From Lentzea tibetensis (GTDB taxonomy: Bacteria > Actinomycetota > Actinomycetes > Mycobacteriales > Pseudonocardiaceae), in assembly GCF_007845675.1 (NCBI RefSeq), contig NZ_VOBR01000011.1, forward strand, positions 203,155 through 267,154: a stretch of 64,000 nucleotides of DNA, in the 5' to 3' direction. The notes beneath the pieces were generated by a model. That model had not been told where the DNA came from. It saw only the letters and a list, made by a program, of their open reading frames with translations, and did not search any database. Position 1 is the first letter of the stretch; each line of letters begins with the position of its first letter. Of this stretch, positions 1 to 64,000 are shown piece after piece. Position numbers and translations under genes: made by a program.

Positions 1-1
1 C

Positions 2-448
2 GTGGTCAGCGTGCACATGGTCGTGCTGGGCATCGGCGTCGGCCTGCTGATGCAGAACCTGGTGCTGGCGGCGCAGAACGACGTGCCCGCCAAGGACCTC
101 GGCGCGACGACCTCGACGCTGACGTTCTTCCGCAGCCTCGGCGGCGCGATCGGCGTCAGCGCGCTGGGTGCGGTGCTGGCCAACAAGGTCACGTCGCTGA
201 TGACCGAGAAGTTCGGCCCGCTGGCCACCTCGTCCGGTGGGGACTCGGTGCCCGACCTGTCGGCGCTGCCCGCGCCGGTCAAGGCGATCGTGTCCGAGAT
301 CTACGCGACCGCGACCGCCGAGATCTTCCTGGTCGGTGCCCCGTTCGCGGTGCTCGCACTGCTCGCGGTGCTGTTCATCAAGGAGAAGCCGCTCAAGACG
401 CAGAGCGGTGACGAGCGGCTGGCAGCTGAGATGGCCGCCACGCACTGA
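2..448 (+). CDS. DHA2-family MFS drug exporter, C-terminal part
   Basis: This is the 3' end of a gene that begins before the window; about 148 residues are visible. The segment with LLMQNLVLAAQNDVP followed by GATTSTLTFFRSLGGAIG is characteristic of the late transmembrane helices of 14-helix DHA2 (EmrB/QacA-type) proton-driven drug exporters. A final hydrophobic helix (about residues 106-126) precedes a short charged cytoplasmic tail. A TetR regulator follows 53 bp downstream on the same strand, a common exporter-regulator pairing. The dithiolopyrrolone cluster begins about 3 kb away and known clusters of that type include an MFS exporter (HlmH), so a self-protection role is possible but not shown. 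Confidence 0.85.
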   Translation: MVSVHMVVLGIGVGLLMQNLVLAAQNDVPAKDLGATTSTLTFFRSLGGAIGVSALGAVLANKVTSLMTEKFGPLATSSGGDSVPDLSALPAPVKAIVSEIYATATAEIFLVGAPFAVLALLAVLFIKEKPLKTQSGDERLAAEMAATH

Positions 449-501
449 CACCCCGGTGCGGTGATCGTCTGTTCGACGGTCACCGCACTACTGTGTGCCG
501 C

Positions 502-1098
502 ATGACGGGCCTGCGGGAACGCAAGAAGGCGGCAACACGTGCCGCGCTGGCGGACGCCGCGCTCACGCTGTGCGTCGAGCACGGCGTCGACGCGGTGACC
601 GTCGAGCAGGTCGCCACCGCCGCGGGCGTGTCGCTGCGGACGTTCTTCAACTACTTCGCCTCCAAGGAGGAGGCCGTCGTCGCCGGTGACATGGCCACGG
701 CGGGCGCCTTCGTCTCGGCCTTCGCCGCGCGACCGGCCGGCGAGGCCGTGCTGGTCGCGCTCGGCGCGGCGTTGCACGAGGTCATCCCCGAGCACATCGA
801 GCTGTCCCGGCTGCACCAGCTGAGGACGTTGCGCCGCACGCCTTCCCTGCTGCCGCACCTGATGGCCGCCTACGCGGTGCGCGAGCAGGAGCTGGCGGCG
901 GCGATCGCCGCGCGGTCCGGGGTCGACGCCTCCGCCGACCCCTACCCGCAGATGTCCGCCGCCGCCACCATGGCCTCGCTGCGCGCCATCCTCCAGTGGT
1001 GGGTGGACGTGCCGGACGCGATGTCGCGCTACAACTCCGCCGAGCTGATCGACCGGTTGATCGCCCAGCTCGGCGCGGGTTTCACGCGTCCCAGCTGA
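502..1098 (+). CDS. TetR-family transcriptional regulator
   Basis: About 198 residues, the normal TetR length. The N-terminal 60 residues form the HTH: RKKAATRAALADAAL, then GVDAVTVEQVATAAGVSLRTFFNYF, with the FFNYFASKEEAV recognition-helix end typical of the family. The rest is a helical ligand-binding domain without recognisable specificity. ATG 502 is chosen because the protein then begins MTGLRERKKAA, like its relatives; an in-frame GTG at 493 is the alternative and neither has a good Shine-Dalgarno. It lies directly downstream of the exporter gene in the same direction and probably represses it. Its stop is close to the 3' end of the convergent P450 gene (overlap of 17 bp). Confidence 0.85.
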   Translation: MTGLRERKKAATRAALADAALTLCVEHGVDAVTVEQVATAAGVSLRTFFNYFASKEEAVVAGDMATAGAFVSAFAARPAGEAVLVALGAALHEVIPEHIELSRLHQLRTLRRTPSLLPHLMAAYAVREQELAAAIAARSGVDASADPYPQMSAAATMASLRAILQWWVDVPDAMSRYNSAELIDRLIAQLGAGFTRPS

Positions 1099-2332
1099 CC
1101 GGCAGGGAATGCACGCCGAAGACCACCATCGTGTCGCGCGTGGGCACCTGGCGGGCCGGAACGTCCAGTCGCAGCCCCGGCAACCGCCGCAGCAGCTCGG
1201 TGAAGCCGACGGCCATCTCGACCCTCGCCAGCTGCTGCCCGAGGCACTGGTGGATCCCGTGCCCGAACGACAGGTGGTGCCCGCGCGGCCGGTCGACCGC
1301 CAGCGCGCCCGGATCGGGGAACTGCTCGGCGTCCCGGTTGACGGCGGGCACCGAGATGATCACCGTGCTGTCGGCGGGGATCACGACCCCGCCCAGCTCG
1401 ACCTCGGCGGTGGCGAACCGGAACGGTCCCATGTGGATGATCGACAGGTAGCGCAGCAGCTCCTCGACCGCACCCTCGGCGAGTGACGGGTCCGCACGCA
1501 GCTTCGCCAGCTGGTCGGGGTGCTCGAGCAGCGCGAAAGTGCCCAGCCCCAACATGTTCGCGGTCGTCTCGTGCCCCGCGACCAGCAGCAGGTTCGCGAC
1601 ACCGGCGAGCTCGTCGTCGTCGAGGTCGCCGTCCTGGATGAGCCCGGACAGCAGGTCGTCCGCGGGATGCTCGCGCTTCGAGCGCACCAGTCCGATCATG
1701 TACGCGCGCAGCTCGTCGCGGGCCTCGATCAGCTGCTCCAGCGGGGTCTCGAGGTTCAGCAGCTGCGCGGTCCGGTGCTGGAACGAGTCCCGGTCGTCGT
1801 AAGGAACACCGAGCAGCTCGCAGATCACCAGCGACGGCACCGGCAGCGCGAAGTCGCGCACCAGGTCGGCGGGCGGCCCGGCGGCGATCATCGCGTCGAG
1901 CCGGTCGGTGACGATCTCGTGGATGCGCGGCGTGAGCATCCGCATGCGCCGCACGGTGAACTGCCCGGTCAGCAGCCTGCGGTACCGGGTGTGCTCGGGC
2001 GCGTCCATGGCGATGAACCCGCCCGCGCGGGCCTTGGGGGAGAGCAGTTGCTCACGCATCTCCTGGGGCACCCGCGCCAGCAGCCGCGGGTTGCGGAACC
2101 GGTCGGCGCTCATCCTCGGATCGCTGAGCACGGCACGCGCTTCGTCGTGCCCGGTCACCAGCCACACGACCTCGCCGTTCGTGGCGGTGACCTGGTGGAC
2201 GGGGCCGCGTGCGCTGAGGTCGGTCACGCCCGCTGCCGGGTCGAACGGGCAGCCCGTGCGGTCGACCAGCTCGGGCGGCAGCTGCGTGCGCATGCTGTCG
2301 GTGGTGGGGCGTTGCCGGGAAGCCGCGGTCAT
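1082..2332 (-). CDS. Cytochrome P450 (bacterial class I type)
   Basis: A soluble P450 of 416 residues from the ATG at 2332. The I-helix motif AGHETT, the K-helix ExxR (EELLR) and the heme loop FGHGIHQCLG with ligand Cys363 are all present. The frame stays open to 2473, but that would run into the upstream ArsR-rhodanese gene, so the internal ATG (protein MTAASRQRP) is preferred; ATG 2293 (MRTQLPPELV) is also possible. It resembles the CYP105/107-like enzymes common in actinomycete secondary metabolism. No ferredoxin lies beside it. It flanks the dithiolopyrrolone cluster on the left and could be a tailoring enzyme, but no P450 is needed for the holothin core, so it may be unrelated. Confidence 0.88.
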   Translation of the reverse strand: MTAASRQRPTTDSMRTQLPPELVDRTGCPFDPAAGVTDLSARGPVHQVTATNGEVVWLVTGHDEARAVLSDPRMSADRFRNPRLLARVPQEMREQLLSPKARAGGFIAMDAPEHTRYRRLLTGQFTVRRMRMLTPRIHEIVTDRLDAMIAAGPPADLVRDFALPVPSLVICELLGVPYDDRDSFQHRTAQLLNLETPLEQLIEARDELRAYMIGLVRSKREHPADDLLSGLIQDGDLDDDELAGVANLLLVAGHETTANMLGLGTFALLEHPDQLAKLRADPSLAEGAVEELLRYLSIIHMGPFRFATAEVELGGVVIPADSTVIISVPAVNRDAEQFPDPGALAVDRPRGHHLSFGHGIHQCLGQQLARVEMAVGFTELLRRLPGLRLDVPARQVPTRDTMVVFGVHSLPVSWDA

Positions 2333-2430
2333 CGGGCAGTCCTGTTCCCGACCCGGAGTAGTCGGGTCGTAGCTCGGCGTCGTCGACCCCACAGTACTCA
2401 AACTTGCACGACGTGCACTTTCTTTTCCGG

Positions 2431-3096
2431 TCAGCGGATCGGGGACGACAGCGGCTGGCCCGCGAGCTGCCACTCGAGGATGCCGTCGGCCAGCCGCGTG
2501 GCGTGGAACCCGTGCGCGTTGAGCAGTCGCACGGCGTCGTGCGAGAACGAGCAGTAGACGCCCCGGCAGTAGACGACGATCTCCTGGTCCGGCGGCAGTT
2601 CGGACAGACGCGACTCCAGCTCGTCCATCGGGATCGACACGGCCTTCGGGATGTGCGCGGCCTCGTACTCGGACGACGGCCGCACGTCCACGACGATCGC
2701 CTGTCCCGCGCTGACCCGGCGCAGCAACTCGTCGCGGCTGATCTCCTCGGTGTCGTCGGGGCCGAGGTAGCGACGGGCGGCCGCGTCGACCTCGGCCATC
2801 TGGGTCGACGCGACGGTGAGCAGCTGGCCGTACAGGGCGGCGACGGCGTCGGACGCGATGCGGTAGCGGATGGTCGTGCCGTCGCGGGTCGTGGAGACCA
2901 GGCCCGCGTGCTTGAGGGTCTGCAGGTGCGCGGACGTGGTGGTGACGTTCAGCCCGGCCGCCTGCGCCAGTTCGACCACGGCGTACGGGCGCTGGACGAG
3001 CAGGTCGACCAGCTCCAGCCGCTTGCCGTTGCCCAGTGCCTTGCCCACCAGTGCGATCAGTTCGTACAGCGCGGGCCTCAGTCGCCTTTCGGGCAC
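2431..3096 (-). CDS. ArsR-type HTH repressor fused to a rhodanese domain
   Basis: 221 residues from the GTG at 3096, fixed by a perfect AGGAGG six bases upstream; an upstream in-frame TTG (3123) would start inside the operator and lacks a ribosome site. Residues 1-100 form a winged HTH of the ArsR family (AQAAGLNVTTTSAHLQTLKHAGLV as the recognition unit). Residues about 125-215 form a rhodanese domain with the DVRPSSEYEAAHI signature and the active loop CRGVYC, giving Cys177 and Cys182. Fusions of this kind are thought to couple DNA binding to sulfane-sulfur or thiol chemistry. It is divergent from the HlmI-like dithiol oxidase, with a strong dyad between them, so control of that gene and itself by a reactive sulfur signal is the likely job. 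Confidence 0.9.
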   Translation of the reverse strand: MPERRLRPALYELIALVGKALGNGKRLELVDLLVQRPYAVVELAQAAGLNVTTTSAHLQTLKHAGLVSTTRDGTTIRYRIASDAVAALYGQLLTVASTQMAEVDAAARRYLGPDDTEEISRDELLRRVSAGQAIVVDVRPSSEYEAAHIPKAVSIPMDELESRLSELPPDQEIVVYCRGVYCSFSHDAVRLLNAHGFHATRLADGILEWQLAGQPLSSPIR

Positions 3097-3117
3097 CTGT
3101 CGCCTCCTAGGCGATAG

Positions 3118-3135
3118 TTCCAAAGATCTGTGGAA
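3118..3135. promoter_or_regulatory. Palindromic operator between the ArsR-rhodanese and hlmI-like genes
   Basis: The sequence TTCCAAAGATCTGTGGAA is an 18-bp dyad with a single mismatched pair, centred on AGATCT. It lies 22 bp upstream of the GTG of the ArsR-rhodanese gene and 44 bp upstream of the ATG of the divergent flavoprotein. ArsR proteins bind AT-containing imperfect palindromes of about this size overlapping the promoter, so this is the best candidate for the operator that controls both genes. A further TGGAA copy occurs at 3145-3149. Confidence 0.6.
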
Positions 3136-3179
3136 TAGTGTAACTGGAAGGCGGGAAAGTCAATCCGAGAGGGGACGGC

Positions 3180-4079
3180 ATGGGTGACGTGCGCGACGTC
3201 GTGGTGATCGGTGGCGGGGCTGCCGGGTTGAGCGGCGCGCTGCTGCTGGCCAGGGCGCGGCTGCGGGTGACCGTGGTCGACGCGGGCACGCCGCGCAACG
3301 CGCCCGCCGCGCACATGCACGGCTTCCTCTCGCGTGACGGCATGCCGCCCGGCGAGCTGGTCGCGGCCGGACGGGACGAGGTCGCCGCGTACGGCGGTGA
3401 GCTGGTCGACGACGCGGTGACGGAAGTGCTGCCCGGCTTCGAAGTCCGGCTGGCGAGCGGCCGCGTGCTGACCGCGCCGCGGCTCCTGGTGACCACCGGC
3501 ATGCGCGACGAGCTGCCCGGCGTGCCCGGTGTCGCGGAACGCTGGGGGCGCGACGTGCTGCAGTGCCCGTACTGCCACGGCTACGAGGTGCGCGACCAGG
3601 CGCTCGGCGTGCTCGCCACCTCGCCCGCCGCCGTGCACCAGGCGCTGCTCGTGCGGCAGTGGTCGGCCGGCACCTCGTTCTTCGAGCACACCTACGAGCT
3701 GACCGACGCCGAACGCGCCCAGCTCGCCGCGTGGGACATCCGGATCGTGCCGGGCGAGGTCAAGGAGCTCGTCGTCGAGGACGCCGTGCGCGCCGTGCGG
3801 ACCGCGGACGACGAGGTGCCCGTCGACGCGGTGTTCGTCTTCCCCCGGTTCGTGCCCGGCCTGCTCGGCGGACTCGGGCTCGCGACCGACGAACGGGGCT
3901 TCGCGGTCGCGGACGGCAACGGCGCGACGAGCGTGCCCGGCGTGTGGGCGGCGGGCAACGTCGTCAACTCCAGGGCCCAGGTGCTCATGGCCGCGGGCGC
4001 CGGTGCGGCCGCCGCGATGTCCATCCACGCCGATCTCGTGCAGGACCTCACCCGGCGGGCTGTGCAGAACGCCAGCTGA
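3180..4079 (+). CDS. hlmI: Thioredoxin-reductase-like flavoprotein, probable dithiol oxidase (HlmI type)
   Basis: 299 residues, ATG preceded by GAGGGGA. The FAD-binding motif GGGAAGLSG is at the N-terminus, a CPYC redox pair sits at Cys129/Cys132 followed by HGYE, and the second FAD-binding motif is near residues 255-262 (VWAAGNV). The Rossmann segment after the CPYC, GVLATSPAAVHQALL, lacks the GxGxxA expected for NADPH. That combination is typical of the O2-dependent dithiol oxidases HlmI and GliT, which close the disulfide of holomycin and gliotoxin. With the NRPS cluster starting 1.8 kb downstream, the inferred role is oxidation of reduced dithiolopyrrolone to its disulfide, in biosynthesis and self-protection. 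A housekeeping reductase is the alternative. Confidence 0.78.
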   Translation: MGDVRDVVVIGGGAAGLSGALLLARARLRVTVVDAGTPRNAPAAHMHGFLSRDGMPPGELVAAGRDEVAAYGGELVDDAVTEVLPGFEVRLASGRVLTAPRLLVTTGMRDELPGVPGVAERWGRDVLQCPYCHGYEVRDQALGVLATSPAAVHQALLVRQWSAGTSFFEHTYELTDAERAQLAAWDIRIVPGEVKELVVEDAVRAVRTADDEVPVDAVFVFPRFVPGLLGGLGLATDERGFAVADGNGATSVPGVWAAGNVVNSRAQVLMAAGAGAAAAMSIHADLVQDLTRRAVQNAS

Positions 4080-4203
4080 GACGGCTATTGCAGCCACTTT
4101 TCCAAGGCAACGGGAAATATTACCCGGCTATCTGTTAGTGGCTCCCCTAAGACGGCAACTCGTATCCTGTGAGGGGGATTCGGATTGATTCGGGGGACCT
4201 GAA
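4080..4203 (+). promoter_or_regulatory. AT-richer leader and promoter region of the StrR-like regulator
   Basis: This 124-bp interval is clearly less GC-rich than its surroundings. It contains a short inverted repeat CGGG-N8-CCCG around 4111-4126 and a good GGGGGA ribosome site at 4192-4197 serving the TTG start at 4204. No convincing -35/-10 pair of the housekeeping type stands out. It probably carries the promoter of the cluster regulator and any autoregulatory site. Confidence 0.4.
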
Positions 4204-5169
4204 TTGCTTCGGTGCGTTGAGTTCAGCCGGCCGGACGATCCGGATCACGATGAGAATGCGTCCTCGCTTCCTTCGGATAAATGCGTGCTGGTGCCGATAA
4301 GCGAACTGCGGCCTTCTGACTCACCGCGGTTGTCGGGCGAGAGTTGTGCGCACGCGCGCACTCTCGCCGAATCGGACGCCGAGCTGCCGCCGTTGCTCGT
4401 GCACCGGCCGACCATGCGCGTGATCGACGGGATGCACCGGCTCCAAGCGGCGACGCTGCGCGGCGAGCGGGCGGTGCTCGTGCGGTTCTACGACGGCGCC
4501 GCCGCGGACGCGTTCGTCCTCGCCGTCAAGGCGAACGTCGCGCACGGCCTGCCGTTGTCGGTCGCGGACCGCCGGGCGGCCGCGCTGCGCATCATCGCCT
4601 CGCACCCGCAGTGGTCGGACCGGGCGATCGCCGAGGCCACCGGGCTCACCGCGAAGACGATCGGCTCGATCCGCCGGTGCGCAACTGGCGAGGACGCGCA
4701 GTTGCGCACCCGGATCGGCCGTGACGGCAGGGCCCGCCCGCTGAGCAGCTCCGACGGCCGCCTGCGGGCCTGTGCGCTGATGAGGGAGAAACCGGACGCG
4801 TCGCTGCGGCAGATCGCCGGCGAGGCCGGGATCTCGCTGGGGACGGTGCGCGACGTGCGCGACCGGCTCGCGCGCGGTGAGGACCCGGTGCCCCGGCAGC
4901 AGCGGGACCGCCGCCCCGCCGAACCGGTGCAGATGCGGACCGAAGACGTGATGTCGCTGCTCGTGCGGCTCAAACGCGACCCGTCGCTGCGGTTCACCGA
5001 GACCGGCCGTTCGCTCATCCGGCTGCTCAGCCTGCACGCGCTCGGCGAGCGGGAACGCGAGCAGCTGCTCGACTCCGTGCCCGCGCACTGCAGGCGCGTC
5101 GTCGCCGAGCTGGCGCACGCGTGCGCGCAGACGTGGCAGGAGATCGCGGACAAGTTCGAGTGCCGTTAG
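4204..5169 (+). CDS. StrR-family pathway-specific activator (ParB-like fold plus HTH)
   Basis: 321 residues. An in-frame TGA at 4186 limits the gene, and the TTG at 4204 with GGGGGA seven bases upstream is the only well-placed start. Residues about 25-110 form a ParB/sulfiredoxin-like N-domain (LVPISELRPSDSPR, then VIDGMHRLQAATLRG). Two HTH regions follow: WSDRAIAEATGLTAKTIGSIRR and SLRQIAGEAGISLGTVRDVRDR. This is the layout of StrR, NovG and the glycopeptide activators Bbr/Tei15*. It lies between the hlmI-like and hlmF-like genes, so it is probably the cluster activator. Characterised StrR proteins bind long inverted repeats, and I found no exact match to the classical consensus in the nearby promoters. 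A strong hairpin overlaps the stop codon. Confidence 0.88.
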   Translation: MLRCVEFSRPDDPDHDENASSLPSDKCVLVPISELRPSDSPRLSGESCAHARTLAESDAELPPLLVHRPTMRVIDGMHRLQAATLRGERAVLVRFYDGAAADAFVLAVKANVAHGLPLSVADRRAAALRIIASHPQWSDRAIAEATGLTAKTIGSIRRCATGEDAQLRTRIGRDGRARPLSSSDGRLRACALMREKPDASLRQIAGEAGISLGTVRDVRDRLARGEDPVPRQQRDRRPAEPVQMRTEDVMSLLVRLKRDPSLRFTETGRSLIRLLSLHALGEREREQLLDSVPAHCRRVVAELAHACAQTWQEIADKFECR

Positions 5170-5212
5170 GGCACCCTCGCGGCCTTAACGCCGCGAGGGT
5201 GCCCTAACGGCA
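5161..5212. terminator. Bidirectional terminator hairpin between convergent genes
   Basis: A perfect inverted repeat with 22-bp arms (5161-5182 and 5191-5212, extendable by one more pair) closes a loop of 6-8 nt. It begins inside the last codons of the StrR-like gene and ends three bases before the stop of the convergent hlmF-like gene. The right side is followed by TTTC. Its position and symmetry indicate transcription termination in both directions. Confidence 0.85.
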
Positions 5213-5214
5213 TT

Positions 5215-5766
5215 TCAGCTCAGCAGGTCGCCGACGATCTTGGCGACCTCCGCCGGTGACGGCATCGTCGGGTGGTGCGTGACGGTGCCGGAGCCGGGGT
5301 CGTAGCTGTCGTGCCACACCGGCTCCGGCACGTGGCCGCCGTCCGCGCGGATCTGGGCGACGTTGCGCCGCACCGCGGGCTTGGCCCACATCGCCGCGCC
5401 CATCGACGCGAAGTAGACGACCGGGAACGTGGCGGCCAGCACGATCGTCGCCAGCCGGTTCGGCGCCGCCCCGGCCGCGGCGGCCGCGAGGACGTTCGCC
5501 GTCGCGGGCAGGACGACCAGCACGTCGTGGTCCGCCACGAGCCGCGACGGCTTGTCGGTCGGCCAGTCCTCAGGTGACTCACCGCTCACCACTCGTTCGG
5601 CCGAAATCGCGACGGTGGTCGGTGGCAAGAACTGAGCAGCGGTGTGCGTCATAAGGACCGTGTACGTGCCACCCAAATGGCTGCGCATCTCGTTGATGTA
5701 CGTCGGTAAGGCCGTGATGGCGACCGATCCGGTTGCGCCGATCAGGATGCGAGGTGATGTGCTCAT
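5215..5766 (-). CDS. hlmF: Flavin-dependent cysteine decarboxylase-like protein (HlmF; EpiD/PPC-DC family)
   Basis: 183 residues from ATG 5766; an upstream in-frame ATG at 5784 is possible, and neither has a clear ribosome site. The fold is the homo-oligomeric flavin-containing Cys decarboxylase family: N-terminal GATGSVAITALP, the FMN/substrate motif PATAN, and the clamp region ASMGAAMW corresponding to PxMNxxMW. In holomycin biosynthesis HlmF is the lantibiotic-decarboxylase-like enzyme that oxidatively decarboxylates the C-terminal cysteine of the Cys-Cys intermediate to an ene-thiol. Two deviations are visible. The clamp Asn is Gly, and the His expected about 14 residues before PATAN (HIEL in most relatives) appears to be Pro. 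It is transcribed divergently from the NRPS operon. Confidence 0.82.
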   Translation of the reverse strand: MSTSPRILIGATGSVAITALPTYINEMRSHLGGTYTVLMTHTAAQFLPPTTVAISAERVVSGESPEDWPTDKPSRLVADHDVLVVLPATANVLAAAAAGAAPNRLATIVLAATFPVVYFASMGAAMWAKPAVRRNVAQIRADGGHVPEPVWHDSYDPGSGTVTHHPTMPSPAEVAKIVGDLLS

Positions 5767-5904
5767 GCACGAATGGAAATGCATGTGCGTTCAGTTGACA
5801 AGACTGAGCGCTGCTGATGCCATCAGTGGGCGATCGACGATTCGTTCGAGGGGCGAGTGATCGTCGTGCCTGTTTGTTGAAAGCATTCCTGAAAGGTCGG
5901 GGCC
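5767..5904. promoter_or_regulatory. Divergent promoter region between hlmF and the hlmE operon
   Basis: This interval must hold the promoters of both biosynthetic units. Two dyads are visible: GTTCAGT-N7-ACTGAGC at 5789-5809 (6 of 7 pairs) and CTGATG-C-CATCAG at 5814-5826 (perfect 6-bp arms). They are candidates for the StrR-like activator, although neither matches the published GTTCGACTG-type half-site closely. A ribosome site (GAAAGG) precedes the NRPS ATG by about 8 bases. Confidence 0.5.
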
Positions 5905-8900
5905 ATGGATGATCCCTTTGGGCAGTTGATGAATTTCCTGAATTGTCCGGCGGGTTCGGGCCCAGCGGAGAAGCCGGCGGGCGAGCCGTTCGAGCTGACC
6001 GACGTCCAGCACGCCTACCTCGTCGGGCGGCACCGCGGGCTCGAGCTCGGCGGCGTGGCCGCCCACTCGTACTTCGAGTTCGACTGCCCGGAGTTGGACG
6101 TTCCCCGGCTCACCGCCGCGCTGCGGAAGGTCGTCGACCGGCACGACATGCTGCGCGCGGTGATCGACGACGGCCGCCAGCGGGTGCTCGGCCGCGTCCC
6201 CGCCTACGACATCGAGGTCACCGACCTGCGCGGTCGTTGCTACGCGGAGCAGACGGCCGCGCTGGAGCAGGTCCGCGCGGAGCTGGTCGCCGAGGTGCGG
6301 CCGGTCGACCAGTGGCCGCCGTTCGACGTCCGCGCCACGCTGCTCGCGCCCGACCAGGTCCGCCTGCACCTCAGCGTCGATCTGATGTTCATCGACGTCC
6401 GCGGTCTGTTCCTGATGCTGAACGAGTGGCGCAACCACTACGACGACGCCAGCTGTGCGCCCGCGCCGCTCACCACGTCGTTCCGCGACCACGTTGCCGC
6501 GCAACGGGCACAGGACACCTCCCGCGAGGAGCGCTACTGGCTCTCCCGCGTCGACGACCTGCCGCCCGCCCCCGACCTGCCGCTCGCCACCCCCCCCGAA
6601 CGGCTCGGCACGCCGAGCTTCCACCGGTTGAGCACGACCGTCGACAAGGAGCACTGGGCCGCGCTCACCGCCGCCGCGAAGGGCCGCGGCCTGAGCCCGA
6701 ACGCCGTGCTGCTCACCGCGTACTGCGAGGTGCTGCGGACGTGGTCGAAGCGGCCGGACTTCACCGTCACGGTGACCTCGCTCGACCCGCGCGCCGAGGA
6801 CGTGATCGGCGACTTCCTGTCGCTGACCCTCTTCGCCGCCCACGACAACACGGCCGAGACCTTCGAGGACCGCGTCGCCGCGGTGCAGAGCAGGCTGCGC
6901 GACGACCTCGACCACTCCGCGTTCGGTGGCATCGAGGTGCTGCGAGAGCTGGCCCGCAGGCGGGGCGACGGCCGTGGTGTCTCGATGCCGGTCGTCTACT
7001 CGAGCGTGCTCGGCAGCGAGCTGAACGCCAACGCGCTGCGCGTGTTCGGCGAGCTGGTGCGCACCGAGAGCCAGACACCGCAGATCTGGCTGGAGAACCA
7101 GGTCGTCGAGGCGGACTGCGGTCTCACCGTCAACTGGAACTCCGTCGACGGGCTCTTCCCCGACGGCGTGCTCGACGCGATGTTCGCCGAGTACCGGGCG
7201 GTGCTCGACCGGCTGGTCGACGACGAGGACGCGTGGGAGCTGACCGGCAGCCTGGTGCGCCTGCCCGACGCGGACGCCGCCGAGCGGCGCGAGGCCAACG
7301 CGACCGCGAAGGACCTGCCGAAGGTCCGGCTGCACGACCTGGTCGCACGGGCCGCCGCACGCACGCCCGACGCGGTCGCGGTCATCGCGGACGACGTGGA
7401 GGTCACCTACCGGCAGCTCACCGAGGACGCGCACCGCTTGGCACGCGGCCTGGACGGCGAGCCGAACACGCTGGTCGCGGTGTCGATGCGGCCCGGCGCC
7501 CAGCTGTACTCCGCGCTGCTCGGCGTCCTGCACTCCGGCTCCGCGTACGTGTCGATCGACCCGGACCTGCCGGAGCAGCGGCGGCTGGCGCTGCTGAAGC
7601 GGTGCGCGGCGAAGGCCGTGATCACCGAACCGGCGCTGCGCGACGAGCTGACGTGGCCGGATGACATCGCCGTCGTGACGCTCGACGACGTCGCGCACCT
7701 CAGTGCGGAACCCTTGCGGAGCAGCCAAACCGAGGACGACCTAGCGTACGTGATCTTCACGTCCGGCTCGACCGGTGAGCCCAAGGGCGTCATGATCGCC
7801 CACCACGCGGCGGGCAACACGGTGCAGGACATCAACGAGCGGTTCGGCGTCGGTCCGACCGATCGCGTTCTCGCTCTGGCCCCAACGGGTTTCGACCTGT
7901 CGGTGTACGACGTCTTCGGCGTGCTCGGCGCGGGCGGCACCGTGGTGGTCCCGTCGCCGGGCCGGGTCAACGACGTCGACCACTGGACCGAGCTGGTCGC
8001 CCGCCACGGCGTGACGATCTGGAACAGCGTGCCCGCGCCGATGCGGCTGTGGGTCGAGTCGCTCGGCGACGACGCGCCGGACACCGTCCGGCTCGCACTG
8101 CTCAGCGGTGACTGGATCCCGACGAGCCTGCCCGGCCAGATCCACGCCCGGTTCCCGGAGATGGACGTGATCAGCCTCGGCGGCGCGACGGAGTGCTCGA
8201 TCTGGTCGGTGTTCTTCCCGATCGGCGAGGTGCCGCCGGAGTGGCCGAGCATCCCGTACGGCAAACCGCTGTGGAACCAGACGCTGCACGTGCTGAACGA
8301 CCGGCTCGACCCGTGCCCGGCCTGGGTGACCGGCGAGATCTACATCGGCGGCACGGGGGTCGCGCTCGGCTACTGGGCCGACGAGCAGCGCACCGCGGAG
8401 CGGTTCGTCGACGTCGGGGGAGAGCGGCTGTACAAGACCGGCGACCTCGGCCGATACCTGCCCGGCGGCGACATCGAGATCCTCGGCCGCACCGACTTCC
8501 AGGTGAAGATCAACGGTTACCGCGTCGAGCTGGGCGAGATCGAGGCCGCGCTCGACCGTCAGCCGGGCGTCCGGCAGGCGCTCGTCGCGGCACCGGCGCA
8601 CCCGCAGACCGGCCACCGCCAGCTCGCCGCGTACCTCGTGCTCGACGACGAGGTCGACACGACGTTGGTGCGCAAGGCACTCGCCGAGGTCCTGCCGAGC
8701 TACATGGTGCCCAACCACTACGTCACGATCGACGCGCTGCCGCTCACCACCAACGGCAAGATCAACCACGGCGCGCTGCCCGCGCCGTGGAGCGACGGCG
8801 GCGAGGACGAGGAGCGGGTGTCGCCGCGCAGCGACGTCGAGGAACGGCTGCTGCGGATCTGGGCGGCCCAGCTCGGCCACGGCGATCTCGGTGTCGAGGA

Positions 8901-9072
8901 CGGGTTCTTCGACATCGGCGGCGACTCGTTGCACGCCGTCGGCATCCTCAGCCACCTGCGCGCGGAGTTCGGGCTCGACTCGACCGCCGAGCAGCAGGTG
9001 ATCGAGGGGCTGTTCATGAACGCCACCATCGCGGAGTTCGCGGACGTCGTCCGATCGGCCGCCGGGTCATGA
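5905..9072 (+). CDS. hlmE: NRPS module Cy-A-PCP activating cysteine (HlmE)
   Basis: 1055 residues in three domains. Residues about 29-450 are a heterocyclization-type domain: it opens with ELTDVQHAYLVGR and has DxxxxD (Asp159, Asp164) instead of HHxxxDG. Residues about 470-960 are the adenylation domain (core FTSGSTGEPKG). Its specificity residues Asp664, Leu665, Tyr668, Asn707, Leu732, Ser734, Leu758, Ile766, Trp767 and Lys952 spell DLYNLSLIWK, the cysteine code. Residues about 975-1050 are the carrier protein with Ser1008 in GGDSL. There is no thioesterase domain. In holomycin biosynthesis HlmE builds Cys-Cys from a single Cys-loading module, so it must act twice. The next gene overlaps its stop by ATGA. 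Confidence 0.95.
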   Translation: MDDPFGQLMNFLNCPAGSGPAEKPAGEPFELTDVQHAYLVGRHRGLELGGVAAHSYFEFDCPELDVPRLTAALRKVVDRHDMLRAVIDDGRQRVLGRVPAYDIEVTDLRGRCYAEQTAALEQVRAELVAEVRPVDQWPPFDVRATLLAPDQVRLHLSVDLMFIDVRGLFLMLNEWRNHYDDASCAPAPLTTSFRDHVAAQRAQDTSREERYWLSRVDDLPPAPDLPLATPPERLGTPSFHRLSTTVDKEHWAALTAAAKGRGLSPNAVLLTAYCEVLRTWSKRPDFTVTVTSLDPRAEDVIGDFLSLTLFAAHDNTAETFEDRVAAVQSRLRDDLDHSAFGGIEVLRELARRRGDGRGVSMPVVYSSVLGSELNANALRVFGELVRTESQTPQIWLENQVVEADCGLTVNWNSVDGLFPDGVLDAMFAEYRAVLDRLVDDEDAWELTGSLVRLPDADAAERREANATAKDLPKVRLHDLVARAAARTPDAVAVIADDVEVTYRQLTEDAHRLARGLDGEPNTLVAVSMRPGAQLYSALLGVLHSGSAYVSIDPDLPEQRRLALLKRCAAKAVITEPALRDELTWPDDIAVVTLDDVAHLSAEPLRSSQTEDDLAYVIFTSGSTGEPKGVMIAHHAAGNTVQDINERFGVGPTDRVLALAPTGFDLSVYDVFGVLGAGGTVVVPSPGRVNDVDHWTELVARHGVTIWNSVPAPMRLWVESLGDDAPDTVRLALLSGDWIPTSLPGQIHARFPEMDVISLGGATECSIWSVFFPIGEVPPEWPSIPYGKPLWNQTLHVLNDRLDPCPAWVTGEIYIGGTGVALGYWADEQRTAERFVDVGGERLYKTGDLGRYLPGGDIEILGRTDFQVKINGYRVELGEIEAALDRQPGVRQALVAAPAHPQTGHRQLAAYLVLDDEVDTTLVRKALAEVLPSYMVPNHYVTIDALPLTTNGKINHGALPAPWSDGGEDEERVSPRSDVEERLLRIWAAQLGHGDLGVEDGFFDIGGDSLHAVGILSHLRAEFGLDSTAEQQVIEGLFMNATIAEFADVVRSAAGS

Positions 9073-10532
9073 GCACCGAGTACGACGTCGTGGTGGTCGG
9101 GGCAGGCTCGGCGGGCGCGGTCGTGGCGAGCCGTCTCGGCGCGGCGAAACGCGTGCTGCTCATCGAGGCCGGTCCCGACCAGCCCGACCCGAACCCGTTG
9201 CTGGACGGCACGAAACTCCACCTCGACGGCTTCAACTGGGACCACCTCGCGAACCTGCGCACGAAGACCCGGCACAGCTCGCGGGCACTGTGGGGCCGGT
9301 TCCCGTACCGCGTCGGCAAGGTCGTCGGCGGCTCGTCCGCGGTGAACGGCGCGGTCGCGATGCGGGCGCTGCCCAGGGACTTCGACGACTGGGTGAAGCT
9401 CGGCAACCCGGACTGGTCCTGGGAGGCCGTGCAGCCGTTCTACGACCGGGTGCGGCTGCCGATCCGGCGGCCGGACGACCTGCACGAGCTGGAGGTCGCG
9501 TTCCACGACGAGTGCACGCGGATGGGGCTGCCGGACGTGCCGGACCTCAACGACGGCACCGAGTTGGGCGTCGGTCCGGTGCCCGCCAACACGGTCGGCC
9601 GGGAGCGCAGGGACGTCCGCGCGATGTACCTGACCGACGCTGATGTCGAGCTGTGGACCGGATGCGCGGTCACCCGCGTGCTGTTCGACGGCCGGCGCGC
9701 GGTGGGGGTCGAGGTGCGCCGCGACGGGGCCGTCGAGACGGTGCGCGCCCGCGAGGTCGTGCTCAGCGCGGGCGCCATCGGCTCGCCGGTGATCCTGCAA
9801 CGCTCGGGCGTCGGACCGGCGGACGTGCTGGCACGGCTGGGAGTTCGCCCCGTGCGCGAGCTGGCGGGCGTCGGCGAGAACCTCGTCGACCACCCGTCGA
9901 TCGTGATCTGGGCGAAGCCGCGCGACGGGGTGTGCGCTCCGGGTGCGCCGTGGCGGCAGGTCGCGGCCCGCATGTCGAGCGGCGTGCGCGACGACGGCGC
10001 GGACGTGCAGGTGTGGCTGCTGAACAACGTCGAGAGCTCGACCATCCCCGGCTTCGCGAACCGGCTGGGCTGGGACATGGTCGTCGGCATCTCGGTCATG
10101 TTGCTGCGTCCCGAGTCGCGCGGCCGCGTCCACCTCGAGGAGCCGGACGGGAAGCCGGTGATCGAGCTGGGTTTCGGCACCGAGCCGGACGACGTGGAAC
10201 GCCTCGCGCACGGCGTGCGGAAGGCGTGGCGGATCCTGCGCTCACCCGCGTTCGCCGCACGGCTGGAGGACGTCCAGCTGTGGACCGACGCGATGGTCGC
10301 CGACGACACCCTGCTGCGCGGCGCGGTGCGCAACGTGATGAGCCCCGGCTGGCACGCCGTCGGCACCGCGCGGATGGGGCCGGAGACCGACCCGATGGCC
10401 GTTGTCGACCAGCGGTGCCGGGTGCACGGGCTGGACGGGCTGCGGGTGATCGACGCGTCGGTGTTCCCGACGATGCCGAGCGCGCCGACCAACCTGACGA
10501 CGATCATGCTCGCCGAGCGGATGGGGGAGTGA
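9069..10532 (+). CDS. hlmD: GMC-family flavin oxidoreductase (HlmD)
   Basis: 487 residues from the ATG that overlaps the NRPS stop by 4 bp. The N-terminal FAD motif GAGSAGAVVASRL is followed by LIEAGPD and the GMC signature GGSSAVNGAVAMR. The C-terminal catalytic region contains His429 (GWHAVGTARMG) and Asn475 (APTNLTTI), in line with the His/Asn pair of the family. It is one of four flavoenzymes that carry out the multi-electron oxidation converting enzyme-bound Cys-Cys to holothin in the hlm pathway. Its exact step is not settled. Translational coupling to the NRPS suggests that it acts on the carrier-protein-bound intermediate. Confidence 0.9.
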   Translation: MSTEYDVVVVGAGSAGAVVASRLGAAKRVLLIEAGPDQPDPNPLLDGTKLHLDGFNWDHLANLRTKTRHSSRALWGRFPYRVGKVVGGSSAVNGAVAMRALPRDFDDWVKLGNPDWSWEAVQPFYDRVRLPIRRPDDLHELEVAFHDECTRMGLPDVPDLNDGTELGVGPVPANTVGRERRDVRAMYLTDADVELWTGCAVTRVLFDGRRAVGVEVRRDGAVETVRAREVVLSAGAIGSPVILQRSGVGPADVLARLGVRPVRELAGVGENLVDHPSIVIWAKPRDGVCAPGAPWRQVAARMSSGVRDDGADVQVWLLNNVESSTIPGFANRLGWDMVVGISVMLLRPESRGRVHLEEPDGKPVIELGFGTEPDDVERLAHGVRKAWRILRSPAFAARLEDVQLWTDAMVADDTLLRGAVRNVMSPGWHAVGTARMGPETDPMAVVDQRCRVHGLDGLRVIDASVFPTMPSAPTNLTTIMLAERMGE

Positions 10533-10535
10533 GCG

Positions 10536-11222
10536 GTGCGGCTCTACTGCTTTCCGCACGCGGGCGCGACGACGTCCGTCTACCGGCCGTGGCAGGCACC
10601 CGGTGTGCAGGTGGTCGGCGTCGACCGGCCCGGCAGGGGACTGCGGGCACGTGAACCCAAGGTGCTCGACTACCCGGAGGTCGTCGCGTCGACGGCCGAG
10701 TATGTGGCCGCCGATCTCGAGTCCGCGGGCCGCGTGCCGTTCGCGACGTTCGGCCACAGCTTCGGCGCGATGCTCAGCCTCGCCGTCGCCGCCGAGGTCG
10801 AGCGGATCGCCGGCACACCACCGTTGTGCGCCGTCGTGTCGGCGGCACTGCCACCGCGGCTCCAGCCACCCGTCGACGACACGGCGGGGATGAGCGACGC
10901 CGACCTGCTGGACAAGATCGCCGCGGACGGCGGCACGGCGCCGGAGCTGCTGTCGTCACCCGCGATGGCCGGCTTCCTGGTCGGGCTGATGCGCGACGAC
11001 TACGCGGTGCGGCGGCAGTTCCCGCGCGACATCGGCCTGCGCGTCGGCTTTCCGCTGACCATGGTCGCCGCGCGGGACGACGCGCACCTGTCGCCGGAGC
11101 AGATGTGGGCGTGGGCCGAGCACACCACCGGGCCGGTCAGGCGGGTGGAGGTGCCGGGCGGTCACTTCGCGGCCGTCCGCGCACCGGCGGACATGATCTC
11201 GATCGCGTTCGGGGGGAGCTGA
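10536..11222 (+). CDS. hlmC: Type II thioesterase (HlmC)
   Basis: 228 residues from the GTG at 10536, with a GGGGGAG ribosome site inside the preceding gene. It is an alpha/beta hydrolase of the TEII family: it opens with LYCFPHAGATTSVYRPW, has nucleophile Ser75 in GHSFGA, and His210 in GGHF. Such enzymes release or edit carrier-bound intermediates. The NRPS has no integrated thioesterase, so this one either frees the product or clears misloaded carrier protein. It lies three bases after the GMC gene and one base before the acyl-CoA dehydrogenase gene. Confidence 0.9.
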   Translation: MRLYCFPHAGATTSVYRPWQAPGVQVVGVDRPGRGLRAREPKVLDYPEVVASTAEYVAADLESAGRVPFATFGHSFGAMLSLAVAAEVERIAGTPPLCAVVSAALPPRLQPPVDDTAGMSDADLLDKIAADGGTAPELLSSPAMAGFLVGLMRDDYAVRRQFPRDIGLRVGFPLTMVAARDDAHLSPEQMWAWAEHTTGPVRRVEVPGGHFAAVRAPADMISIAFGGS

Positions 11223-11223
11223 C

Positions 11224-12354
11224 GTGGACAACAACCCGTACACCGCATCGCACGAGGACTTCCGGGCGCTGTGCCGCACGTTCCTCGCCCGCGAGGCCGT
11301 TCCGCACCACGCCGAGTGGGAGCACGCGGGCATCATCGGGCACGACCTGTGGGCCAAGGCCGGCGAGGCGGGGCTGCTCGGCATCGACGTGCCCGTCGAG
11401 CACGGCGGGGGAGGTGAGCCGGACTTCCGCTACACCGCGGTGTTCATCGAGGAGCTGGTCCGCGCCCGCGTCACCGTGCCGGGTTTCGTGGCGCACAACG
11501 ACATCCTCTCGTCGTACCTGGCCACCCGCACCACGGCCGACCAGCGGGCGCGGTGGCTGCCCGGCCTGTGCTCGGGCAAGCTCATCGCCGCCATCGCGCT
11601 GAGCGAACCGGACGCGGGCTCGGACCTGTCCGGCATGCGCATGACGGCCGTGCGCGACGGGAACGACTACGTCCTCAACGGGCAGAAGACGTTCATCACC
11701 AACGGAGAGAACGCCGACCTGGTGGTCGTCGCGGCGAAGACGGCGGCCCAGGGCATGAGCCTGTTCGTCGTCGAACGCGGCACGCCCGGCTTCTCGCGCG
11801 GCAGGAGGCTGGAGAAGCTCGGCTGGCAGGCGTGCGACACGAGCGAGCTGTTCTTCGCCGACTGCCGCGTCCCGGCCACGAACCTCGTCGGCAAGGAGAA
11901 CGCCGGACTGGGCTACCTGATGGGCGGCCTGCCGCGGGAACGGCTGTGCATCTCCGCGGTGGCCGTCGCGACCGCGGAGAAGATGCTGGCCGACGCACTC
12001 GCGTACGCGCGTGACCGCAAGGCGTTCGGGCAGGCCATCGGCAGCTTCCAGCACAACAGGTTCCTGCTGGCCACTGTGGACACCGAGGTCACGCTCGCGC
12101 GGGTGTTCCTCAACCACTGCATCGCCGAGCACAACGCCCGGCGCCTCACCGGCACCGACGCGGCGAAGCTCAAGTGGTGGACCACCGAGCTGCAGGTCCA
12201 GGTCGCAGACCGGTGCCTGCAGCTGCACGGCGGCTACGGCTACCTCAAGGAGAGCCCGATCGCCGGGGAGTGGACCAACAGCCGCGTGCAGACGATCTAC
12301 GGCGGCACCACGGAAATCATGAAGGAACTGATCGGCCGGTCGCTCGGCCTGTGA
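11224..12354 (+). CDS. hlmB: Acyl-CoA dehydrogenase-like flavoenzyme (HlmB)
   Basis: 376 residues from a GTG one base after the thioesterase stop. It shows the ACAD signatures ALSEPDAGSDLSGM, GQKTFITNG and QLHGGYGY. The C-terminal position that holds the catalytic Glu in MCAD is Gly here (IYGGTTE). Glu239 in LPRERL matches the alternative base of isovaleryl-CoA-type enzymes and is the probable catalytic residue. In the hlm pathway HlmB performs a desaturation on the thioester-bound dipeptide rather than on a CoA ester. Dense packing within the operon supports that role. Confidence 0.9.
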   Translation: MDNNPYTASHEDFRALCRTFLAREAVPHHAEWEHAGIIGHDLWAKAGEAGLLGIDVPVEHGGGGEPDFRYTAVFIEELVRARVTVPGFVAHNDILSSYLATRTTADQRARWLPGLCSGKLIAAIALSEPDAGSDLSGMRMTAVRDGNDYVLNGQKTFITNGENADLVVVAAKTAAQGMSLFVVERGTPGFSRGRRLEKLGWQACDTSELFFADCRVPATNLVGKENAGLGYLMGGLPRERLCISAVAVATAEKMLADALAYARDRKAFGQAIGSFQHNRFLLATVDTEVTLARVFLNHCIAEHNARRLTGTDAAKLKWWTTELQVQVADRCLQLHGGYGYLKESPIAGEWTNSRVQTIYGGTTEIMKELIGRSLGL

Positions 12355-12367
12355 AGGGAGGCACGCG

Positions 12368-12823
12368 ATGGTTCCCACCGTCTACGAGTGGGCGGGCGGC
12401 GCGGCGGCGTTCGAACGGCTCACCGAGGTGTTCTACGCCAAGGTCGTCGAGGACGACCTGCTCGCACCGCTCTTCCGGTACATGAAGGCCGAGCACCCGC
12501 ACGACGTCGCGGTGATGCTCGGCGAGGTCTTCGGCGGTCCCAGGACCTACACCGAGGAGCACGGCGGCCACCGGCGCCTGCTGAACAAGCACCGCGGCCG
12601 CGACATCCAGCCCGAGCAGCGGGCGCGCTGGGTCGAGCTGATGCTCAGCTCCGCCGACGAGGCCGGCTTCCCGGCCGACCCGGAGTTCCGCGCCGCGTTC
12701 GTCGGCTACCTGGAGTTCGGCTCACGCCGTGCGATGGCGAACTCGAAACCCGGTGCGACACCGAAGGAACGCGACTCGCTCAAGCAGTGGGGCTGGGGCC
12801 AGGCGGCCCCCGGCGCCGAGTGA
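12368..12823 (+). CDS. hlmG: Truncated-hemoglobin-like globin (HlmG)
   Basis: 151 residues, ATG preceded by GAAGGGAGG. It has the group 2 truncated globin features: VYEWAGGAAAFERLTEVFYAKVVEDDLLAPLF, then EHGGHRRLLNKHRGRDI with the proximal histidine region, and a tryptophan-rich C-terminus. Dithiolopyrrolone clusters encode a globin (HlmG) whose function is undefined; supply or scavenging of O2 or NO for the flavin oxidations is a guess. It is 13 bp behind hlmB and 17 bp ahead of the acyltransferase, clearly in the same operon. Confidence 0.9.
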   Translation: MVPTVYEWAGGAAAFERLTEVFYAKVVEDDLLAPLFRYMKAEHPHDVAVMLGEVFGGPRTYTEEHGGHRRLLNKHRGRDIQPEQRARWVELMLSSADEAGFPADPEFRAAFVGYLEFGSRRAMANSKPGATPKERDSLKQWGWGQAAPGAE

Positions 12824-12840
12824 ACACGAGAGGATCCGAG

Positions 12841-13662
12841 ATGGACCTGAAGGTCAGCGTCGCCACGCTCGCCGACTGGCAGCACGCCGTGGCGTGGGCG
12901 AACAACGAGGGCTGGAACATCGGTTACCAGGACGCTGCGTGCTTCCACGCCACCGACCCGGACGGCTTCTTCATCGGCCGCGTCGGCAACCGCCCGGTCG
13001 GCGCCGTCTCGATGGTCAACCACTCCGCGTCGTACTCGTTCTGGGGCAACAACCTCATCGACCCCGAGTTCCGCGGCCACGGGTTCAGCCACGTGCTGAC
13101 GCGCACGTCCCGCGCACACGCAGGTGATCGGCTCGTCGGCGCCGACGGCATGCCGCACCTCGCGGACGGCTACTCGCGCAACCACGGGCTCATCGGCGTC
13201 CACGACACCGTGCACTACATCGGCCGCGCGTCGGGTTCCGTCGGTGACGGAGTGGTGCGCGCGGGCCGCGAGCACCTGGACGCGATCGCGCTGTACGACA
13301 GCACCGCGTTTCCCGCGCACCGGCGGAAGTTCCTGAGCCACTGGCTGTTCGCGCCCGGCCACGAGGCCTACGTGCGCGTCGTCGACGGCTCGGTCACCGG
13401 GTACGGCGTGGTCCGGCCCGCGCCGCTGCGGCACTGCATCGGCCCGCTGGTCGCGTCCACGGCCGAGGACGCGGCGGTGCTGTTCGACGCGCTCACCTCG
13501 GACGTGGACGAGGTGTCCGTGTTCGCGCCGGAGCACGGTGGTGCGTTCCTGGAGGCGCGTGGCCTCAAGGAGGAGTTCCGCGTCCTGCGCATGTACACCG
13601 GGGCTGAGCCTCGGGTGCGGGCGGAGCGGGTGTTCGCGACCGCCAGCCTGGAGCTCGGCTGA
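12841..13662 (+). CDS. hlmA: GNAT acyltransferase, probable holothin N-acyltransferase (HlmA)
   Basis: 273 residues from the ATG at 12841 with GAGAGGA upstream. The N-terminal half is a GNAT domain: FFIGRVGNRPVGAVSMV followed by the acetyl-CoA loop DPEFRGHGFSHVL. The C-terminal half resembles the second GNAT-like domain of two-domain acetyltransferases (VTGYGVVRPA and a C-terminal strand pair). As last gene of the operon it fits the enzyme that acylates the free amine of holothin with an acyl-CoA, which fixes the side chain of the final antibiotic and lowers its toxicity. The acyl group cannot be read from the sequence. It ends 7 bp from the convergent ClpC-like gene. Confidence 0.78.
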   Translation: MDLKVSVATLADWQHAVAWANNEGWNIGYQDAACFHATDPDGFFIGRVGNRPVGAVSMVNHSASYSFWGNNLIDPEFRGHGFSHVLTRTSRAHAGDRLVGADGMPHLADGYSRNHGLIGVHDTVHYIGRASGSVGDGVVRAGREHLDAIALYDSTAFPAHRRKFLSHWLFAPGHEAYVRVVDGSVTGYGVVRPAPLRHCIGPLVASTAEDAAVLFDALTSDVDEVSVFAPEHGGAFLEARGLKEEFRVLRMYTGAEPRVRAERVFATASLELG

Positions 13663-13669
13663 CCCGTGG

Positions 13670-15682
13670 CTACCCGGACTCCGGGCGGTCGGTGATGGTG
13701 AGGACCAGTCCGGAGTCCGCGGCGGTGACGGTGACGTGCTGGCCACCGTGCAGCTCACCGGAGAGCAGTGCGCGCGACAGCAGCCGGTCCAGCTCCCTGC
13801 CGATGGTGCGGCGCAACGGGCGGGCGCCGTGCTCGGGTGCGTAGCCGCGCGCCGCCAACCAGTCGACGGCCTGCTCGTCCACGTCCAGCGTGACGTCCTG
13901 TTCGCGCAGGCGCTGGCGGGTGGAGTCGAGGAGGAGCTCGGTGATCTGGCGCAGCTGGCCCGCGTCCAGTCCGCGGAACAGGAGCACCTCGTCGAGGCGG
14001 TTGAGGAACTCGGGGCGGAAGTAGCGGCGGACGGCGGCCATCAGCCGCTCGCGCAGGTGCTCCACCGGAACACCGGACGTGGCCGCGGCGAGCAGCTGGT
14101 CGGCGCCGATGTTGCTGGTCATGATGATCACCGTGTTGGCGAAGTCGGTGGTGCGCCCCTGCGCGTCCGTGAGCCGCCCGGCGTCCAGCACCTGCAGCAG
14201 TGTGTTGAAGACGTCGCCGTGCGCCTTCTCGATCTCGTCCAGCAGCAGCACCGAGTACGGCGTGCGGCGGACCGCGCCGGTGAGCTGGCCCGCGTCCTCG
14301 TAGCCGACGTATCCCGGTGGCGCGCCGGTCAGCCGGGTCACCGCGTGCTGCTGGGCGAACTCGCTCATGTCGAACCGGATGAGCCGGTCCTGCGAGCCGT
14401 AGAGCGCCTCGGCGAGTGCTCGCGCGACCTCGGTCTTGCCCACCCCGGTCGGGCCGAGGAAGAGGAAGGACCCGATCGGCCGGTGGGGGTGCTTGAGGCC
14501 GGCCCGGCCCTGGCGGACCGCGTCGGCCACCGCCTCGACCGCCTCGTCCTGTCCGACGATCCGCCGGTGCAGGTGGTCCTCCAGGTGCAGCAGCCGGTGC
14601 CGCTCGGCCTCGGTCAGCTGGGCGACCGGGATGCCGGTGCTGCGGGACACGACGTCGGCGACGTCGTGCGGACCGACCTCCGGTGCGTCGGCCACCGCGG
14701 CACGGGCCGCCGCCAGCTCGGCGACCGCGCGGTCGAGTTCGTCGTCGAGCCGGTGCACGTCCTCGCCCTCGGCGGCGAACCTGTCCCGCTCGAGGCGTTT
14801 CACCCGCTGCTCCAGGCGATCCGGGTCCGGTGCCGCGGACTTCTCCCGCAGCCGGACTCGCGCCCCCGCGCGGTCGACGAGGTCGATCGCCTTGTCCGGC
14901 AGGAACCGGTCGGTGACGTAGCGGGCGGACAGCTCCACGGCGGAGACGAGCGCCTCGTCGGTGTAGCGCACGCCGTGGTGCGCCTCGTACCGGTCGCGCA
15001 GGCCGCGGAGGATGGCGATGGTCTCCTCGGTCGACGGCTCGGCGACCACGACCGGCTGGAAACGCCGCTCCAGCGCGGCATCCCTGGCGATGTGCCGCCG
15101 GTAGTCCTCGACCGTGGTCGCCCCGATGACCTGGAGCCTGCCGTCGGTCAGCGCGGGCTTGAGCATGTTCGCGGCGTCCATCGTCGCGCCCTCGGCGCTG
15201 CCCGCGCCCACGACGGTGTGCAGCTCGTCGATGAACAGCACGACCATCCGGTCGGTCGCCACCACCTCGTCGATGACGCCGCGCAGGCGTTCCTCGAACT
15301 CGCCGCGGTACTTCGACCCGGCGACCATGCCCGCCAGATCCAGTGAGATGAGCCGCCGTCCGCTGAGGGTGGCGGGTACCTCGCCGCGCGCCATCCGGGT
15401 GGCGATGCCCTCGACGATGGCGGTCTTGCCCACGCCGGGATCGCCGATCAGGACGGGGTTGTTCTTCGTCCGCCGCGACAGCACCTCGAGCACCTCGTCG
15501 ACGACGTCGTCGCGGCCGACCACGGGATCGAGCAGCCCGTCCCTGGCGGCGGCCGTGAGGTCCCTGCCGAAGTGGTCGGTCCGCCGGGTCGTGGATCGGG
15601 GCTGTCCCAGCTTTCCGAAGAGCTCGCCGACGAGGTCCTCGAGCGAGTTGGATCCGAAACCGAACACCCAGTCGTCCGCCAT
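13670..15682 (-). CDS. ClpC/ClpB-like AAA+ unfoldase without N-domain
   Basis: 670 residues from the ATG at 15682 with AGGAGG nine bases upstream; the frame is open further but that extension has shadow composition. Two AAA+ modules are present. The first has Walker A GDPGVGKT and Walker B FIDELHT; the second has GPTGVGKT and [10 protein letters not shown], and a C-terminal D2-small domain follows. A short coiled linker (about residues 300-360) replaces the long ClpB middle domain. The protein starts directly in a short linker before D1, so the double Clp_N repeat of ClpC/ClpB is missing and the length is about 180 residues below normal. Such proteins are often auxiliary Clp ATPases in actinomycetes, probably with different adaptor use. 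Confidence 0.9.
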
Positions 15683-15726
15683 CGCAAACCGCCTCCTGTA
15701 CTCGATCCTCCGCCTTTCGGCGCGGA

Positions 15727-16347
15727 TCAGAAGAGCCGGTCGAAGACGATCAGCCCGCCCAGCAACAGGACGACGCTCACCGCCGCGCCGAACAGCTCGA
15801 CCAGCGCCAGCCGGTGCCGCGCCCAGCGGACGAACGACAGGTTCACCGCGACGTGCGCCACGGCGGTGGCGAGCACCCACCACGGCCCGGCGGCGACGAG
15901 CAGGGTGGCGCCGAGGTGCAGCGCCGCGGCCGTCGTGCCGCGCACACCGCTGTGCGCCGGGTGCGTGCTGGCGACCCCGCCCTGCGACCGCAGCAGCTCG
16001 GCCGCGTCCCGCTTCATGGGCCACCGGAACTGCGCGAGCCGGGTGGCCCCGGTGAACACCAGCTCCGCCAGCGCCCACCCGAAGCCGGCCCACAACGCGG
16101 GCGCGAACCCGCTGACGCCGATCAGGACCAGGCCCAGCCGCACCAGCTCGTCCGTCACGCCCGAGCTGGCCGCGAGGATCGTCCGGCCGCGCTGCGGATC
16201 CCGCAGCCTGCCCGCCGACGCGATCGTCGGCACCCGCGCGGCCAGCGCGACCAGCCAGCCGAGCACACCGAGCACTGCCGCACCGGACTCGGTGAGGCCG
16301 AGCGGCACCGCCAGCGCGATGGCGAGCAGCACGAGTACGACCGACAC
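15727..16347 (-). CDS. Multi-pass membrane protein of unknown function
   Basis: 206 residues from a GTG at 16347, the only plausible start before an in-frame stop near 16450. Hydrophobicity suggests five or six transmembrane helices, including residues about 2-22, 28-40, 70-95, 140-165 and 183-204. A loop with [12 protein letters not shown] lies between the third and fourth. I recognise no family. It lies 44 bp downstream of nothing on its strand but just ahead of the ClpC-like gene, so it could be co-transcribed with it. The next gene upstream on the same strand is a 75-residue hypothetical. Confidence 0.65.
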
Positions 16348-16461
16348 GACGACAACGCCCGCGCGGATCCTGCCGCCGACCGGAGCCGCGCCCAGGTCGG
16401 TGGTGCCGCTGCGTGCCGCCGGCTCTTCGATGCCCTCACCCTACGCGGACGGTGTGCTCGC

Positions 16462-16689
16462 TCACCGGTTGGAGCGCGGGAACCTGCCGTCCCGGCTGCC
16501 CAATGCGACCAGGTCGGTGTACTGGGACTGCCAGGACCGCTCGGTGGCCAGCAGGTCGGCGAGCAGTTGCACCCAGTCGGCGTCGAGCGGTGGCCCCGCC
16601 GTGGCGAGGTGCCGCCGCGTCTCCTCACGGGCTTTGAGCCACTCGGCCAACGTGGTGTCGAGCACGGGCCCGCCCGCTTCATCCGGCAT
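16462..16689 (-). CDS. Small acidic hypothetical protein
   Basis: 75 residues from the ATG at 16689 (MPDEAGGPVLDTTLAEWLK). The frame stays open to 16842, but the extension overlaps the divergent gene's leader and looks like shadow sequence. It is predicted to be soluble and mostly helical, with WLKAREETRRHL and DWVQLLADLLATERSW as amphipathic helices. No family is recognised. It is divergent from the gene at 16856 and could be a small helical partner protein. Confidence 0.5.
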   Translation of the reverse strand: MPDEAGGPVLDTTLAEWLKAREETRRHLATAGPPLDADWVQLLADLLATERSWQSQYTDLVALGSRDGRFPRSNR

Positions 16690-16855
16690 GCGCTGACCGT
16701 ACTCCCGGTGGGAACGCCCGAGCCCGGACCGATCAGCCGCGCGGGGGAGCCCGATGGTCGTGAGTCCTGCTGGGACGTCCAATCGAGACGGTCTTGCCAG
16801 CGCACATGCCTTGTTCACTAAGGTGAGCCCGGGAGAGATCATCGAGGGGGCTCCG

Positions 16856-17209
16856 GTGACCGACGAGACACGTCCGTCCGCGCTGACCGCCCAGGAGGTC
16901 GCGCACCGCTACGGCGAGTTCCTGAAGAGCCGGGGTTTCGCCCTGCGCCGGGCAGCGGACGAGCTGGGGTTCACGGCCGCCGGTGACGGCGCCAGCCACA
17001 CGGTCGTCGTCGTGGACGGCAGGCTGACCGACGCCGCGGTCACGGAGCTCGCCGAACAGGCGAACCGGGTCGTGGTCGTGCTGTCCGGTGCGATCGAACG
17101 GCCGGTCGTCCACCACCTGACGGTGTCGGGCGTGCGGGTCGTGTGGTGGAACGGCACCATCTGGAACGGCTCGGGAACGGCCTACGCGGCCGGCCTCACC
17201 ACCGCCTGA
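16856..17209 (+). CDS. Hypothetical protein, 117 residues
   Basis: The GTG at 16856 is preferred because GAGGGGG lies six bases upstream; the frame remains open to 16754 without a better signal. Residues 10-40 look helical, and the remainder alternates strands (SHTVVVVDGRL, ANRVVVVLSGAI, GVRVVWWNGTIW), like a small alpha/beta domain related in outline to restriction-endonuclease-like or TIR-like sensor folds; this is only a resemblance in strand order. It ends 22 bp before the sirtuin gene on the same strand, so the two may be co-transcribed. Confidence 0.6.
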   Translation: MTDETRPSALTAQEVAHRYGEFLKSRGFALRRAADELGFTAAGDGASHTVVVVDGRLTDAAVTELAEQANRVVVVLSGAIERPVVHHLTVSGVRVVWWNGTIWNGSGTAYAAGLTTA

Positions 17210-17231
17210 CCTCGAGTCTGCGTAACCTCGA

Positions 17232-18110
17232 GTGGTGCGGACCCGACCCACCCTCAGCTGGTCGCCGACCGGCCCACCGCTGCCGCGCACGACGGACCTC
17301 GCCGAGGTGGTCCCGATCGTCGCGGGCGGTCGCGTGGTCGTGCTGAGCGGCGCCGGGCTGTCCACCGAGTCGGGCATCCCGGACTACCGCGGCGCGACCG
17401 GCAGCCTGCGCAGGCACACGCCGATGACCTACGAGGAGTTCCGGTCGAGCCCGGACGGCAGGCGCCGCTACTGGGCCCGCAGCCACCTCGGCTGGCGCAC
17501 GATCGCCCGCGCACGCCCCAACGACGGCCACCGCGCCGTCACCGCCTTGGGGGACAAGGGTTTCCTGGCCGGCGTGATCACCCAGAACGTCGACGGGCTG
17601 CACCAGGCAGCGGGCACCTCCGACCCGGTGGAGCTGCACGGCAGCCTCGACCGGGTGCTGTGCCTGGACTGCCGGCGCACCAGCCCGCGCGAGGAGCTCG
17701 ACCGCAGGCTCCGTGCCGCCAACCCCGGTTTCGAGGGCGGCGGCGGCCGGATCAACCCGGACGGCGACGTCGAGGTGCCGGACGCGCTCGTGCGCACGTT
17801 CCGCGTCGTCGAGTGCCGCGACTGCGGCGGAACGCTGAAGCCGGACGTCGTGTTCTTCGGCGAGAACGTGCCACCGGGGCGCGTCGCGCAGTGCCGTGGC
17901 CTCGTCGGGGCGGCCGGCGCGCTGCTGGTGCTCGGCTCGTCGTTGACGGTCATGTCGGGGTTGCGGTTCGTGCGGCACGCGGCGGAGGCCGGGGTGCCGG
18001 TGGTGATCGTCAACCGGGGCGAGACGCGCGGCGACGCCTACGCGTCCGTGCGCGTCGACCTGCCGCTGGGCAGCGCGCTGACCGAGCTGACGCGCCGGTT
18101 GTCAGCCTGA
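17232..18110 (+). CDS. Sirtuin, NAD-dependent protein deacylase
   Basis: 292 residues. All sirtuin landmarks are visible: GAGLSTESGIPDYRG for NAD binding, TQNVDGLH, catalytic His136 in ELHGSL, a four-cysteine zinc site (CLDC and CRDC), GTLKPDVVFFGE, and GSSLTV near the C-terminus. The product is expected to remove acyl groups from lysines in a cytoplasmic protein-modification role. It starts with two in-frame GTG codons; the first is given. The 3' end overlaps the convergent gene at 18102 by 9 bp. Confidence 0.95.
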   Translation: MVRTRPTLSWSPTGPPLPRTTDLAEVVPIVAGGRVVVLSGAGLSTESGIPDYRGATGSLRRHTPMTYEEFRSSPDGRRRYWARSHLGWRTIARARPNDGHRAVTALGDKGFLAGVITQNVDGLHQAAGTSDPVELHGSLDRVLCLDCRRTSPREELDRRLRAANPGFEGGGGRINPDGDVEVPDALVRTFRVVECRDCGGTLKPDVVFFGENVPPGRVAQCRGLVGAAGALLVLGSSLTVMSGLRFVRHAAEAGVPVVIVNRGETRGDAYASVRVDLPLGSALTELTRRLSA

Positions 18111-18554
18111 GGACGCGTCCTGTTGTGCCCACAGGGTCAGCACGACGGCGACGACGAACACCTGCGTCGGCAGCGGCAGCGTGGGCAGCTCTGCCACCGC
18201 GTTGCTGCTCAACGGGCCCACCCGCCGCACCGACCCGACGGGCTGTCCGTCGCTGAGGAGCTGCTGCGCCGTCGACCACCACGCGGCGCGCTGGAACCGG
18301 TAGGTCCGGCCGTCCGCGGTGACCGTCCAGTCCTTGCGGCCCACCCGGTCCGCCTCCGCGACGACGGCGCCGGTCTCGTCGGTCATCTGGTAGCGCCTGC
18401 CCATGGGGCTGGCCTTCACGTCGAAGCGGCGGCCGTCGAGCTCGAGGGTGCCGCCGGTGCTCCAGAACCTGCCGTCCCACGACGCGAGCGGCATCCCGTC
18501 CGCCGCGAGCTCGTAGCGGTTGCGGAACAAGCTGACTCTCTTGGCCTCCAGCAC
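18102..18554 (-). CDS. Hypothetical protein, LURP-one-like with C-terminal membrane anchor
   Basis: 150 residues. The central region is a run of short beta strands (ELDGRRFDVKASPMGRRYQMTD, then KDWTVTADGRTYRFQR) that resembles the beta barrel of LURP-one/scramblase-like proteins. A hydrophobic segment at about residues 128-146 could anchor it in the membrane. The function is unknown. It is divergent from the YdcF-like membrane protein gene 44 bp away and convergent with the sirtuin gene. Confidence 0.65.
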   Translation of the reverse strand: MLEAKRVSLFRNRYELAADGMPLASWDGRFWSTGGTLELDGRRFDVKASPMGRRYQMTDETGAVVAEADRVGRKDWTVTADGRTYRFQRAAWWSTAQQLLSDGQPVGSVRRVGPLSSNAVAELPTLPLPTQVFVVAVVLTLWAQQDASSG

Positions 18555-18598
18555 ATGTCCAGCCTACGGCGCCGGAACGGTCAACGGACCGGATCACC

Positions 18599-19609
18599 GT
18601 GTGGAACGCTGGTCCCGTGCTGATCGGGATGCTCGTCGTCGTGCCCGCCACCTTCTTCGTGGTCGGGATGATCCGCGACCGCCGCAGGCTGAGCAACGCG
18701 ATCTGGCTGGGACTGACGCTGCTCATGTTGCTGCCGTTGCTGGCGGCGGGCAGCAGGGACGTCTGGTGGCTCGGCATCGCGTCGGTCGTCGGCGCGCTGG
18801 TGGCGGTGCTCGCGGTGGCGCTGCTGCCGTGGGCGCTGGTGGCCAACGGCGTGGTGATGCTGCGCCGCGAGGGACGCAGCATCGGCAACCTGCTGTCGCT
18901 GCTGGCCGGACTCGCGCTGCTCGGCGCGATGGTGTTCTTCGTCTGGGCGATCGGGCGGGAGAACGCGTGGCTGCGCGGATCGGCCATCGGCCTGTTCCTG
19001 GTGTGCGGGTACGTGGCGTTCCTGTTCGTCAGCCTGCTGCTGTACTCGGTGCTCTACGGCCGCACCGGGCGGCGCAGCGGGTTCGACGGGATCCTCGTGC
19101 TCGGCGCCGGGCTGATGGGCGACCAGGTGCCGCCGCTGCTGGCGAGCAGGCTCGACCGCGCCCGCGAGCTGTACGAGCGGGAGGTCGCCGACGACCGGGA
19201 GCCGCTCATCGTGGTGTCCGGCGGGCGGGGTGAGGACGAGGACGTGTCGGAGGCGTTCGCCATGCGCGAGTACCTCGTCGAGCGGGACGTGCCCGAGTCC
19301 CGGATCGTGCTGGAGGACCAGGCGCGCACGACCGAGGAGAACCTGCGCTACACCAGGGAGCTGCTCGACGAGCGCGGCCTGACCGGGCGGCTGGTCGCGG
19401 TCACCAACAACTACCACGTGTTCCGCACCGCGGTGCTGTCGCGGAAGCTGCGGCTGCGGCTGGAGGTCGTCGGCTCGCCGACCGCGTGGTACTTCGTGCC
19501 GAGTGCGTTCCTGCGCGAGTTCGCGGCGCTGCTCGCCCGCAACCCGTTCGTGCACGGGACCGCCGCGTCGCTGCTGTTCGCGGCAGGTCTGGTGCTCGCG
19601 CACGCCTAG
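18599..19609 (+). CDS. YdcF/SanA-like DUF218 membrane protein
   Basis: 336 residues. Four or five transmembrane helices occupy residues about 8-150 and a last one lies at about 318-334. The DUF218 domain spans residues about 160-310 with the hallmarks ILVLGAGL, VVSGGRGEDEDVSEA, VLEDQARTTEENLRY and TNNYHVFRT. Members of this family (ElyC, SanA, YdcF) affect cell-envelope integrity or bind S-adenosylmethionine; the precise reaction is unknown. The long N-terminal membrane part is typical of actinobacterial members. It is followed 39 bp downstream by the DNA ligase gene. Confidence 0.88.
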   Translation: MWNAGPVLIGMLVVVPATFFVVGMIRDRRRLSNAIWLGLTLLMLLPLLAAGSRDVWWLGIASVVGALVAVLAVALLPWALVANGVVMLRREGRSIGNLLSLLAGLALLGAMVFFVWAIGRENAWLRGSAIGLFLVCGYVAFLFVSLLLYSVLYGRTGRRSGFDGILVLGAGLMGDQVPPLLASRLDRARELYEREVADDREPLIVVSGGRGEDEDVSEAFAMREYLVERDVPESRIVLEDQARTTEENLRYTRELLDERGLTGRLVAVTNNYHVFRTAVLSRKLRLRLEVVGSPTAWYFVPSAFLREFAALLARNPFVHGTAASLLFAAGLVLAHA

Positions 19610-19648
19610 CCCGAGCGGGATCGGGGGACTTGGCCGACACTGGCCATT

Positions 19649-20556
19649 GTGGACCTGATCCGCCCCATGCTGGCCACGCCGGGCGAGCTCCCGGACACCG
19701 ACGGTTGGGCTTTCGAGTTCAAGTGGGACGGTGTCCGCGCCATCACCTACGTCCAGAATGGACTGGTCGAGGTCGTCAGCCGCAACGACCGCGCCATCAC
19801 CAACACCTACCCGGAACTCCGCGCCACCGGGCGACTACCGGACGTCGTGCTCGACGGTGAGATCGTCGCACTGGACCAGGGCAGGCCGAGCTTCGAACGC
19901 CTCCAACTGCGGATGCACGTGGCACGGCCCGCGCAGGACGCGATCCGCAAGGTCCCGGTCGCCTACTACGTGTTCGACCTGCTGCACCTCAAAGGCGACT
20001 CGCTGGTCCACCTGCCGTACGCCGAACGCCGGAAAGCGTTGGAGTCACTGGGAATCGACTTCCCCGAGGTGCGGGTTCCGCCCAGCTTCACCGACACCGA
20101 CGGCGAGCTGGTGCTGGCCAGCGCGAAGGAGCACCAGCTCGAAGGCGTGATCGCCAAGCGGGTCCACGCGCAGTACGAGCCGGGCAAGCGGTCCAGGGCG
20201 TGGGTCAAGGTGCCGCTGGTGCAGACGCAGGAGGTCGTCATCGGCGGCTGGCTGCCGGGGGAGGGCCGCCGCGCGGGCACGATCGGCTCGCTGCTCCTCG
20301 GCGTTCCCGACGCCGATGGACTGCGGTACGTGGGCAAGGTCGGCACCGGGTTCACCGACGCGATGCTGCGCGACCTGCAGCACCGGCTCACCCCGGCCGG
20401 CCGCAGCCCGTTCACCGAGACCCCCGGTGAGCGCAACGTGCGGTGGGTGACGCCGCGGCTGGTGGCGAGGTCGAGTTCCGCCAGTGGACCGGAGACGGCC
20501 GCCTGCGGCATTCCTCGTGGCGCGGACTGAGATCCGACAAGTCCTACGACGGCTGA
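19649..20556 (+). CDS. ATP-dependent DNA ligase (LigD ligase-domain type), frameshifted near its 3' end
   Basis: The adenylation domain carries Lys25 in EFKWDGVR, then VLDGEIVA, and the end of the domain ([15 protein letters not shown]) leads into an OB fold (VVIGGW, GRVG-like YVGKVGTGF). The frame read from 19649 goes out of register at about 20461-20466 and stops at 20530 with an atypical tail. Inserting one G into the GGTGGC there continues the expected ending, with [18 protein letters not shown] and then GLRSDK, which stops at 20556. That piece contains motif VI, needed for enzyme adenylylation. Either the sequence lacks one base or the gene is inactivated. Stand-alone ligases of this type act in DNA repair or end joining. 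The corrected end overlaps the convergent sigma gene. Confidence 0.85.
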
Positions 20557-21722
20557 ACGGCGGAGAGCTTGCGGCGCAACAGGTCGCGGTCGGCGGAGTT
20601 GGTGCTGAGCGCGATCGCCTCTGCGTAGGCGGCCGCGGCCTCGTCCGGACGTCCCAGGCGGGTCAGCAGGTCCGCGCGCACGGCGTGGAACAGGTGGTAG
20701 CGGGGGAGGTCCAGCGCGTCGACCAACCCCAGCCCGACGCCGGGGCCCTCGACCTCCGCGACGGCGATCGCCCGGTTCAGCGCGACGACCGGCGTCGGCG
20801 TGAACAGCAGCAGCTGGTCGTACAGCTGGACGATCTGCCGCCAGTCACTCGAGTCGCTGTGGACCGCGTTGATCGCGGCCTGGATCTGGTACGGGCCCGG
20901 CTGGTCGCGCCGCAGGCACCGGCGCACGATGCCCTGCCCCTCGGCGATCAGCTCCCGGTCCCACTTCGAGCGGTCCTGGTCGGCCAGCAGCACCAGCGAC
21001 CCGTCCGGCGCGGTGCGGGCCCGCTGCCGCGACGACGTCAGCAGCATCAGCGCGAGCAGACCGAACACCTCGGGCTCGTCCGGCATCAACGACGCCAGCG
21101 CGCGGGTCAGTCGGACCGCCTCCGCGCACAGGTCCTCGCGCAGCGCGCTGTAGCCCTCGTTGTAGATCAGGTACAGCACCGCGAGCACGGCCCGCAGACG
21201 GGCGGGCAGGTCCGCGTCGGACGGCACGCGGTAGGGGATGCCCGCCGCGCGGATCTTGTTCTTGGCGCGCACGATCCGTTGCGCCATCGTCGACTCCGGT
21301 ACCAGGAACGCCTGCGCGATCTCGGGCGTGGTCAGTCCGCCGAGCAGTCGCAGCGTCAGCGCGACCTGCGCGGCTGTGGACAGCGAGGGGTGGCAGCAGG
21401 TGAAGATGAGCCGAAGCCGTTCGTCGCGCACCGGACCCTCCTCCACGTCCTCTTCCTGTGCGTGCAGCAGAAGCGCCTGTGCCTGCCGATCGTCCCGAGT
21501 GGACTCGCGGCGCAACCGGTCGATGCCCCGGCGCCGGGCGGCCGTGATGATCCAGCCCGCCGGTGACGGCGGCGGTCCGTCGACGGGCCACCGCTCCACG
21601 GCGACGGCGAACGCGTCCTGAACCGCCTCCTCGGCGACGTCGATGTCGCCGAAGACGCGGATCAGGACTGCGACCGCCCGGCCGTACTCGGCGCGGAAGA
21701 CCTGCGCGACGTCCGGGGACAC
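20544..21722 (-). CDS. ECF RNA polymerase sigma factor, ECF42-like with long C-terminal extension
   Basis: 392 residues from the GTG at 21722, two bases after the stop of the YciI gene. The N-terminal 170 residues contain sigma2 ([30 protein letters not shown]) and sigma4 ([31 protein letters not shown]). About 200 further residues form a helical TPR-like extension ([26 protein letters not shown]). This architecture, with a neighbouring DGPF/YciI protein, defines the ECF42 group. Those sigma factors lack a classical anti-sigma and need the C-terminal extension for activity. The target promoters are unknown. Confidence 0.9.
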
Positions 21723-21724
21723 GC

Positions 21725-22078
21725 TCAGTGCACGCCCTCGAACGGCCGCACCTCGATGGGAAGCGTGATCGCCGCAGCCGCCTTGCCCGCCCACTTCAGT
21801 GCGGCGTCGAGGTCGGGCACCTCGATGATCGTGAACCCGCCGATGTGCTCCTTGCCCTCGGCGAACGGGCCGTCGGTCAGCAGCACCTCACCGTCGGCGA
21901 CCCGCACGACGGTCGAGGTGGCGGGGTGGGCGAGCGGGCTCCCGAACACCCACACGCCCGCGTCCTTCATGTCCTGGTTCAGCGCGTCGACGTTCTTCAT
22001 CACCTGCTCCATCTCGAACCCGGTGGGGATGTCGCCGGGTTCGTGGGCGGGCTCGATCACGTTGAGCAGGTACTGCAT
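21725..22078 (-). CDS. YciI-family (DGPF) protein, partner of the ECF sigma factor
   Basis: 117 residues with the YciI-like fold. It opens with [14 protein letters not shown] and contains the [22 protein letters not shown] segment from which the DGPF name comes; ALKWAGKAA helices follow. It is translationally linked to the ECF42-like sigma gene downstream. The pairing is conserved across actinobacteria, but the chemical role of the DGPF protein is not established. Confidence 0.9.
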
Positions 22079-22120
22079 GGCTGCCTCCTCGGTTCGTCTT
22101 TCACCCTCTACACGAACGGC

Positions 22121-23065
22121 TCACGGCCGGATCGACACGTCCGCGGAGAATTTCTCCATCGCCGTCCGCATGGCCAGCCGCCGCTCGTCGGTGACCTGGT
22201 GGCCGGTGTTGCGCAACGGCACCAGCTCGGCGTCCGGCCACCGCTGCGCCAGCTCCCACGCGGTGTCGAACGGGCAGCTCAGGTCCAGCCTGCCGTGCAC
22301 GAGCACGCCGGGGATGCCCGCGAGCAGGTGTGCGTCGCGGATCAGCTGACCTTCCTCCAGCCACGCACCGTTCGCGCAGTAGTGGGAGGTGATCCGGGCG
22401 AACGCGACCAGCCCGTCGGGGTCCTTGTCGCTGTACATGTTCGGTTTCGCGGCCGGTTCGAGCGACACGACGGTGTCCTCCCACCGGCACCACTCGTGCA
22501 CGGCCCGCAGTCGCACCTCGTCGTCCGGCGAGCTCGTCAGCGAGGCGTACCCGGCGATGACGTCACCGGTGGGCACGAGAGCGCGGAACCGCGCGTACTC
22601 CTCGGGGAAGAACCGCGCCGCGCCCCGGTACAACCAGTCGCTCTCGGTGCGCCTGCCGCTGGTGACCGCGGACATGACGATCTCCGACACGCGCTCGGGG
22701 TGCCGCTGCGCGTACGCGAGGATCAGCGTGCAGCCCCAGGAACCGCCGTACAGCAACCACTTGTCGATGCCGAGGTGCTCACGCAGCCGTTCCATGTCCT
22801 CGACCAGGTGCCACGTGGTGTTGACGCTCATGTCAACGGCCGGGTCGGACGCGTGCGGTGTGCTGCGCCCCGAGCCGCGCTGGTCGAACAGCACACCGCG
22901 GAAGCGCTGCTCGTCGAACGCGGCGCGCATGTTCGGGTTGCAGCCCGTGCCCGGCCCGCCGTGCACGAACAGCGCGGGTTTGCCGTCCGGGTTGCCGCAG
23001 GTCTCCCAGTACACCCGGTTGCCGTCACCGACGTCGAGCAGCCCGTGGTCGTACGGCTCGATCAT
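22121..23065 (-). CDS. pip: Proline iminopeptidase
   Basis: 314 residues, cytoplasmic, of the S33 alpha/beta-hydrolase family. HGGPGTG forms the oxyanion region, GGSWGCTL holds the nucleophilic Ser, HGRLDLSCP supplies the Asp, and GHQVTDERR holds the catalytic His. The DQRGSGRSTPH segment is typical of Pip. It removes N-terminal proline from peptides. The upstream side (23066-23100) is AT-richer than usual and contains GGGGA before the ATG, so it probably has its own promoter although the gene upstream is on the same strand. Confidence 0.92.
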   Translation of the reverse strand: MIEPYDHGLLDVGDGNRVYWETCGNPDGKPALFVHGGPGTGCNPNMRAAFDEQRFRGVLFDQRGSGRSTPHASDPAVDMSVNTTWHLVEDMERLREHLGIDKWLLYGGSWGCTLILAYAQRHPERVSEIVMSAVTSGRRTESDWLYRGAARFFPEEYARFRALVPTGDVIAGYASLTSSPDDEVRLRAVHEWCRWEDTVVSLEPAAKPNMYSDKDPDGLVAFARITSHYCANGAWLEEGQLIRDAHLLAGIPGVLVHGRLDLSCPFDTAWELAQRWPDAELVPLRNTGHQVTDERRLAMRTAMEKFSADVSIRP

Positions 23066-23086
23066 GTGAGTATCCCCACTATTACT

Positions 23087-24199
23087 TCAGTGTTGACTAA
23101 ACGAAAGCACCGGGACCAGTTGCTCGGCTGACGAGAACGAGCCGTGATGCCCCGAGAACCGGCTCAGCCGCCGTTCCGCGACGCTGCGCACCACGGCGTG
23201 GTTGCCGCGCATGGCCACCACGACGTCGCCGATCCGGTCGTGCGCGTAGTCGGCCACCGTCGGCCCGAACCAGCCGCGCGTGATCGCGTCCTCGCGCAGC
23301 ACCAGCTCGGCCCGGTCCCCGAGCACGCCCTGCCACGTGTCGAGCACGTCAAGCGGGACGTCGGTGTAGACGTGCCGCACGCGCGCCTCGCCGCCCAGCA
23401 GCCGAACCCCTTCCTGCAGCGCGGGTTCGGCGTCGAAGTCGATCCGGTCGTCCGCGCCGACGGTGACCATGCCGTGGTCGGCCGTGACCACGAGCAGCGC
23501 GTCCGGCGGCATGCGTTCGGCGATGGTGCGGGCCAGCCGGTCGACGAACACGAGCTGCATGCGCCACGCCTCGGAGCCCGGCCCGTAGATGTGGCCGAGC
23601 TTGTCCAGGTCCGCGTGGTAGGCGTAGCAGAACGCGCGGTCCGGTTGCAGCGCGCTCAACGCGCGCCGCACCAGGTCGCCGAGCGCGAACACGCCGTCGA
23701 ACCGCCCGCCGCGCAACGCCGCGCGGGTGAGCCCGCTGCCGGCCTGGTCGTACGCCGTCACGACGCGCACGGCGACACCGGCTTCCTCGGCGCGCTCGAA
23801 CACGGTGCGCCGCGGCTGGACCTCCTCGGGCACGAACAGGCCGCGCAGGTCGAGATCGGTGCCGTGGTGGTTCCAGCCGAGCGCGTTGAGCAGCACGTCC
23901 GGTGACACGGCGAACGTGTAGCCGACCATCCCGTGCTCACCGGAGCGCAGTCCGGTGCCGAGCGCGGCGATGCTCGTCGCGGTCGTGGCCGGGAAGCCCG
24001 CGTTGATCGGCGCCGAGTCCAGAGAGGACAGGAACGGGGCGTCGTCGGCGTGCTGGCGCAGCAGCTCCCAGCCGAGCCCGTCGACGAGCAAGAGGCACAC
24101 CTTGTCCGACGCGGGCAGGCCGAGCGTGTTCGTCGTGCCCGGCACACCGAGCCCGGCGAGCAGCGACGGGACCACATCGGCGAGCGTCGGACCGTCCAT
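23087..24199 (-). CDS. Alkaline phosphatase superfamily phosphodiesterase/pyrophosphatase
   Basis: 370 residues from the ATG at 24199; the frame extends to 25072 on the antisense side of the MOSC gene but that part is not coding. Metal-binding motifs of the nucleotide pyrophosphatase/phosphodiesterase branch are present: LLLVDGLGWELL, the nucleophile segment FPATTATSIAALGTGL, YHADLDKLGHIYG, VVTADHGM and SGHHGS. Substrates in this branch include nucleotides and phosphodiesters; which one applies here is not visible. It has no signal peptide. It is divergent from the MOSC gene. Confidence 0.88.
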   Translation of the reverse strand: MDGPTLADVVPSLLAGLGVPGTTNTLGLPASDKVCLLLVDGLGWELLRQHADDAPFLSSLDSAPINAGFPATTATSIAALGTGLRSGEHGMVGYTFAVSPDVLLNALGWNHHGTDLDLRGLFVPEEVQPRRTVFERAEEAGVAVRVVTAYDQAGSGLTRAALRGGRFDGVFALGDLVRRALSALQPDRAFCYAYHADLDKLGHIYGPGSEAWRMQLVFVDRLARTIAERMPPDALLVVTADHGMVTVGADDRIDFDAEPALQEGVRLLGGEARVRHVYTDVPLDVLDTWQGVLGDRAELVLREDAITRGWFGPTVADYAHDRIGDVVVAMRGNHAVVRSVAERRLSRFSGHHGSFSSAEQLVPVLSFSQH

Positions 24200-24259
24200 C
24201 GGTGGAACATATCGAAAAATCGGCGCGCGGCCTGTTCGGGCGAGTCCTACCGTGAGCGC

Positions 24260-24892
24260 ATGGGGTCTCTGCTGTCGGTCAACGTCGGTGTCTTCCGCCC
24301 GCTCTCCGCGACGTCCACCGGGCGCACCGGTATCGACAAGCGCCCGGTGGACGGACCGGTCGCGCTCGCCGCACCGGAGGCGGGGCTGTCCGGTGTCGCC
24401 GGGGACTCGATCGGGGAACCGGAGGTCCACGGTGGACCGGACAAAGCGGTCTACGCGTACGCGCGGGAGGATCTGGACTTCTGGGACCCGTCGTTCGGCA
24501 ACGGCGTGTTCGGGGAGAACCTGACGACCTCGGGCGTGGACGTGAACGGCGCCGAGATCGGCGAGCGGTGGGGGATCGGGTCGGCCGTGCTGGAGGTGTG
24601 CGCCCCGCGCACGCCGTGCCGGACGTTCGCGGCGTGGCTCGGCCGCGAGAAGTGGGTGAAGACGTTCACGGACGCGGGCCGCACGGGTGCGTACCTGAGG
24701 GTGATCACGCCGGGTTCGGTGTCGACCGGTGACGAGGTGCGGGTGCTGTCGCGACCGGGGCACGGGATGTCGGTGGCGGACGTGTTCAGCGCGATGATGA
24801 AGCAGCCGGAGATGTTGCCGCGCCTGCTGGAGCTGGACGCGCTCGCGGGTGACCTGCGCGGGTTCGTGGCGGCGCGGTTGAAGGGCCGGTGA
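24260..24892 (+). CDS. MOSC domain protein (YiiM-like)
   Basis: 210 residues from the ATG at 24260. The MOSC fold is recognisable from KRPVDGPVALAAPEAG, GDSIGEPEVHGGPDKAVYAYAREDLDFW, FGENLTTSGVDV and the conserved cysteine region EVCAPRTPCRTFAAWLG. Proteins of the YiiM branch use molybdenum cofactor to reduce N-hydroxylated compounds; the Cys in PCRTF is the usual cofactor ligand. It is divergent from the phosphodiesterase gene. A hairpin at 24962-24995 could terminate it. Confidence 0.88.
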   Translation: MGSLLSVNVGVFRPLSATSTGRTGIDKRPVDGPVALAAPEAGLSGVAGDSIGEPEVHGGPDKAVYAYAREDLDFWDPSFGNGVFGENLTTSGVDVNGAEIGERWGIGSAVLEVCAPRTPCRTFAAWLGREKWVKTFTDAGRTGAYLRVITPGSVSTGDEVRVLSRPGHGMSVADVFSAMMKQPEMLPRLLELDALAGDLRGFVAARLKGR

Positions 24893-24961
24893 ACCTTGGC
24901 GGTTCCGGGGACGGGGTGCGTCGAAGTGCTCCGCCAGCGCGCGTGAGGGCGTGGTCGTACC

Positions 24962-24995
24962 AACGCCGGTGCGTCCGAACGGGCGCACTGGCGTT
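24962..24995. terminator. Inverted repeat after the MOSC gene
   Basis: Arms of 12 bp (AACGCCGGTGCG and CGCACTGGCGTT, one mismatch that can pair as G-U) enclose a 10-nt loop. It lies 70 bp after the MOSC stop and 43 bp before the P450 ATG. There is no T-run, so it may be a factor-assisted terminator or an operator for the P450 gene. Confidence 0.4.
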
Positions 24996-25037
24996 CTGTC
25001 AAGATGCGAAGAGTCCTCTCCTGGCATCATCGGTTGT

Positions 25038-26243
25038 ATGACAACGCAGTTGCCGGCACTGGACATCGGCACACCCGCCCACCCGGCACCGGACCCGCAG
25101 GAGCTGTTTCGTCAGCTGCTCACCGACACCCCGGTGACGTGGGTGCCGGCTCTCCAGGCACACCTGCTGGTGCGCCGCGCTGACGTCGCGTCGGCGTTGC
25201 GCGACAGCGCGTTCGCCCCGACCAGCCTCACCCAGAACCTCAAGGCGCTCACCGAGGAGCAGCAGGAGCGGCTGCGCCCGGTCTACGACTCGATCACGCT
25301 CTGGGTCGGCCACACCGTTCCCGAAGATCACAAGCGGTTCCAGCTGTTGCTGAAGCGCTACTTCACGCCGCGCACGGTCGAGGGACTTCGGCCGCGGATC
25401 AACCAGATCGCCAACGAGCTGATCGACCGGGCGGACGGCGGCATGGAGGTCGTCGCCGACCTCGCGTACCCGTTGCCCGCCATCGTGATCGCCGAGATGC
25501 TGGGCATGCCGCTCGACCAGCGCGAGCAGCTGCAGCGGTGGTCGAAGCACATCACCGCGCTGTTCGCGATCTCCACGTTCGACGAGCTCCTCGCCGCGCA
25601 GCAGGCCGTGCTGGAGATGCAGGACTACATGCTCACGCTGCTCGAGCAGCGCCGCGCCGAGCCCACCGACGACCTGCTGAGCATGTTCGCGGCGGCGGAA
25701 CGCGACGGGCTGGTCAGCGAGGCGGAGATCGTCGCGAACTGCGTGTTGCTGCTGTTCGCCGGGCACGAGACCACCGCGCGGCTGATCGGCAACGGGCTGT
25801 CGCTGCTGTTCGCGAACCCGGAGGAGTTCGAGCGGCTGAAGGCCGATCCCGCGCTGATGCCGTCCGCGGTCGAGGAGATGATGCGGGTGGCCGGTCCGGC
25901 CTCGATCATCCCGCGCGTCACGGCGCGGCAGGTCGAGATCGCCGGTCAGGTCTTCCCCGAGGGCACCAGCTTCTACCTGGCGCTCGGTGCGGCCAACCGC
26001 GACCCCGAGGTGTACACCGACCCGGACCGGTTCGACGTCGCGCGCGGCAACGCCGGGCAGCAGATCGGGTTCGGCATGGGCACCTACTACTGCCTGGGTG
26101 CCGCGCTGGCCCGTGTCGAGGCGTCGGAGTGCTTCCGCGTGCTGCTCGAACGCGTGCCGGGGCTGGCGCTGGCCGAGCCGGAGGAGCGGGCCATCCGGTT
26201 CCCGCTCACCGAGGACCTGGTCGCGCTGCGCGTGAAGTTCTGA
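25038..26243 (+). CDS. Cytochrome P450
   Basis: 401 residues from the ATG at 25038; no obvious ribosome site. The I-helix motif FAGHETTARL, K-helix EEMMR (ExxR) and heme loop FGMGTYYCLGAALAR are present. The PERF-region is DPDRFDVAR. It is a typical soluble actinomycete P450 without a neighbouring ferredoxin, and the substrate is unknown. The upstream gene on the same strand is MOSC, 145 bp away, so it is probably a single-gene unit. It is unrelated in sequence detail to the P450 at 1082. Confidence 0.93.
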   Translation: MTTQLPALDIGTPAHPAPDPQELFRQLLTDTPVTWVPALQAHLLVRRADVASALRDSAFAPTSLTQNLKALTEEQQERLRPVYDSITLWVGHTVPEDHKRFQLLLKRYFTPRTVEGLRPRINQIANELIDRADGGMEVVADLAYPLPAIVIAEMLGMPLDQREQLQRWSKHITALFAISTFDELLAAQQAVLEMQDYMLTLLEQRRAEPTDDLLSMFAAAERDGLVSEAEIVANCVLLLFAGHETTARLIGNGLSLLFANPEEFERLKADPALMPSAVEEMMRVAGPASIIPRVTARQVEIAGQVFPEGTSFYLALGAANRDPEVYTDPDRFDVARGNAGQQIGFGMGTYYCLGAALARVEASECFRVLLERVPGLALAEPEERAIRFPLTEDLVALRVKF

Positions 26244-26248
26244 CGGCG

Positions 26249-26266
26249 TCAGGGCTAGCACTGATG
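26249..26266 (+). promoter_or_regulatory. 18-bp near-palindromic site, copy 1 (upstream of the orphan receiver)
   Basis: TCAGGGCTAGCACTGATG contains the dyad CAGNGCTAGCNCTG with one mismatched pair. It ends 30 bp before the GTG of the receiver gene. The exact reverse complement occurs at 31055-31072, in the promoter of the GTPase operon, where it reads in the same orientation towards that gene. Two identical 18-mers 4.8 kb apart at promoters of one gene block point to a shared operator or promoter element. Confidence 0.65.
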
Positions 26267-26296
26267 AGAAGCCACCACGTCGAGAGGGATGGTGAC

Positions 26297-26638
26297 GTGG
26301 TGGCGGTGCGCGTGCTGATCGTGGACGACCACGGGCCGTTCCGGCTGTGGGCGGGCAAGGTGCTGCGCGCGGGCGGGATGGACGTGGTGGGGGAGGCGGA
26401 GACCGGGGCCGGTGCGGTCGAGCTGGCGGTGGAGCTGCGGCCGGACGTCGTGCTGCTGGACGTGCGGCTGCCCGATCTCGACGGGTTCGCGGTGTGCCGC
26501 AGGCTCGACGAGGCGGGCATCGCGGTCGTGCTGTGCTCGTCGCGTGACTACGGCGAGCGCGCCGCGGGCACTCCGGCGCTCGGGTTCCTGCCGAAGGAGC
26601 GGTTGTCGGCAGGCGAGCTACGGCGTCTCCTCGGGTAG
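26297..26638 (+). CDS. Stand-alone response regulator receiver domain
   Basis: 113 residues from the GTG at 26297, chosen because GAGAGGGA lies seven bases upstream; an ATG at 26264 falls inside the palindromic site. It is a bare CheY-like receiver with the acidic pair Asp10-Asp11, phosphoacceptor Asp55 (LLDVRLPDLDG) and the conserved Lys in FLPKERL. No output domain is attached. The last 21 bases overlap the convergent NarL-type regulator gene. It could take phosphate from the kinase at 27320, either as a sink or as an adaptor for another protein in the block. Confidence 0.82.
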   Translation: MVAVRVLIVDDHGPFRLWAGKVLRAGGMDVVGEAETGAGAVELAVELRPDVVLLDVRLPDLDGFAVCRRLDEAGIAVVLCSSRDYGERAAGTPALGFLPKERLSAGELRRLLG

Positions 26639-27316
26639 TCCGGCGCGGTAGGCCTGCTCGCTCCACGGCCGCAGGTAGGTGAGCACGGCGCGGACGCGGC
26701 GGTTGTCGTCCGGCTCGGGCAGCAGGTCGAGCCGGGTGAAGATGTTGCGCACGTGGGATTCCACGGTCTTCTTGGTGAGCACGAGCTGGGTGCAGATGGC
26801 CTGGTTCGAGCGGCCCTGCGCCATCAGCGACAGGATCTCGCGCTCGCGGTCGCTGAGGGTGTCGACGGGGTCGTCGCGCCGCCGGGTGCGCATCAGCTGC
26901 GCCACCACCTGCTGGTCGACGACGCAGCCGCCCTGCGCGACCTCGCGGACGGCGTCGATGAACGCCTCGGCGCTCGCCACGCGTTCCTTGAGCAGGTAGC
27001 CGACGCCGGACGGGTCGCCGCCGAGCAGTGCGGGCAGGTAGTGCGACTCGACGTGCTGGGAGAGCACCAGCACGCCCGTCGCGGGGTGGCGTTCGCGGAT
27101 CTCGACGGCCGCGCGCATGCCCTCCAGCCGGTGCTCGGGCGGCATGCGGACGTCGACGACCACGACGTCCGGTTTGTGCTCGTCGACCGCGGCGTGCAGC
27201 TCGTCGGCGTCGCCGGCCTGGCCGACGACGTGGAAACCGTTGCGCGCCAGCAGTCCGGCCAACGCTTCTCGCACCAGGACGGCGTCGTCGGCCAGGACCA
27301 CGGTCAGCTCCACCAC
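26618..27316 (-). CDS. NarL/LuxR-type response regulator
   Basis: 232 residues. The receiver (ADDAVLVREALAGLLARNG; phosphoacceptor in VVVVDVRMPPEH; LLKERV with the conserved Lys) is joined to a LuxR-type HTH (LSDREREILSLMAQGRSNQAICTQLVLTKKTVESHVRNIF). It starts three bases after the kinase stop, so it forms a two-gene unit with it. It is the best candidate to bind the duplicated 18-bp palindrome at 26249 and 31055, since NarL-type regulators bind short inverted repeats. Confidence 0.93.
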   Translation of the reverse strand: MVELTVVLADDAVLVREALAGLLARNGFHVVGQAGDADELHAAVDEHKPDVVVVDVRMPPEHRLEGMRAAVEIRERHPATGVLVLSQHVESHYLPALLGGDPSGVGYLLKERVASAEAFIDAVREVAQGGCVVDQQVVAQLMRTRRRDDPVDTLSDREREILSLMAQGRSNQAICTQLVLTKKTVESHVRNIFTRLDLLPEPDDNRRVRAVLTYLRPWSEQAYRAGLPEETP

Positions 27317-27319
27317 GGA

Positions 27320-29041
27320 TCATCCCCTCGGGATCTCGGCGACGACCGCGGTTCCCGCCGCGTCGCGCACGGTCAGCTCGCCGTCCAGCGCGCGCACCCG
27401 GTCGCGCAGCCCGGCGAGCCCGGAACCATCCCTCACCTGTGCTCCGCCGACGCCGTCGTCGGTCACTTCGACGCTCAGTGCGTTGCCCCGCAACGAGAGC
27501 TGGACTCTCGCCGCGGTCGCTCGTGCGTGCTTGAGCACGTTCGTCAACGCCTCCGCGACCACGAAGTACGCGGTCGCCTCGACCGTCGCGGGCAGGCGCG
27601 GCAGGTCGTCGACGCTCAGCTCGACCGGCAGCGGGCTGCGCGTGGCCAGCTCGGCGATGGCGGGTCCGAGGCCGGACTCGGCGAGCAGCGCGGGGTGGAT
27701 TCCCCTTGCCAGCTCGCGGAGTTCGGTGATCGCCGCGGTGACGCCCTCCGCGGTGTCGGCGAGCAGTGCGGCGAGTTCCGGGTCGTCGGCGCGTTCGCGG
27801 GCGAGCTGGATGCCGAGCGCGACGACGACCAGTCGTTGCTGTGCGCCGTCGTGCAGGTCGCGTTCGACCCGGCGGCGTTCGTCGTCGGCCGCGGTGACGA
27901 GGCGGGCCCGTGACGCGCGCACCTCGGCGAGCCGGGCGCCCGCCTCGGCGGCGAGGCGCTGGTTGTCGAGGACGAGTGCGGCGAGCGCGGCCACCGCCTC
28001 GGCGGTGCGGGCGTCCTCCCACGGCACCTCGCGGCGCGACAACGCGCCGAGCGGCCTGCCGTCGCGGTCGTCCAGCACGGTTCCCGCTCCGACCGGCCTG
28101 CCGTCCGCGTCGACGAACTCCTGCTGGTCGGGCTGCCACCTGCCGAGCTGGAGCGACGGGTCGCGCAACGCGACGGCCAGCGTGTCGCGCAGTCCCTCGA
28201 GCGAGTCCGGGCGGCGTGCGGCGATCAGCAGGTCGGCGATGACCGCGCGGCGCGGCCGCGTCCACAGCGCGCCGACGAGGAACGCGAGCGGCCAGGCGCA
28301 GAAGGCGATGCGGTAGATCGGCGCGAGCACCGGGTAGAGCGGGTGCAGTGAGCCGACCGTGTTGCCCGCGAGCGACGCGATGCCGCCGATCAGCGCGATC
28401 AGCAGCACGGGCGCGAGCGCGGCGCGGATCGTCGGTGGCGCGGTGCGGAACCGCTGCGCGAGCATCACCACGACCGCGGCCGCGATGAGTGCGCCGACGA
28501 CGTTCAGCACGTCCTCCAGCAACCGGGCGATGTCCGGGTGGTCGGCAACCAGCAGCAGGTTCTCCGGCCGTCCGATGACGGTCCAGTCGTGCACGAGCGC
28601 GTTGAGCAGCGCGTAGCCGTAGACGACGACGTACGTCGAGATCGCGAGGATCTTGGCTGGGCGGGAGCGCAGCCCGCCGTCCGGGAACGCGAGCACGAGG
28701 TGCGTGATCGCGGGCGTCGACGCGTGCGCGAACAGCAGCCCGGCGGTGAACACCGCGGGGTCGGTGGACAGCTGCAGGTCCTCGGCGAAGAACGCGACGC
28801 CGACGACCATCATCAGCAACCCGGTGCGGTTGGCCGGTCTGCGCAGGTGCGCGACCAGCCCGGCGAGCAGGAACAGCGACCCGCTCACGCCGCTGAGCAC
28901 GGTGTCGGACCACGGGTGCGAGCCGTCGGCCACCTTGAGGGTGACCGCGACCGCGCCGATCACCGCTCCCGTCGCCGCCATCATCACGACGAGCAGCGGT
29001 GCCCAGCCGCCGTCACCACGGCGGGCCTCATCCATGTCCAC
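27320..29041 (-). CDS. Sensor histidine kinase, HisKA_3 type, multi-pass N-terminus
   Basis: 573 residues. About eight hydrophobic helices occupy residues 14-265, followed by a GAF-like linker (about 275-360). The HisKA_3 dimerisation helix contains ERRRVERDLHDGAQQRL, and the ATPase domain has AEALTNVLKHA and DDGVGG. It phosphorylates the adjacent NarL-type regulator. The broad membrane region without an obvious extracellular domain suggests sensing within the membrane. It lies 70 bp downstream of the membrane protein gene at 29112 on the same strand and may share its transcript. Confidence 0.92.
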   Translation of the reverse strand: MDMDEARRGDGGWAPLLVVMMAATGAVIGAVAVTLKVADGSHPWSDTVLSGVSGSLFLLAGLVAHLRRPANRTGLLMMVVGVAFFAEDLQLSTDPAVFTAGLLFAHASTPAITHLVLAFPDGGLRSRPAKILAISTYVVVYGYALLNALVHDWTVIGRPENLLLVADHPDIARLLEDVLNVVGALIAAAVVVMLAQRFRTAPPTIRAALAPVLLIALIGGIASLAGNTVGSLHPLYPVLAPIYRIAFCAWPLAFLVGALWTRPRRAVIADLLIAARRPDSLEGLRDTLAVALRDPSLQLGRWQPDQQEFVDADGRPVGAGTVLDDRDGRPLGALSRREVPWEDARTAEAVAALAALVLDNQRLAAEAGARLAEVRASRARLVTAADDERRRVERDLHDGAQQRLVVVALGIQLARERADDPELAALLADTAEGVTAAITELRELARGIHPALLAESGLGPAIAELATRSPLPVELSVDDLPRLPATVEATAYFVVAEALTNVLKHARATAARVQLSLRGNALSVEVTDDGVGGAQVRDGSGLAGLRDRVRALDGELTVRDAAGTAVVAEIPRG

Positions 29042-29111
29042 CTCGGTGCCGGTCGGTCGCCTTCACCCGTGGAGTCGTCGGAGGGGTGGCAACCGTTTCG
29101 CCTGCGAAGGG

Positions 29112-29750
29112 TCATGTGCACGAAGGTTGCAACGACGTCGTGGCCGGCTTGCCCGTTGTCGTCGTCGGCTTGACCGGTGTGTGCGTGGTGGGTGCGGTCG
29201 TGGTCGGGCAGGACGGGGTTTTCGGTGGCTCGGGGTCGTTCCCGCTCGTCGCGAAGATCACCGCGCCGACGAGCACCGCACCGGCAGCGAGCGCGGGCAC
29301 GGTGTACCTGCGCGGTCGTGGATCCGGTTTGCCTATCGCCGCCGGTGATCCGATGTCCGAGTGCGCGGGGAACGACGCCGACCGCTCGACGGTGAACCGC
29401 TCCTCGTCGTCGAGGAACCGCCGGTAGGTGTCCAGCGCGGCCGTGAGCGACCTGCTCATGTCCACTTCGGACGGTGCCGTGACGGTCTGCTCGGTGACGA
29501 ACCCGTGCAGCAGCCGCAACGGCCTGCTGTGCTCGTCGCGCGGCTCGGCGCCGATGTCGTCGGGTGTGACGGCGTGCTCGGACCACACCACGCACAGCCC
29601 GCGCACCGTCGCGACCGCGATGCCGCTGGTCGGGCGGGCGACGTCCTCCAGCAGGCCGTAGGAGCTCATCAGGGGCGGCGGCGCGAGCAGCACCGAGTAC
29701 CCGCGCCTGCGTCCCCGCGCGACGAGGAACGGCCAGCCTTGCGCGTCCAC
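29112..29750 (-). CDS. Single-pass membrane protein with Thr/Pro-rich outer tail, partner of the GTPase
   Basis: 212 residues. The start is a GTG one base after the GTPase stop, a coupled arrangement. Residues 1-145 are cytoplasmic and include a compact beta-rich part (GYSVLLAPPPLM, GIAVATVRGLCVVWSE) and a helix with ALDTYRRFLDDEERF. One transmembrane helix lies at about 150-168. The last 40 residues are rich in Thr and Pro (TTTAPTTHTPVKPTTTTGK) and would face outside, ending near a Cys. I do not recognise a family. Coupling to the GTPase implies that they act together at the membrane. Confidence 0.75.
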   Translation of the reverse strand: MDAQGWPFLVARGRRRGYSVLLAPPPLMSSYGLLEDVARPTSGIAVATVRGLCVVWSEHAVTPDDIGAEPRDEHSRPLRLLHGFVTEQTVTAPSEVDMSRSLTAALDTYRRFLDDEERFTVERSASFPAHSDIGSPAAIGKPDPRPRRYTVPALAAGAVLVGAVIFATSGNDPEPPKTPSCPTTTAPTTHTPVKPTTTTGKPATTSLQPSCT

Positions 29751-29751
29751 G

Positions 29752-30999
29752 TCAGTCCCCGCGCAGCCGCGACGCGGGGAGTCGCGTCTCGAGCATCGCG
29801 ACCTGGTGCTGCAGCGACGCCACCACCCTGCGGCGGGCCAGGATGAACTCCTCGGCCCTGCGGTCGGCCTCGCTGAGCGCGGCCAGCCGCTGCGCGTGCT
29901 CCGGCCCCGGCGGAGTGCGCGTCTCCAGCAGCAGCGTCAGCCCGGCGTGGGTGATCAGCCCGCCGCCGACGGCGCCCGCGAGGATCCGGCCCGCCCGTTC
30001 CGCGACGAACACGCTGAGCGTGCGCAACGCCTCCGCCGGGCCCATCTTCGTGCGGCGCTGGGCTTCGGCCATGATCACCTGCCGGGTGTGGGCGTCCAGC
30101 GAGAGCTCGACCTGGTGCAGGATGTCCGGCACCACCGCGGACAGCGCCAGCTCGACGTTCGCCGGCTGGAACCGCCCGTCCGGCTTCTTGCGGATGACGC
30201 TGCCGTCGAGCACCGCGAAGTCGTGCCCGACCGCGGTGACCGGCACCAGCCGCACGATCCGGCGCTCGCTGTGCGCGTTGACCAGGTCGCGGAACCCGTC
30301 CACGCCCATCAGCAGGTTGCGCACGATCTTGAGCCGGGTGTTCTCGTCGGCGTGCAACTGGTCGAGCAGGTCCCACTTGGTGATGACGAAGACGATCGGC
30401 GCACGGGCCGTCAGCATGCAGTGCACCATGGCGTCCAGCGTGGTCTGCAGGATCGACAGCCCGCGCCGGTCACCGCGATGCGCCTGCAGCAGCTGCATCC
30501 CGTCGATGAGCGCGATCAACGCGTCGGCGTTCGCGACCGCGCCCAGCAGTTGTTGCTGCAACGTCGATCCCGGCGCGTCCGGGTCGGTCAGCAGCTCGCC
30601 GGGGTACTCCAGGTACCCGATGTCGAGCACGGTCGTCGGCGTGCCGCCGACGTTCGTCATCACGCTGAAGTCGAACTCCCGCATCTCCCCGCGCGACGTG
30701 CCGCTCGGCCAGTCGTCCTCGGAGCTCGCGACCGCCCGGTACCACCGGTTGAGCTCGATCAGCTGCGTGTACGGCACCTTGAGGAAGAAGCCGCGGTCCG
30801 CGGGTGCCTGGAGCCTGCGGTAGATGCCGGTCAGCAGCAACGTCTTGCCCGATCCCTGCAGCCCCACCGTCACCACGCGGAAGCGGGGGACCGGCGGGTC
30901 GGCGGCCGGCGCAGGGCGCCGTGTTCTCTTCTTCTTGCGCAGCTTCATGACCAGCAGCACGCACAGCGCGATGACGACCAGCACGGCGACGACGCCCAT
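29752..30999 (-). CDS. Membrane-anchored TRAFAC-like P-loop GTPase
   Basis: 415 residues. An N-terminal transmembrane helix (2-20) is followed by a basic KLRKKKRTRR stretch. The GTPase core has a P-loop GLQGSGKT (46-53), a switch-II-like DIGYLEYPGE (126-135) instead of plain DxxG, and a guanine-specificity motif TKWD (207-210). Residues about 290-400 are helical with a weakly hydrophobic stretch (AGRILAGAVGGGLITHAGLTLLL) and a coiled end. It resembles the Rab-like/double-PhoA-less bacterial GTPases found next to signalling genes, but I cannot assign a named subfamily. It heads a minus-strand operon with the protein at 29112, and an 18-bp palindrome sits 56 bp upstream. Confidence 0.82.
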   Translation of the reverse strand: MGVVAVLVVIALCVLLVMKLRKKKRTRRPAPAADPPVPRFRVVTVGLQGSGKTLLLTGIYRRLQAPADRGFFLKVPYTQLIELNRWYRAVASSEDDWPSGTSRGEMREFDFSVMTNVGGTPTTVLDIGYLEYPGELLTDPDAPGSTLQQQLLGAVANADALIALIDGMQLLQAHRGDRRGLSILQTTLDAMVHCMLTARAPIVFVITKWDLLDQLHADENTRLKIVRNLLMGVDGFRDLVNAHSERRIVRLVPVTAVGHDFAVLDGSVIRKKPDGRFQPANVELALSAVVPDILHQVELSLDAHTRQVIMAEAQRRTKMGPAEALRTLSVFVAERAGRILAGAVGGGLITHAGLTLLLETRTPPGPEHAQRLAALSEADRRAEEFILARRRVVASLQHQVAMLETRLPASRLRGD

Positions 31000-31054
31000 C
31001 GGAAACCTCCCCGGTTCGACTGGATCAATCGTCGCGGGCCGCTCCGGGTGGGCG

Positions 31055-31072
31055 CATCAGTGCTAGCCCTGA
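31055..31072 (-). promoter_or_regulatory. 18-bp near-palindromic site, copy 2 (upstream of the GTPase operon)
   Basis: CATCAGTGCTAGCCCTGA is the exact reverse complement of 26249-26266. Read on the minus strand it points towards the GTPase gene, 56 bp away, in the same orientation as copy 1 relative to its gene. It is also 63 bp upstream of the divergent 96-residue protein gene, so it may control both directions. Confidence 0.65.
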
Positions 31073-31135
31073 TGCGCAGCACGTAGGCGGAGGCCGAGAG
31101 TTCTTCGGTGATGCCAGAGGGGAAAGGACGAGATC

Positions 31136-31426
31136 ATGGCTGCGCATTGGGGAACCTTCCACAAGAACTACGACCACCGCACGTGCCTGTCGATGAGCGG
31201 GAACGCCGTCGTCGACTACTCGCTGAAGATCTACAACGGCGTCGGTGACGGCGACTACGTGGTGATCGGCGGCCGCGACGACCTGGTCGTGCAGGTGACG
31301 TGCGTGCCGGTGTCCGGCAACCAGACCTGGATGGCCGTCACCGCGTGGGCGGGCGACTCCGGCACCGCGGAACGGGCGCGCAACACCATCAGGGAGCAGA
31401 TCGTCCGCATGGTGAAGATCGACTGA
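31136..31426 (+). CDS. Hypothetical 96-residue protein divergent from the GTPase operon
   Basis: ATG at 31136 with GAAAGGA seven bases upstream, a strong translation signal. The protein looks like a compact alpha/beta domain: strands NAVVDYSLKIYNG, DYVVIGGRDDLVVQVTCVPV and TWMAVTAWA, then a C-terminal helix GTAERARNTIREQIVRMV. It has two Cys and no signal peptide. No family is recognised. It shares the intergenic region and the palindromic site with the GTPase operon, so it may belong to the same system. Confidence 0.72.
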   Translation: MAAHWGTFHKNYDHRTCLSMSGNAVVDYSLKIYNGVGDGDYVVIGGRDDLVVQVTCVPVSGNQTWMAVTAWAGDSGTAERARNTIREQIVRMVKID

Positions 31427-31429
31427 GGT

Positions 31430-31813
31430 CTACTCGGCCGGTATCCGCCTGCGGCCCGCGAAGCCGAGCTCGGTGCGGTGGTACCACGCCAGCTCGGCGT
31501 CACCCTCCAGCCAGCACAGCAGCACCGGCACCCCGTCCAGGTCGGCGGGGAAGTCGACCAGCAGCGGCGCGAACCCCTTCAGCTCGGCGCCGGTCGCCTG
31601 GACCGATTCCATCAGCTCGTCGAGCCGGGCCTGCGCCGCCTTCCACTCGGGCAGCCCGCCCAGCTCCGTGCTGCCGCCACCCTGCAACGCCGCGGCCAGC
31701 TCGGCCGCGTCCGCGCGCAGGCTGACCAGCTCGTCGAGCACCGGCTGCAACCGGGCCAGCTCGGCGCGCGCCTCGGACACCGTGAAAAGTCCCACCGGCA
31801 CAGCATGCCTCAT
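31430..31813 (-). CDS. DUF2203 family protein
   Basis: About 127 residues from the ATG at 31813; a GTG at 31831 is an equal alternative. The family pattern is clear: FTVSEARAELARLQPVLDELVSLR as an N-terminal helix pair, ELKGFAPLLVDFPADLDGVPVLLCW, then ELAWYHRTELGFAGRRRI at the end. The function of DUF2203 is unknown. It lies directly downstream of the lipoprotein gene on the same strand and is convergent with the 96-residue gene, with three bases between their stops. Confidence 0.88.
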   Translation of the reverse strand: MRHAVPVGLFTVSEARAELARLQPVLDELVSLRADAAELAAALQGGGSTELGGLPEWKAAQARLDELMESVQATGAELKGFAPLLVDFPADLDGVPVLLCWLEGDAELAWYHRTELGFAGRRRIPAE

Positions 31814-31835
31814 CGCCGGTGCCGTCCACACAGGA

Positions 31836-32432
31836 CTAGAGCTTCGCGAACAGCTCGGCGACCAGCTTCCGCTCGGCGTCGAGCCCCGCGCTCGACGTCA
31901 CCAGGATCTCCACGGACCCCTTGCGCGCCGTCACCGTGTTCTGCTCGGCCGACCCGGACTTCCTGGTGCTGGTGTACGCCTCGTCCTGGAAACCGGGCAG
32001 GTCGACGGCCGTCTGCCCGTGCTCGGCGAGCCGCGACTTGCCCTGCGCGAACCGCGCGGTGTCCGTGCCCGCCTGGAAGCGGACCGTCGTGACGCTCGGC
32101 CCACCCGTGTACTGGCACACGGCCACGTTCTCGTTGATCGTCTCCTTCGGCGCCGCGAGCGTGAGCCCCAGCGTCTCGCCGACGAGGCTCGCCGGGGCCT
32201 TCGCGCAGCTCAGCCCGGCGGCGCTCGCCTGAGGAAGATCGGTGCGGCCCTCCGTCGGTTCGGCCTCGGTCGGGGGAGGCGCCGGCTCCGAGGTCGTCTC
32301 CGCGGTGCTCGCCGACGCCGTCGCCGACCCCGTCGTCGATGGAACGGCGGAGGACGACGGCGCGGCGGCGGGCTGTGCCGTGCACCCGGCGAGCGCGAGC
32401 AGAGCGGCGGCGATCACGAGCCTGTTGATCAC
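31836..32432 (-). CDS. DUF3558-like secreted lipoprotein
   Basis: 198 residues from the GTG at 32432, with GGGGA four bases upstream. The signal peptide ends in a lipobox (LLALAGC), after which a 45-residue Ser/Thr/Pro/Ala-rich spacer leads to a folded domain with two cysteines (LSCAKAP and AVCQYTGG). That layout is typical of DUF3558 lipoproteins of Pseudonocardiales and mycobacteria. It would be anchored on the outer face of the membrane. Its role is unknown. It is divergent from the small membrane protein at 32562. Confidence 0.8.
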   Translation of the reverse strand: MINRLVIAAALLALAGCTAQPAAAPSSSAVPSTTGSATASASTAETTSEPAPPPTEAEPTEGRTDLPQASAAGLSCAKAPASLVGETLGLTLAAPKETINENVAVCQYTGGPSVTTVRFQAGTDTARFAQGKSRLAEHGQTAVDLPGFQDEAYTSTRKSGSAEQNTVTARKGSVEILVTSSAGLDAERKLVAELFAKL

Positions 32433-32561
32433 TATGTCCCCATGTGGTCGGTTTCCCACCCTTTCGACCGAATGGCCGCACTCGTTACAGCGGCACGCTC
32501 TGAACGGCCCAACCCAGCGGCACAGCGGGAACCCGAGCCCGCCTCACCCCGTCCCACACCC

Positions 32562-32852
32562 ATGAATCGACTCAATCGACAGGTCAAGTTATCCATCGCC
32601 GCGGTGGTGCTCTTAGTGCTGCCGTGGATCGTGTTCATCGGCACCACGTCGACGGTGCGCATCAACGGTGTCGTGACCGAGCGGCACGAGACCAACTTCT
32701 TCGCGCTGTTCTCCGCGATCACCTGCATCTGCATCGCCTGGGCCATGGCGTTCCAGTGGGAGACGCAGGCCGACCGCCATCCGCGCTGGAAGGTCGTGGC
32801 CGGGCTGATCGCCGTCGCGGCCGTCGCGGCAGGTTACTTCGGCCTGATGTGA
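32562..32852 (+). CDS. Small two-helix membrane protein
   Basis: 96 residues. Hydrophobic helices lie at about 9-27 (LSIAAVVLLVLPWIVFIG), 44-62 and a third at about 76-95. A short charged loop RINGVVTERHETN separates the first two. No ribosome site is evident before the ATG. There is no family match that I recognise. It is convergent with the response regulator at 32870 and divergent from the lipoprotein gene. Confidence 0.6.
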   Translation: MNRLNRQVKLSIAAVVLLVLPWIVFIGTTSTVRINGVVTERHETNFFALFSAITCICIAWAMAFQWETQADRHPRWKVVAGLIAVAAVAAGYFGLM

Positions 32853-32869
32853 CGCCCGGCCCGTGGCCG

Positions 32870-33475
32870 TCACAGCCAGCCGGAGTCCTCTGCCAGCCGC
32901 ACCGCTTCGGCACGCGTGCGCGCACCGGTCTTCCCGATCGCGGCGGACAGGTGGTTGCGCACCGTCCCCTCGGACAGGTGCAGCGCCTTCGCCAGGTCGG
33001 CCACCGTCCCGCCGTCACGCGCCAGCGCCAGCACGTCCCGCTCCCGGTCGGTCAGCGGCGAGCGCCCCACGGCGAGCGACTCGGCGGCGAGCGTCGGATC
33101 CACCACCCGCAGGCCCGCGTGCACCCGGCGCACCGCGTCGACGAGCTGTTCCGGTGAGGCGTCCTTCACGACGAACCCGGCCGCGCCCGCCGCCATCGCC
33201 CGCGCCAGGTAGCCGGGCCTGCCGAACGTGGTGCACACGATCACCCGGCACGACGGCAGCGCCGCGTGCAGCTCGGCGGCCGCGGACAACCCGTCCTTGC
33301 CGGGCATCTGCACGTCGAGCAGCGCCACGTCCGGTGAGGTGCGGCGGGCGGCGTCGACGACCTCGTCGCCCGCGCTGACCTCGGCGACCACCTCGATGTC
33401 GGGCTCCAGGCCCAGCATCGCGGCGAACGCGCCGCGCACGAGCGCCTGGTCGTCCGCCAGCAGCACCTTGATCAC
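32870..33475 (-). CDS. NarL/LuxR-type response regulator (DesR-like)
   Basis: 201 residues from a GTG that overlaps the kinase stop as GTGA. The receiver has LLADDQALVRGAF, phosphoacceptor Asp in LLDVQMPGKDG and FVVKDAS. The LuxR-type HTH is LTDRERDVLALARDGGTVADLAKALHLSEGTVRNHLSAAIGKTG. It is the last gene of the ABC ATPase-permease-kinase-regulator operon and probably controls that exporter. The dyad at 36257-36284, upstream of the ATPase gene, is a candidate binding site. Confidence 0.93.
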   Translation of the reverse strand: MIKVLLADDQALVRGAFAAMLGLEPDIEVVAEVSAGDEVVDAARRTSPDVALLDVQMPGKDGLSAAAELHAALPSCRVIVCTTFGRPGYLARAMAAGAAGFVVKDASPEQLVDAVRRVHAGLRVVDPTLAAESLAVGRSPLTDRERDVLALARDGGTVADLAKALHLSEGTVRNHLSAAIGKTGARTRAEAVRLAEDSGWL

Positions 33476-34539
33476 GCGACCTCCGCCCGCAGCCGGTAGC
33501 CGCCTCCGGTGAGCGGCCCCGCGATCACCGTGCCACCCACCTCGGCGAGGCGCTCCGCCAGCCCCTGCAACCCCGTGCCGGGTGCGCCGACGCCCACGCC
33601 GCGGCCGTCGTCGCGCACCTCCAGCCACGTGTCGCCCAGCCGCACCTCGCAACGGGAGGCGGCGGCGTGCCGCAGGACGTTCGTGATCCCCTCGCGCAGC
33701 ACGTACCCGAACACCCCCTGGAGCTCGGGTCGCACGTTGTCCACCGCGTGCGGCAGATCGGCCTCGACACCCGCCGCCCGCAACGCCGCCCGCGCTCCGA
33801 CGACCTCGGCGGACAGCGACACCTCCCGGTAGCCGGACACGGTCGTCCGCACGTCGCTGAGCGCCTGGCGGGTGAGGTTCTCGATCTCGCGGATCTCGTC
33901 CGTCGCCCGCCCGGTCTCGTCGCTCTCCAGCAACCTGCGCGCCACACCGGACTTCAGCGCGATCGTCGTCAGGCTGTGGCCGAGGATGTCGTGCAGGTCG
34001 CGGGCCAGCCGGTTGCGCTCCTCGGTCACCGCCATCGTCGCGATCTCCTGCTGCGCCGCCTCGAGCGCCTTGTTCGCCCGGATCATCCGCCCCATCGCGG
34101 CCATGCCGAGCGACACCGACAGCAACGTCCCCAGCTGCCCGCCGTCGCGCGGGAAGTCGTGCGTGACGAACATGGCGACCGCGAGTCCGGTGAGGACCGT
34201 GCCGTCGACGGCCAGCACCCGGCCCGTCGGCAACGCCATCGCGGTCGTGGCCATCGCGTAGACCATCAGGCCGGCGTAGGACAACCCGAGCAGTACCACC
34301 ACCAGCAGTCCCAGCACGATCAGCCCGAGACACGCGGCGGTCCGCACGTTGTCGCTGTGGTCGCCCCAGAGCACGCGTGGGCTCGCGATCCAGGCCGCGG
34401 AGTAGGCCACGAGCAGGACGATCGCCGCCACCTTCGTCCACAACGGACGATCGCCGGGGACCACTTCCCAGATGACGCCGGGGACGTAGACGAGGATGAA
34501 CAGCGACCCGAACATCCACCAGCGCGACTTCTCCCGCAT
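33472..34539 (-). CDS. Sensor histidine kinase, DesK-like
   Basis: 355 residues from the ATG at 34539. Five or six hydrophobic helices span residues 7-150. HisKA_3 follows with EERNRLARDLHDILGHSLTTIAL, and the ATPase domain contains REGITNVLRHAAAS and DDGRGVG. The DLHDxLGH pattern matches DesK/LiaS-type kinases, which sense the membrane. It starts 17 bp after the permease stop and overlaps the regulator, so all four genes form one operon for sensing and exporting a membrane-active compound. Confidence 0.93.
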   Translation of the reverse strand: MREKSRWWMFGSLFILVYVPGVIWEVVPGDRPLWTKVAAIVLLVAYSAAWIASPRVLWGDHSDNVRTAACLGLIVLGLLVVVLLGLSYAGLMVYAMATTAMALPTGRVLAVDGTVLTGLAVAMFVTHDFPRDGGQLGTLLSVSLGMAAMGRMIRANKALEAAQQEIATMAVTEERNRLARDLHDILGHSLTTIALKSGVARRLLESDETGRATDEIREIENLTRQALSDVRTTVSGYREVSLSAEVVGARAALRAAGVEADLPHAVDNVRPELQGVFGYVLREGITNVLRHAAASRCEVRLGDTWLEVRDDGRGVGVGAPGTGLQGLAERLAEVGGTVIAGPLTGGGYRLRAEVA

Positions 34540-34556
34540 GCGGCCCAACCTAGTTC

Positions 34557-35294
34557 CTACGCCCTGGCGCTGTCCGCGCGGAACCGGCGCGCCGCGACGA
34601 CCGACAGCCCGACGACCCACGCGCCGATCACGAGCAGCGCCGTCTTCACGTCGACCCCGGACACGAGCGGCGCTTCGGTGAGTTGCTTGATCCAGTACGT
34701 CGGCAGCACCTTCATGACCGACTGCAGCCACTCGGGCGCCACGTCGGCGGGGATCCAGATGCCGCCGAGCAGACCGAACAGCATGGACGCCAGACCGGTG
34801 ATCGCCTGCATGCCGTCGGCGCTCGCCAGGAGCCCGACGACGATGCCGAACAGCACGAACGGCACCGCGCCCAGCCACAGCGTGCCGAGCACACCGAGCC
34901 ACTGCCCGGCGCCGAGCTCGACGCCCTTGACCGCGCCGACGATGCTGACCAGCACGATCCCCGGCAACGCGACCAGCATCCCCAAGGCGCCCTTGGTGAA
35001 CAGGTAGCCGGCCCCGGACAGGGGAGTGAGCCGCAGCTGCCGCTGCCACCCCGACCCGCGTTCGACCGCGATGCGCGCGCCGATCGCCAGCGGCCCGGCG
35101 ATCACACCGAACAGCGCCATGTTCATCATCAGCGACGTCGTGACGGACAGCCCGTTCTGGAACCTCTGCCCTGCCCCGCCGTAGAGGTTGATGAAGAGCA
35201 AGAACATCACCGTCGGCAGCACCACGGTGAAGATCAGGTACCGGCCGTTGCGCACCGCGCGGCGCAGCTCCAGTGCCAGGAAACGGGTGTTCAT
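34557..35294 (-). CDS. ABC-2 type exporter permease
   Basis: 245 residues with six transmembrane helices, an N-terminal RFLALELRRAVRNGRYL amphipathic segment, and the ABC-2 signature region LLGGIWIPADVAPEWLQSVMKVLPTYW before the last helix. It is the membrane half of a DrrB-like drug or lipid exporter. The ATG overlaps the stop of the ATPase gene by 4 bp, which implies coupled synthesis of equal amounts. Confidence 0.92.
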   Translation of the reverse strand: MNTRFLALELRRAVRNGRYLIFTVVLPTVMFLLFINLYGGAGQRFQNGLSVTTSLMMNMALFGVIAGPLAIGARIAVERGSGWQRQLRLTPLSGAGYLFTKGALGMLVALPGIVLVSIVGAVKGVELGAGQWLGVLGTLWLGAVPFVLFGIVVGLLASADGMQAITGLASMLFGLLGGIWIPADVAPEWLQSVMKVLPTYWIKQLTEAPLVSGVDVKTALLVIGAWVVGLSVVAARRFRADSARA

Positions 35295-36205
35295 CGCACG
35301 TCCTCTCCGGTGAGCGCGAGGAACGCGTCCTCGAGCCCCAGCGCGTTGATCTCGATGTCGTGGGTGGCAGGCTGCAGCGCCAGCAGCCCGCGCAGGGCGG
35401 CGTCGGAGTCCGAGCAGGTCAGCGTCACCTGGTCGCCCCTCGTCTCGGCGGCGCGCACCCCGGGAAGCCCGGCGAGCACGTGCCGGGACACACCCGGCAC
35501 GACCGCGCGCAGCGTGCGCCCGGACACCGTCGCCCTGACCTGCGCGACGGACCCGTCCGCCACGATCCGGCCCGTCCTCATCAGCACGACCCGGTCCGCG
35601 TACTCCTCGGCCTCCTCGAGGTAGTGCGTCGCGAACAGCACCGTGCGCCCGGTGTCGGTGTAGGCGCGCATCGTCTGCCAGAACTGCCGCCGCGTCTCGA
35701 CGTCCATCGCCACGGTCGGCTCGTCGAGCACGAGCAGGTCGGGATCGGACACCAGCGCGAGCGCGAACCGCACCCGCTGCGTCTGCCCACCCGAGATCTT
35801 CGTGCACTTGCGCTTCGCCAGATCCGCGATCCCGGCCAGCTCCAACGCCCGCTGCACCGGCATCGGCTCGCGGTGCAGCGCCGCGATCATCTCGACCGCT
35901 TCGGCGACCGTCGCGTCCTCGAGCAGCGCCCCGCTCTGCAGCATCGCGCTGACGGCCCCCGCCTTCACCGCTTCCCGCGGCGTGCGCCCGAACACGCTGA
36001 TCTCACCACTGTCCGGTGTGGACAGCCCGAGCAGCATGTCGACGGTCGTCGACTTGCCGGCGCCGTTCGGGCCGAGCAGCGCGACCACCTCGCCGGGCGA
36101 GATCACGAGGTCGATCCCGTCGACCGCACGCACCTCTCCGAACCTCTTGTGCAGACCGCTCAGCGCGACGGCGGCGCCGGTGCGGACAGCTGTTGCCTGT
36201 GTCAT
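35291..36205 (-). CDS. ABC exporter ATPase (DrrA/CcmA-like)
   Basis: 304 residues. Walker A is GPNGAGKST, the ABC signature is KISGGQTQRVRFA, Walker B is LLVLDEPTVAMD, and the switch His is in FATHYLEEAEEYADR. A C-terminal 80-residue domain after residue 215 is typical of DrrA-type ATPases. It powers the permease encoded by the next gene. A strong dyad lies 52 bp upstream of its ATG. Confidence 0.94.
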   Translation of the reverse strand: MTQATAVRTGAAVALSGLHKRFGEVRAVDGIDLVISPGEVVALLGPNGAGKSTTVDMLLGLSTPDSGEISVFGRTPREAVKAGAVSAMLQSGALLEDATVAEAVEMIAALHREPMPVQRALELAGIADLAKRKCTKISGGQTQRVRFALALVSDPDLLVLDEPTVAMDVETRRQFWQTMRAYTDTGRTVLFATHYLEEAEEYADRVVLMRTGRIVADGSVAQVRATVSGRTLRAVVPGVSRHVLAGLPGVRAAETRGDQVTLTCSDSDAALRGLLALQPATHDIEINALGLEDAFLALTGEDVR

Positions 36206-36256
36206 GCCCCAATGCTGTCGCCGGGGGTGCCGGGGTGGAGGTTCCAGCCGTCACGA

Positions 36257-36284
36257 CCCCGCCATGACAGATGTCATGACGGGG
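36257..36284. promoter_or_regulatory. Dyad upstream of the ABC-exporter operon
   Basis: Arms of 13 bp (36257-36269 and 36272-36284, one mismatch) surround GA. The core is the near-perfect palindrome ATGACA-GA-TGTCAT flanked by CCCCG and CGGGG. It lies 52 bp before the ATPase start and also follows the stop of the gene at 36299. An operator for the operon's own DesR-like regulator fits the position; a terminator for the upstream gene is the alternative. Confidence 0.5.
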
Positions 36285-36298
36285 CGCGTGACATCGGT

Positions 36299-37132
36299 TC
36301 AGGCCTGTTCGCCAGTGACCTTGCCGCGCAGCTCGTTCGTCTGGAAGCTCCAGAACACCACGAACTCTCCGATCAGCAGCACCTGGAGGAAGAACAGCCA
36401 CGGGCCGAACCCGACCGCGGCGGCGACACCGCAGACGACCAGCGTCACCGCCATCGCGACCGCGACGTCGAAGTACTTGTTCTTGAAGGAGTACCAGTTC
36501 AGCTCGTTGTCCTTCGCGTACCTCATGGCGTTCAGGACGACAACGGCGATGATGCCGACGAAGAACGCGATGGCGGCGGCGCCGTGCCCGATGTCCTCGA
36601 AAGCGTCGCGTGCCAGGAGGAAGAACAGCAGCCCCGCGGTCAGCAGACCGAGCGCCAGCCCGATCAGGACCTTGGCCTTGGGGCTGAGCTTGCTGTCGGA
36701 CGCCGGGCGCAGCCACTTCAGCAGCAACGCCGCCCCCGCGGCGACGAACCCCATGACGAACGCGACGCCGACGTTGTTCCCGATCGCGGCGGGCAGTTCG
36801 GCGCCGGGGCGGTAGCTGGGCGGGCAGCTCTCGTTCACCTCGGTGGGCACGAACGCGACGATGAACGCCAGGAAGCCCGAGTAGTCGAGCAGCACGTTCT
36901 CGCGATCGGTGTTGCCGCGGTAGATGATGAGGCAGGCGCCGATCGCGCACAGAGTGCCGATGAACACCGCCCGGACCGGTGTGTAGTAGTACGCGCTGAC
37001 GGAGTCCTGCAGGCACCGGCTGGTCACGGCTTGCACGACGATCGACAGGAACAGCAGTGCGACCAGCACGATCATGGCCAGTCGCAGACCGAGGTAGGTC
37101 TGCCGGATGCTGTCTTCCTTGCTCTGAGCCAT
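36299..37132 (-). CDS. Multi-pass membrane protein of unknown function
   Basis: 277 residues with about seven transmembrane helices. The distinctive part is SVSAYYYTPVRAVFIGTLCAIGACLIIYRG followed by LLDYSGFLAFIVAFVPT, a pattern I have seen in widespread unnamed bacterial membrane proteins. A loop with ESCPPSYRPGAE would face outside. The charged C-terminal end (ELRGKVTGEQA) is cytoplasmic. The function is not known. It lies upstream of the ABC operon on the same strand, 93 bp away, with the dyad between. Confidence 0.75.
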   Translation of the reverse strand: MAQSKEDSIRQTYLGLRLAMIVLVALLFLSIVVQAVTSRCLQDSVSAYYYTPVRAVFIGTLCAIGACLIIYRGNTDRENVLLDYSGFLAFIVAFVPTEVNESCPPSYRPGAELPAAIGNNVGVAFVMGFVAAGAALLLKWLRPASDSKLSPKAKVLIGLALGLLTAGLLFFLLARDAFEDIGHGAAAIAFFVGIIAVVVLNAMRYAKDNELNWYSFKNKYFDVAVAMAVTLVVCGVAAAVGFGPWLFFLQVLLIGEFVVFWSFQTNELRGKVTGEQA

Positions 37133-37282
37133 GTCTGGCCCTCCATCCGCGGATGAGGCCGACCGCGAACAGCGCGGCGCGTTGACTCGTCATCGGCACC
37201 GTGATCGGTTCGCGTTAGGGCAGAGCGCCAGGTTGGCCGAAAAGTCGCCCAACCGGCGTAGCGAGGCGGAAACCGCACGAAA

Positions 37283-37312
37283 AGGGCCGGCTGCGCCACG
37301 CGCAACCGGCCC
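37283..37312 (-). terminator. Rho-independent-like terminator of the TelA operon
   Basis: On the minus strand a hairpin with arms GGGCCGG and CCGGCCC, extended by TGCGC/GCGCA after one mismatch, encloses a 3-nt loop and is followed by TTTTCG. It lies about 95 bp after the stop of the XpaC-like gene at 37405. The remainder of the 272-bp gap 37133-37404 holds no recognisable gene. Confidence 0.7.
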
Positions 37313-37404
37313 ATGCGGGCGATGCTAGGTCGGGGCGAATGACCAGGTGGGCAATTTGCGAAAACCCGGTTCACTCGGTGGCTATCGAACAGCCGTGGGG
37401 AAGC

Positions 37405-37989
37405 TCAGTCCCGTTCCTCCAGGTAGCGGGTGTGGTCGGACTGGCGCTGCGCGTCGGCTTCGTGGAATGCCGACGCCGTGCGTTCGGCGTCGGCGAGGAG
37501 CAGGTCGAGCTGCCGGGTCAGCTGGCCGTCGGCGCCGCGGGCGGCGGCGTACCACCACGGCAGGTTCAGGTAGGTCTGCACGGACAGCGGCAGGTCGGTG
37601 CCCACGAGCCTGGTCACCGCGTGCAGTGCGTCCGGGTCGCTCCGGAGCCTGCGCGGCTGGGCGAGCATGCCGTTCAGCACCTCGGCGATGCGCTCCAGCT
37701 TCGGCAGCACGTCGGCGGGCACGCGGCCGCCGAAGCCGCGGACCTTGGTCAGCAACGAGAAGAGCTCGGTGCGCAGGAACGCCGCCTCCTGGTCCGGATC
37801 GGTCACGAGCGTGACCTTGGCCGGTGGGGCGATCAGCGCGCCGAACCCGTACAGGCCCGCGACGACGAAGAGCCAGTACGAGCCCGCGACGCCGAACAGG
37901 TGCAGTGCGAGGCCGACGAGGCCGCCGACGCAGCCCGCGAGGTTCTTCCACGACCCGAGGTAGCGGAGCACGGCGTCACTGGTAGCCAC
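37405..37989 (-). CDS. XpaC-like membrane protein, last gene of the TelA operon
   Basis: 194 residues. Two hydrophobic segments at about 15-33 and 36-52 are followed by a cytoplasmic helical domain (TDPDQEAAFLRTELFSLLTKVRGF, LERIAEVLNGM, LDLLLADAERTASAF). This outline fits the XpaC family, which is paired with TelA-like proteins in Bacillus (xpaC-yaaN). Family membership is inferred from layout and neighbours rather than a clear motif. The start overlaps the stop of the vWA lipoprotein gene by 14 bp. Confidence 0.65.
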   Translation of the reverse strand: MATSDAVLRYLGSWKNLAGCVGGLVGLALHLFGVAGSYWLFVVAGLYGFGALIAPPAKVTLVTDPDQEAAFLRTELFSLLTKVRGFGGRVPADVLPKLERIAEVLNGMLAQPRRLRSDPDALHAVTRLVGTDLPLSVQTYLNLPWWYAAARGADGQLTRQLDLLLADAERTASAFHEADAQRQSDHTRYLEERD

Positions 37990-39589
37990 GGATCTCCTTG
38001 AACGCGGCGGAAAGCGAGCGGCTGCGCGCGTCGAAGACCTTACCTCCGCTCATCCGCGCCACCTGCTCCATCTCGTCGACGGTGCTCTCGCCGAACAGCA
38101 CCGGGAAGATCGGGATGCCGCGCTCGGCCGCAGGGAGTCCCTCGTGGAACGAGCGGAAGTCGTCGAAGTCCTGGCCCTCGGTGTTGTCGCCGTCGGTCAT
38201 CAGCACGATCGACGTGAAGCGGTCCGGGTCGGACGCGGACTGCTTGCGCAGCACCGCGTATCCCTCCTGGAGGCTCGCGTAGATCGCGGTACCGCCGCCG
38301 TCCACCAGTCCGCCGGCCAAGGTCTTGATCCTCGCGAGCTCCGGAGCAGGGTCGTCGGCCGGGATGACGAACTCCGTTGCGGACTGGGGAGCCGAGTTGA
38401 ACGGCAGCAGCGTCACCTGCTCGCGGCCGTGGAACCGGCTGAACTTCCCGGACAGCGTGTCGTCCGCGCCGGTCAGGCCCGTGACGGCCTGGCGGAGACC
38501 CTCGATGCGGTCACCCGCCATCGACCCGGACACGTCCAGCACGTACAGCGTGCGCGACGGCCTGCGCAGCTGGTCGAAGTACGTGGTGACCAGACCGTCC
38601 ACAGCGGACTGGCTGCCGGGGAACGGCAGCTCCACCAGGTCGCGCACGGCGAACTCAGGCCCGAGCTGCACCTGCGGAACCGCCGGGCGCCTGCGGGTCG
38701 TCTCCATGATCCGCTGCTGGACCTCGGGGCCGCGCAGGTGGTCCGAGAGCTTCTGATGCGCCTCGCGGGCGGGCGATCCCGCCGAGTTCAGCAGCGTCAG
38801 CGGGTAGTCGGCGGTCACCACGCCGTCGCTCGGGTACACCAGCGTCAGCGGCTCGGGCAGCGAGGCGTTGAGCGACAACAACACCGACTCGTAGTTGATC
38901 AGCCCGTCGACCTTCGCGCCGGGATCCTCACCGCGGGCGCGGCGCTGGAACGCCTCGGACAACCAGCCCGACGAGCCCGCGGACAGCGTCTGCGCCGAGA
39001 AGAACTCCTTGAGCTGCGGGGAGACCGCGGAGATCTTGGCCGCGTCCAGCGCGGAACCGCTGCCCGACAACGCCGACGCGACGCCGACCAGCGCGGAGAA
39101 ACCCGAGTTGGACGCCGACGGATCGGTCATGCCGTAGGTGAACTTCCGCTGCCCGGCGGCCGCGGCGATGTCCGCCCAGCCGACCCGCTTGCCGTCCCAG
39201 CCGAGCTCCCTGACCTTGGCGGCGGGCAGGCCGAGCACGACCGGCGAGCTCATGATCTTGGTCGGGGTGCCGAGCCGCTTCGCCGCGTCCGGCACCAGCT
39301 CCAGGTAGCGGTTCGACGAGAACCACACCGCGTCGAACCCGCTCTCGGCGGCGCCGCGGGCGACCGAGTCCGCGCCCTCGATCGTGCCGGTGTAGCTGAA
39401 CTTCACGCTCACGCCGGTCGCGCGGGCAGCCTCGTCCAGCACCGGCTGCAGGTCGGCGAGCTCGCTGCCCGCGAGCACCCGCAGCACACCCGGTTCGGCG
39501 TCACCGACCGGCTTGGCGGGATCGGCCGAGTCGGAACAACCGGCCACCAGTGCGGCCGCGAGCACGAGCGGGCCGAGTCGGCGGATCAT
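37976..39589 (-). CDS. Lipoprotein combining a solute-binding-like region with a vWA domain
   Basis: 537 residues from the ATG at 39589, which overlaps the TelA stop. A signal peptide ends in the lipobox LVAGC with Cys18. Residues about 30-330 resemble a type 2 periplasmic binding protein (VLRVLAGSELADLQPVLDEA, FDAVWFSSNRYLEL, TYGMTDPSASNSGFSAL). Residues about 345-537 form a von Willebrand factor A domain with a complete MIDAS, beginning DVSGS at 352-356 and continuing with GGGTAIY and LMTDGDN. It would sit outside the membrane, bind a metal through the MIDAS, and possibly bind a small ligand. No ABC permease accompanies it, so transport is unlikely. Confidence 0.85.
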   Translation of the reverse strand: MIRRLGPLVLAAALVAGCSDSADPAKPVGDAEPGVLRVLAGSELADLQPVLDEAARATGVSVKFSYTGTIEGADSVARGAAESGFDAVWFSSNRYLELVPDAAKRLGTPTKIMSSPVVLGLPAAKVRELGWDGKRVGWADIAAAAGQRKFTYGMTDPSASNSGFSALVGVASALSGSGSALDAAKISAVSPQLKEFFSAQTLSAGSSGWLSEAFQRRARGEDPGAKVDGLINYESVLLSLNASLPEPLTLVYPSDGVVTADYPLTLLNSAGSPAREAHQKLSDHLRGPEVQQRIMETTRRRPAVPQVQLGPEFAVRDLVELPFPGSQSAVDGLVTTYFDQLRRPSRTLYVLDVSGSMAGDRIEGLRQAVTGLTGADDTLSGKFSRFHGREQVTLLPFNSAPQSATEFVIPADDPAPELARIKTLAGGLVDGGGTAIYASLQEGYAVLRKQSASDPDRFTSIVLMTDGDNTEGQDFDDFRSFHEGLPAAERGIPIFPVLFGESTVDEMEQVARMSGGKVFDARSRSLSAAFKEIRGYQ

Positions 39590-40728
39590 GCGGGCTCCTC
39601 GTTGCCGCGCACGCGGCTCAGGTGGTCGTGGGCGCGGCGGATCTCGGTGTCCAGCGCGGACACCGTGCTGGACATGCTGTCCGCGGCGCGGGCTCGGAAG
39701 GTGTCGATCGCGTCGATCGCGGCGTAGATCTGGTCGAACGACGTGCGCACCGCGTCGACACCCACCGCGGGTGTCGCCGAGATCCGCTGGATGTCGTTGC
39801 CCTGCAACGACATCAGCGTCGCGTTGGACTTGAGCAGGTCGTCGGTCAGCCCGCGCACGGCGTCGACCTGGTCGATCACCTCGCGCTGGCCGGCGAGCGC
39901 GGCGGCGACCGCGATGCCGATCCGCAACGCGCTGACCGTGGTGCTCACCGCGCGCTCGACGCCCTTGACCAGCTCGTCGTTGTTGCGCCGCACCACGTCC
40001 AGCGCCAGGTACCCCTGCGCGCACACGGCGAGCTGGGTCAGCAGGTCGGCGTGCCGCTGCCGGATCGGGAAGAGCACGTCGGCCCGCAACGCGGTGGCGC
40101 GCTGCGGATCGGACAGGTCGAAGATCTGCGCCTGCCGGCCGACCGCCTCGTCCATCGCCGCGGCGAGCTGGGCGTCGGACGACAACCGGGTCATGACGTC
40201 CCAGAGCCGCTGCCGCTCGCCCTTGATCGCCGCGTTGTCCCTGCGCAGCTCGTCCTGGCTGGCGCGCAGCCGCAGCACGATCCGGTTGAGCGGCTCGTCG
40301 GCGGCACGCATCCTGGCCAGCAGGCCGCGGGCGGCGTTGCCCGCCGGGATCAGGCCGAGGATCTTGCGGCCGGTCAGCTTGCTCAGGTCCTTCGGGTCGA
40401 GCTCGCGCACCGAGCGGCGCAGGTCGTTCAGGCCCGCGGAGACCTGCTGGCCCGCACCGGGTGTCGCGACCGCGGCCAGCGTGCGGTCCAGCAGCCTGCC
40501 GGCCACCTGGGCGGCGACCCGCATGTCCGCCTCGCCGAGCACCAGCGCCTCGTCGACGATGCGGCCGAACTCCGGTGACCGGTTGTCCACGGTGGACAGC
40601 AGCTCGGCGAACGCGGTGGCGCGCTCGGCGAGCGACGAGCGCGCGGCGTCGTCGATCGGGATGAGCCCGGCGGCGCGGTCGGCGGGCACCGGTTCCACCG
40701 GCTCCGGTGGGGTGAGAACGAAGTCCAT
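39586..40728 (-). CDS. telA: TelA-family (toxic anion resistance) protein
   Basis: 380 residues, soluble, nearly all helical, of the usual TelA length. Recognisable segments include DPKDLSKLTGRKILGLIPAGNAARGLLARM, LRRDNAAIKGERQRLWDVM, DVLFPIRQRHADLLTQLAVCAQGYLALDVVRRNNDELVKGVERA and ISATPAVGVDAVRTSFDQIYAAI. TelA proteins are tied to tellurite and membrane-stress responses and to Ter-type systems; the molecular activity is unknown. The ATG is one base after the stop of the solute-binding-like gene, and its stop overlaps the vWA lipoprotein start, so three proteins are translated together. Confidence 0.92.
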   Translation of the reverse strand: MDFVLTPPEPVEPVPADRAAGLIPIDDAARSSLAERATAFAELLSTVDNRSPEFGRIVDEALVLGEADMRVAAQVAGRLLDRTLAAVATPGAGQQVSAGLNDLRRSVRELDPKDLSKLTGRKILGLIPAGNAARGLLARMRAADEPLNRIVLRLRASQDELRRDNAAIKGERQRLWDVMTRLSSDAQLAAAMDEAVGRQAQIFDLSDPQRATALRADVLFPIRQRHADLLTQLAVCAQGYLALDVVRRNNDELVKGVERAVSTTVSALRIGIAVAAALAGQREVIDQVDAVRGLTDDLLKSNATLMSLQGNDIQRISATPAVGVDAVRTSFDQIYAAIDAIDTFRARAADSMSSTVSALDTEIRRAHDHLSRVRGNEEPA

Positions 40729-40729
40729 T

Positions 40730-41815
40730 TCAGTACTGCTTCGCGATCGCTTCGAGCATCCGTTCCAGGGTTTCGTGCGCGGGTGGTTCGACGACGTCCA
40801 CGATCGTCTGCGGCACCGCCACCTGCTTGTCCCGCACGATCTCGTTGAAGTGCTTGGGATCCGAGGTGCGGAAGCCGAACGTCGCCGCCAGCCTGCCGAG
40901 CTCCGGATCGGTGGAGAGCAGCTGCCCGACCTTGTCGCCGGTCTCCTTCAGCGGCACGAGGGTGTGCTTGGACAACACGGTCGGCGCCGGGTAGAGCAGC
41001 TTCATGTCCGGCCGGATCGTGGCGTCCGCCCGCACCACCCGGTCGACGAACTGGGCTTCGTAGACCAGCACGAGCGGCGACTTGCCCATGCCCGCGGACA
41101 GGTAGTCCTCGAACGGTCCTTCGCTGCTGCTCTGCGTGAAACCCTGGTCCAGGAACAGCTTGCTGACCGCGGGCAGCACCTTCGCCTCCGCGTCGGGCGT
41201 GGTCACCACGCCGCCGTTGGCGACGAACGACGTGATCGCGAGGTACATCGCGGCCGAGTTCGAGTCGCGCGGATCGGTCGTCGTCACGAGCAGGTTCTTC
41301 CGCGCCGGGTAGGCGGTGTTGCCCGGCAGCTGGTCCCAGCGCGTGCCCGCCGCCGCCAGCTCCAGGTACTTCTGCACGTCGAAGACCTGGTAGCCGGAAC
41401 CCTGCCGCACCACGCCCGCCTTCGTCAGCAGCTCGACGATCGGGTCGAACGTGGCGATCACCATCGGCGACGAGAACGGCGCGTAGGTGCGCGCGGCCTT
41501 GCGGTCGCGCTGGATGCGTTCCGCGGCGGGAGCGCTGGAGGGGAAGGCGAAGTCGTACCGGTCGAGCTCGACGGCAGTCGCGATCTGCCGCGAACCCGCG
41601 GGATCCACCTCGACCTTCAACCCGTTGCGGGCGAACACGTCCTTCACCCGCTGGTCGGCGAAGAAGGCCAGCTTCTCCGATCCGATCACACCGCGCACGG
41701 TGGTCAGCCGAGCAGGCTCGTCCCCGGTGCCGCGGCCCAGCACGATGGCGGTCACGACGCCCGCCAGTAGCAGGACCGCCAGTGCGATGCCGAACGTTCT
41801 CTTCACTTGTGCCAC
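40730..41815 (-). CDS. Membrane-anchored solute-binding-like protein, first gene of the TelA operon
   Basis: 361 residues. An N-terminal hydrophobic helix (8-26) without a lipobox anchors or exports it. The rest resembles a type 2 periplasmic binding fold: VRGVIGSEKLAFFADQRVKDVFARNG, FDPIVELLTKAGVV, NLLVTTTDPRDSNSAAMYLAI, and SPLVLVYEAQFVDRV. The phrase TDPRDSNSAA parallels TDPSASNSGF in the lipoprotein encoded two genes downstream, so the two binding regions are probably paralogous. No transporter genes accompany it. Confidence 0.82.
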   Translation of the reverse strand: MAQVKRTFGIALAVLLLAGVVTAIVLGRGTGDEPARLTTVRGVIGSEKLAFFADQRVKDVFARNGLKVEVDPAGSRQIATAVELDRYDFAFPSSAPAAERIQRDRKAARTYAPFSSPMVIATFDPIVELLTKAGVVRQGSGYQVFDVQKYLELAAAGTRWDQLPGNTAYPARKNLLVTTTDPRDSNSAAMYLAITSFVANGGVVTTPDAEAKVLPAVSKLFLDQGFTQSSSEGPFEDYLSAGMGKSPLVLVYEAQFVDRVVRADATIRPDMKLLYPAPTVLSKHTLVPLKETGDKVGQLLSTDPELGRLAATFGFRTSDPKHFNEIVRDKQVAVPQTIVDVVEPPAHETLERMLEAIAKQY

Positions 41816-41911
41816 CTCGGGGACCTGTGGTCGGGAGCAGATCCTCCGACACTGAGATGCGCGCGCGTGGCGAGTCGTGGCAATCGTGAGGTGAACTCTC
41901 GGTGAACGGGC

Positions 41912-42994
41912 CTAGTAGCGGACGGCGCTCTGCAACAGCGGCGGGTAGACGCCGGATGCCTCGCCGTCGACGGTGGTTCCGGCGAACTGCAGCATCGCCC
42001 GCAACGCGCCGTGCAACGGTGCCGGGTAGTTCAGCGTCGGCGCCGACACCTCGTCCAGCACCCGCAGGTGCTCCGCGGTGAGGGTGACGTCGAGTGCGGC
42101 GAGGTTGCTGTCGAGGTGCTCGACGCGCCGGGCGCCCAGGATCGGCACGACGGTGCCTTCGCGGGCGCGCAGCCAGGCCAGCGACACGGCCGCGGACGTC
42201 GTGCCGAGCTCGTCGGCGACGGCCGCGACGGTGTCGATGACCGTGAACTCGTCGTCGCTGGGACCGCCGACGAAGGCGGCGCGGGCGGAGTCGGTGACCT
42301 TCCCGTCGCGCCGGTACTTGCCGGACAGGAAGCCGTTCTTCAGCGGGCTCCACGGGACCAGCGCCATGCCCTGGTCCTGTGCCAGCGGCGCGAGCTCGCC
42401 CTCGACCGTGCGCGCCAGCAGCGAGTACTCGACCTGCAACGCGATCAGCGGGGTCCAGCCCTTCAGCAGCGCCGTGGTCTGCGCCTGCGCGGTGACCCAC
42501 GCCGGCGTGTTGGAGAACCCGACGTAGCGGATCTTCCCGGCGCGGACCAGGTCGTCCAGTGTGCGCAGGGTTTCCTCGATCGGGGTGTGCCGGTCCCAGT
42601 TGTGCAGCCAGTACAGGTCGATGTGGTCGGTGCGCATGCGGCGCAGGGACTCGTCGAGCTGGGCGATGATCGACGACCGGCCCGCGCCGCCACCGTTGGG
42701 GTCACCGGGGAACAGGTTGGTGAAGAACTTCGACGCGAGCACCACGCGGTCGCGGCGTCCGGGGTGCGCGGCGAACCAGTCGCCGAGGATCTTCTCCGAG
42801 TGGCCGTTGGCGTAGAAGTTCGCGGTGTCGACGAAGTTCCCGCCGCGGTCCAGGTAGGTGGCGAGGATCTTCTCCGACTCCTCGACGCTGCAGCCGGCGC
42901 TACCAGGATCCTCTCCGAAGGTCATCGCGCCGAGCGCGAACGGGCTGACCCGCAGGCCGGATCGTCCGAGGGTGACGTAGTGGTCGAGTGACAT
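41912..42994 (-). CDS. Aldo/keto reductase
   Basis: 360 residues from the ATG at 42994. The family tetrad is visible: DTANFYANG with the catalytic Asp and Tyr, Lys in VLASKFF, and His in YWLHNWD. GKIRYVGFSN and the cofactor-binding ILGARRVEHLDSN follow. It is an NADPH-dependent carbonyl reductase of the AKR11/12-like bacterial group with unknown substrate. It is divergent from an AraC-type regulator that probably controls it. Confidence 0.93.
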   Translation of the reverse strand: MSLDHYVTLGRSGLRVSPFALGAMTFGEDPGSAGCSVEESEKILATYLDRGGNFVDTANFYANGHSEKILGDWFAAHPGRRDRVVLASKFFTNLFPGDPNGGGAGRSSIIAQLDESLRRMRTDHIDLYWLHNWDRHTPIEETLRTLDDLVRAGKIRYVGFSNTPAWVTAQAQTTALLKGWTPLIALQVEYSLLARTVEGELAPLAQDQGMALVPWSPLKNGFLSGKYRRDGKVTDSARAAFVGGPSDDEFTVIDTVAAVADELGTTSAAVSLAWLRAREGTVVPILGARRVEHLDSNLAALDVTLTAEHLRVLDEVSAPTLNYPAPLHGALRAMLQFAGTTVDGEASGVYPPLLQSAVRY

Positions 42995-43147
42995 GTCGTG
43001 GCTCCAAAGTGCTTGTCGGATCGGTAGTTCCATCGAAGCGGGAGCCGGGTGAGCTCGGTAGACCGATCCACGCGACCTCTTGCCCAATCCTCTCGACTTC
43101 GCCCTGATCGGGCTTGCGTAGGCGTACCGCGGATGCTTCCGTGAGGT

Positions 43148-44050
43148 GTGCTCCTGGACGAGATCCGCCGCCTCATCACGACCCACGCCCGACCGGACCT
43201 CGGGACGTCGATCAGTGGGCTGCTGCTGTCCAGGGTCGAGACGGTGGAACCGGACTACTCGCTGACCGAGCCGCTGTTCGTCGTCATGGCACAGGGCGGC
43301 AAGCGGCTGCTGCTCGGCGACGAGGTCTTCACATACCGGGCGGGGGACTACCTCGTGGTCACCGCCGACCTGCCCGTCACCGGTCACTTCATCGGCGCGA
43401 GCCCGCGAACTCCAGCACTGGGCACGGGTCTGGTGCTGCGCCCGGCGGCCATCGCCTCGCTGCTGCTGGAGTCCTCCGCCGGACCGCGGTCCCGCGGCAC
43501 GACCAGCCCACCCGCCCTGAGCACCGGCAAGGCGGGCGCCGACCTGCTCGACGCGGTGGCCCGGATGCTGCGGCTGCTCGAGCACCCCGCGGACGCCGCA
43601 GTGCTGGCCCCGCTGATCGAGCGGGAGATCCTCTGGCGGCTGCTCACCGGACCGCACGGCGGCATGATCCGCCAGATCGGCCTTGCCGACAGCGGTCTCG
43701 CCCACGTCAGCCGCGCGATCAGGTGGATCCGCGACAACTACGCCGAACCGATGCGCATCGAGGACCTCGCCCGGTTGGCCGGGATGAGCCCGTCCGCGTT
43801 CCACCGGCACTTCCGGGCCGTCACGGCCATGAGCCCCTTGCAGTTCCAGAAACGAATCCGCCTGCAGGAGGCCCGCTCGTTCCTGATCGCCACCGCGGAC
43901 GACGTCGCGGGCGTCGGCCATCTCGTCGGCTACGACAGCCCTTCGCAGTTCAACCGCGAGTACCGCAGGCTCTTCGGCGCCCCGCCGGGGCAGGACGCAC
44001 TGCGCCTGCGCACGGACACCGCCCCGCAGGAGGCCCGGCACCTGCCCTGA
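43148..44050 (+). CDS. AraC-family transcriptional regulator with AraC_N domain
   Basis: 300 residues from a GTG at 43148. The N-terminal 150 residues are the cupin-like AraC_N domain (LFVVMAQGGKRLLLGDEVFTYRAGDYLVV, LPVTGHF). The C-terminal 100 residues hold two HTH motifs (MRIEDLARLAGMSPSAFHRHFRAVTAMSPLQFQK and VGHLVGYDSPSQFNREYRRLFG). AraC_N regulators of this type very often sit divergent from an aldo/keto reductase, as here, and probably activate it in response to a toxic carbonyl or similar small molecule. Confidence 0.92.
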   Translation: MLLDEIRRLITTHARPDLGTSISGLLLSRVETVEPDYSLTEPLFVVMAQGGKRLLLGDEVFTYRAGDYLVVTADLPVTGHFIGASPRTPALGTGLVLRPAAIASLLLESSAGPRSRGTTSPPALSTGKAGADLLDAVARMLRLLEHPADAAVLAPLIEREILWRLLTGPHGGMIRQIGLADSGLAHVSRAIRWIRDNYAEPMRIEDLARLAGMSPSAFHRHFRAVTAMSPLQFQKRIRLQEARSFLIATADDVAGVGHLVGYDSPSQFNREYRRLFGAPPGQDALRLRTDTAPQEARHLP

Positions 44051-44071
44051 ACCGGAGCGGGGTCAGCACGA

Positions 44072-45661
44072 CTAGTCGCGCTCCTGGCTCTCGGCCCAGA
44101 TCAGGTGCCGCACCAGCGGTGTGGTGCCGTCGATGACGAGCGACCGCGCGGCGTCCTGGACCTGCTGGTCGTTCACCGTGCCGCGTTCCTGGTGCTGCCG
44201 CAGGTGTTCGTGCCAGGTCGCGACGGTGAACGTCTCCAGGAACAGGTCGGGGTCGGCGGAGTCGCGGAACAGTCCCCACTGCGTCGCGCCCGTGCGGCGC
44301 CGCGACCGGCCGACCCGGCGCATGGCCTCGATGAACGGCTCGCTGTTGGCGCGGTCCACCCGCCACTCGACGGTGATGAGCACCGGCCCGGTGGCCGCGT
44401 CGCCGTCGATCTCGGGCGGCTCCTCCCAGTACGTCGCGGGACTCACGTCCAGCCGCCGGTCGGAGAGCGCCAGACCGCGGGCCGCATAGGCGAGCACGAG
44501 CACCATGCCCGCCGCGGGAACCAGCATCGCGGCCCGCAGGCCCCACACGTCCGCGATGGTGCCCCACACGATCGCGCCGAGCGCCTGCCCGCCCATCAGC
44601 ACCAGTTGGTAGTACGCCAACGCACGGGCGCGGGTCCACGCGGGCAGCAGCACCTGCGCGGTCGCGTTCAGCGTCGACAGCACCGCGATCCACGCCGCGC
44701 CGGCGAGCAGCATCGCCAGCACGGCCAGCGGGAACGCGGTGGTGACACCCGCAAGAGCCGTCGCACCGCCGTAGACGCAGGTCGCGATCGTGACCAGCAG
44801 GTTCTTCCCGGTCCGCCGCAGCAGGGCGGGCACCACGAACGCACCGCAGATCGCCCCGGCACCGACACACCCGAGCAGCACGCCGTACCCGGTCGCGCCC
44901 AGACCCAGCGGGCCGCGCGCGATCGCGGGCAGCAGCGCCCACAGCCCGCTGCCGAACACGATGAAGAGCATGCAGCGCACCAGCACCCGGAAGAACAGCG
45001 GCGAGCTGCGCACGTACCGGGCACCCGAGCGCACCGCGGTGAGCACGTGCTCGGTGCCCAGCGGGCGGTGCTCCGCCGGCCGCTTCCAGCGCCACAGCAC
45101 CACCATCACCCCGAGGAACGACGCGGTGTTGAACGCGAACGTCGCCTCCGGCCCGGCCAGCGAGATCAGCAGGCCACCGAGCGCGGGCCCGATCGCCCTG
45201 CCGACGTTCATGTTCACGCCGTTGAGCAGCGCGGCCTGCGGAATCTCCTCGCGCGACACCAGTTCCGGCTGGATCGCCTGGAACGACGGCATCGACAACG
45301 CCTGTCCGACACCCATCAACGCGATCAACGCGAGCAGCGACACCGGGGCCGCGGCGCCGCTCGCGGTCAGCAGCACCAGTCCCGCCGCACCGGCCAGCAT
45401 CAGCGCCTGACCGGACATCAGCACGCGCCGCCGGTCGAGTATGTCGCCCAGCGCACCGGACGGGACGACCAGCAGGAACACCGGCAGCGTCGTCGCGGTC
45501 TGCACCAGCGCGACCTGCAGCGCCGACCCGCCCAGGTCACCCATCAGCCACTGGGCGCCGACCGTCTGCGCCCAGGTGCCGATGTTGGACGCGAACTGGG
45601 CCAGCCACAACGCGCGGTACGCCGGACGCCGCAGCGGCGCCCACGCCGACGGAACAGTCAT
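44072..45661 (-). CDS. MFS_3 exporter with C-terminal monooxygenase-like domain
   Basis: 529 residues from the ATG at 45661. Twelve transmembrane helices (residues about 15-410) carry EntS/MFS_3 features: ALWLAQFASNIGTWAQTVGAQWLM and GALGDILDRRRVLM. A cytoplasmic tail of about 110 residues (VLITVEWRVDRANSEPFIEAMRRVG, WGLFRDSADPDLFLETFTVATWHEHLRQHQ) looks like a ferredoxin-like antibiotic-biosynthesis-monooxygenase fold. That tail is a recurrent feature of MFS_3 proteins. The substrate is unknown; exporters of this family move siderophores and antibiotics. Confidence 0.9.
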   Translation of the reverse strand: MTVPSAWAPLRRPAYRALWLAQFASNIGTWAQTVGAQWLMGDLGGSALQVALVQTATTLPVFLLVVPSGALGDILDRRRVLMSGQALMLAGAAGLVLLTASGAAAPVSLLALIALMGVGQALSMPSFQAIQPELVSREEIPQAALLNGVNMNVGRAIGPALGGLLISLAGPEATFAFNTASFLGVMVVLWRWKRPAEHRPLGTEHVLTAVRSGARYVRSSPLFFRVLVRCMLFIVFGSGLWALLPAIARGPLGLGATGYGVLLGCVGAGAICGAFVVPALLRRTGKNLLVTIATCVYGGATALAGVTTAFPLAVLAMLLAGAAWIAVLSTLNATAQVLLPAWTRARALAYYQLVLMGGQALGAIVWGTIADVWGLRAAMLVPAAGMVLVLAYAARGLALSDRRLDVSPATYWEEPPEIDGDAATGPVLITVEWRVDRANSEPFIEAMRRVGRSRRRTGATQWGLFRDSADPDLFLETFTVATWHEHLRQHQERGTVNDQQVQDAARSLVIDGTTPLVRHLIWAESQERD

Positions 45662-45825
45662 GCCTGAGGAGTCTGCCGGGGCCGTCCACTGCGGACGCTC
45701 GTGATGTGACGCTCGTCCGAGTGGTACTGGTCCGATCGGCCCATCGCTTACAGTGATCCGGAGTCTGGGGGGACTGTTCCGGCAACCAGGCGACCACCGT
45801 GCACGCCGAACAGTGAAGGCCCGCC

Positions 45826-46423
45826 ATGACCACGCCCCCACCGCCCGTCGACGAACCCAGGTCGTCCGGTTTGCCGAAGGCGCCGCCGATCGATCCGGCG
45901 CTGGTCGCCAGGCAGCCCCGCAACCCGTTGCTCGTCAAGCTCGTCGTGGTCTGCGCCGTCTTCGCGGCCATCATCGTGTGGGTCGTGATCAGGGAGTCGC
46001 AGGGCGGGTTCACCGACGCGGGCCACGCCGTCGCCGGTGACTGCGCGGTGGTGAGCGGCGCCACCATCGACACGAAGTACGAGAAGGTGGACTGCGGTTC
46101 GGGCAAGGAGAACTACGTCGTCGGCCGGGAGCTGCGCAAGACCACCGACTCGTGCGGCGACGAGTACTCCGAGTACACCAAGGGCAGCACGAAGCTCTGC
46201 CTGATCCCCGTGCTCGTCGACGGTGAGTGCTACGGCAGCCTCTTCGGCACCTTCCTGAGCGCCGAGGTCCCGAAGGCCGACTGCAAGATGCTCGGCGCGT
46301 TCCGGGGCGAAGGTCGTCAAGGACACCGCGGACAAGTCGGTGTGCGGGCCGGACGTCGAGCTCGCGCTGGCCTACCCCGAGGTCAGGACGACGATCTGCC
46401 TCGCCAAGGCGACGGCGGGCTGA
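45826..46423 (+). CDS. Membrane-anchored Cys-rich extracytoplasmic protein, frameshifted
   Basis: The protein starts with a Pro-rich cytoplasmic segment, has one helix at about residues 36-56, then an outer domain with spaced cysteines (GDCAVVSG, VDCGSGKENYVVG, DSCGDEYSEYTKG, LCLIPV, GECYGSLFG, ADCKM). It resembles the LppU/SCO3897-type proteins of actinomycetes. The frame breaks in the GGGG run at 46304-46307. Reading on unshifted gives an Arg/Gly-rich tail ending at 46443. Removing one G gives AKVVKDTADKSVCGPDVELA, then a matching C-terminus with ICLAKATAG and a stop at 46423, which also clears the overlap with the next gene. A one-base insertion, real or technical, is therefore likely. Confidence 0.75.
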
Positions 46424-46432
46424 GCTCGGCCC

Positions 46433-47077
46433 TCACGCCTTGAGGTAGGCGAGCACCGCGAGCACCCGCCGGTGGCCCGCGTCGGTCGTGGGCAGTCCGA
46501 GCTTGCTGAAGATGTTGCCGATGTGCTTGTGGACGGCGCCGTCGCTGACGACCAGCATGCTGCCGATCGTGGCGTTGGAGTGGCCCTCCGCCATCAGGCC
46601 CAGCACCTCCCGCTCGCGCGGGGTCAGGCCGCGCAGCGGGTCGTCGGCGCGCCGTCGCACGAGCAGCTGCGCGACCACCTCGGGGTCCATCGCGGTGCCG
46701 CCCGCGGTCACCCGGTGCAGCGCGTCGAGGAAGTCGGCGACCTTGCCGACCCGTTCCTTGAGCAGGTATCCGACACCACCGGCGCCGTCGGCCAGCAGCT
46801 CGGTCGCGTAGCTCTCCTCGACGTGCGCCGACAGCACGAGCACCGCGAGGCCGGGCCACCGCCTGCGCGCCTCGACGGCGGCGCGCAGGCCCTCGTCGCG
46901 GAACGTCGGCGGCATCCGGATGTCCACCACCGCGACGTCCGGGCGGTCGGACTCGATGGCGCCGAGCAGGTCATCGGGGTTGTCGACGGCTGAGGTGACC
47001 TCCATGCCTTCCGCACGCAGCAGGTGTGTGAGGCCCTCCCGCAGCAGGGCGTCGTCCTCGGCGATCACGATGCGCAC
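46433..47077 (-). CDS. NarL/LuxR-type response regulator
   Basis: 214 residues. Receiver: IAEDDALLREGLTHLL, phosphoacceptor in VVDIRMPPTFRDEG, conserved Lys in LLKERV. HTH: LTPREREVLGLMAEGHSNATIGSMLVVSDGAVHKHIGNIF. It is the last gene of the five-gene operon 46433-52432 and starts three bases after the kinase stop. It presumably regulates the ABC exporter and protease genes upstream in its own operon. Confidence 0.93.
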   Translation of the reverse strand: MRIVIAEDDALLREGLTHLLRAEGMEVTSAVDNPDDLLGAIESDRPDVAVVDIRMPPTFRDEGLRAAVEARRRWPGLAVLVLSAHVEESYATELLADGAGGVGYLLKERVGKVADFLDALHRVTAGGTAMDPEVVAQLLVRRRADDPLRGLTPREREVLGLMAEGHSNATIGSMLVVSDGAVHKHIGNIFSKLGLPTTDAGHRRVLAVLAYLKA

Positions 47078-47080
47078 GGT

Positions 47081-48247
47081 TCATGGTCCCGCAGGGATGT
47101 CGACCCGCATGACGGTGGGTCCGCCGGGAGGGCTGTCGATGCTGGTGGTGCCGTCGAACGCGGCGACCCGGTGGTGGATGCCGAGCAACCCGGTGCCGTG
47201 CGCCTCGTCGGCGCCGCCGCGGCCGTTGTCGGTCACCTCGACGACGATCGCCCCGTCCTCGTCGCGCAGGCTCACGGTGATCTGGTCGGCCCCGCTGTGC
47301 TTCACGGCGTTGGTCAGCGCCTCGGCCACGACGAAGTACGCCGCGGCCTCCACCGCCGCCGGTGCGCGGGGCAGCGGCCTTTCGTCGAGCGTGCAGGGGA
47401 TCGGGCAGTGCGCCACCAGCGACGCCACCGCGCCGGACAGGCCCCGGTCGGCGAGCACCGGCGGGTAGATGTCGCGCACCACCCGGCGCAGTTCGGCGAG
47501 CGCGTCGGTGGCGGCGTCCTGCGCGCCCCGCACCATGGGCAGCGCCGCGCTCGGGTCGCGGCTCAACACGCGTTCCACCATGCCCAGCTGCATCACGACC
47601 GCCACCAGCCGGTTCTGCGTGCCGTCGTGGAGGCTGCGCTCGATGCGCCGCAGTTCGGTGCCGTGCGCCTCGAGCGCGGCCGCGCGCGTCGCGGTGACCT
47701 CGGCGAGGCGGGCCACGAGCGTCTTCTTGCGCGGCCCGAGCCGGTCGGCGCTGAGGTTGGCGTACCACCGGGCGAGTGGCGGTACGGCGAGCACGCCCAG
47801 CAGGCCGTAGCCGGCGGCGGTGACGACCGCGAGCGCCGCTCCACCCCACGACTCCACCGGGATGTTCAGCGTCGAGGTCGAGCCGGGGAACAGCGGCCAG
47901 ACCGCGGCCACCACCACGTTCTGCAGCACGCCGGCGACCGACCCGATCGGCACCGATCCCGCCAGCCCGCCGACGGTCGTCTGCAGCACGAGCCAGCGCA
48001 GGTCGCGCCAGGTCGGGTCCTCGGTGGCCGGTGGCGGCGGGATCGGGGTGGCGAGGAAGCGGCCGACGCGGTCGCGTTCGCCCGCCGCGAGCCCGCGGCC
48101 GAACCGCAGGACGCGGGGGAGCAGCGGCAGCGTGACGACGAACGCCACGCACAGGAGCAGCCCGATCGACACGGCCAGCGCCTGGAGTCCCACGACCGCG
48201 GTCCAGGCGAGGAACCGCCACGCACTGAGCCGCGGTCGGTCGGTCAC
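47081..48247 (-). CDS. Sensor histidine kinase, HisKA_3 type
   Basis: 388 residues from the GTG at 48247, selected because GAGGAG precedes it by five bases; the open frame reaches 48277. Four transmembrane helices lie in the first 190 residues, with a putative sensor loop between helices 2 and 3. The kinase core has ELRRIERSLHDGTQNRLVAV, AEALTNAVKHSGA and DNGRGGADEAHGTGL. It pairs with the adjacent NarL-type regulator and lies 31 bp downstream of the FtsX-like permease gene. Confidence 0.92.
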   Translation of the reverse strand: MTDRPRLSAWRFLAWTAVVGLQALAVSIGLLLCVAFVVTLPLLPRVLRFGRGLAAGERDRVGRFLATPIPPPPATEDPTWRDLRWLVLQTTVGGLAGSVPIGSVAGVLQNVVVAAVWPLFPGSTSTLNIPVESWGGAALAVVTAAGYGLLGVLAVPPLARWYANLSADRLGPRKKTLVARLAEVTATRAAALEAHGTELRRIERSLHDGTQNRLVAVVMQLGMVERVLSRDPSAALPMVRGAQDAATDALAELRRVVRDIYPPVLADRGLSGAVASLVAHCPIPCTLDERPLPRAPAAVEAAAYFVVAEALTNAVKHSGADQITVSLRDEDGAIVVEVTDNGRGGADEAHGTGLLGIHHRVAAFDGTTSIDSPPGGPTVMRVDIPAGP

Positions 48248-48278
48248 GGTGGCTCCTCGGGTGGCAGGCGGTCTCACG

Positions 48279-50771
48279 TCAGGCGCCCGAGCCGACGGCG
48301 TCGACGGGGCGTCCGCGCATGGCCGAGCGGGTGGCGAGCACGATCGCGGAGAACCCGATCACGGCGGTGGCCAGCACGATAGCGCCGTACGTCAGCGGGT
48401 CGACGGCGGGCAGCGCGCGCCCGGTGGTCGCGAGGCTCAGCCCGATCAGCGGCACGACCGCCACCGCGGTGCCGATCGCGGTCGCGGCGGCGACCACGAT
48501 GCCCGCCTCCAGCGTCATCATCCGCCGCACGTGCCTGCGGTTCGTGCCGATCAACCGCAGCATCGCGAACTCCCGCGTGCGCGCGCCGGTGGCCATCACC
48601 AGCGTGTTCATCACGGCGATCACCAGGTACAGCAACAGGAAGCCGTTGCCGATGAGGTTGGTTGACGACTGCTGCCGTTGCTGCTCCCGCTGGGCGGCGG
48701 CGAACGCGGACCTGTCGAGCACCGAGAGGCCCGGATACCGCGCGGACAGCTCCCGCAGCCCCGCTCCGTCGGAAGCGGAGGCCAGGATCGCGTCGTCGAA
48801 CCCGTTCGTGGTGTGCCCGGCGATCAGGTCGCGCGGCGCGGTGACGTCGCCGAACCCGAGCCCGTTGGCGTAGGTCGCGACCACCCGGAGGTCCTTCTCC
48901 ACCCCGTCCCCCAGGTGCACGTGCACGGTGTCGCCGACCCCGGCTCCGGCGATGCCCGCGGCCGACTTGCTCAGCGCGACCGTGTCGCCGCGCAGCTCGT
49001 CCAGGGAACCGGACGTGACCGCGAGGTCCATCGCCGTGCCCACGTGCTCGGGCTCGATTCCTTGTGCGGCAAAGGGTTCTGCCTCGACCTCGGCGAACAT
49101 CCGGTACTCCAGCAGCATCTGCGTGCGCACCACCGGCAGCGCGGACCGCACACCCGGCACCTGCCGCACGGCGGCCACGACCTCGGGTGCCAGACCGGAC
49201 GGACCGCCCGACAGCACGAAGTCGGCACGCACCCCCGCACTGGCCTGGTCGGCGGCCGCGGCATCCGCGGTGGAGATGCTGAAGAGCTGCACCGCGGCCA
49301 TCGCGACGGCGAGCGCGAGCGGGATGACCGCCCCGCTGAGCCTGCGTGCGTTCGCCCTCGTGTTGGCCACCGCGAGGAAACCGCTGATCCGGCCGCGGCC
49401 CAGCACCGGTGCGGCGAGTGCGGTGGCGATCCGCATGAGGTGCGGGCCGAGCAGCGCGGTACCGACCATCAGCAGCAGCACCGAACCCGCCGCACCGCCG
49501 AGTGCCGCGCGGCCCTGCACCAGCAACGGCATCGCGATGCCCACCACGGCGCCGAGCACCAGGAGAACCACGCCCGCGACCCGCCGGGTGGTGCCGAGCT
49601 CCGCGGGTTCGACGGCCGCCTCACCGAGCGCGTCGACGGGGTTGGCACCGGCCAGCCGCCGCGCCGCGAAGTACCCCGCCGCCCGGCTGCCGAGCACGCA
49701 CAACAGCAGTGCGGCCACGGCGGGAAGCGGGCTGTACGCGAGCTCGAGGTCGGGTGGCAACACACCCGCAGCCGCGAACGCGTCGCGCAGGAGTCCGGCC
49801 GCGGCGAAACCCGGCAGGCTGCCCAGCGCGGCTCCGGTCACCGCCACCAGGAGCACCTCGGCGCCGATCATCCGGTGGATCTGCCTCGGGGTGGCCGCGA
49901 TCGCCCGCAGCACCGCCAGTTCCCGGCGCCGCTGCTGGATCGACAGTCCCAGCGTGGAGGCGACGACGAACAGCACGACCATCGCGATGGTGCCCATGAG
50001 CGACCCGGACAGCGCGGTCAGGAAACCCCGAGCCTGGCCCACGTCCAGGAACTCGACGTCCCCGATGTCGTGCCCGGTGTGGGCGGGCAGGCCGACCTCG
50101 GCGGTGATCCGGCGCGCGAGCTCGTCGGCGTCCACGCCCGGTTCGGCGAACACCCCGACCGCGGTGATCCGGCCGGACCACCGCGCGGCCACGTCGTCGG
50201 TGACGAAGACGGCGGACTGCCTGCGCAGCGACGGCGCCGAGACGAGCCCGACCACCCGGTGCTCCGCGGGAACGGAGCCGACCGCGATCCGCGTGGTGTC
50301 CCCTGTGGACAGTCCGGCCCGTGCCGCGAGCGCCGCGTCGAGCACGGCCTCGCCGGGCGCTTCCGGCCGCCTGCCCGAGGTCAGCTCGAACGGCGCCAGG
50401 CCCGCGGACGACCAGCCGTGTGCGTAGACCGGTACGTCACCGTTGGGCGGCACCACGTCCACTTCGATGCTGCGGTCTTCGACCGCGGCCCGGACTCCGG
50501 GCACCCGTGCGACCCGGTCCGCGAGGCCGGCGGGCACCGGAACCCGTTCGGCGAACGGGGTGGACGGGCCCTGCGCCTCGTCGAGCTCCTGCTTGCCGCC
50601 GACCACCACCGAAGCCGCGGCGTAGCGCTCCGCGGTGACACCGGACCGCAGGCCGGACTCCAGCAGGACACCGCTGGCGGTGATCACCGCGGCACCGAGG
50701 AACAGCGCGACGAACGCCGCCGCGAACCCGCCGCGGCGGGCCCTGATCGTGCTCAAGGCGAGGGAGAACAC
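48279..50771 (-). CDS. FtsX/MacB-like ABC transporter permease, 10-helix type
   Basis: 830 residues, the two-FtsX-domain architecture. The N-terminal helix (FAAAFVALFLGAAVITASG) is followed by a large outer domain (about 40-250), three helices, a central pair, a second outer domain (about 500-690) and three last helices (NLIGNGFLLLYLVIAVMNTLVM onward). Permeases of this type work with a LolD/MacB-like ATPase in peptide or lipid export and in resistance to cell-wall antibiotics. It starts three bases after the ATPase stop. Confidence 0.92.
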   Translation of the reverse strand: MFSLALSTIRARRGGFAAAFVALFLGAAVITASGVLLESGLRSGVTAERYAAASVVVGGKQELDEAQGPSTPFAERVPVPAGLADRVARVPGVRAAVEDRSIEVDVVPPNGDVPVYAHGWSSAGLAPFELTSGRRPEAPGEAVLDAALAARAGLSTGDTTRIAVGSVPAEHRVVGLVSAPSLRRQSAVFVTDDVAARWSGRITAVGVFAEPGVDADELARRITAEVGLPAHTGHDIGDVEFLDVGQARGFLTALSGSLMGTIAMVVLFVVASTLGLSIQQRRRELAVLRAIAATPRQIHRMIGAEVLLVAVTGAALGSLPGFAAAGLLRDAFAAAGVLPPDLELAYSPLPAVAALLLCVLGSRAAGYFAARRLAGANPVDALGEAAVEPAELGTTRRVAGVVLLVLGAVVGIAMPLLVQGRAALGGAAGSVLLLMVGTALLGPHLMRIATALAAPVLGRGRISGFLAVANTRANARRLSGAVIPLALAVAMAAVQLFSISTADAAAADQASAGVRADFVLSGGPSGLAPEVVAAVRQVPGVRSALPVVRTQMLLEYRMFAEVEAEPFAAQGIEPEHVGTAMDLAVTSGSLDELRGDTVALSKSAAGIAGAGVGDTVHVHLGDGVEKDLRVVATYANGLGFGDVTAPRDLIAGHTTNGFDDAILASASDGAGLRELSARYPGLSVLDRSAFAAAQREQQRQQSSTNLIGNGFLLLYLVIAVMNTLVMATGARTREFAMLRLIGTNRRHVRRMMTLEAGIVVAAATAIGTAVAVVPLIGLSLATTGRALPAVDPLTYGAIVLATAVIGFSAIVLATRSAMRGRPVDAVGSGA

Positions 50772-50774
50772 GGT

Positions 50775-51521
50775 TCACGCCTCCCCGAGGTGGGTCAGCC
50801 GGTCGGACACCTGCGCGGCCGTGGGAGCGCGCAGCTCGCCCGCGATCCGGCCGTCGGCGAGGAACACGACCGAGTCCGCGTACGAGGCGGCGACCGGGTC
50901 GTGGGTCACCATCAGCACGGTCTGCCCCAGTTCGCCGACGAGCTGCCGGAACAGCTCGAGCACCTGGCGGCCGGTGCGGCTGTCGAGCGCACCGGTCGGC
51001 TCGTCGGCGAGCACCACCTCGGGCCGGTTGATCAGCGCGCGGGCGATCGCGACCCGCTGCTGCTGCCCGCCGGACAGCTGCGAGGGACGCCGGTCGGCGC
51101 GGTCGCCCATGCCGACCCGGTGGAGCAGCTCCCGCAGCCACGCGCCGTCGATCTCGTGCCCCGACAGGCGCGGCACGAGCGCGACGTTCTGCTCGACGGT
51201 CAGCGCCGCCATCAGGTTGTAGGCCTGGAAGACGAACCCGACCCGCTCGCGGCGCACCGCGGTCAGCTTGGCCTCCTTCAGCCCGGCCAGCTCGACGTCG
51301 CCGAGCCGGACCCGGCCCGACGTCGGCCGGTCGAGGCCCGCCGCGCAGTGCAGGAACGTGCTCTTGCCCGATCCCGACGGGCCCATGACCGCGGTGAACG
51401 TGGCGCGGGCGATCCCGATGGACACCTCGCGCAACGCGGTGACCGCGCTCTCCCCGGTGCCGTAGGTCTTGGTCACGGCGTCCATGCGCAACGCGCTGGT
51501 GCCGACGAGGGTGGTGGTCAC
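50775..51521 (-). CDS. MacB/LolD-type ABC ATPase
   Basis: 248 residues from the GTG at 51521, which overlaps the protease stop as GTGA. Walker A GPSGSGKST, ABC signature QLSGGQQQRVAIARAL, Walker B VVLADEPTGALDSRTG and the His switch in MVTHDPVAA are all present. It is the motor of the FtsX-like permease encoded directly downstream. Confidence 0.95.
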   Translation of the reverse strand: MTTTLVGTSALRMDAVTKTYGTGESAVTALREVSIGIARATFTAVMGPSGSGKSTFLHCAAGLDRPTSGRVRLGDVELAGLKEAKLTAVRRERVGFVFQAYNLMAALTVEQNVALVPRLSGHEIDGAWLRELLHRVGMGDRADRRPSQLSGGQQQRVAIARALINRPEVVLADEPTGALDSRTGRQVLELFRQLVGELGQTVLMVTHDPVAASYADSVVFLADGRIAGELRAPTAAQVSDRLTHLGEA

Positions 51522-52432
51522 GCGTGGACCCCGGCCTTCGGCTCGACGGTGGTCGTGGCGGCCGTGGCTCGGGGGAGGCCCAGCCTGCCGCGGCTGACCG
51601 CGATCACCACGAGCGCGAACGTGCAGAGCCCGAGTGCCTGACCCCACTGCCAGTCCGCCCGGTCGCCGGGGAAGATCTCCGACCAGGCGATCGACGCGAA
51701 GTTGTTGGCGTTCGCGTGCAGCAGCATGATCAGCGGCACGCTCTGCCGCGTCCTGTTGAACACCAGGGTGATCACGAAGCTGATCGACATCGTCAGCACG
51801 AAGAACCGCGCGATCGCCTCGGGTCCGGCGTCGGGGCCCGCCCACGGGGTGAGGAACAGCGGCAGGTGCCAGGCCATCCACACGGCGCCGAGGATGGTGG
51901 TCGCCACGAGCGGGTGGTGGCGCTCCTGCAGGCGGGTCAACGCGAAGTCGCGCCAGCCCGGCTCCTCGGCCAGGCCGGTGGTGAAGAACTGGATCACCAG
52001 CATCGGCAGGTAGACCGCGAGCGCCATCGTGGACGGGAACCGCATCGCCTCCTGCGCGCCGTCCATCGCCAGCGTGCCCAGCACGACCGCGACCGGAACC
52101 CCGAGCAGCGCCAGCGCGTACCACCCGAGTCCGGCGCGGACCTGGAACAGCCGTTTGCGCCACCGGCGCAGTCCCGCACGTCCCTCGGTGACGGCGGTGA
52201 CGGTGAACGCCGCGGTCAGCGGCCCGAGGTAGGCGCCGGGGAGGATCGCGGTCAGCTGGTTGCCCATGATCAAGTCCGGATACCGGAAGTGCAGGACGCC
52301 GAGCCCGTCGAACGACAGGATGTACGGCATCCAGGCGAGCCAGCTGATGCCGAAGGCGAGGCCGAAGAACGTGATCAGCGGGTAGCGCAGAACCCAGGCC
52401 TGCCAACGGTTCGCGGATGGTGTGGAAGTCAT
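51518..52432 (-). CDS. CPBP-family intramembrane metalloprotease
   Basis: 304 residues with about eight transmembrane helices. The three CPBP/Abi motifs appear in order: EEPGWRDFAL with the catalytic Glu pair, MAWHLPLFLT, and LLHANANNF. In other Gram-positives such proteases are tied to bacteriocin maturation or immunity. It heads the operon protease-ATPase-permease-kinase-regulator, so it may process or degrade a peptide sensed or exported by the same unit. Confidence 0.92.
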   Translation of the reverse strand: MTSTPSANRWQAWVLRYPLITFFGLAFGISWLAWMPYILSFDGLGVLHFRYPDLIMGNQLTAILPGAYLGPLTAAFTVTAVTEGRAGLRRWRKRLFQVRAGLGWYALALLGVPVAVVLGTLAMDGAQEAMRFPSTMALAVYLPMLVIQFFTTGLAEEPGWRDFALTRLQERHHPLVATTILGAVWMAWHLPLFLTPWAGPDAGPEAIARFFVLTMSISFVITLVFNRTRQSVPLIMLLHANANNFASIAWSEIFPGDRADWQWGQALGLCTFALVVIAVSRGRLGLPRATAATTTVEPKAGVHA

Positions 52433-52512
52433 GGGAGAAGGCTAGGAACGGATCTTGCCCAAGTCAGTCGAGGCAAGGGGCGTCCTCGTGGTGGAGCCAG
52501 CTCCACCATCGG

Positions 52513-53094
52513 CTACTCGTACTCCTGGCCGCACTCGAGGAGATCGACCATGTCCGCCCAGGTGAGCGCCGGCACCGAGGTCACGCCCTGCGGCTCGGGG
52601 TAGAGCTGGACCGACGGTCCCGGCAGGGGTTTGCGGATCCCGTCGCCGGGATCCCAGCCGCCCAGCGCGCCCGCCATGGCGCACTCCAGGTACTGCGGCA
52701 CGTTGTGGTTGTACCAGCGCAACCCGCTGGCCCGGCTGCCGTCACCGGGGCGGCGCGGCACGTTCACGCCGAAGTCCGGATAGGACAGCTCCGGTCCCTC
52801 CGCGAAGTCCCGGAGGTCGGCGATCTGCGACAGGATCAACTGTTCCCAGACCTCGAACCCGTCCATTCCGGACACCACGGCCAGGTCGCTGGTCCGCCAC
52901 GCCGGGTCGAACGGGGGAACGGGAGCCGTGACGGCGCCGATCAGCATGCTCGAGACCACGTCGAGCGGCAGAGCGGAACGGGACCGCTCGGCACGGCCCA
53001 GCTGCCAGAGCGCGCGCAGGTACTCCTCGAGCGTCCGGGTCGTGTCCTCGGATGCGTCCAGCACCGATCGGTAGAGGTCGCGGTTGGTGATCAC
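52513..53094 (-). CDS. Hypothetical protein, 193 residues
   Basis: Soluble, acidic and Trp/Tyr-rich, with no transmembrane segment. Features include an N-terminal helix pair (NRDLYRSVLDASEDTTRTLEEYLRALW), SGMDGFEVWEQLILSQIADLRDF, and a C-terminal region PALTWADMVDLLECGQEY. It resembles single-domain proteins often found as immunity or inhibitor partners, but no toxin gene is adjacent. I do not recognise a family. The start is an ATG at 53094, 39 bp downstream of the MmyB-type regulator's stop on the same strand. Confidence 0.7.
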   Translation of the reverse strand: MITNRDLYRSVLDASEDTTRTLEEYLRALWQLGRAERSRSALPLDVVSSMLIGAVTAPVPPFDPAWRTSDLAVVSGMDGFEVWEQLILSQIADLRDFAEGPELSYPDFGVNVPRRPGDGSRASGLRWYNHNVPQYLECAMAGALGGWDPGDGIRKPLPGPSVQLYPEPQGVTSVPALTWADMVDLLECGQEYE

Positions 53095-53133
53095 GGGCCT
53101 CAGGTTACGGAAAACGGCGCCTTGTGGCTGTCG

Positions 53134-53973
53134 TCATCCGACGAGTGCCTGGGTGCCCAGCACGGTGAGCAGCGCCAGGCGTTCGGCGTCCTCGGTGCCC
53201 GGCTCGGCGGTGTAGACGATGATGCGCAGGTCGCTGCCCGCCACCGTGAGCACGTCGCAGTCCAGCGTCAGCGTCCCCACCCGCGGGTGGTCGATGGTCT
53301 TGCGCGCGGCCACGTGGTGGCCGACCGCACCGGAGTCCCACAGCTCGGCGAACCGGGCGCTCTTCGCGCACAGTTCGGCGATCAGCTGCCGCAGCCGCTG
53401 GTCGGCCGGGTAGCGGGCGGCAGCCGTGCGCAGGTCGGCGACCATCGTGGCCTCGAACTCGCGCCGCTCCTCCGCTGTGTGCCGGACGCGAGAGCCGGGG
53501 CCGACCATGTTGCGCCACACGCCGTTGCGCTCGAAGCCGCGCTGGCCGGTCGGATCGCCCATCAGCGCGGCGTACGGCGGGTTGGCCACGATCAGCGTCC
53601 ACGCCGCGTCGGAGACCGCGACCGGAGTGCCGGTCAGCCGGTCCAGCAGCCGCTGGACGCTCGGCGTGATGTGCGCGGGCACCGTGTCCGGGCCCGGCGG
53701 GACGAGGCCCGCCAGCCGGAACAGGTGGACGCGCTCGTCTGCCGACAACCGCAGTGCCCTGGCGAGCGCTTCGACGACCTGCTCGGACGGGTTGGTCGCC
53801 CGGCCCTGTTCGAGGCGGGTGACGTAGTCGACGGAGATCCCGGCCAGCAGCGCCAGCTCCTCGCGCCGCAGCCCGGCCGCGCGCCGGTGTCCGCCCGCGG
53901 GCAGCCCCGCCGACTCGGGGGAGACCTGGTCGCGCCAGCGGCGCACCGCCTTGCCGAACTCCGCCGTCCTCAC
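53134..53973 (-). CDS. XRE-type HTH regulator with MmyB-like ligand-binding domain
   Basis: 279 residues from the GTG at 53973. The HTH is at residues about 30-85 (RREELALLAGISVDYVTRLEQGRATNPSEQVVEALARALRL). The MmyB-like PAS-related domain follows, with PSVQRLLDRLTGTPVAVSDAAWTLIVANPPYAALMGD and the C-terminal HPRVGTLTLDCDVL. Regulators of this type usually bind fatty-acid-like ligands and sit divergent from an SDR gene, as here. It probably represses the SDR at 54076. Confidence 0.92.
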   Translation of the reverse strand: MRTAEFGKAVRRWRDQVSPESAGLPAGGHRRAAGLRREELALLAGISVDYVTRLEQGRATNPSEQVVEALARALRLSADERVHLFRLAGLVPPGPDTVPAHITPSVQRLLDRLTGTPVAVSDAAWTLIVANPPYAALMGDPTGQRGFERNGVWRNMVGPGSRVRHTAEERREFEATMVADLRTAAARYPADQRLRQLIAELCAKSARFAELWDSGAVGHHVAARKTIDHPRVGTLTLDCDVLTVAGSDLRIIVYTAEPGTEDAERLALLTVLGTQALVG

Positions 53974-54075
53974 ACCACCCAGTCTGCATCGCGGGCCAGG
54001 CGGGTGCCTGGTACCGGCGGTCCCAGGAAGAAAAGGCGGCTGGCTGACAGCACTGCCGCACAGGACCGTTGAGGC

Positions 54076-54783
54076 ATGACAACGATTCTGATCACCGGAG
54101 CGAACAAGGGACTCGGCTTCGAGACCGCCCGGCAACTCGTCGCAGCGGGTCACACCGTGTACGTCGGCAGCAAGGACGCCGAACGCGGACGCCGGGCCGC
54201 GGCCGAGCTGGGCGCGCGGGCGGTCCAGCTCGACGTCACCGACGACGCCTCCGTGGCGGCCGCCGCGCAGGTCGTCGAGGCGGGCGGCGGGCTGGACGTG
54301 CTGATCAACAACGCCGGGATCGAGGAGAGGGCTGACGGCAACACCGTGATCGGCGCCGCGGACGTGACCGCGGACCTGATGCGGCGGACGTTCGAGACCA
54401 ACGTCTTCGGCACGGTGCGCGTCACCCACGCGTTCCTCCCGCTGCTGCACCGCTCCGCCGCCCCGGTCGTGGTCAACGTCAGCAGCAGCCTGGGGTCGTT
54501 GACCCGGCTCACCAGCCCGGACGCCCCGCAGCACGGCTACCCCGGTGTGGCCTACCCGGCGTCGAAGACCGCGGTCAACACGATCACCGTGCAGTACGCG
54601 AAGGCGTTCCCGGCCATGCGGATCAACGCGGTGGAGCCCGGCTTCACCAGGACCGACTTGAACGGGAACACCGGGTTCCAGACCGTCGAGCAGGGCGCCG
54701 AGATCATCGTGCGGATGGCGCAGGTGGGCCAGGACGGCCCCACCGGGGGCTACTTCGACGCCGCGGGTCCGCTGCCTTGGTAA
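54076..54783 (+). CDS. Short-chain dehydrogenase/reductase
   Basis: 235 residues. Cofactor motif TGANKGLG at the N-terminus, LINNAGI, NVSSSLGS with the catalytic Ser, and YPASK with the catalytic Tyr and Lys. The KGLGFETARQLVAAG wording is typical of the carbonyl-reductase-like SDRs divergent from MmyB regulators. It is probably an NADPH-dependent carbonyl reductase. Its stop codon lies within the perfect 24-bp palindrome at 54774-54797. Confidence 0.93.
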   Translation: MTTILITGANKGLGFETARQLVAAGHTVYVGSKDAERGRRAAAELGARAVQLDVTDDASVAAAAQVVEAGGGLDVLINNAGIEERADGNTVIGAADVTADLMRRTFETNVFGTVRVTHAFLPLLHRSAAPVVVNVSSSLGSLTRLTSPDAPQHGYPGVAYPASKTAVNTITVQYAKAFPAMRINAVEPGFTRTDLNGNTGFQTVEQGAEIIVRMAQVGQDGPTGGYFDAAGPLPW

Positions 54784-54797
54784 GCGCTTACCAAGGC
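54774..54797. promoter_or_regulatory. Perfect 24-bp palindrome between two SDR genes
   Basis: Each arm is GCCTTGGTAAGC read from the outside towards the centre, with no spacer and no mismatch. The first SDR's TAA stop lies inside it. A further half-site, CTTGGTA, follows at 54806-54812, 11 bp before the ATG of the second SDR. Lack of a loop and of a T-run argues against a terminator. An operator for a dimeric HTH regulator acting on the second SDR gene fits better. Confidence 0.65.
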
Positions 54798-54822
54798 GGC
54801 CGAATCTTGGTATCAAGCACAC

Positions 54823-55542
54823 ATGACAAGAACAGCAGTGGTGACCGGTGGCGGCACGGGCATCGGGAAAGCGGTGGCCAAACGCCTGGTCGAGCAGGGG
54901 CTGGACGTGGTGATCACCGGCAGGCGCGCCGACGTGCTGGCCGCCGCCGCAGCCGAGATCAACGCGAAGGCGGTCACCTTCGACGCGTCTTCGCCGGAGG
55001 AGGTGCAGGCCGCGCTGGCTGATCTGCCGGATCGGGTGGACGTGCTGGTCAACAACGCGGGCGGCAACATGACGCGGCGCCTCCCCGCTGCGGAGACCCT
55101 TTCGGCCGTGCGGGACGTCTGGCTCGCCAACTTCGAGTCCAACGTGCTCAGCGCCGTGCTCGTCACGACGGGACTGGAGCCGCGGCTGGCCGACGACGCG
55201 CGGGTGGTGACGATCGGCTCGATCGCGGCGCGTCGCGGTTCGAGCAGCTACGGCCCGGCGAAGGCCGCGCTCGAGGCGTGGACCGCGGAGCTGGCGTTCC
55301 AGGTCGGCGGTCGCGGCATCACGGTGAACGTCGTCTCGCCCGGCGTCACCGAGGAGACCGAGTTCTTCGGCGGCACCCTGTCCGAGGAACGGCGCAAGAA
55401 GCTGATCGGCAACCCCGCGAACGGGCGCACCGGCAGGCCGGTCGACGTGGCCGCGGCCGTCGCGTTCCTCGCCTCACCCGAGGCCGGGCACATCACCGGT
55501 CAGGTCATCGGGGTGAACGGCGGGGTCGGGCTCGGACGCTGA
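54823..55542 (+). CDS. Short-chain dehydrogenase/reductase (FabG-like)
   Basis: 239 residues. TGGGTGIGKAVAKRL binds the cofactor, VNNAGG follows, the active site is IGSIAARRGSSSYGPAK with Ser, Tyr and Lys, and ASPEAGHITGQVIGVNGG ends the protein in the classical SDR manner. It is a FabG-like 3-oxoacyl reductase or a related alcohol dehydrogenase. It is separated from the first SDR by only 39 bp, but those bases contain the palindrome, so it may be controlled separately. Confidence 0.93.
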   Translation: MTRTAVVTGGGTGIGKAVAKRLVEQGLDVVITGRRADVLAAAAAEINAKAVTFDASSPEEVQAALADLPDRVDVLVNNAGGNMTRRLPAAETLSAVRDVWLANFESNVLSAVLVTTGLEPRLADDARVVTIGSIAARRGSSSYGPAKAALEAWTAELAFQVGGRGITVNVVSPGVTEETEFFGGTLSEERRKKLIGNPANGRTGRPVDVAAAVAFLASPEAGHITGQVIGVNGGVGLGR

Positions 55543-55619
55543 CGGCACGGCGGTGGCCGCCACCACCGTCGGCCCGCATCCACCGGGTGGAGCAGACGCT
55601 TGATGGATACGGTGCAACC

Positions 55620-56222
55620 ATGTCAGCCACCCAGATCCCGCTGTGGGTCACGTACTCGCTCGCGGTGATCGCACTGGTCGGCCCGCTGGGCGGAGCGGTG
55701 ATCGGCGGCAGGGTGCAGGCGAAACGCGATGACAAGCGTTGGGAGCGGGAGAGGGATCGCGAGGAGCTGCGCTACGACCGCGAAATGACCAAGCTGCGCA
55801 ACGAACGCGATCACGACCTGCTGAAGCTCTGGCACGCCGCGCGGCTCGATGGTCATGCGCGGATGCTTTATTCCCTGGCCAGGTGGAAAACCGCTGCTGT
55901 AACCATGATAGGGCGTGTCGAATTGTCTGCGCAGGATGGGCGTGAGCTGTCGGAAGACACGTTCGAAAACGTGCGGAAAGCATCGGTGCAAATCGTGGAG
56001 AACCTGCCGCCGGTCGAGCTGTACGGGTCTGCGAAGGTTCGTGATGCTGCTGAACGCGTGCACTCGCAGATGTCGATATTCGACTTGCGCATGGTCACGC
56101 ATCTCAACAAAGCTGACTTCAAGACCGTACAGGACGCCGCCTTCGTGCTATTTGATCGAGCTGAGGAACTGTCGACGTTGATTCGAGAGGATATTGGACT
56201 GTTGCGAGAGGAGAAGCGCTAG
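55620..56222 (+). CDS. Membrane-anchored coiled-coil hypothetical protein
   Basis: 200 residues from the ATG at 55620. One helix (residues about 9-30, with GGAVIGGRV) is followed by a highly charged coiled coil (KRDDKRWERERDREELRYDREMTKLRNERDHDL, residues 35-68) and a helical cytoplasmic domain. From about 55860 to 56220 the base composition is clearly less GC-rich than the neighbours, which suggests recent acquisition. No family is recognised. A membrane helix plus coiled coil plus a variable domain is common in phage-defence and conflict genes, but nothing here proves that. Confidence 0.75.
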   Translation: MSATQIPLWVTYSLAVIALVGPLGGAVIGGRVQAKRDDKRWERERDREELRYDREMTKLRNERDHDLLKLWHAARLDGHARMLYSLARWKTAAVTMIGRVELSAQDGRELSEDTFENVRKASVQIVENLPPVELYGSAKVRDAAERVHSQMSIFDLRMVTHLNKADFKTVQDAAFVLFDRAEELSTLIREDIGLLREEKR

Positions 56223-56255
56223 CTTCGGTGCGGTTGTCCGCCAGCACGATCAGGA

Positions 56256-59018
56256 TCACGGAAGGCGCAAGCAGGACTCGGTGAGACCCAGCCGGGTCAG
56301 GACCGCCCGGTACTCGTCGCCACCCGCGCCCACGCGGTGCAGGCGGGCGAGCACGCGGGCGATCTGGACCTGGTCGTCCACGTGGCGCCAGACGTCCAGC
56401 GCGTGCCGCAGATACCCGACCGCGTCCCGCGTGCGGCCGGTCGCGATGGCCAGATCCGCCTGGGCACGCAGGACTTCGCCGATCCCGTCCGCGCACGCGT
56501 GTTCCTCGTGCACCGCGAGCGCCGCCTCGAGGCGCAACGTCGCCTGAGCCCACCGGCCCGCCCGGATGTCGACGTCGGCGGCCGCCTGGTCGAGGTAGGC
56601 GAGGCCGCTCGTCTCGTTCGCCTCCTCGGCGATCTTCCGGGCGTTGGTCAGCTCCACCTCCGCCTCGTCGAGCCTGCCGAGGTCGGTGAGCGCGATGGCG
56701 TGGTGGTAGTGGATCAACGACGTGCGCACCGTCTGCGGCCCGTTGGCGAGCACCTCCGCGAACAACGGCACGGCGCGCGCGGGATCGCCTGCCTCGGCGA
56801 GCGTCCAGGCGAGGCTCGCGAGACAGTGCCGCACGACATCGGGGCAGGCGGAACGGGCCGCGCTGACGGCCTGCTCCATCCAGTCGATCGCGTCGGTGAG
56901 CCTGCCGAGCCGGGCGGCCGCCTGGCCGCGTCTGCGCAACGCCCGCGCCTCCCACTCCGGGGTGCGGGCGGCGGCCATCAGCGCATCGGCGATCGCCGAC
57001 AGTTCCGCGTAGTGGTTGCGCTGCAGGCGGATCTCGAACAACGCGTCGTGCAGCCGGACGTCGTCGTCCAGGAGCAGCACGGCGCGCAGCAGGCGTTCCA
57101 GCTCACCGCTGTACGAGCGCAGCCACCAGAAGCCCGTCATCCGCAGCACCAGCGCGACGGCGAGGTCCGCCCGGCGCAGCGCGCACGCCTGTTCCACGGC
57201 GCAGACCAGGCTCTGCCGTTCCGCCTCGAACCAGTCGAGCGGTGCGCGCCGGGCGGCGTCCGTCGGCGGGACCGCCGTGACCGCGGGCGGGTGCACCAGT
57301 TCGTGCGGGATGAGGTCGTCCGCATCGGCCGCGAGCGCGAGCCAGCCGGTCAGCACGTCGGTGGGGTCGCTGTCCTCGTCCTGCTCACGGGCGAAAGCCA
57401 GGACGAGGTCGTGCATCCGGAACCGCTCCTGCCCGGCCGCGTCCCGGCCGAGTTGCTCGACCAGGTGCGCGTCCACGAGCGCGTCCAGGCCGCCGGCCAG
57501 CCGGGTGGCGACCCAGGCGGGCCAGTCCGGTGCGGTGAGTCCGCCGATCCGCCGGAAGAGCTTGCGCGCCAACGGGTCCAGCGCGTGGTAGCTGAGCCCG
57601 ATGCCCGCCCGGACGTCCAGGTCACCCACCCGCAGCGTGTCGAGGCGATCACGTTCGCCGGCCAGCCGCGAGCACAGGTCCTCGAGCCGCCAGGTGGTGT
57701 TGACCGCCAGCAGACCAGCGGCGACCGACAGGGCGAGCGGGAGATGCCCGCACAGCTCGGTGATCCGGGCAGCGGCGTGGTGCTCCGCCGCGACGCGGTC
57801 CTGACCGATGGCGTTCGCCAGCAGCTCAACGGCTTCCGGCGTGGTCAGCACGGGGACCGTCCACCGCGTCACGCCCAGCAGCGCACCCAGCCGGTGCCGC
57901 GAGGTGATCAGCGTCGCCTGCCCGTTCACCAGCGGGCGGACCTGCTCCTCGTCCCGCGCGTCGTCGAGCACGACCAGCACCCGCCTGCCCGCGAGATGGC
58001 TGCGGTACAACGAGATCCGCTCCGCCGGGTCGTCGGGCGGAGGGTCGGCGCCGAGCGCGCGCAGGAACCGGCCGAGCACCTCGTGCGGATCGGGCGTGGC
58101 CCGCAGGTCCGCGTACAGCCGGCCGTCCGGGAAGTCGGCCTGGCGCGCGACCGCGAGCGCCAGCGCCGTCTTGCCCACGCCGCCGGGGCCGAGCAGCAGC
58201 ACCACACCGGTGGCCTCGCTGATCTCCCGCACCAGCTCGACCCGGCCCGCCAGGGGCACCAGGTGCGAGGGGAGCTGCTGCGGCACGACCATCGCCGTCA
58301 CCCCGCGCAGCGCTTGGCTCTCCAAGCGCCGCAACGACTCGCCCGGTTCGATGCCGAGGTCGGCGGTGAACGTCCGGTGCACGCGCCGGTACTCCTCGAG
58401 CGCCTCCGCGCGGCGGCCCGCGTGCAGCAGGGCCCGCATCCGCTTCTCCCGCAGGCCTTCCCGGTAGGGGTGCTCGCGGACGAGGTCGGGCAGCGCGCGC
58501 AGCACGTCGTCGCCGCGTCCCAGCGCGAGCTCGGCGTCCAGTCGCGCCTCGAGCGCCGCGAGCCGTTCGTCGTGCAGGTTCTGCCGCATCGCCACGACGA
58601 GCTCGTCCGGCACGTCGGCGAGCGCCGGACCACGCCACAACGCGAGCGCGTCGGTCAGCGCGCCGACCGCGGCCGCCTGCTCACCCCGCTCGGCGAGCTC
58701 CCGTCCACGGGAGATGAGCGAGCGGAACTCGTCGAGGTCCAGTTCGTGCCCGGCGAGGCACAGCTCGTAGCCGATCGGCCGGGAGACGATCACTCCCGCG
58801 CCGAGCCGCCCGCGCAGCCTGCTGACCAGGTTGTGCAACTGGGCCCGCGCGGTCGGCGGCGGGACGGGCCAGAGCGCCTCGACCAGCGCGTCGGCGCGCA
58901 CCGTCGTGCCCGCACCGAGCAGCAGCGTGGCGAGCACGAACCGCTCCCTGCCACTACCCGCGGGCAACGGCACGCCGTCGCGCCTGACCTCGACCGCGCC
59001 GAGCACACCGAACCGCAC
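56256..59018 (-). CDS. AfsR-like SARP regulator (BTAD, NB-ARC, TPR)
   Basis: 920 residues from the GTG at 59018 with GAGGGGGA upstream. Residues 1-95 form an OmpR-type winged helix (MRFGVLGAVEVRRDG, ADALVEALWPVPPPTARAQLHNLVSRLR). Residues about 100-245 are the bacterial transcriptional activation domain (RRAEALEEYRRVHRTFTADLGIEPG). Residues about 260-560 are NB-ARC with Walker A GPGGVGKTALA and Walker B VLVVLDDA. The remainder is TPR (QAAARLGRLTDAIDWMEQAV, IALTDLGRLDEAEVEL). Regulators of this class activate secondary metabolism from 11-bp-spaced direct repeats; such a repeat lies 32 bp upstream at 59050-59071. Confidence 0.94.
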   Translation of the reverse strand: MRFGVLGAVEVRRDGVPLPAGSGRERFVLATLLLGAGTTVRADALVEALWPVPPPTARAQLHNLVSRLRGRLGAGVIVSRPIGYELCLAGHELDLDEFRSLISRGRELAERGEQAAAVGALTDALALWRGPALADVPDELVVAMRQNLHDERLAALEARLDAELALGRGDDVLRALPDLVREHPYREGLREKRMRALLHAGRRAEALEEYRRVHRTFTADLGIEPGESLRRLESQALRGVTAMVVPQQLPSHLVPLAGRVELVREISEATGVVLLLGPGGVGKTALALAVARQADFPDGRLYADLRATPDPHEVLGRFLRALGADPPPDDPAERISLYRSHLAGRRVLVVLDDARDEEQVRPLVNGQATLITSRHRLGALLGVTRWTVPVLTTPEAVELLANAIGQDRVAAEHHAAARITELCGHLPLALSVAAGLLAVNTTWRLEDLCSRLAGERDRLDTLRVGDLDVRAGIGLSYHALDPLARKLFRRIGGLTAPDWPAWVATRLAGGLDALVDAHLVEQLGRDAAGQERFRMHDLVLAFAREQDEDSDPTDVLTGWLALAADADDLIPHELVHPPAVTAVPPTDAARRAPLDWFEAERQSLVCAVEQACALRRADLAVALVLRMTGFWWLRSYSGELERLLRAVLLLDDDVRLHDALFEIRLQRNHYAELSAIADALMAAARTPEWEARALRRRGQAAARLGRLTDAIDWMEQAVSAARSACPDVVRHCLASLAWTLAEAGDPARAVPLFAEVLANGPQTVRTSLIHYHHAIALTDLGRLDEAEVELTNARKIAEEANETSGLAYLDQAAADVDIRAGRWAQATLRLEAALAVHEEHACADGIGEVLRAQADLAIATGRTRDAVGYLRHALDVWRHVDDQVQIARVLARLHRVGAGGDEYRAVLTRLGLTESCLRLP

Positions 59019-59049
59019 CGAGTCTTCCCCCTCGGCACCGAGGGTAGCC

Positions 59050-59071
59050 GCTTGTTAGTGGCTTGTTAGAG
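59050..59071. promoter_or_regulatory. 11-bp direct repeats, candidate SARP binding site
   Basis: GCTTGTTAGTG (59050-59060) is followed at once by GCTTGTTAGAG (59061-59071), 10 of 11 positions identical. SARP proteins bind heptamer direct repeats on an 11-bp period near the -35 element. The site lies between the SARP gene (32 bp) and the divergent secreted-protein gene (54 bp), so autoregulation and activation of the latter are both plausible. Confidence 0.6.
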
Positions 59072-59125
59072 CACTCGGCGAGAGTCTGCCGAGTTCACAT
59101 CAGGCTCAGCAGGGGAGTGCGAAAA

Positions 59126-59572
59126 GTGAAGAAAGTCCTGATCGGCGCCATGGCGGCGCTGGCATGCCTGGCCGCCGCACCCGCCGCGCAGGCGGCACCG
59201 TCGACGCCGGCGCCGTACAAGCTGGTCGACCAGTGCGCGGGCAACATGGTGCCCGGCTTCCCGAAGGTGCTGTCCAACCAGCTGGGCGACACCCAGGGAC
59301 GTCTCGAGCTCCGGTACTCCAGCGCCGCCGGGGGCACGAACTGCGTGCAGCTCTACGACATGGCGCCCGGCAAGCACAGCATGACCGTCACCATCAAGAG
59401 GGAAGGTCTGAGCTACCAGGGTTCGGACTCCGGCGTCTACGACCTGTACGCGGGCGGCGTCGCGGTGACCGGCACGAACGGCAAGTGCGTCTGGGTGAGC
59501 GGCTCGCTCGTCATGGGCTCGCACTCGGTGGACCGCTTCCGCGGCAGCTGGGGCCCGGTGGCCTGCGGCTGA
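59126..59572 (+). CDS. Small secreted protein with two likely disulfides
   Basis: 148 residues from the GTG at 59126 with AGGGGAG upstream. A Sec signal peptide (KKVLIGAMAALACLAAAPAAQA) is cleaved after about residue 23. The mature domain is beta-rich and has four cysteines (DQCAGN, TNCVQL, GKCVWV, VACG), probably two disulfides. No enzyme motif is visible. It is divergent from the SARP gene and shares the direct-repeat region. The function is unknown; a carbohydrate- or surface-binding domain is possible. Confidence 0.75.
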   Translation: MKKVLIGAMAALACLAAAPAAQAAPSTPAPYKLVDQCAGNMVPGFPKVLSNQLGDTQGRLELRYSSAAGGTNCVQLYDMAPGKHSMTVTIKREGLSYQGSDSGVYDLYAGGVAVTGTNGKCVWVSGSLVMGSHSVDRFRGSWGPVACG

Positions 59573-59591
59573 GCGGCTGAGAACTGGGGGT

Positions 59592-59620
59592 GGCGCCGCG
59601 GCCCGGTGGGTCGCGGCGCC
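59592..59620. terminator. Strong hairpin between convergent genes
   Basis: A perfect 9-bp stem (GGCGCCGCG with CGCGGCGCC) contains a further CCC/GGG pairing in its loop. It lies 20 bp after the stop of the secreted-protein gene and 12 bp after the stop of the convergent DedA gene. Position and stability suggest a shared terminator, although a T-run is absent. Confidence 0.65.
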
Positions 59621-59631
59621 TGCCGCCGAGA

Positions 59632-60255
59632 TCAGGCTTCCTGCGGTTGTTCTTCCAGCGTGCGCCGGTGACGCCTGCGCAGCACCAGCATGATCGTGAC
59701 GCCGGAGACCACCGCGAACGCGAGGCCGATCCAGGAGAAGCGGTGCAGCCACTTCTCGGCCACGACACCCAGGTAGTACACGGCCGCGGTGGTGCCGCCC
59801 GCCCAGACGATGCCGCCCAGTGCGTTGGCGGCGAAGAAACGGCCGTACGCCATGTGCATCGAGCCGGCCAGCGGACCGGCGAGGATGCGCAGCAGTGCGA
59901 CGAACCGGCCGAAGAACACCGCCCACGCGCCGTGCTTCGCGAACGTGCCGCGCGCCCGTTCGATCTGCTCGGGGCCGAAGTGCTTGGGAAACTTCCGGCC
60001 GGCGAAGGCGAACAGCTTGGCGCCGTGCTTGCGGCCGAGCAGGTAGCCGATGCTGTCGCCGATGATCGCGCCCGTGGCCGCGAAGACACCGATCCACAGC
60101 GGGTTGAGCTCGTCGTGCTGGGACGCCAGGAGCGACGACCCCACGAGGACGATCTCGCCCGGCAGCGGGATGCCGATGCTCTCCACGCCGATCACGAGGC
60201 CGACGGTGAGGTACACCAGCAGCGGCGGGATGGTCTCCAGCCATTGTTGGATCAT
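59632..60255 (-). CDS. DedA/SNARE-associated family membrane protein
   Basis: 207 residues with about five membrane helices. The family features are GIPLPGEIVLVGSSLLA, GDSIGYLLGRKHGAKLF and the FFGRFVALLRILAGPLAGSMHMAYGRFF segment with its conserved Arg residues. DedA proteins are transporters or flippases that recycle undecaprenyl phosphate or phospholipids across the membrane. It appears to be a single-gene unit. Confidence 0.93.
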   Translation of the reverse strand: MIQQWLETIPPLLVYLTVGLVIGVESIGIPLPGEIVLVGSSLLASQHDELNPLWIGVFAATGAIIGDSIGYLLGRKHGAKLFAFAGRKFPKHFGPEQIERARGTFAKHGAWAVFFGRFVALLRILAGPLAGSMHMAYGRFFAANALGGIVWAGGTTAAVYYLGVVAEKWLHRFSWIGLAFAVVSGVTIMLVLRRRHRRTLEEQPQEA

Positions 60256-60297
60256 CTAGACGAATCCGTCCGTTCGGTGATGCTCGACGGGCACAGG

Positions 60298-61149
60298 CTA
60301 GGGCAGGCCGATCGACCGGTCGCCCGCGGTGCGGAGCCACTCCAGCGCCGCCGGTGCGTCGTTGAGCACCGAGATGTGGCCGTGCTCGGGGAATAGTCGC
60401 AGCTCAGCGGTGGGGCAGTGGCGGGCGAGCCACTCGCCGTGGGAGCTGGGGATGACCCGGTCCTGCCCGCCGTGCAGCAGCAGGACCGGCGCGGTGATCG
60501 TCGTCGGGTCGCAGCCCCACGGCGTGACGTACGCGAGGTCGTCTTCGATCAGAGGCGCCGGACCGCCCGCGAGCGCCGGGCCGACGACGCTGCCGAACCA
60601 GCCCCACGGCCCGTCGAACGCGGCGAGGTCCGCTGGCGCGAACTCCATCTCCGGGTTGTCCGGGCGCGCCTCGTAGGCCTCCTTCGCCACGCGACCGGCC
60701 GCGGCCGAGCGGAGCGAGCCGGCGCTCGACTCCGACATGCCCGCGAACCAGTCCAGCCCGGCCGCGTCGAACGGGGCGATGCCCGCGGCGCTGACCACCG
60801 CGACGACCCGGTCGGGCAGCAGCGCGCCGCACCCCAGCGCGAACGACCCGCCACCGGAGTGGCCCATGACCGCGAACCGTTCGATGCCCAGTGCGTCGGC
60901 GACCTCCGCGACGTCCGCGGCCACCGAGCCGACGGTCCGGCCGGGCTGCGGGCTCGACCCGCCGTAGCCGGGCCGGTCGAACGACACCCAGCGGATGCCG
61001 AGCTGGTCCGACACGGCGAACAGCGGTTCCGGCGGCGTGCCGATGTTCGGCGTGCCGTGGTGCCAGAACACGACGAGCTCACCTGCCGGACCGGTGTCGT
61101 ACACGTGCACCGTGCGGCCGTCGGCCAACGCCAGATCGGTCTCGATCAC
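60298..61149 (-). CDS. Alpha/beta-fold hydrolase
   Basis: 283 residues from the GTG at 61149. HHGTPNIG forms the oxyanion region, GHSGGGSFALG holds the nucleophile Ser, HGGQDRVIP supplies Asp, and EHGHISVLN the catalytic His. The substrate cannot be inferred. It is divergent from the PEP-mutase-family gene, with 78 bp between them. Confidence 0.9.
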   Translation of the reverse strand: MIETDLALADGRTVHVYDTGPAGELVVFWHHGTPNIGTPPEPLFAVSDQLGIRWVSFDRPGYGGSSPQPGRTVGSVAADVAEVADALGIERFAVMGHSGGGSFALGCGALLPDRVVAVVSAAGIAPFDAAGLDWFAGMSESSAGSLRSAAAGRVAKEAYEARPDNPEMEFAPADLAAFDGPWGWFGSVVGPALAGGPAPLIEDDLAYVTPWGCDPTTITAPVLLLHGGQDRVIPSSHGEWLARHCPTAELRLFPEHGHISVLNDAPAALEWLRTAGDRSIGLP

Positions 61150-61227
61150 GCGCCCGAACCTAGCAGCGGCGCACCGGGGTCCATGGGTAGTCTGCGGCCG
61201 GACGTGCGGATCACTAGGGGGAACGTC

Positions 61228-62052
61228 GTGGGGATCGAGCAGAAGGCTTTGGCACTGCGGGAGTTGCACGCGAGCGGAATCCTCGTGCTGCCGAACGCGT
61301 GGGACGCGGCCAGCGCCGCGATCATCGCGGGAGCTGGCGCGAAGGCGGTCGCCACGACCAGCGGTGGTGTCGCGTGGAGCGTGGGCAAGTCCGACGGTGG
61401 TGGCATGACCCGCGACGAGATGATCGAGCAGGTGCGGCGGATCACGGCCGTCGTGGACGTGCCGGTGACCGCGGACGTCGAGGGCGGCTACGGCCACGAG
61501 CCCGAGGCCGTGGCGAAGACCGTCGAGGCCGTGATCGAGGCGGGTGCGGCGGGCATCAACCTGGAGGACTCGAAAGCGCCGGGCGGCCCGCTGTTCACCG
61601 CCGCCGAGCACGCAGACCGGATCAGGGCGGGGCGTGCGGCCGCTGCTGAGGCCGGGCTGGCCGAGTTCTTCATCAACGTGCGCACGGACGTCTTCCTGTT
61701 CCAGATCGGCGAGGCCGACGGCAGGCTCGACGACGTCCTGCGGCGGGCCGCGGCGTACGCCGAAGCGGGCGCGGACGGCCTGTTCGTGCCCGGACTGATC
61801 GACCTGGACCTGTTGGCGCGGTTGACGAAGAGCACCGACCTGCCCGTCGGTGTGATGGCGTGGCCGGGTGCGCCGACGGTCGCCGAGTTCGAGCAGGCCG
61901 GGGTGCGGCGGGTCAGCGTGGGCACCGGCATCAGCCAGGCCGCCTACACCGTCGCCCAGCGGGCCGCGGTCGAGCTGCTCACCAAGGGCACGTACTCCGA
62001 GCTGGAGGGCGCGCTCGACTTCGGCACCATGAACGGCTTGTTCAGCAACTGA
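61228..62052 (+). CDS. Isocitrate lyase/PEP mutase family enzyme
   Basis: 274 residues from the GTG at 61228 with AGGGGGA five bases upstream; an in-frame GTG at 61204 is less likely. The TIM-barrel features are LPNAWDAASAAIIAGAG, TADVEGGYG with metal-binding Asp and Glu, and GINLEDS. This branch includes carboxyphosphonoenolpyruvate phosphonomutase-like and 2-methylisocitrate-lyase-like proteins, but many members have unassigned C-C or C-O lyase activity. It runs convergent with the SWIM gene, with 13 bp between stops. Confidence 0.9.
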   Translation: MGIEQKALALRELHASGILVLPNAWDAASAAIIAGAGAKAVATTSGGVAWSVGKSDGGGMTRDEMIEQVRRITAVVDVPVTADVEGGYGHEPEAVAKTVEAVIEAGAAGINLEDSKAPGGPLFTAAEHADRIRAGRAAAAEAGLAEFFINVRTDVFLFQIGEADGRLDDVLRRAAAYAEAGADGLFVPGLIDLDLLARLTKSTDLPVGVMAWPGAPTVAEFEQAGVRRVSVGTGISQAAYTVAQRAAVELLTKGTYSELEGALDFGTMNGLFSN

Positions 62053-62065
62053 TCAACGCCGGGCG

Positions 62066-63892
62066 CTAGCGGAACTCCGCGGTCACCAGCAGCCGCAGGT
62101 GCGCCGCGAGCCAGGTGCGGGGGGCGGGCTCCTCGACGAAGGCGTTCACCAGACCGGCCGAGGTGCGCAGGCCGGTCTGGTGCAGCTCGGCCGCGACCTC
62201 GCGCAGCCGTGCGGGCAGGCTCGGCGGCAGGTGGTGGAGCCCGCGATGCGCCGCCTCCGCCAGCACCGTCAACGCGCTGCTGACGGCGGCGCTGATCGGT
62301 TCGGTCGTCGTCGTGGTGTGCTCGAGCACCGGTGACGTGCTCGTGCCCGCGAGATCCGGCACCACGACACCGGACTCCGTGTGCACGGCCAGCGGATCGA
62401 TGACGATCCGGCCCCGTGCGCGGCGCAGGCTCCCGCTGACGTGCAACGGCCCGGCCCGCAACGCGTCGGCCAGCGCGTCGAGCGCGTGCGGGCTGACGCT
62501 GCGGTGCGTCATCTCGACCGTGGCGCTTCGCCCGGCGACGTCGGTGATCACCGCCTCCACCCGTTGTGCCGCCGGGTCGTAGCCGACGTGCTCGACCCCG
62601 GCGATCCGCACCACTCGCACCAGCTCGGCCGCCACCCGCGCCCGGACGACACGGGGTGGCAGCGCGGCCAGCTGCGCCTCGGCCTGCGCGAGGTCGTGGA
62701 CCACCAGCGCGGCGGGCAGGTCCGCCCACGCCGTGCCGACCGGGGTGACGGACGTCTTCGCCACCCGGCTCGTCTTGAGCTTGAGCACGCGACTCGCGCT
62801 GCGCGACGCCGACTCGGACACGACGTTCGCCGCCGCCAGCGTCCGCGCGGTGCGCAGGGCCGTGTCGCGGTGCACGAGCACCACCTCGCCCGACGCGAAG
62901 TAGACGTCCGCTGCCTGCTCGGTGCGCATCCGGCAGCCCAGCGCGGTGAGGCGCACCCGGCGCAGCGGTGTCTCCGCGGGCTCGTCCGCACCCAGCACCT
63001 CCGAGCGCGACCCCGTCGCCGTGGCGCGCGCGTGCAGTTCGGTCACCAGCTCGGCGAACCGCTCCGCCTCGTACGCGGCGCTGCGCGCGCGATAGGCGTC
63101 GAGCTGGCCGAGCAGGTCGTCGATCGCCGCGGCCGGCCAGTGCAGCTTGCGCGTGACGAGGTCGCGCTGCAGGCGGAGCCACGTCGCGTCCAGCACCGGG
63201 CTCGCGTGCGCCGCGCCTTCCTCGAGCAACTCCTCCAGCAGCGCGCCGACCGTGCGCAGGTCCGCGGCCGCGGCTGGGCCACCGCCCACGTCGAACCGGG
63301 AGGACCCCGTCAGACCGAGCTCGTCGGCCACCCGGAACGCCCACACCGCCAGCACGACGGCCTCGTCGCGGTGCGCGATCGTCGCGTCGGTGCGGGCGAA
63401 GGCGAGGTCGCCCGGCACGAGGAAGCTGACCACGCAGGTCGGCAGCTCGGCGACGGCCGTCGGGTCCTCCGTCGTCGGTCTGCGCACCTTGGCCTGGTAC
63501 CCGGCTCGCCGGGTGCGGTCGGCCCGGCGCACCGCGGGCTCGCCGAACAACGCCACCAGCTCGTCGTCGGTGACCGAGCCGGGCGACCAGACCTCGGCGG
63601 GCGGCGCGTCGGCAGGACCGCACGAGCGCTGGTACGCCAGCACGAGTGCGATCCGGTGGCGGCACACGCCGGGCGCGCCGCAGCTGCACACCGCGGCGTC
63701 GAGCGTCGTGCGCGGCGGCAGTGCGGACGAGACGCCGTCGCTGAAGGTGCCGCGCACGACGCCGTCCGCGTCGATCTCGACGGCCGGGCCCGCGCCCGCG
63801 TCGAGCTCCTTGGCCGCGCGCTTCACCAGGCCGCGGTTGGCCAGCGCGGCGAGCGCGTCCGGCGTCAGGGCGAGCAGGTCCGGTCTGGTCAT
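62066..63892 (-). CDS. SWIM zinc-finger protein
   Basis: 608 residues. The SWIM motif CxCx5CxH is at Cys69, Cys71, Cys77 and His79 (CSCGAPGVCRHR), within an N-terminal domain that starts LLALTPDALAALANRGLVKRA. The remaining 500 residues are a mix of helical and beta regions without enzyme motifs. In actinomycetes this protein type is encoded beside a MoxR-like AAA ATPase and vWA proteins. Here its ATG overlaps the stop of an upstream gene that runs off the window, which agrees with that operon. Confidence 0.9.
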   Translation of the reverse strand: MTRPDLLALTPDALAALANRGLVKRAAKELDAGAGPAVEIDADGVVRGTFSDGVSSALPPRTTLDAAVCSCGAPGVCRHRIALVLAYQRSCGPADAPPAEVWSPGSVTDDELVALFGEPAVRRADRTRRAGYQAKVRRPTTEDPTAVAELPTCVVSFLVPGDLAFARTDATIAHRDEAVVLAVWAFRVADELGLTGSSRFDVGGGPAAAADLRTVGALLEELLEEGAAHASPVLDATWLRLQRDLVTRKLHWPAAAIDDLLGQLDAYRARSAAYEAERFAELVTELHARATATGSRSEVLGADEPAETPLRRVRLTALGCRMRTEQAADVYFASGEVVLVHRDTALRTARTLAAANVVSESASRSASRVLKLKTSRVAKTSVTPVGTAWADLPAALVVHDLAQAEAQLAALPPRVVRARVAAELVRVVRIAGVEHVGYDPAAQRVEAVITDVAGRSATVEMTHRSVSPHALDALADALRAGPLHVSGSLRRARGRIVIDPLAVHTESGVVVPDLAGTSTSPVLEHTTTTTEPISAAVSSALTVLAEAAHRGLHHLPPSLPARLREVAAELHQTGLRTSAGLVNAFVEEPAPRTWLAAHLRLLVTAEFR

Positions 63893-64000
63893 GTGAGCTT
63901 CTCCGCGACGAACTCGGCCAGCTGGCCCGGTGTCATGGCGCCGACGTGGGCGCCCACGTCGGCGAGGCGCTGGGCGAGGACCCGGTCGTAGTCGGGGTTC
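63889..64000 (-). CDS. C-terminal fragment of the gene upstream of the SWIM protein
   Basis: Only the last 36 or so codons lie in the window, ending GQLAEFVAEKLT before TGA at 63889-63891; the ATGA overlap links it to the SWIM gene. The visible part is helical and amphipathic (DYDRVLAQRLADVGAHVGAM). By analogy with conserved SWIM operons it could be a MoxR-like AAA ATPase, but the fragment is too short to decide. Confidence 0.6.
   Translation of the reverse strand, partial: NPDYDRVLAQRLADVGAHVGAMTPGQLAEFVAEKLT

Follow-up and report, generated by a model that had tools for sequence, protein, structure and literature searches.

A predicted dithiolopyrrolone gene cluster with an ArsR-rhodanese control module in Lentzea tibetensis

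Gene content and organization of the cluster

Positions 2431-13662 of the 64,000-nt stretch of Lentzea tibetensis DNA analysed here (the window) very probably constitute a dithiolopyrrolone (DTP) biosynthetic cluster. Its predicted biosynthesis genes are of a known kind, and its protection and control genes, which are unlike those of the classic holomycin cluster, suggest a sulfur-sensing switch. The cluster reading rests here on gene set, motifs, gene order, homology and a conserved palindrome. Genes were called with a simple purpose-written caller that misplaces some starts; identities below are to the loci of Saccharothrix algeriensis DSM 44581 (L016), Actinokineospora terrae and A. globicatena (L017 and L026) and the thiomarinol plasmid pTML1 (L015).

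2431..3096, minus strand: ArsR-rhodanese fusion regulator (PF01022 and PF00581; 71-73% to L016, L017 and L026 by tblastn)
3116..3140, minus strand: predicted operator TATTCCA-N8-TGGAA, in the gap that separates the ArsR-rhodanese gene from the divergent TrxR-like gene
3180..4079, plus strand: putative FAD dithiol oxidase with CPYC, an HlmI-like paralogue from the clade linked to ArsR-rhodanese genes
4095..4119, plus strand: possible second, weak operator, ahead of the HTH regulator gene
4204..5169, plus strand: HTH regulator (HTH_23; start TTG 4204 or GTG 4399)
5215..5784, minus strand: PPC-decarboxylase-like (PPC-DC) flavoprotein, HlmF type (PF02441; 79% to L016, 54% to pTML1)
5905..9072, plus strand: NRPS Cy-A-PCP, HlmE type (Condensation, AMP-binding and PP-binding; DLMFID, cysteine code, Cys567, GGDS)
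9069..10532, plus strand: GMC-family oxidoreductase, HlmD type (Pfam and homology)
10536..11222, plus strand: thioesterase (TE), HlmC type (Pfam and homology)
11224..12354, plus strand: acyl-CoA dehydrogenase (ACAD), HlmB type (Pfam and homology)
12368..12823, plus strand: truncated globin, HlmG type (Pfam and homology; 77% to L016)
12841..13662, plus strand: GNAT N-acyltransferase, HlmA/HolE type (PF18014)

The NRPS, GMC, TE, ACAD, globin and GNAT genes (5905-13662) follow one another at distances of -4, 3, 1, 13 and 17 bases, and thus the claim of an earlier sequence-only reading that six genes form one tight operon holds; the decarboxylase gene is divergent from this operon. All eight enzyme families named in that reading were located by gene calls and Pfam. 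In line with it, neither a free-standing condensation domain nor any methyltransferase occurs among all 21 predicted genes at window positions 2-20530, beyond which the Pfam scan took in 4 of the 43 other window genes and 2 of 17 genes in the 19.5 kb leftward. Nor did the genome as a whole yield a close methyltransferase: for two such enzymes encoded near DTP genes, its best matches are 41% and 34-38%. A GNAT gene unaccompanied by a methyltransferase would mark the holomycin rather than the thiolutin type; here the GNAT gene is present, and a methyltransferase gene elsewhere is possible. The ArsR-rhodanese gene lies within the interval of the sequence-only reading, yet was not named in its text.

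We compared 41 related loci, 37 of them with a strong HlmF-like decarboxylase, counting related species one by one. NRPS, GMC, TE and ACAD genes are all present in 34 of these 37, therefore their co-occurrence is beyond chance; because the loci were mostly picked by HlmF, HlmF itself was excluded from this evidence. Loci with the full core include S. algeriensis and pTML1, and a globin is found in 31/37. HlmF was scanned for with two short peptide patterns, which may miss clusters, and S. clavuligerus is outside the 37 loci; each locus takes in ∼10 kb on both sides of the marker, or less where a contig ends, and absences refer to that DNA. Core genes and their order match those in annotated or compared clusters. 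Flavoenzymes that best match unrelated pathways would have refuted the sequence-only reading, and this refutation did not come about: the PPC-DC, ACAD and GMC proteins are 79, 78 and 69% identical to those of the S. algeriensis cluster, and 4ntd is the solved structure that the TrxR-like enzyme matches best.

The NRPS and the proposed route to holothin

The A domain of the NRPS, read by motif anchors, has the code D-L-Y-N-L-S-L-I-W, which we take to be a cysteine code, and it carries an extra cysteine (Cys567) ∼15 residues past the second core motif. This extra cysteine is present in 34 of 35 DTP NRPSs and in 0 of 6 control A domains (the matches from 14 control loci searched), as scored by a stricter pattern on the DTP loci and a similar looser one on the controls. 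In the remaining DTP NRPS (L020) a serine takes the place of the diagnostic cysteine, an observation that counts against our best explanation. According to the available part of one study, loading of the second cysteine depends on the extra A-domain cysteine (PMC10134970), and the available part of another describes holomycin production in Y. ruckeri with neither a cluster C domain nor an HlmI homologue (PMC3826145).

These features also bear on whether the NRPS and GMC genes belong to a different cysteine pathway that merely resembles the DTP pathway. Such a relative seems to exist, since L014 has an NRPS and a GMC protein (49% each) with no match for PPC-DC, ACAD or globin. However, the PPC-DC, ACAD and globin of the window are 77-79% identical to those of L016, and the two A domains of L014 have Gly and Ala at the place of the Cys567 that the window NRPS possesses, so that we consider this explanation very improbable.

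By analogy with published work on relatives, the single Cy-A-PCP NRPS would bind two cysteines, on the carrier protein and on Cys567 respectively, and would join both with no separate condensation domain. The Cy domain and the acyl-CoA dehydrogenase would then form the bicycle, which the thioesterase would release; holothin would be completed by the GMC oxidoreductase together with the PPC-type decarboxylase, the GNAT would acylate it, and the TrxR-like oxidase could close or re-close the disulfide, protecting the cell. The product is thus likely an N-acylated holothin, and the gene content is consistent with the earlier proposal of holothin acylated by the GNAT enzyme. Both the acyl group and the production of any compound at all are matters that we infer.

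The GNAT is 55% identical to that of L081, 46% to that of L018 and 30% to HolE of pTML1, and a PDB sequence search with it gave no match; the low identity to HolE counts against the best explanation. No MFS transporter of the type found in DTP clusters was detected in the genome at E 1e-80, and its distant matches there are 33% (with one internal stop) and 34% (without internal stop); that only distant matches exist also counts against the best explanation. The divergent GNAT, the missing cluster-type MFS and the absence of an HlmF match (E 1e-30) in other same-genus genomes among the 391 searched would all suit a cluster that is intact but silent, or one whose holothin is unacylated or differently acylated. 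The core reading frames are open with the expected motifs, which makes decay unlikely and does not address expression; on balance a silent cluster or another acylation state is possible but unlikely.

The ArsR-rhodanese regulator and the TrxR-like enzyme

The point of interest in this cluster is its control module. The regulator has an ArsR domain and a rhodanese domain with the conserved cysteine; its only two cysteines, 177 and 182, both lie in the rhodanese loop and are invariant in 13 aligned copies. The palindrome at 3116-3140 scores 32.3 bits, compared with 20.5 for the best of 20 shuffles that preserve base composition only, under a matrix built on 9 sites drawn from 8 further loci. Five exact palindromes occur in the genome, of which this is the only one outside predicted genes; it was not seen in the three proteobacterial DTP loci with ArsR-rhodanese genes. 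The site at 4095-4119 reaches 20.9 bits against 20.5 for the best shuffle, has 3 mismatches and lacks a counterpart in L016, L017, L026 and L082. The ArsR-rhodanese protein probably represses its own gene and the oxidase gene from the shared operator, and would come off the DNA once a sulfur or dithiol signal, the identity of which we infer, reacts with its rhodanese cysteines.

Among solved structures, the TrxR-like enzyme matches 4ntd, which we take to be HlmI, at E 3.6e-89, DepH (4nte) at 8.8e-43 and GliT (4ntc) at 2.3e-21. It is 54% identical to the aligned part of 4ntd and 68% to the Actinokineospora copies. In a midpoint-rooted tree it falls outside the 4ntd clade (95/96) in a sister clade (99/98), by which we regard it as an HlmI paralogue linked to ArsR-rhodanese genes and not an orthologue. 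The earlier assignment to an hlm-type set is supported, with one correction for this enzyme. It has a CPYC motif, lacks both HRR and a second GxGxxA in the usual NADPH position, and may by motif act like HlmI.

ArsR-rhodanese genes are present in 7 of the 37 DTP loci, spanning four bacterial classes. We tentatively suggest that this regulator serves specifically to sense the dithiol of the antibiotic itself, or persulfides that the antibiotic raises, and controls a second, distinct subfamily of disulfide-closing protection enzymes, and that sensors of this type were recruited repeatedly to DTP clusters of Actinomycetes and Alpha-, Beta- and Gammaproteobacteria, beside different protection genes (oxidase, MFS, DUF2938). 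ArsR-rhodanese genes are common in the family (140/391 genomes, many in other settings), and this commonness counts against the best explanation. Alternatively, the pair could be a general sulfur-stress module, and the cluster beside it would have no dithiol oxidase of its own, like those of Y. ruckeri and pTML1. All 11 checked of 13 other ArsR-rhodanese copies (L103-L115) adjoin a gene with below-cutoff MBL-fold matches, the two with upstream DNA read (L105 and L106) have the same palindrome, which is thus not DTP-specific, and S. algeriensis has the ArsR-rhodanese gene with no TrxR match in 20.5 kb. Nevertheless, the TrxR-like enzyme groups with the cluster-linked Actinokineospora copies, and next with the HlmI clade under the midpoint root, and not with genus copies, and in L017 and L026 the pair again neighbours the HTH and PPC-DC genes; a general module seems to us fairly unlikely.

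The HTH regulator is 66-70% identical to proteins of L016, L017, L026 and L082. It is perhaps ParB/StrR-like, which is an impression; no ParB-domain match and no match in a PDB sequence search were obtained, and its AlphaFold2 model from 4 sequences is poor (mean pLDDT 64, pTM 0.33). Titles and abstract openings of the papers retrieved tie no ArsR-rhodanese-type regulator to dithiolopyrrolone or holomycin, and the available part of PMC12982422 mentions neither ArsR nor rhodanese; in S. clavuligerus a rhodanese-like gene influences holomycin output, according to the available part of PMC3826145.

Flanking genes and significance

Left of the cluster, an MFS-TetR-P450 block might have supplied a transporter and a tailoring enzyme; we rejected it as background, because it is syntenic (83, 81 and 75%) in G024, a genome without an HlmF match. 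An ArsR-rhodanese gene with an MFS gene in L100 and L101 might form a stand-alone resistance module; relatives of that MFS are widespread (125/391 genomes), and the L081 copy passes the cutoff for a Cmx/CmrA chloramphenicol exporter. An empty site from which to reconstruct the insertion was not found in four same-genus stretches, three of which have a Clp-like gene but no other window genes, and the fourth the left block only.

The locus adds a compact DTP cluster, with an acyltransferase of uncertain specificity, in a genus whose other searched genomes are without the marker gene. It also makes a self-protection circuit testable, in which a repressor that would react with sulfur and its predicted operator are joined by a putative dithiol oxidase sister to HlmI.

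Comparison with known systems

The hlm cluster of S. clavuligerus, compared by its description in the available part of PMC3826145, shares the HlmA-HlmG functions and an HlmI-like enzyme; its HlmI is not the orthologue of the Lentzea enzyme, and HlmH (MFS), HlmJ (second TE) and HlmK (C domain) have no equivalent found here. The pyrrothine genes of pTML1 from Pseudoalteromonas share the order NRPS-GMC-TE-ACAD, followed there by GNAT, globin and PPC-DC, with identities of 30-57% and no TrxR-like or ArsR-rhodanese match within 26 kb.

A thiolutin cluster has been published for S. algeriensis NRRL B-24137 (PMC10134970, available part). The DSM 44581 locus shares the order NRPS, GMC, TE, ACAD and globin, the divergent PPC-DC gene, and the HTH and ArsR-rhodanese genes (identities 64-79%, TE 56%), but has no GNAT or TrxR match within 20.5 kb, and its far end carries an XRE-cupin regulator and a DAO-type oxidoreductase. 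A. terrae and A. globicatena differ in having no GNAT match, a further TrxR of the HlmI clade accompanied by an XRE-type regulator, and an MFS gene that lies 2.5-2.9 kb past the compared stretch, whereas they share the arrangement of the cluster, including the ArsR-rhodanese gene divergent to a TrxR-like gene (68%).

Gene content and identity of the cluster

The sequence-only reading had taken the interval 2431-13662 for a dithiolopyrrolone (DTP) cluster, and this proved correct in the main: gene calling and Pfam scans found all the families it had named where it had placed them, and the tight operon of six genes (5905-13662) has intergene distances of -4, 3, 1, 13 and 17 bases. The genes are as follows.

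2431-3096, ArsR-rhodanese fusion gene at the left end of the interval, divergent from the TrxR-like gene, 83 bases apart
3180-4079, TrxR-like gene, divergent to the ArsR-rhodanese gene
4204-5169 (+), HTH regulator
5215-5784 (-), HlmF-like decarboxylase (PPC-DC)
5905-9072 (+), NRPS
9069-10532 (+), GMC oxidoreductase
10536-11222 (+), thioesterase (TE)
11224-12354 (+), acyl-CoA dehydrogenase (ACAD)
12368-12823 (+), globin
12841-13662 (+), GNAT

The proposed comparison with Saccharothrix algeriensis (L016) gave identities of 79% (PPC-DC), 78% (ACAD), 77% (globin), 69% (GMC), 64% (NRPS) and 56% (TE). Scanning a species-genome collection with an HlmF-like decarboxylase alignment yielded 37 loci, and with two plasmid loci and two from family genomes (L081, L082) 41 were examined; four Gluconacetobacter loci with weak HlmF were left out, so that 37 were counted. 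All five core genes (HlmF-like, NRPS, GMC, TE, ACAD) occur together in 34 of these; by gene, NRPS and GMC are found in 35, TE and ACAD in 34, globin in 31, TrxR-like in 22, GNAT in 12, ArsR-rhodanese in seven and the HTH regulator in four. DTP clusters are also compared in PMC12982422, which names NRPS, TE and ACAD as common. The Photorhabdus asymbiotica DTP locus (L046, 1305-10531) looks incomplete, with an NRPS match split in two pieces, a short GMC match, and no TE or ACAD match found.

Plasmid records were queried by protein search, and the first three among the matches listed were Streptomyces finlayi (62%), Streptomyces sp. NBC_01435 (49%) and the thiomarinol plasmid pTML1 (44%). The same neighbour genes are annotated in the S. 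finlayi and pTML1 records; the gene set of the NBC_01435 locus is not that of a DTP. That locus (L014, 10836-19702) holds two NRPS matches (49% and 40%) and a GMC gene, with no PPC-DC or ACAD found beside them, and is apparently a related but different pathway.

NRPS and product

In the NRPS the Cy motif reads DLMFID and the carrier site GGDS; the A-domain specificity residues, D-L-Y-N-L-S-L-I-W, form a cysteine code. The DTP-type A-domain cysteine is present as Cys567; this special residue, ∼15 residues past the second core motif, is described in PMC10134970 as required for the second cysteine. At this position 34 of the 37 loci have Cys, one has Ser (L020, 6463-9741, the Streptomyces humicola DTP NRPS) and two gave no A-domain match, while the few control A domains (n = 6) have Gly in four and Ser or Ala in the others. 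The missing C domain is no objection, because Yersinia ruckeri makes holomycin from a cluster that PMC3826145 gives as lacking one. The window GNAT is 55% identical to the copy in L081, 46% to that in L018 and 30% to that of pTML1; in L081 the GNAT gene adjoins one for an AMP-binding ligase. The best prediction for the product is holomycin or another N-acyl holothin.

Borders and distribution in the genus

Another genome of the genus (G024) has the MFS-TetR-P450 block that runs up to 2332 in syntenic arrangement, and hence the left border is placed between 2332 and 2431. On the right, 19 of 24 other genus genomes conserve the Clp-like gene starting at 13670 (82-86%), and no other window gene lies near it in the three genus stretches examined. 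Among the HlmF matches listed, the window's own genome is the sole one of its genus, 20 other genus genomes being listed without a match. Searches of the own genome for the MFS of other clusters (none at E 1e-80) and for two methyltransferases encoded close to DTP genes gave distant matches only. Eleven family genomes have HlmF-like decarboxylases ∼45-54% identical (L070-L080), with no other window-type gene in the 3.4-3.5 kb covered at each. For two of them (L083 and L084) the DNA covered was 19.5 kb, and L084 has MFS, AraC-type, luciferase-like and molybdopterin genes.

The TrxR-like enzyme

The closest solved relative of the TrxR-like enzyme is 4ntd, HlmI (E 3.6e-89), ahead of DepH (4nte, 8.8e-43) and GliT (4ntc, 2.3e-21). 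CPYC is present; HRR was not found, and the position where NADPH is usually bound shows no second nucleotide motif. In a midpoint-rooted tree of 33 sequences the enzyme groups with two Actinokineospora copies (99/98), whose genes are likewise divergent to ArsR-rhodanese genes, and this group is sister to a 24-member clade (95/96) holding 4ntd and the other cluster copies. Judged from the tree, the window enzyme is thus not an HlmI orthologue; by its motifs it may nevertheless work like HlmI. The Actinokineospora clusters differ in having both TrxR kinds, one at each end. Another TrxR-like gene of the own genome, on contig C61, is divergent to an XRE-cupin regulator and groups with other genus copies; the regulator of this pair (L061, 6388-7942) shares 56-65% identity with its counterparts in DTP loci, and G024 has such a pair with similar neighbours.

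The ArsR-rhodanese regulator

ArsR-rhodanese matches at E 1e-30 occur in 140 of 391 family genomes, and HlmF matches at the same threshold in 17, six with at least 65% identity. Five of these six have the ArsR-rhodanese gene inside the cluster (the exception is L082), and the best eight ArsR-rhodanese places are those five, the second S. algeriensis copy, G351 and G197. Across the 37 loci the gene is found in four of five Pseudonocardiaceae, three of 11 Proteobacteria (Chromobacterium, Xaviernesmea and Photorhabdus asymbiotica) and none of 21 Streptomyces and Actinomadura. Its neighbours, divergent in some loci and convergent in others, are TrxR-like (window and the Actinokineospora loci L017 and L026), MFS (L081, L045, L046) or DUF2938 (L081, L044, L045); pTML1 differs in having DUF2938 with no ArsR-rhodanese gene found. 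In L097 (926-3581) the second S. algeriensis gene is accompanied by DUF2938 and by a methyltransferase that is a candidate for the thiolutin N-methyltransferase. This enzyme shows 73% identity to the first 70 residues of a methyltransferase truncated by the end of the L081 sequence. In L100 and L101 the gene adjoins an MFS 71-77% identical to those of two Streptomyces DTP loci, and at E 1e-30 their genomes gave no match to HlmF; the MFS may serve DTP resistance or other export.

Among 13 copies at 62-67% identity (L103-L115), all 11 neighbours checked gave below-cutoff MBL-fold matches and 10 of these gave rhodanese-type matches as well, seemingly a setting of sulfur stress. The ArsR domain of the window regulator has no cysteine; the rhodanese-loop Cys177 and Cys182 are invariant in 13 aligned copies. 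Upstream regions of actinobacterial copies share TATTCCA-N8-TGGAA or near variants. With a matrix from nine sites in eight other loci, some without a DTP link, window 3116-3140 scores 32.3 bits (best of 20 base shuffles 20.5, next 15.1). A place before the HTH regulator (4095-4119, 20.9 bits) would be a weak second site, no counterpart being found in L016, L017, L026 or L082. Exact matches to TTCCA-N8-TGGAA occur five times in the own genome (once for the reversed-pattern control), and only the one in the cluster falls outside predicted genes. Two of the 13 aligned copies adjoin MBL-type genes; neither the palindrome nor the cysteines are thus DTP-specific.

ArsR-type regulators of persulfide or sulfane sulfur are the subject of published work. 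The window regulator might be read as a dedicated sensor of the antibiotic's dithiol, or of the persulfides that the antibiotic raises, such sensors having been recruited to DTP clusters more than once; we regard this as rather doubtful, all the more because the palindrome was not seen upstream of the three proteobacterial copies. A dithiol or sulfur cue as such is plausible, because in Pseudomonas aeruginosa a dithiol oxidase induced when gliotoxin disturbs zinc oxidises reduced holomycin (PMC11317636). The ArsR-rhodanese/second-oxidase module is the part worth testing in a cluster that is otherwise a further example of the already known DTP type.
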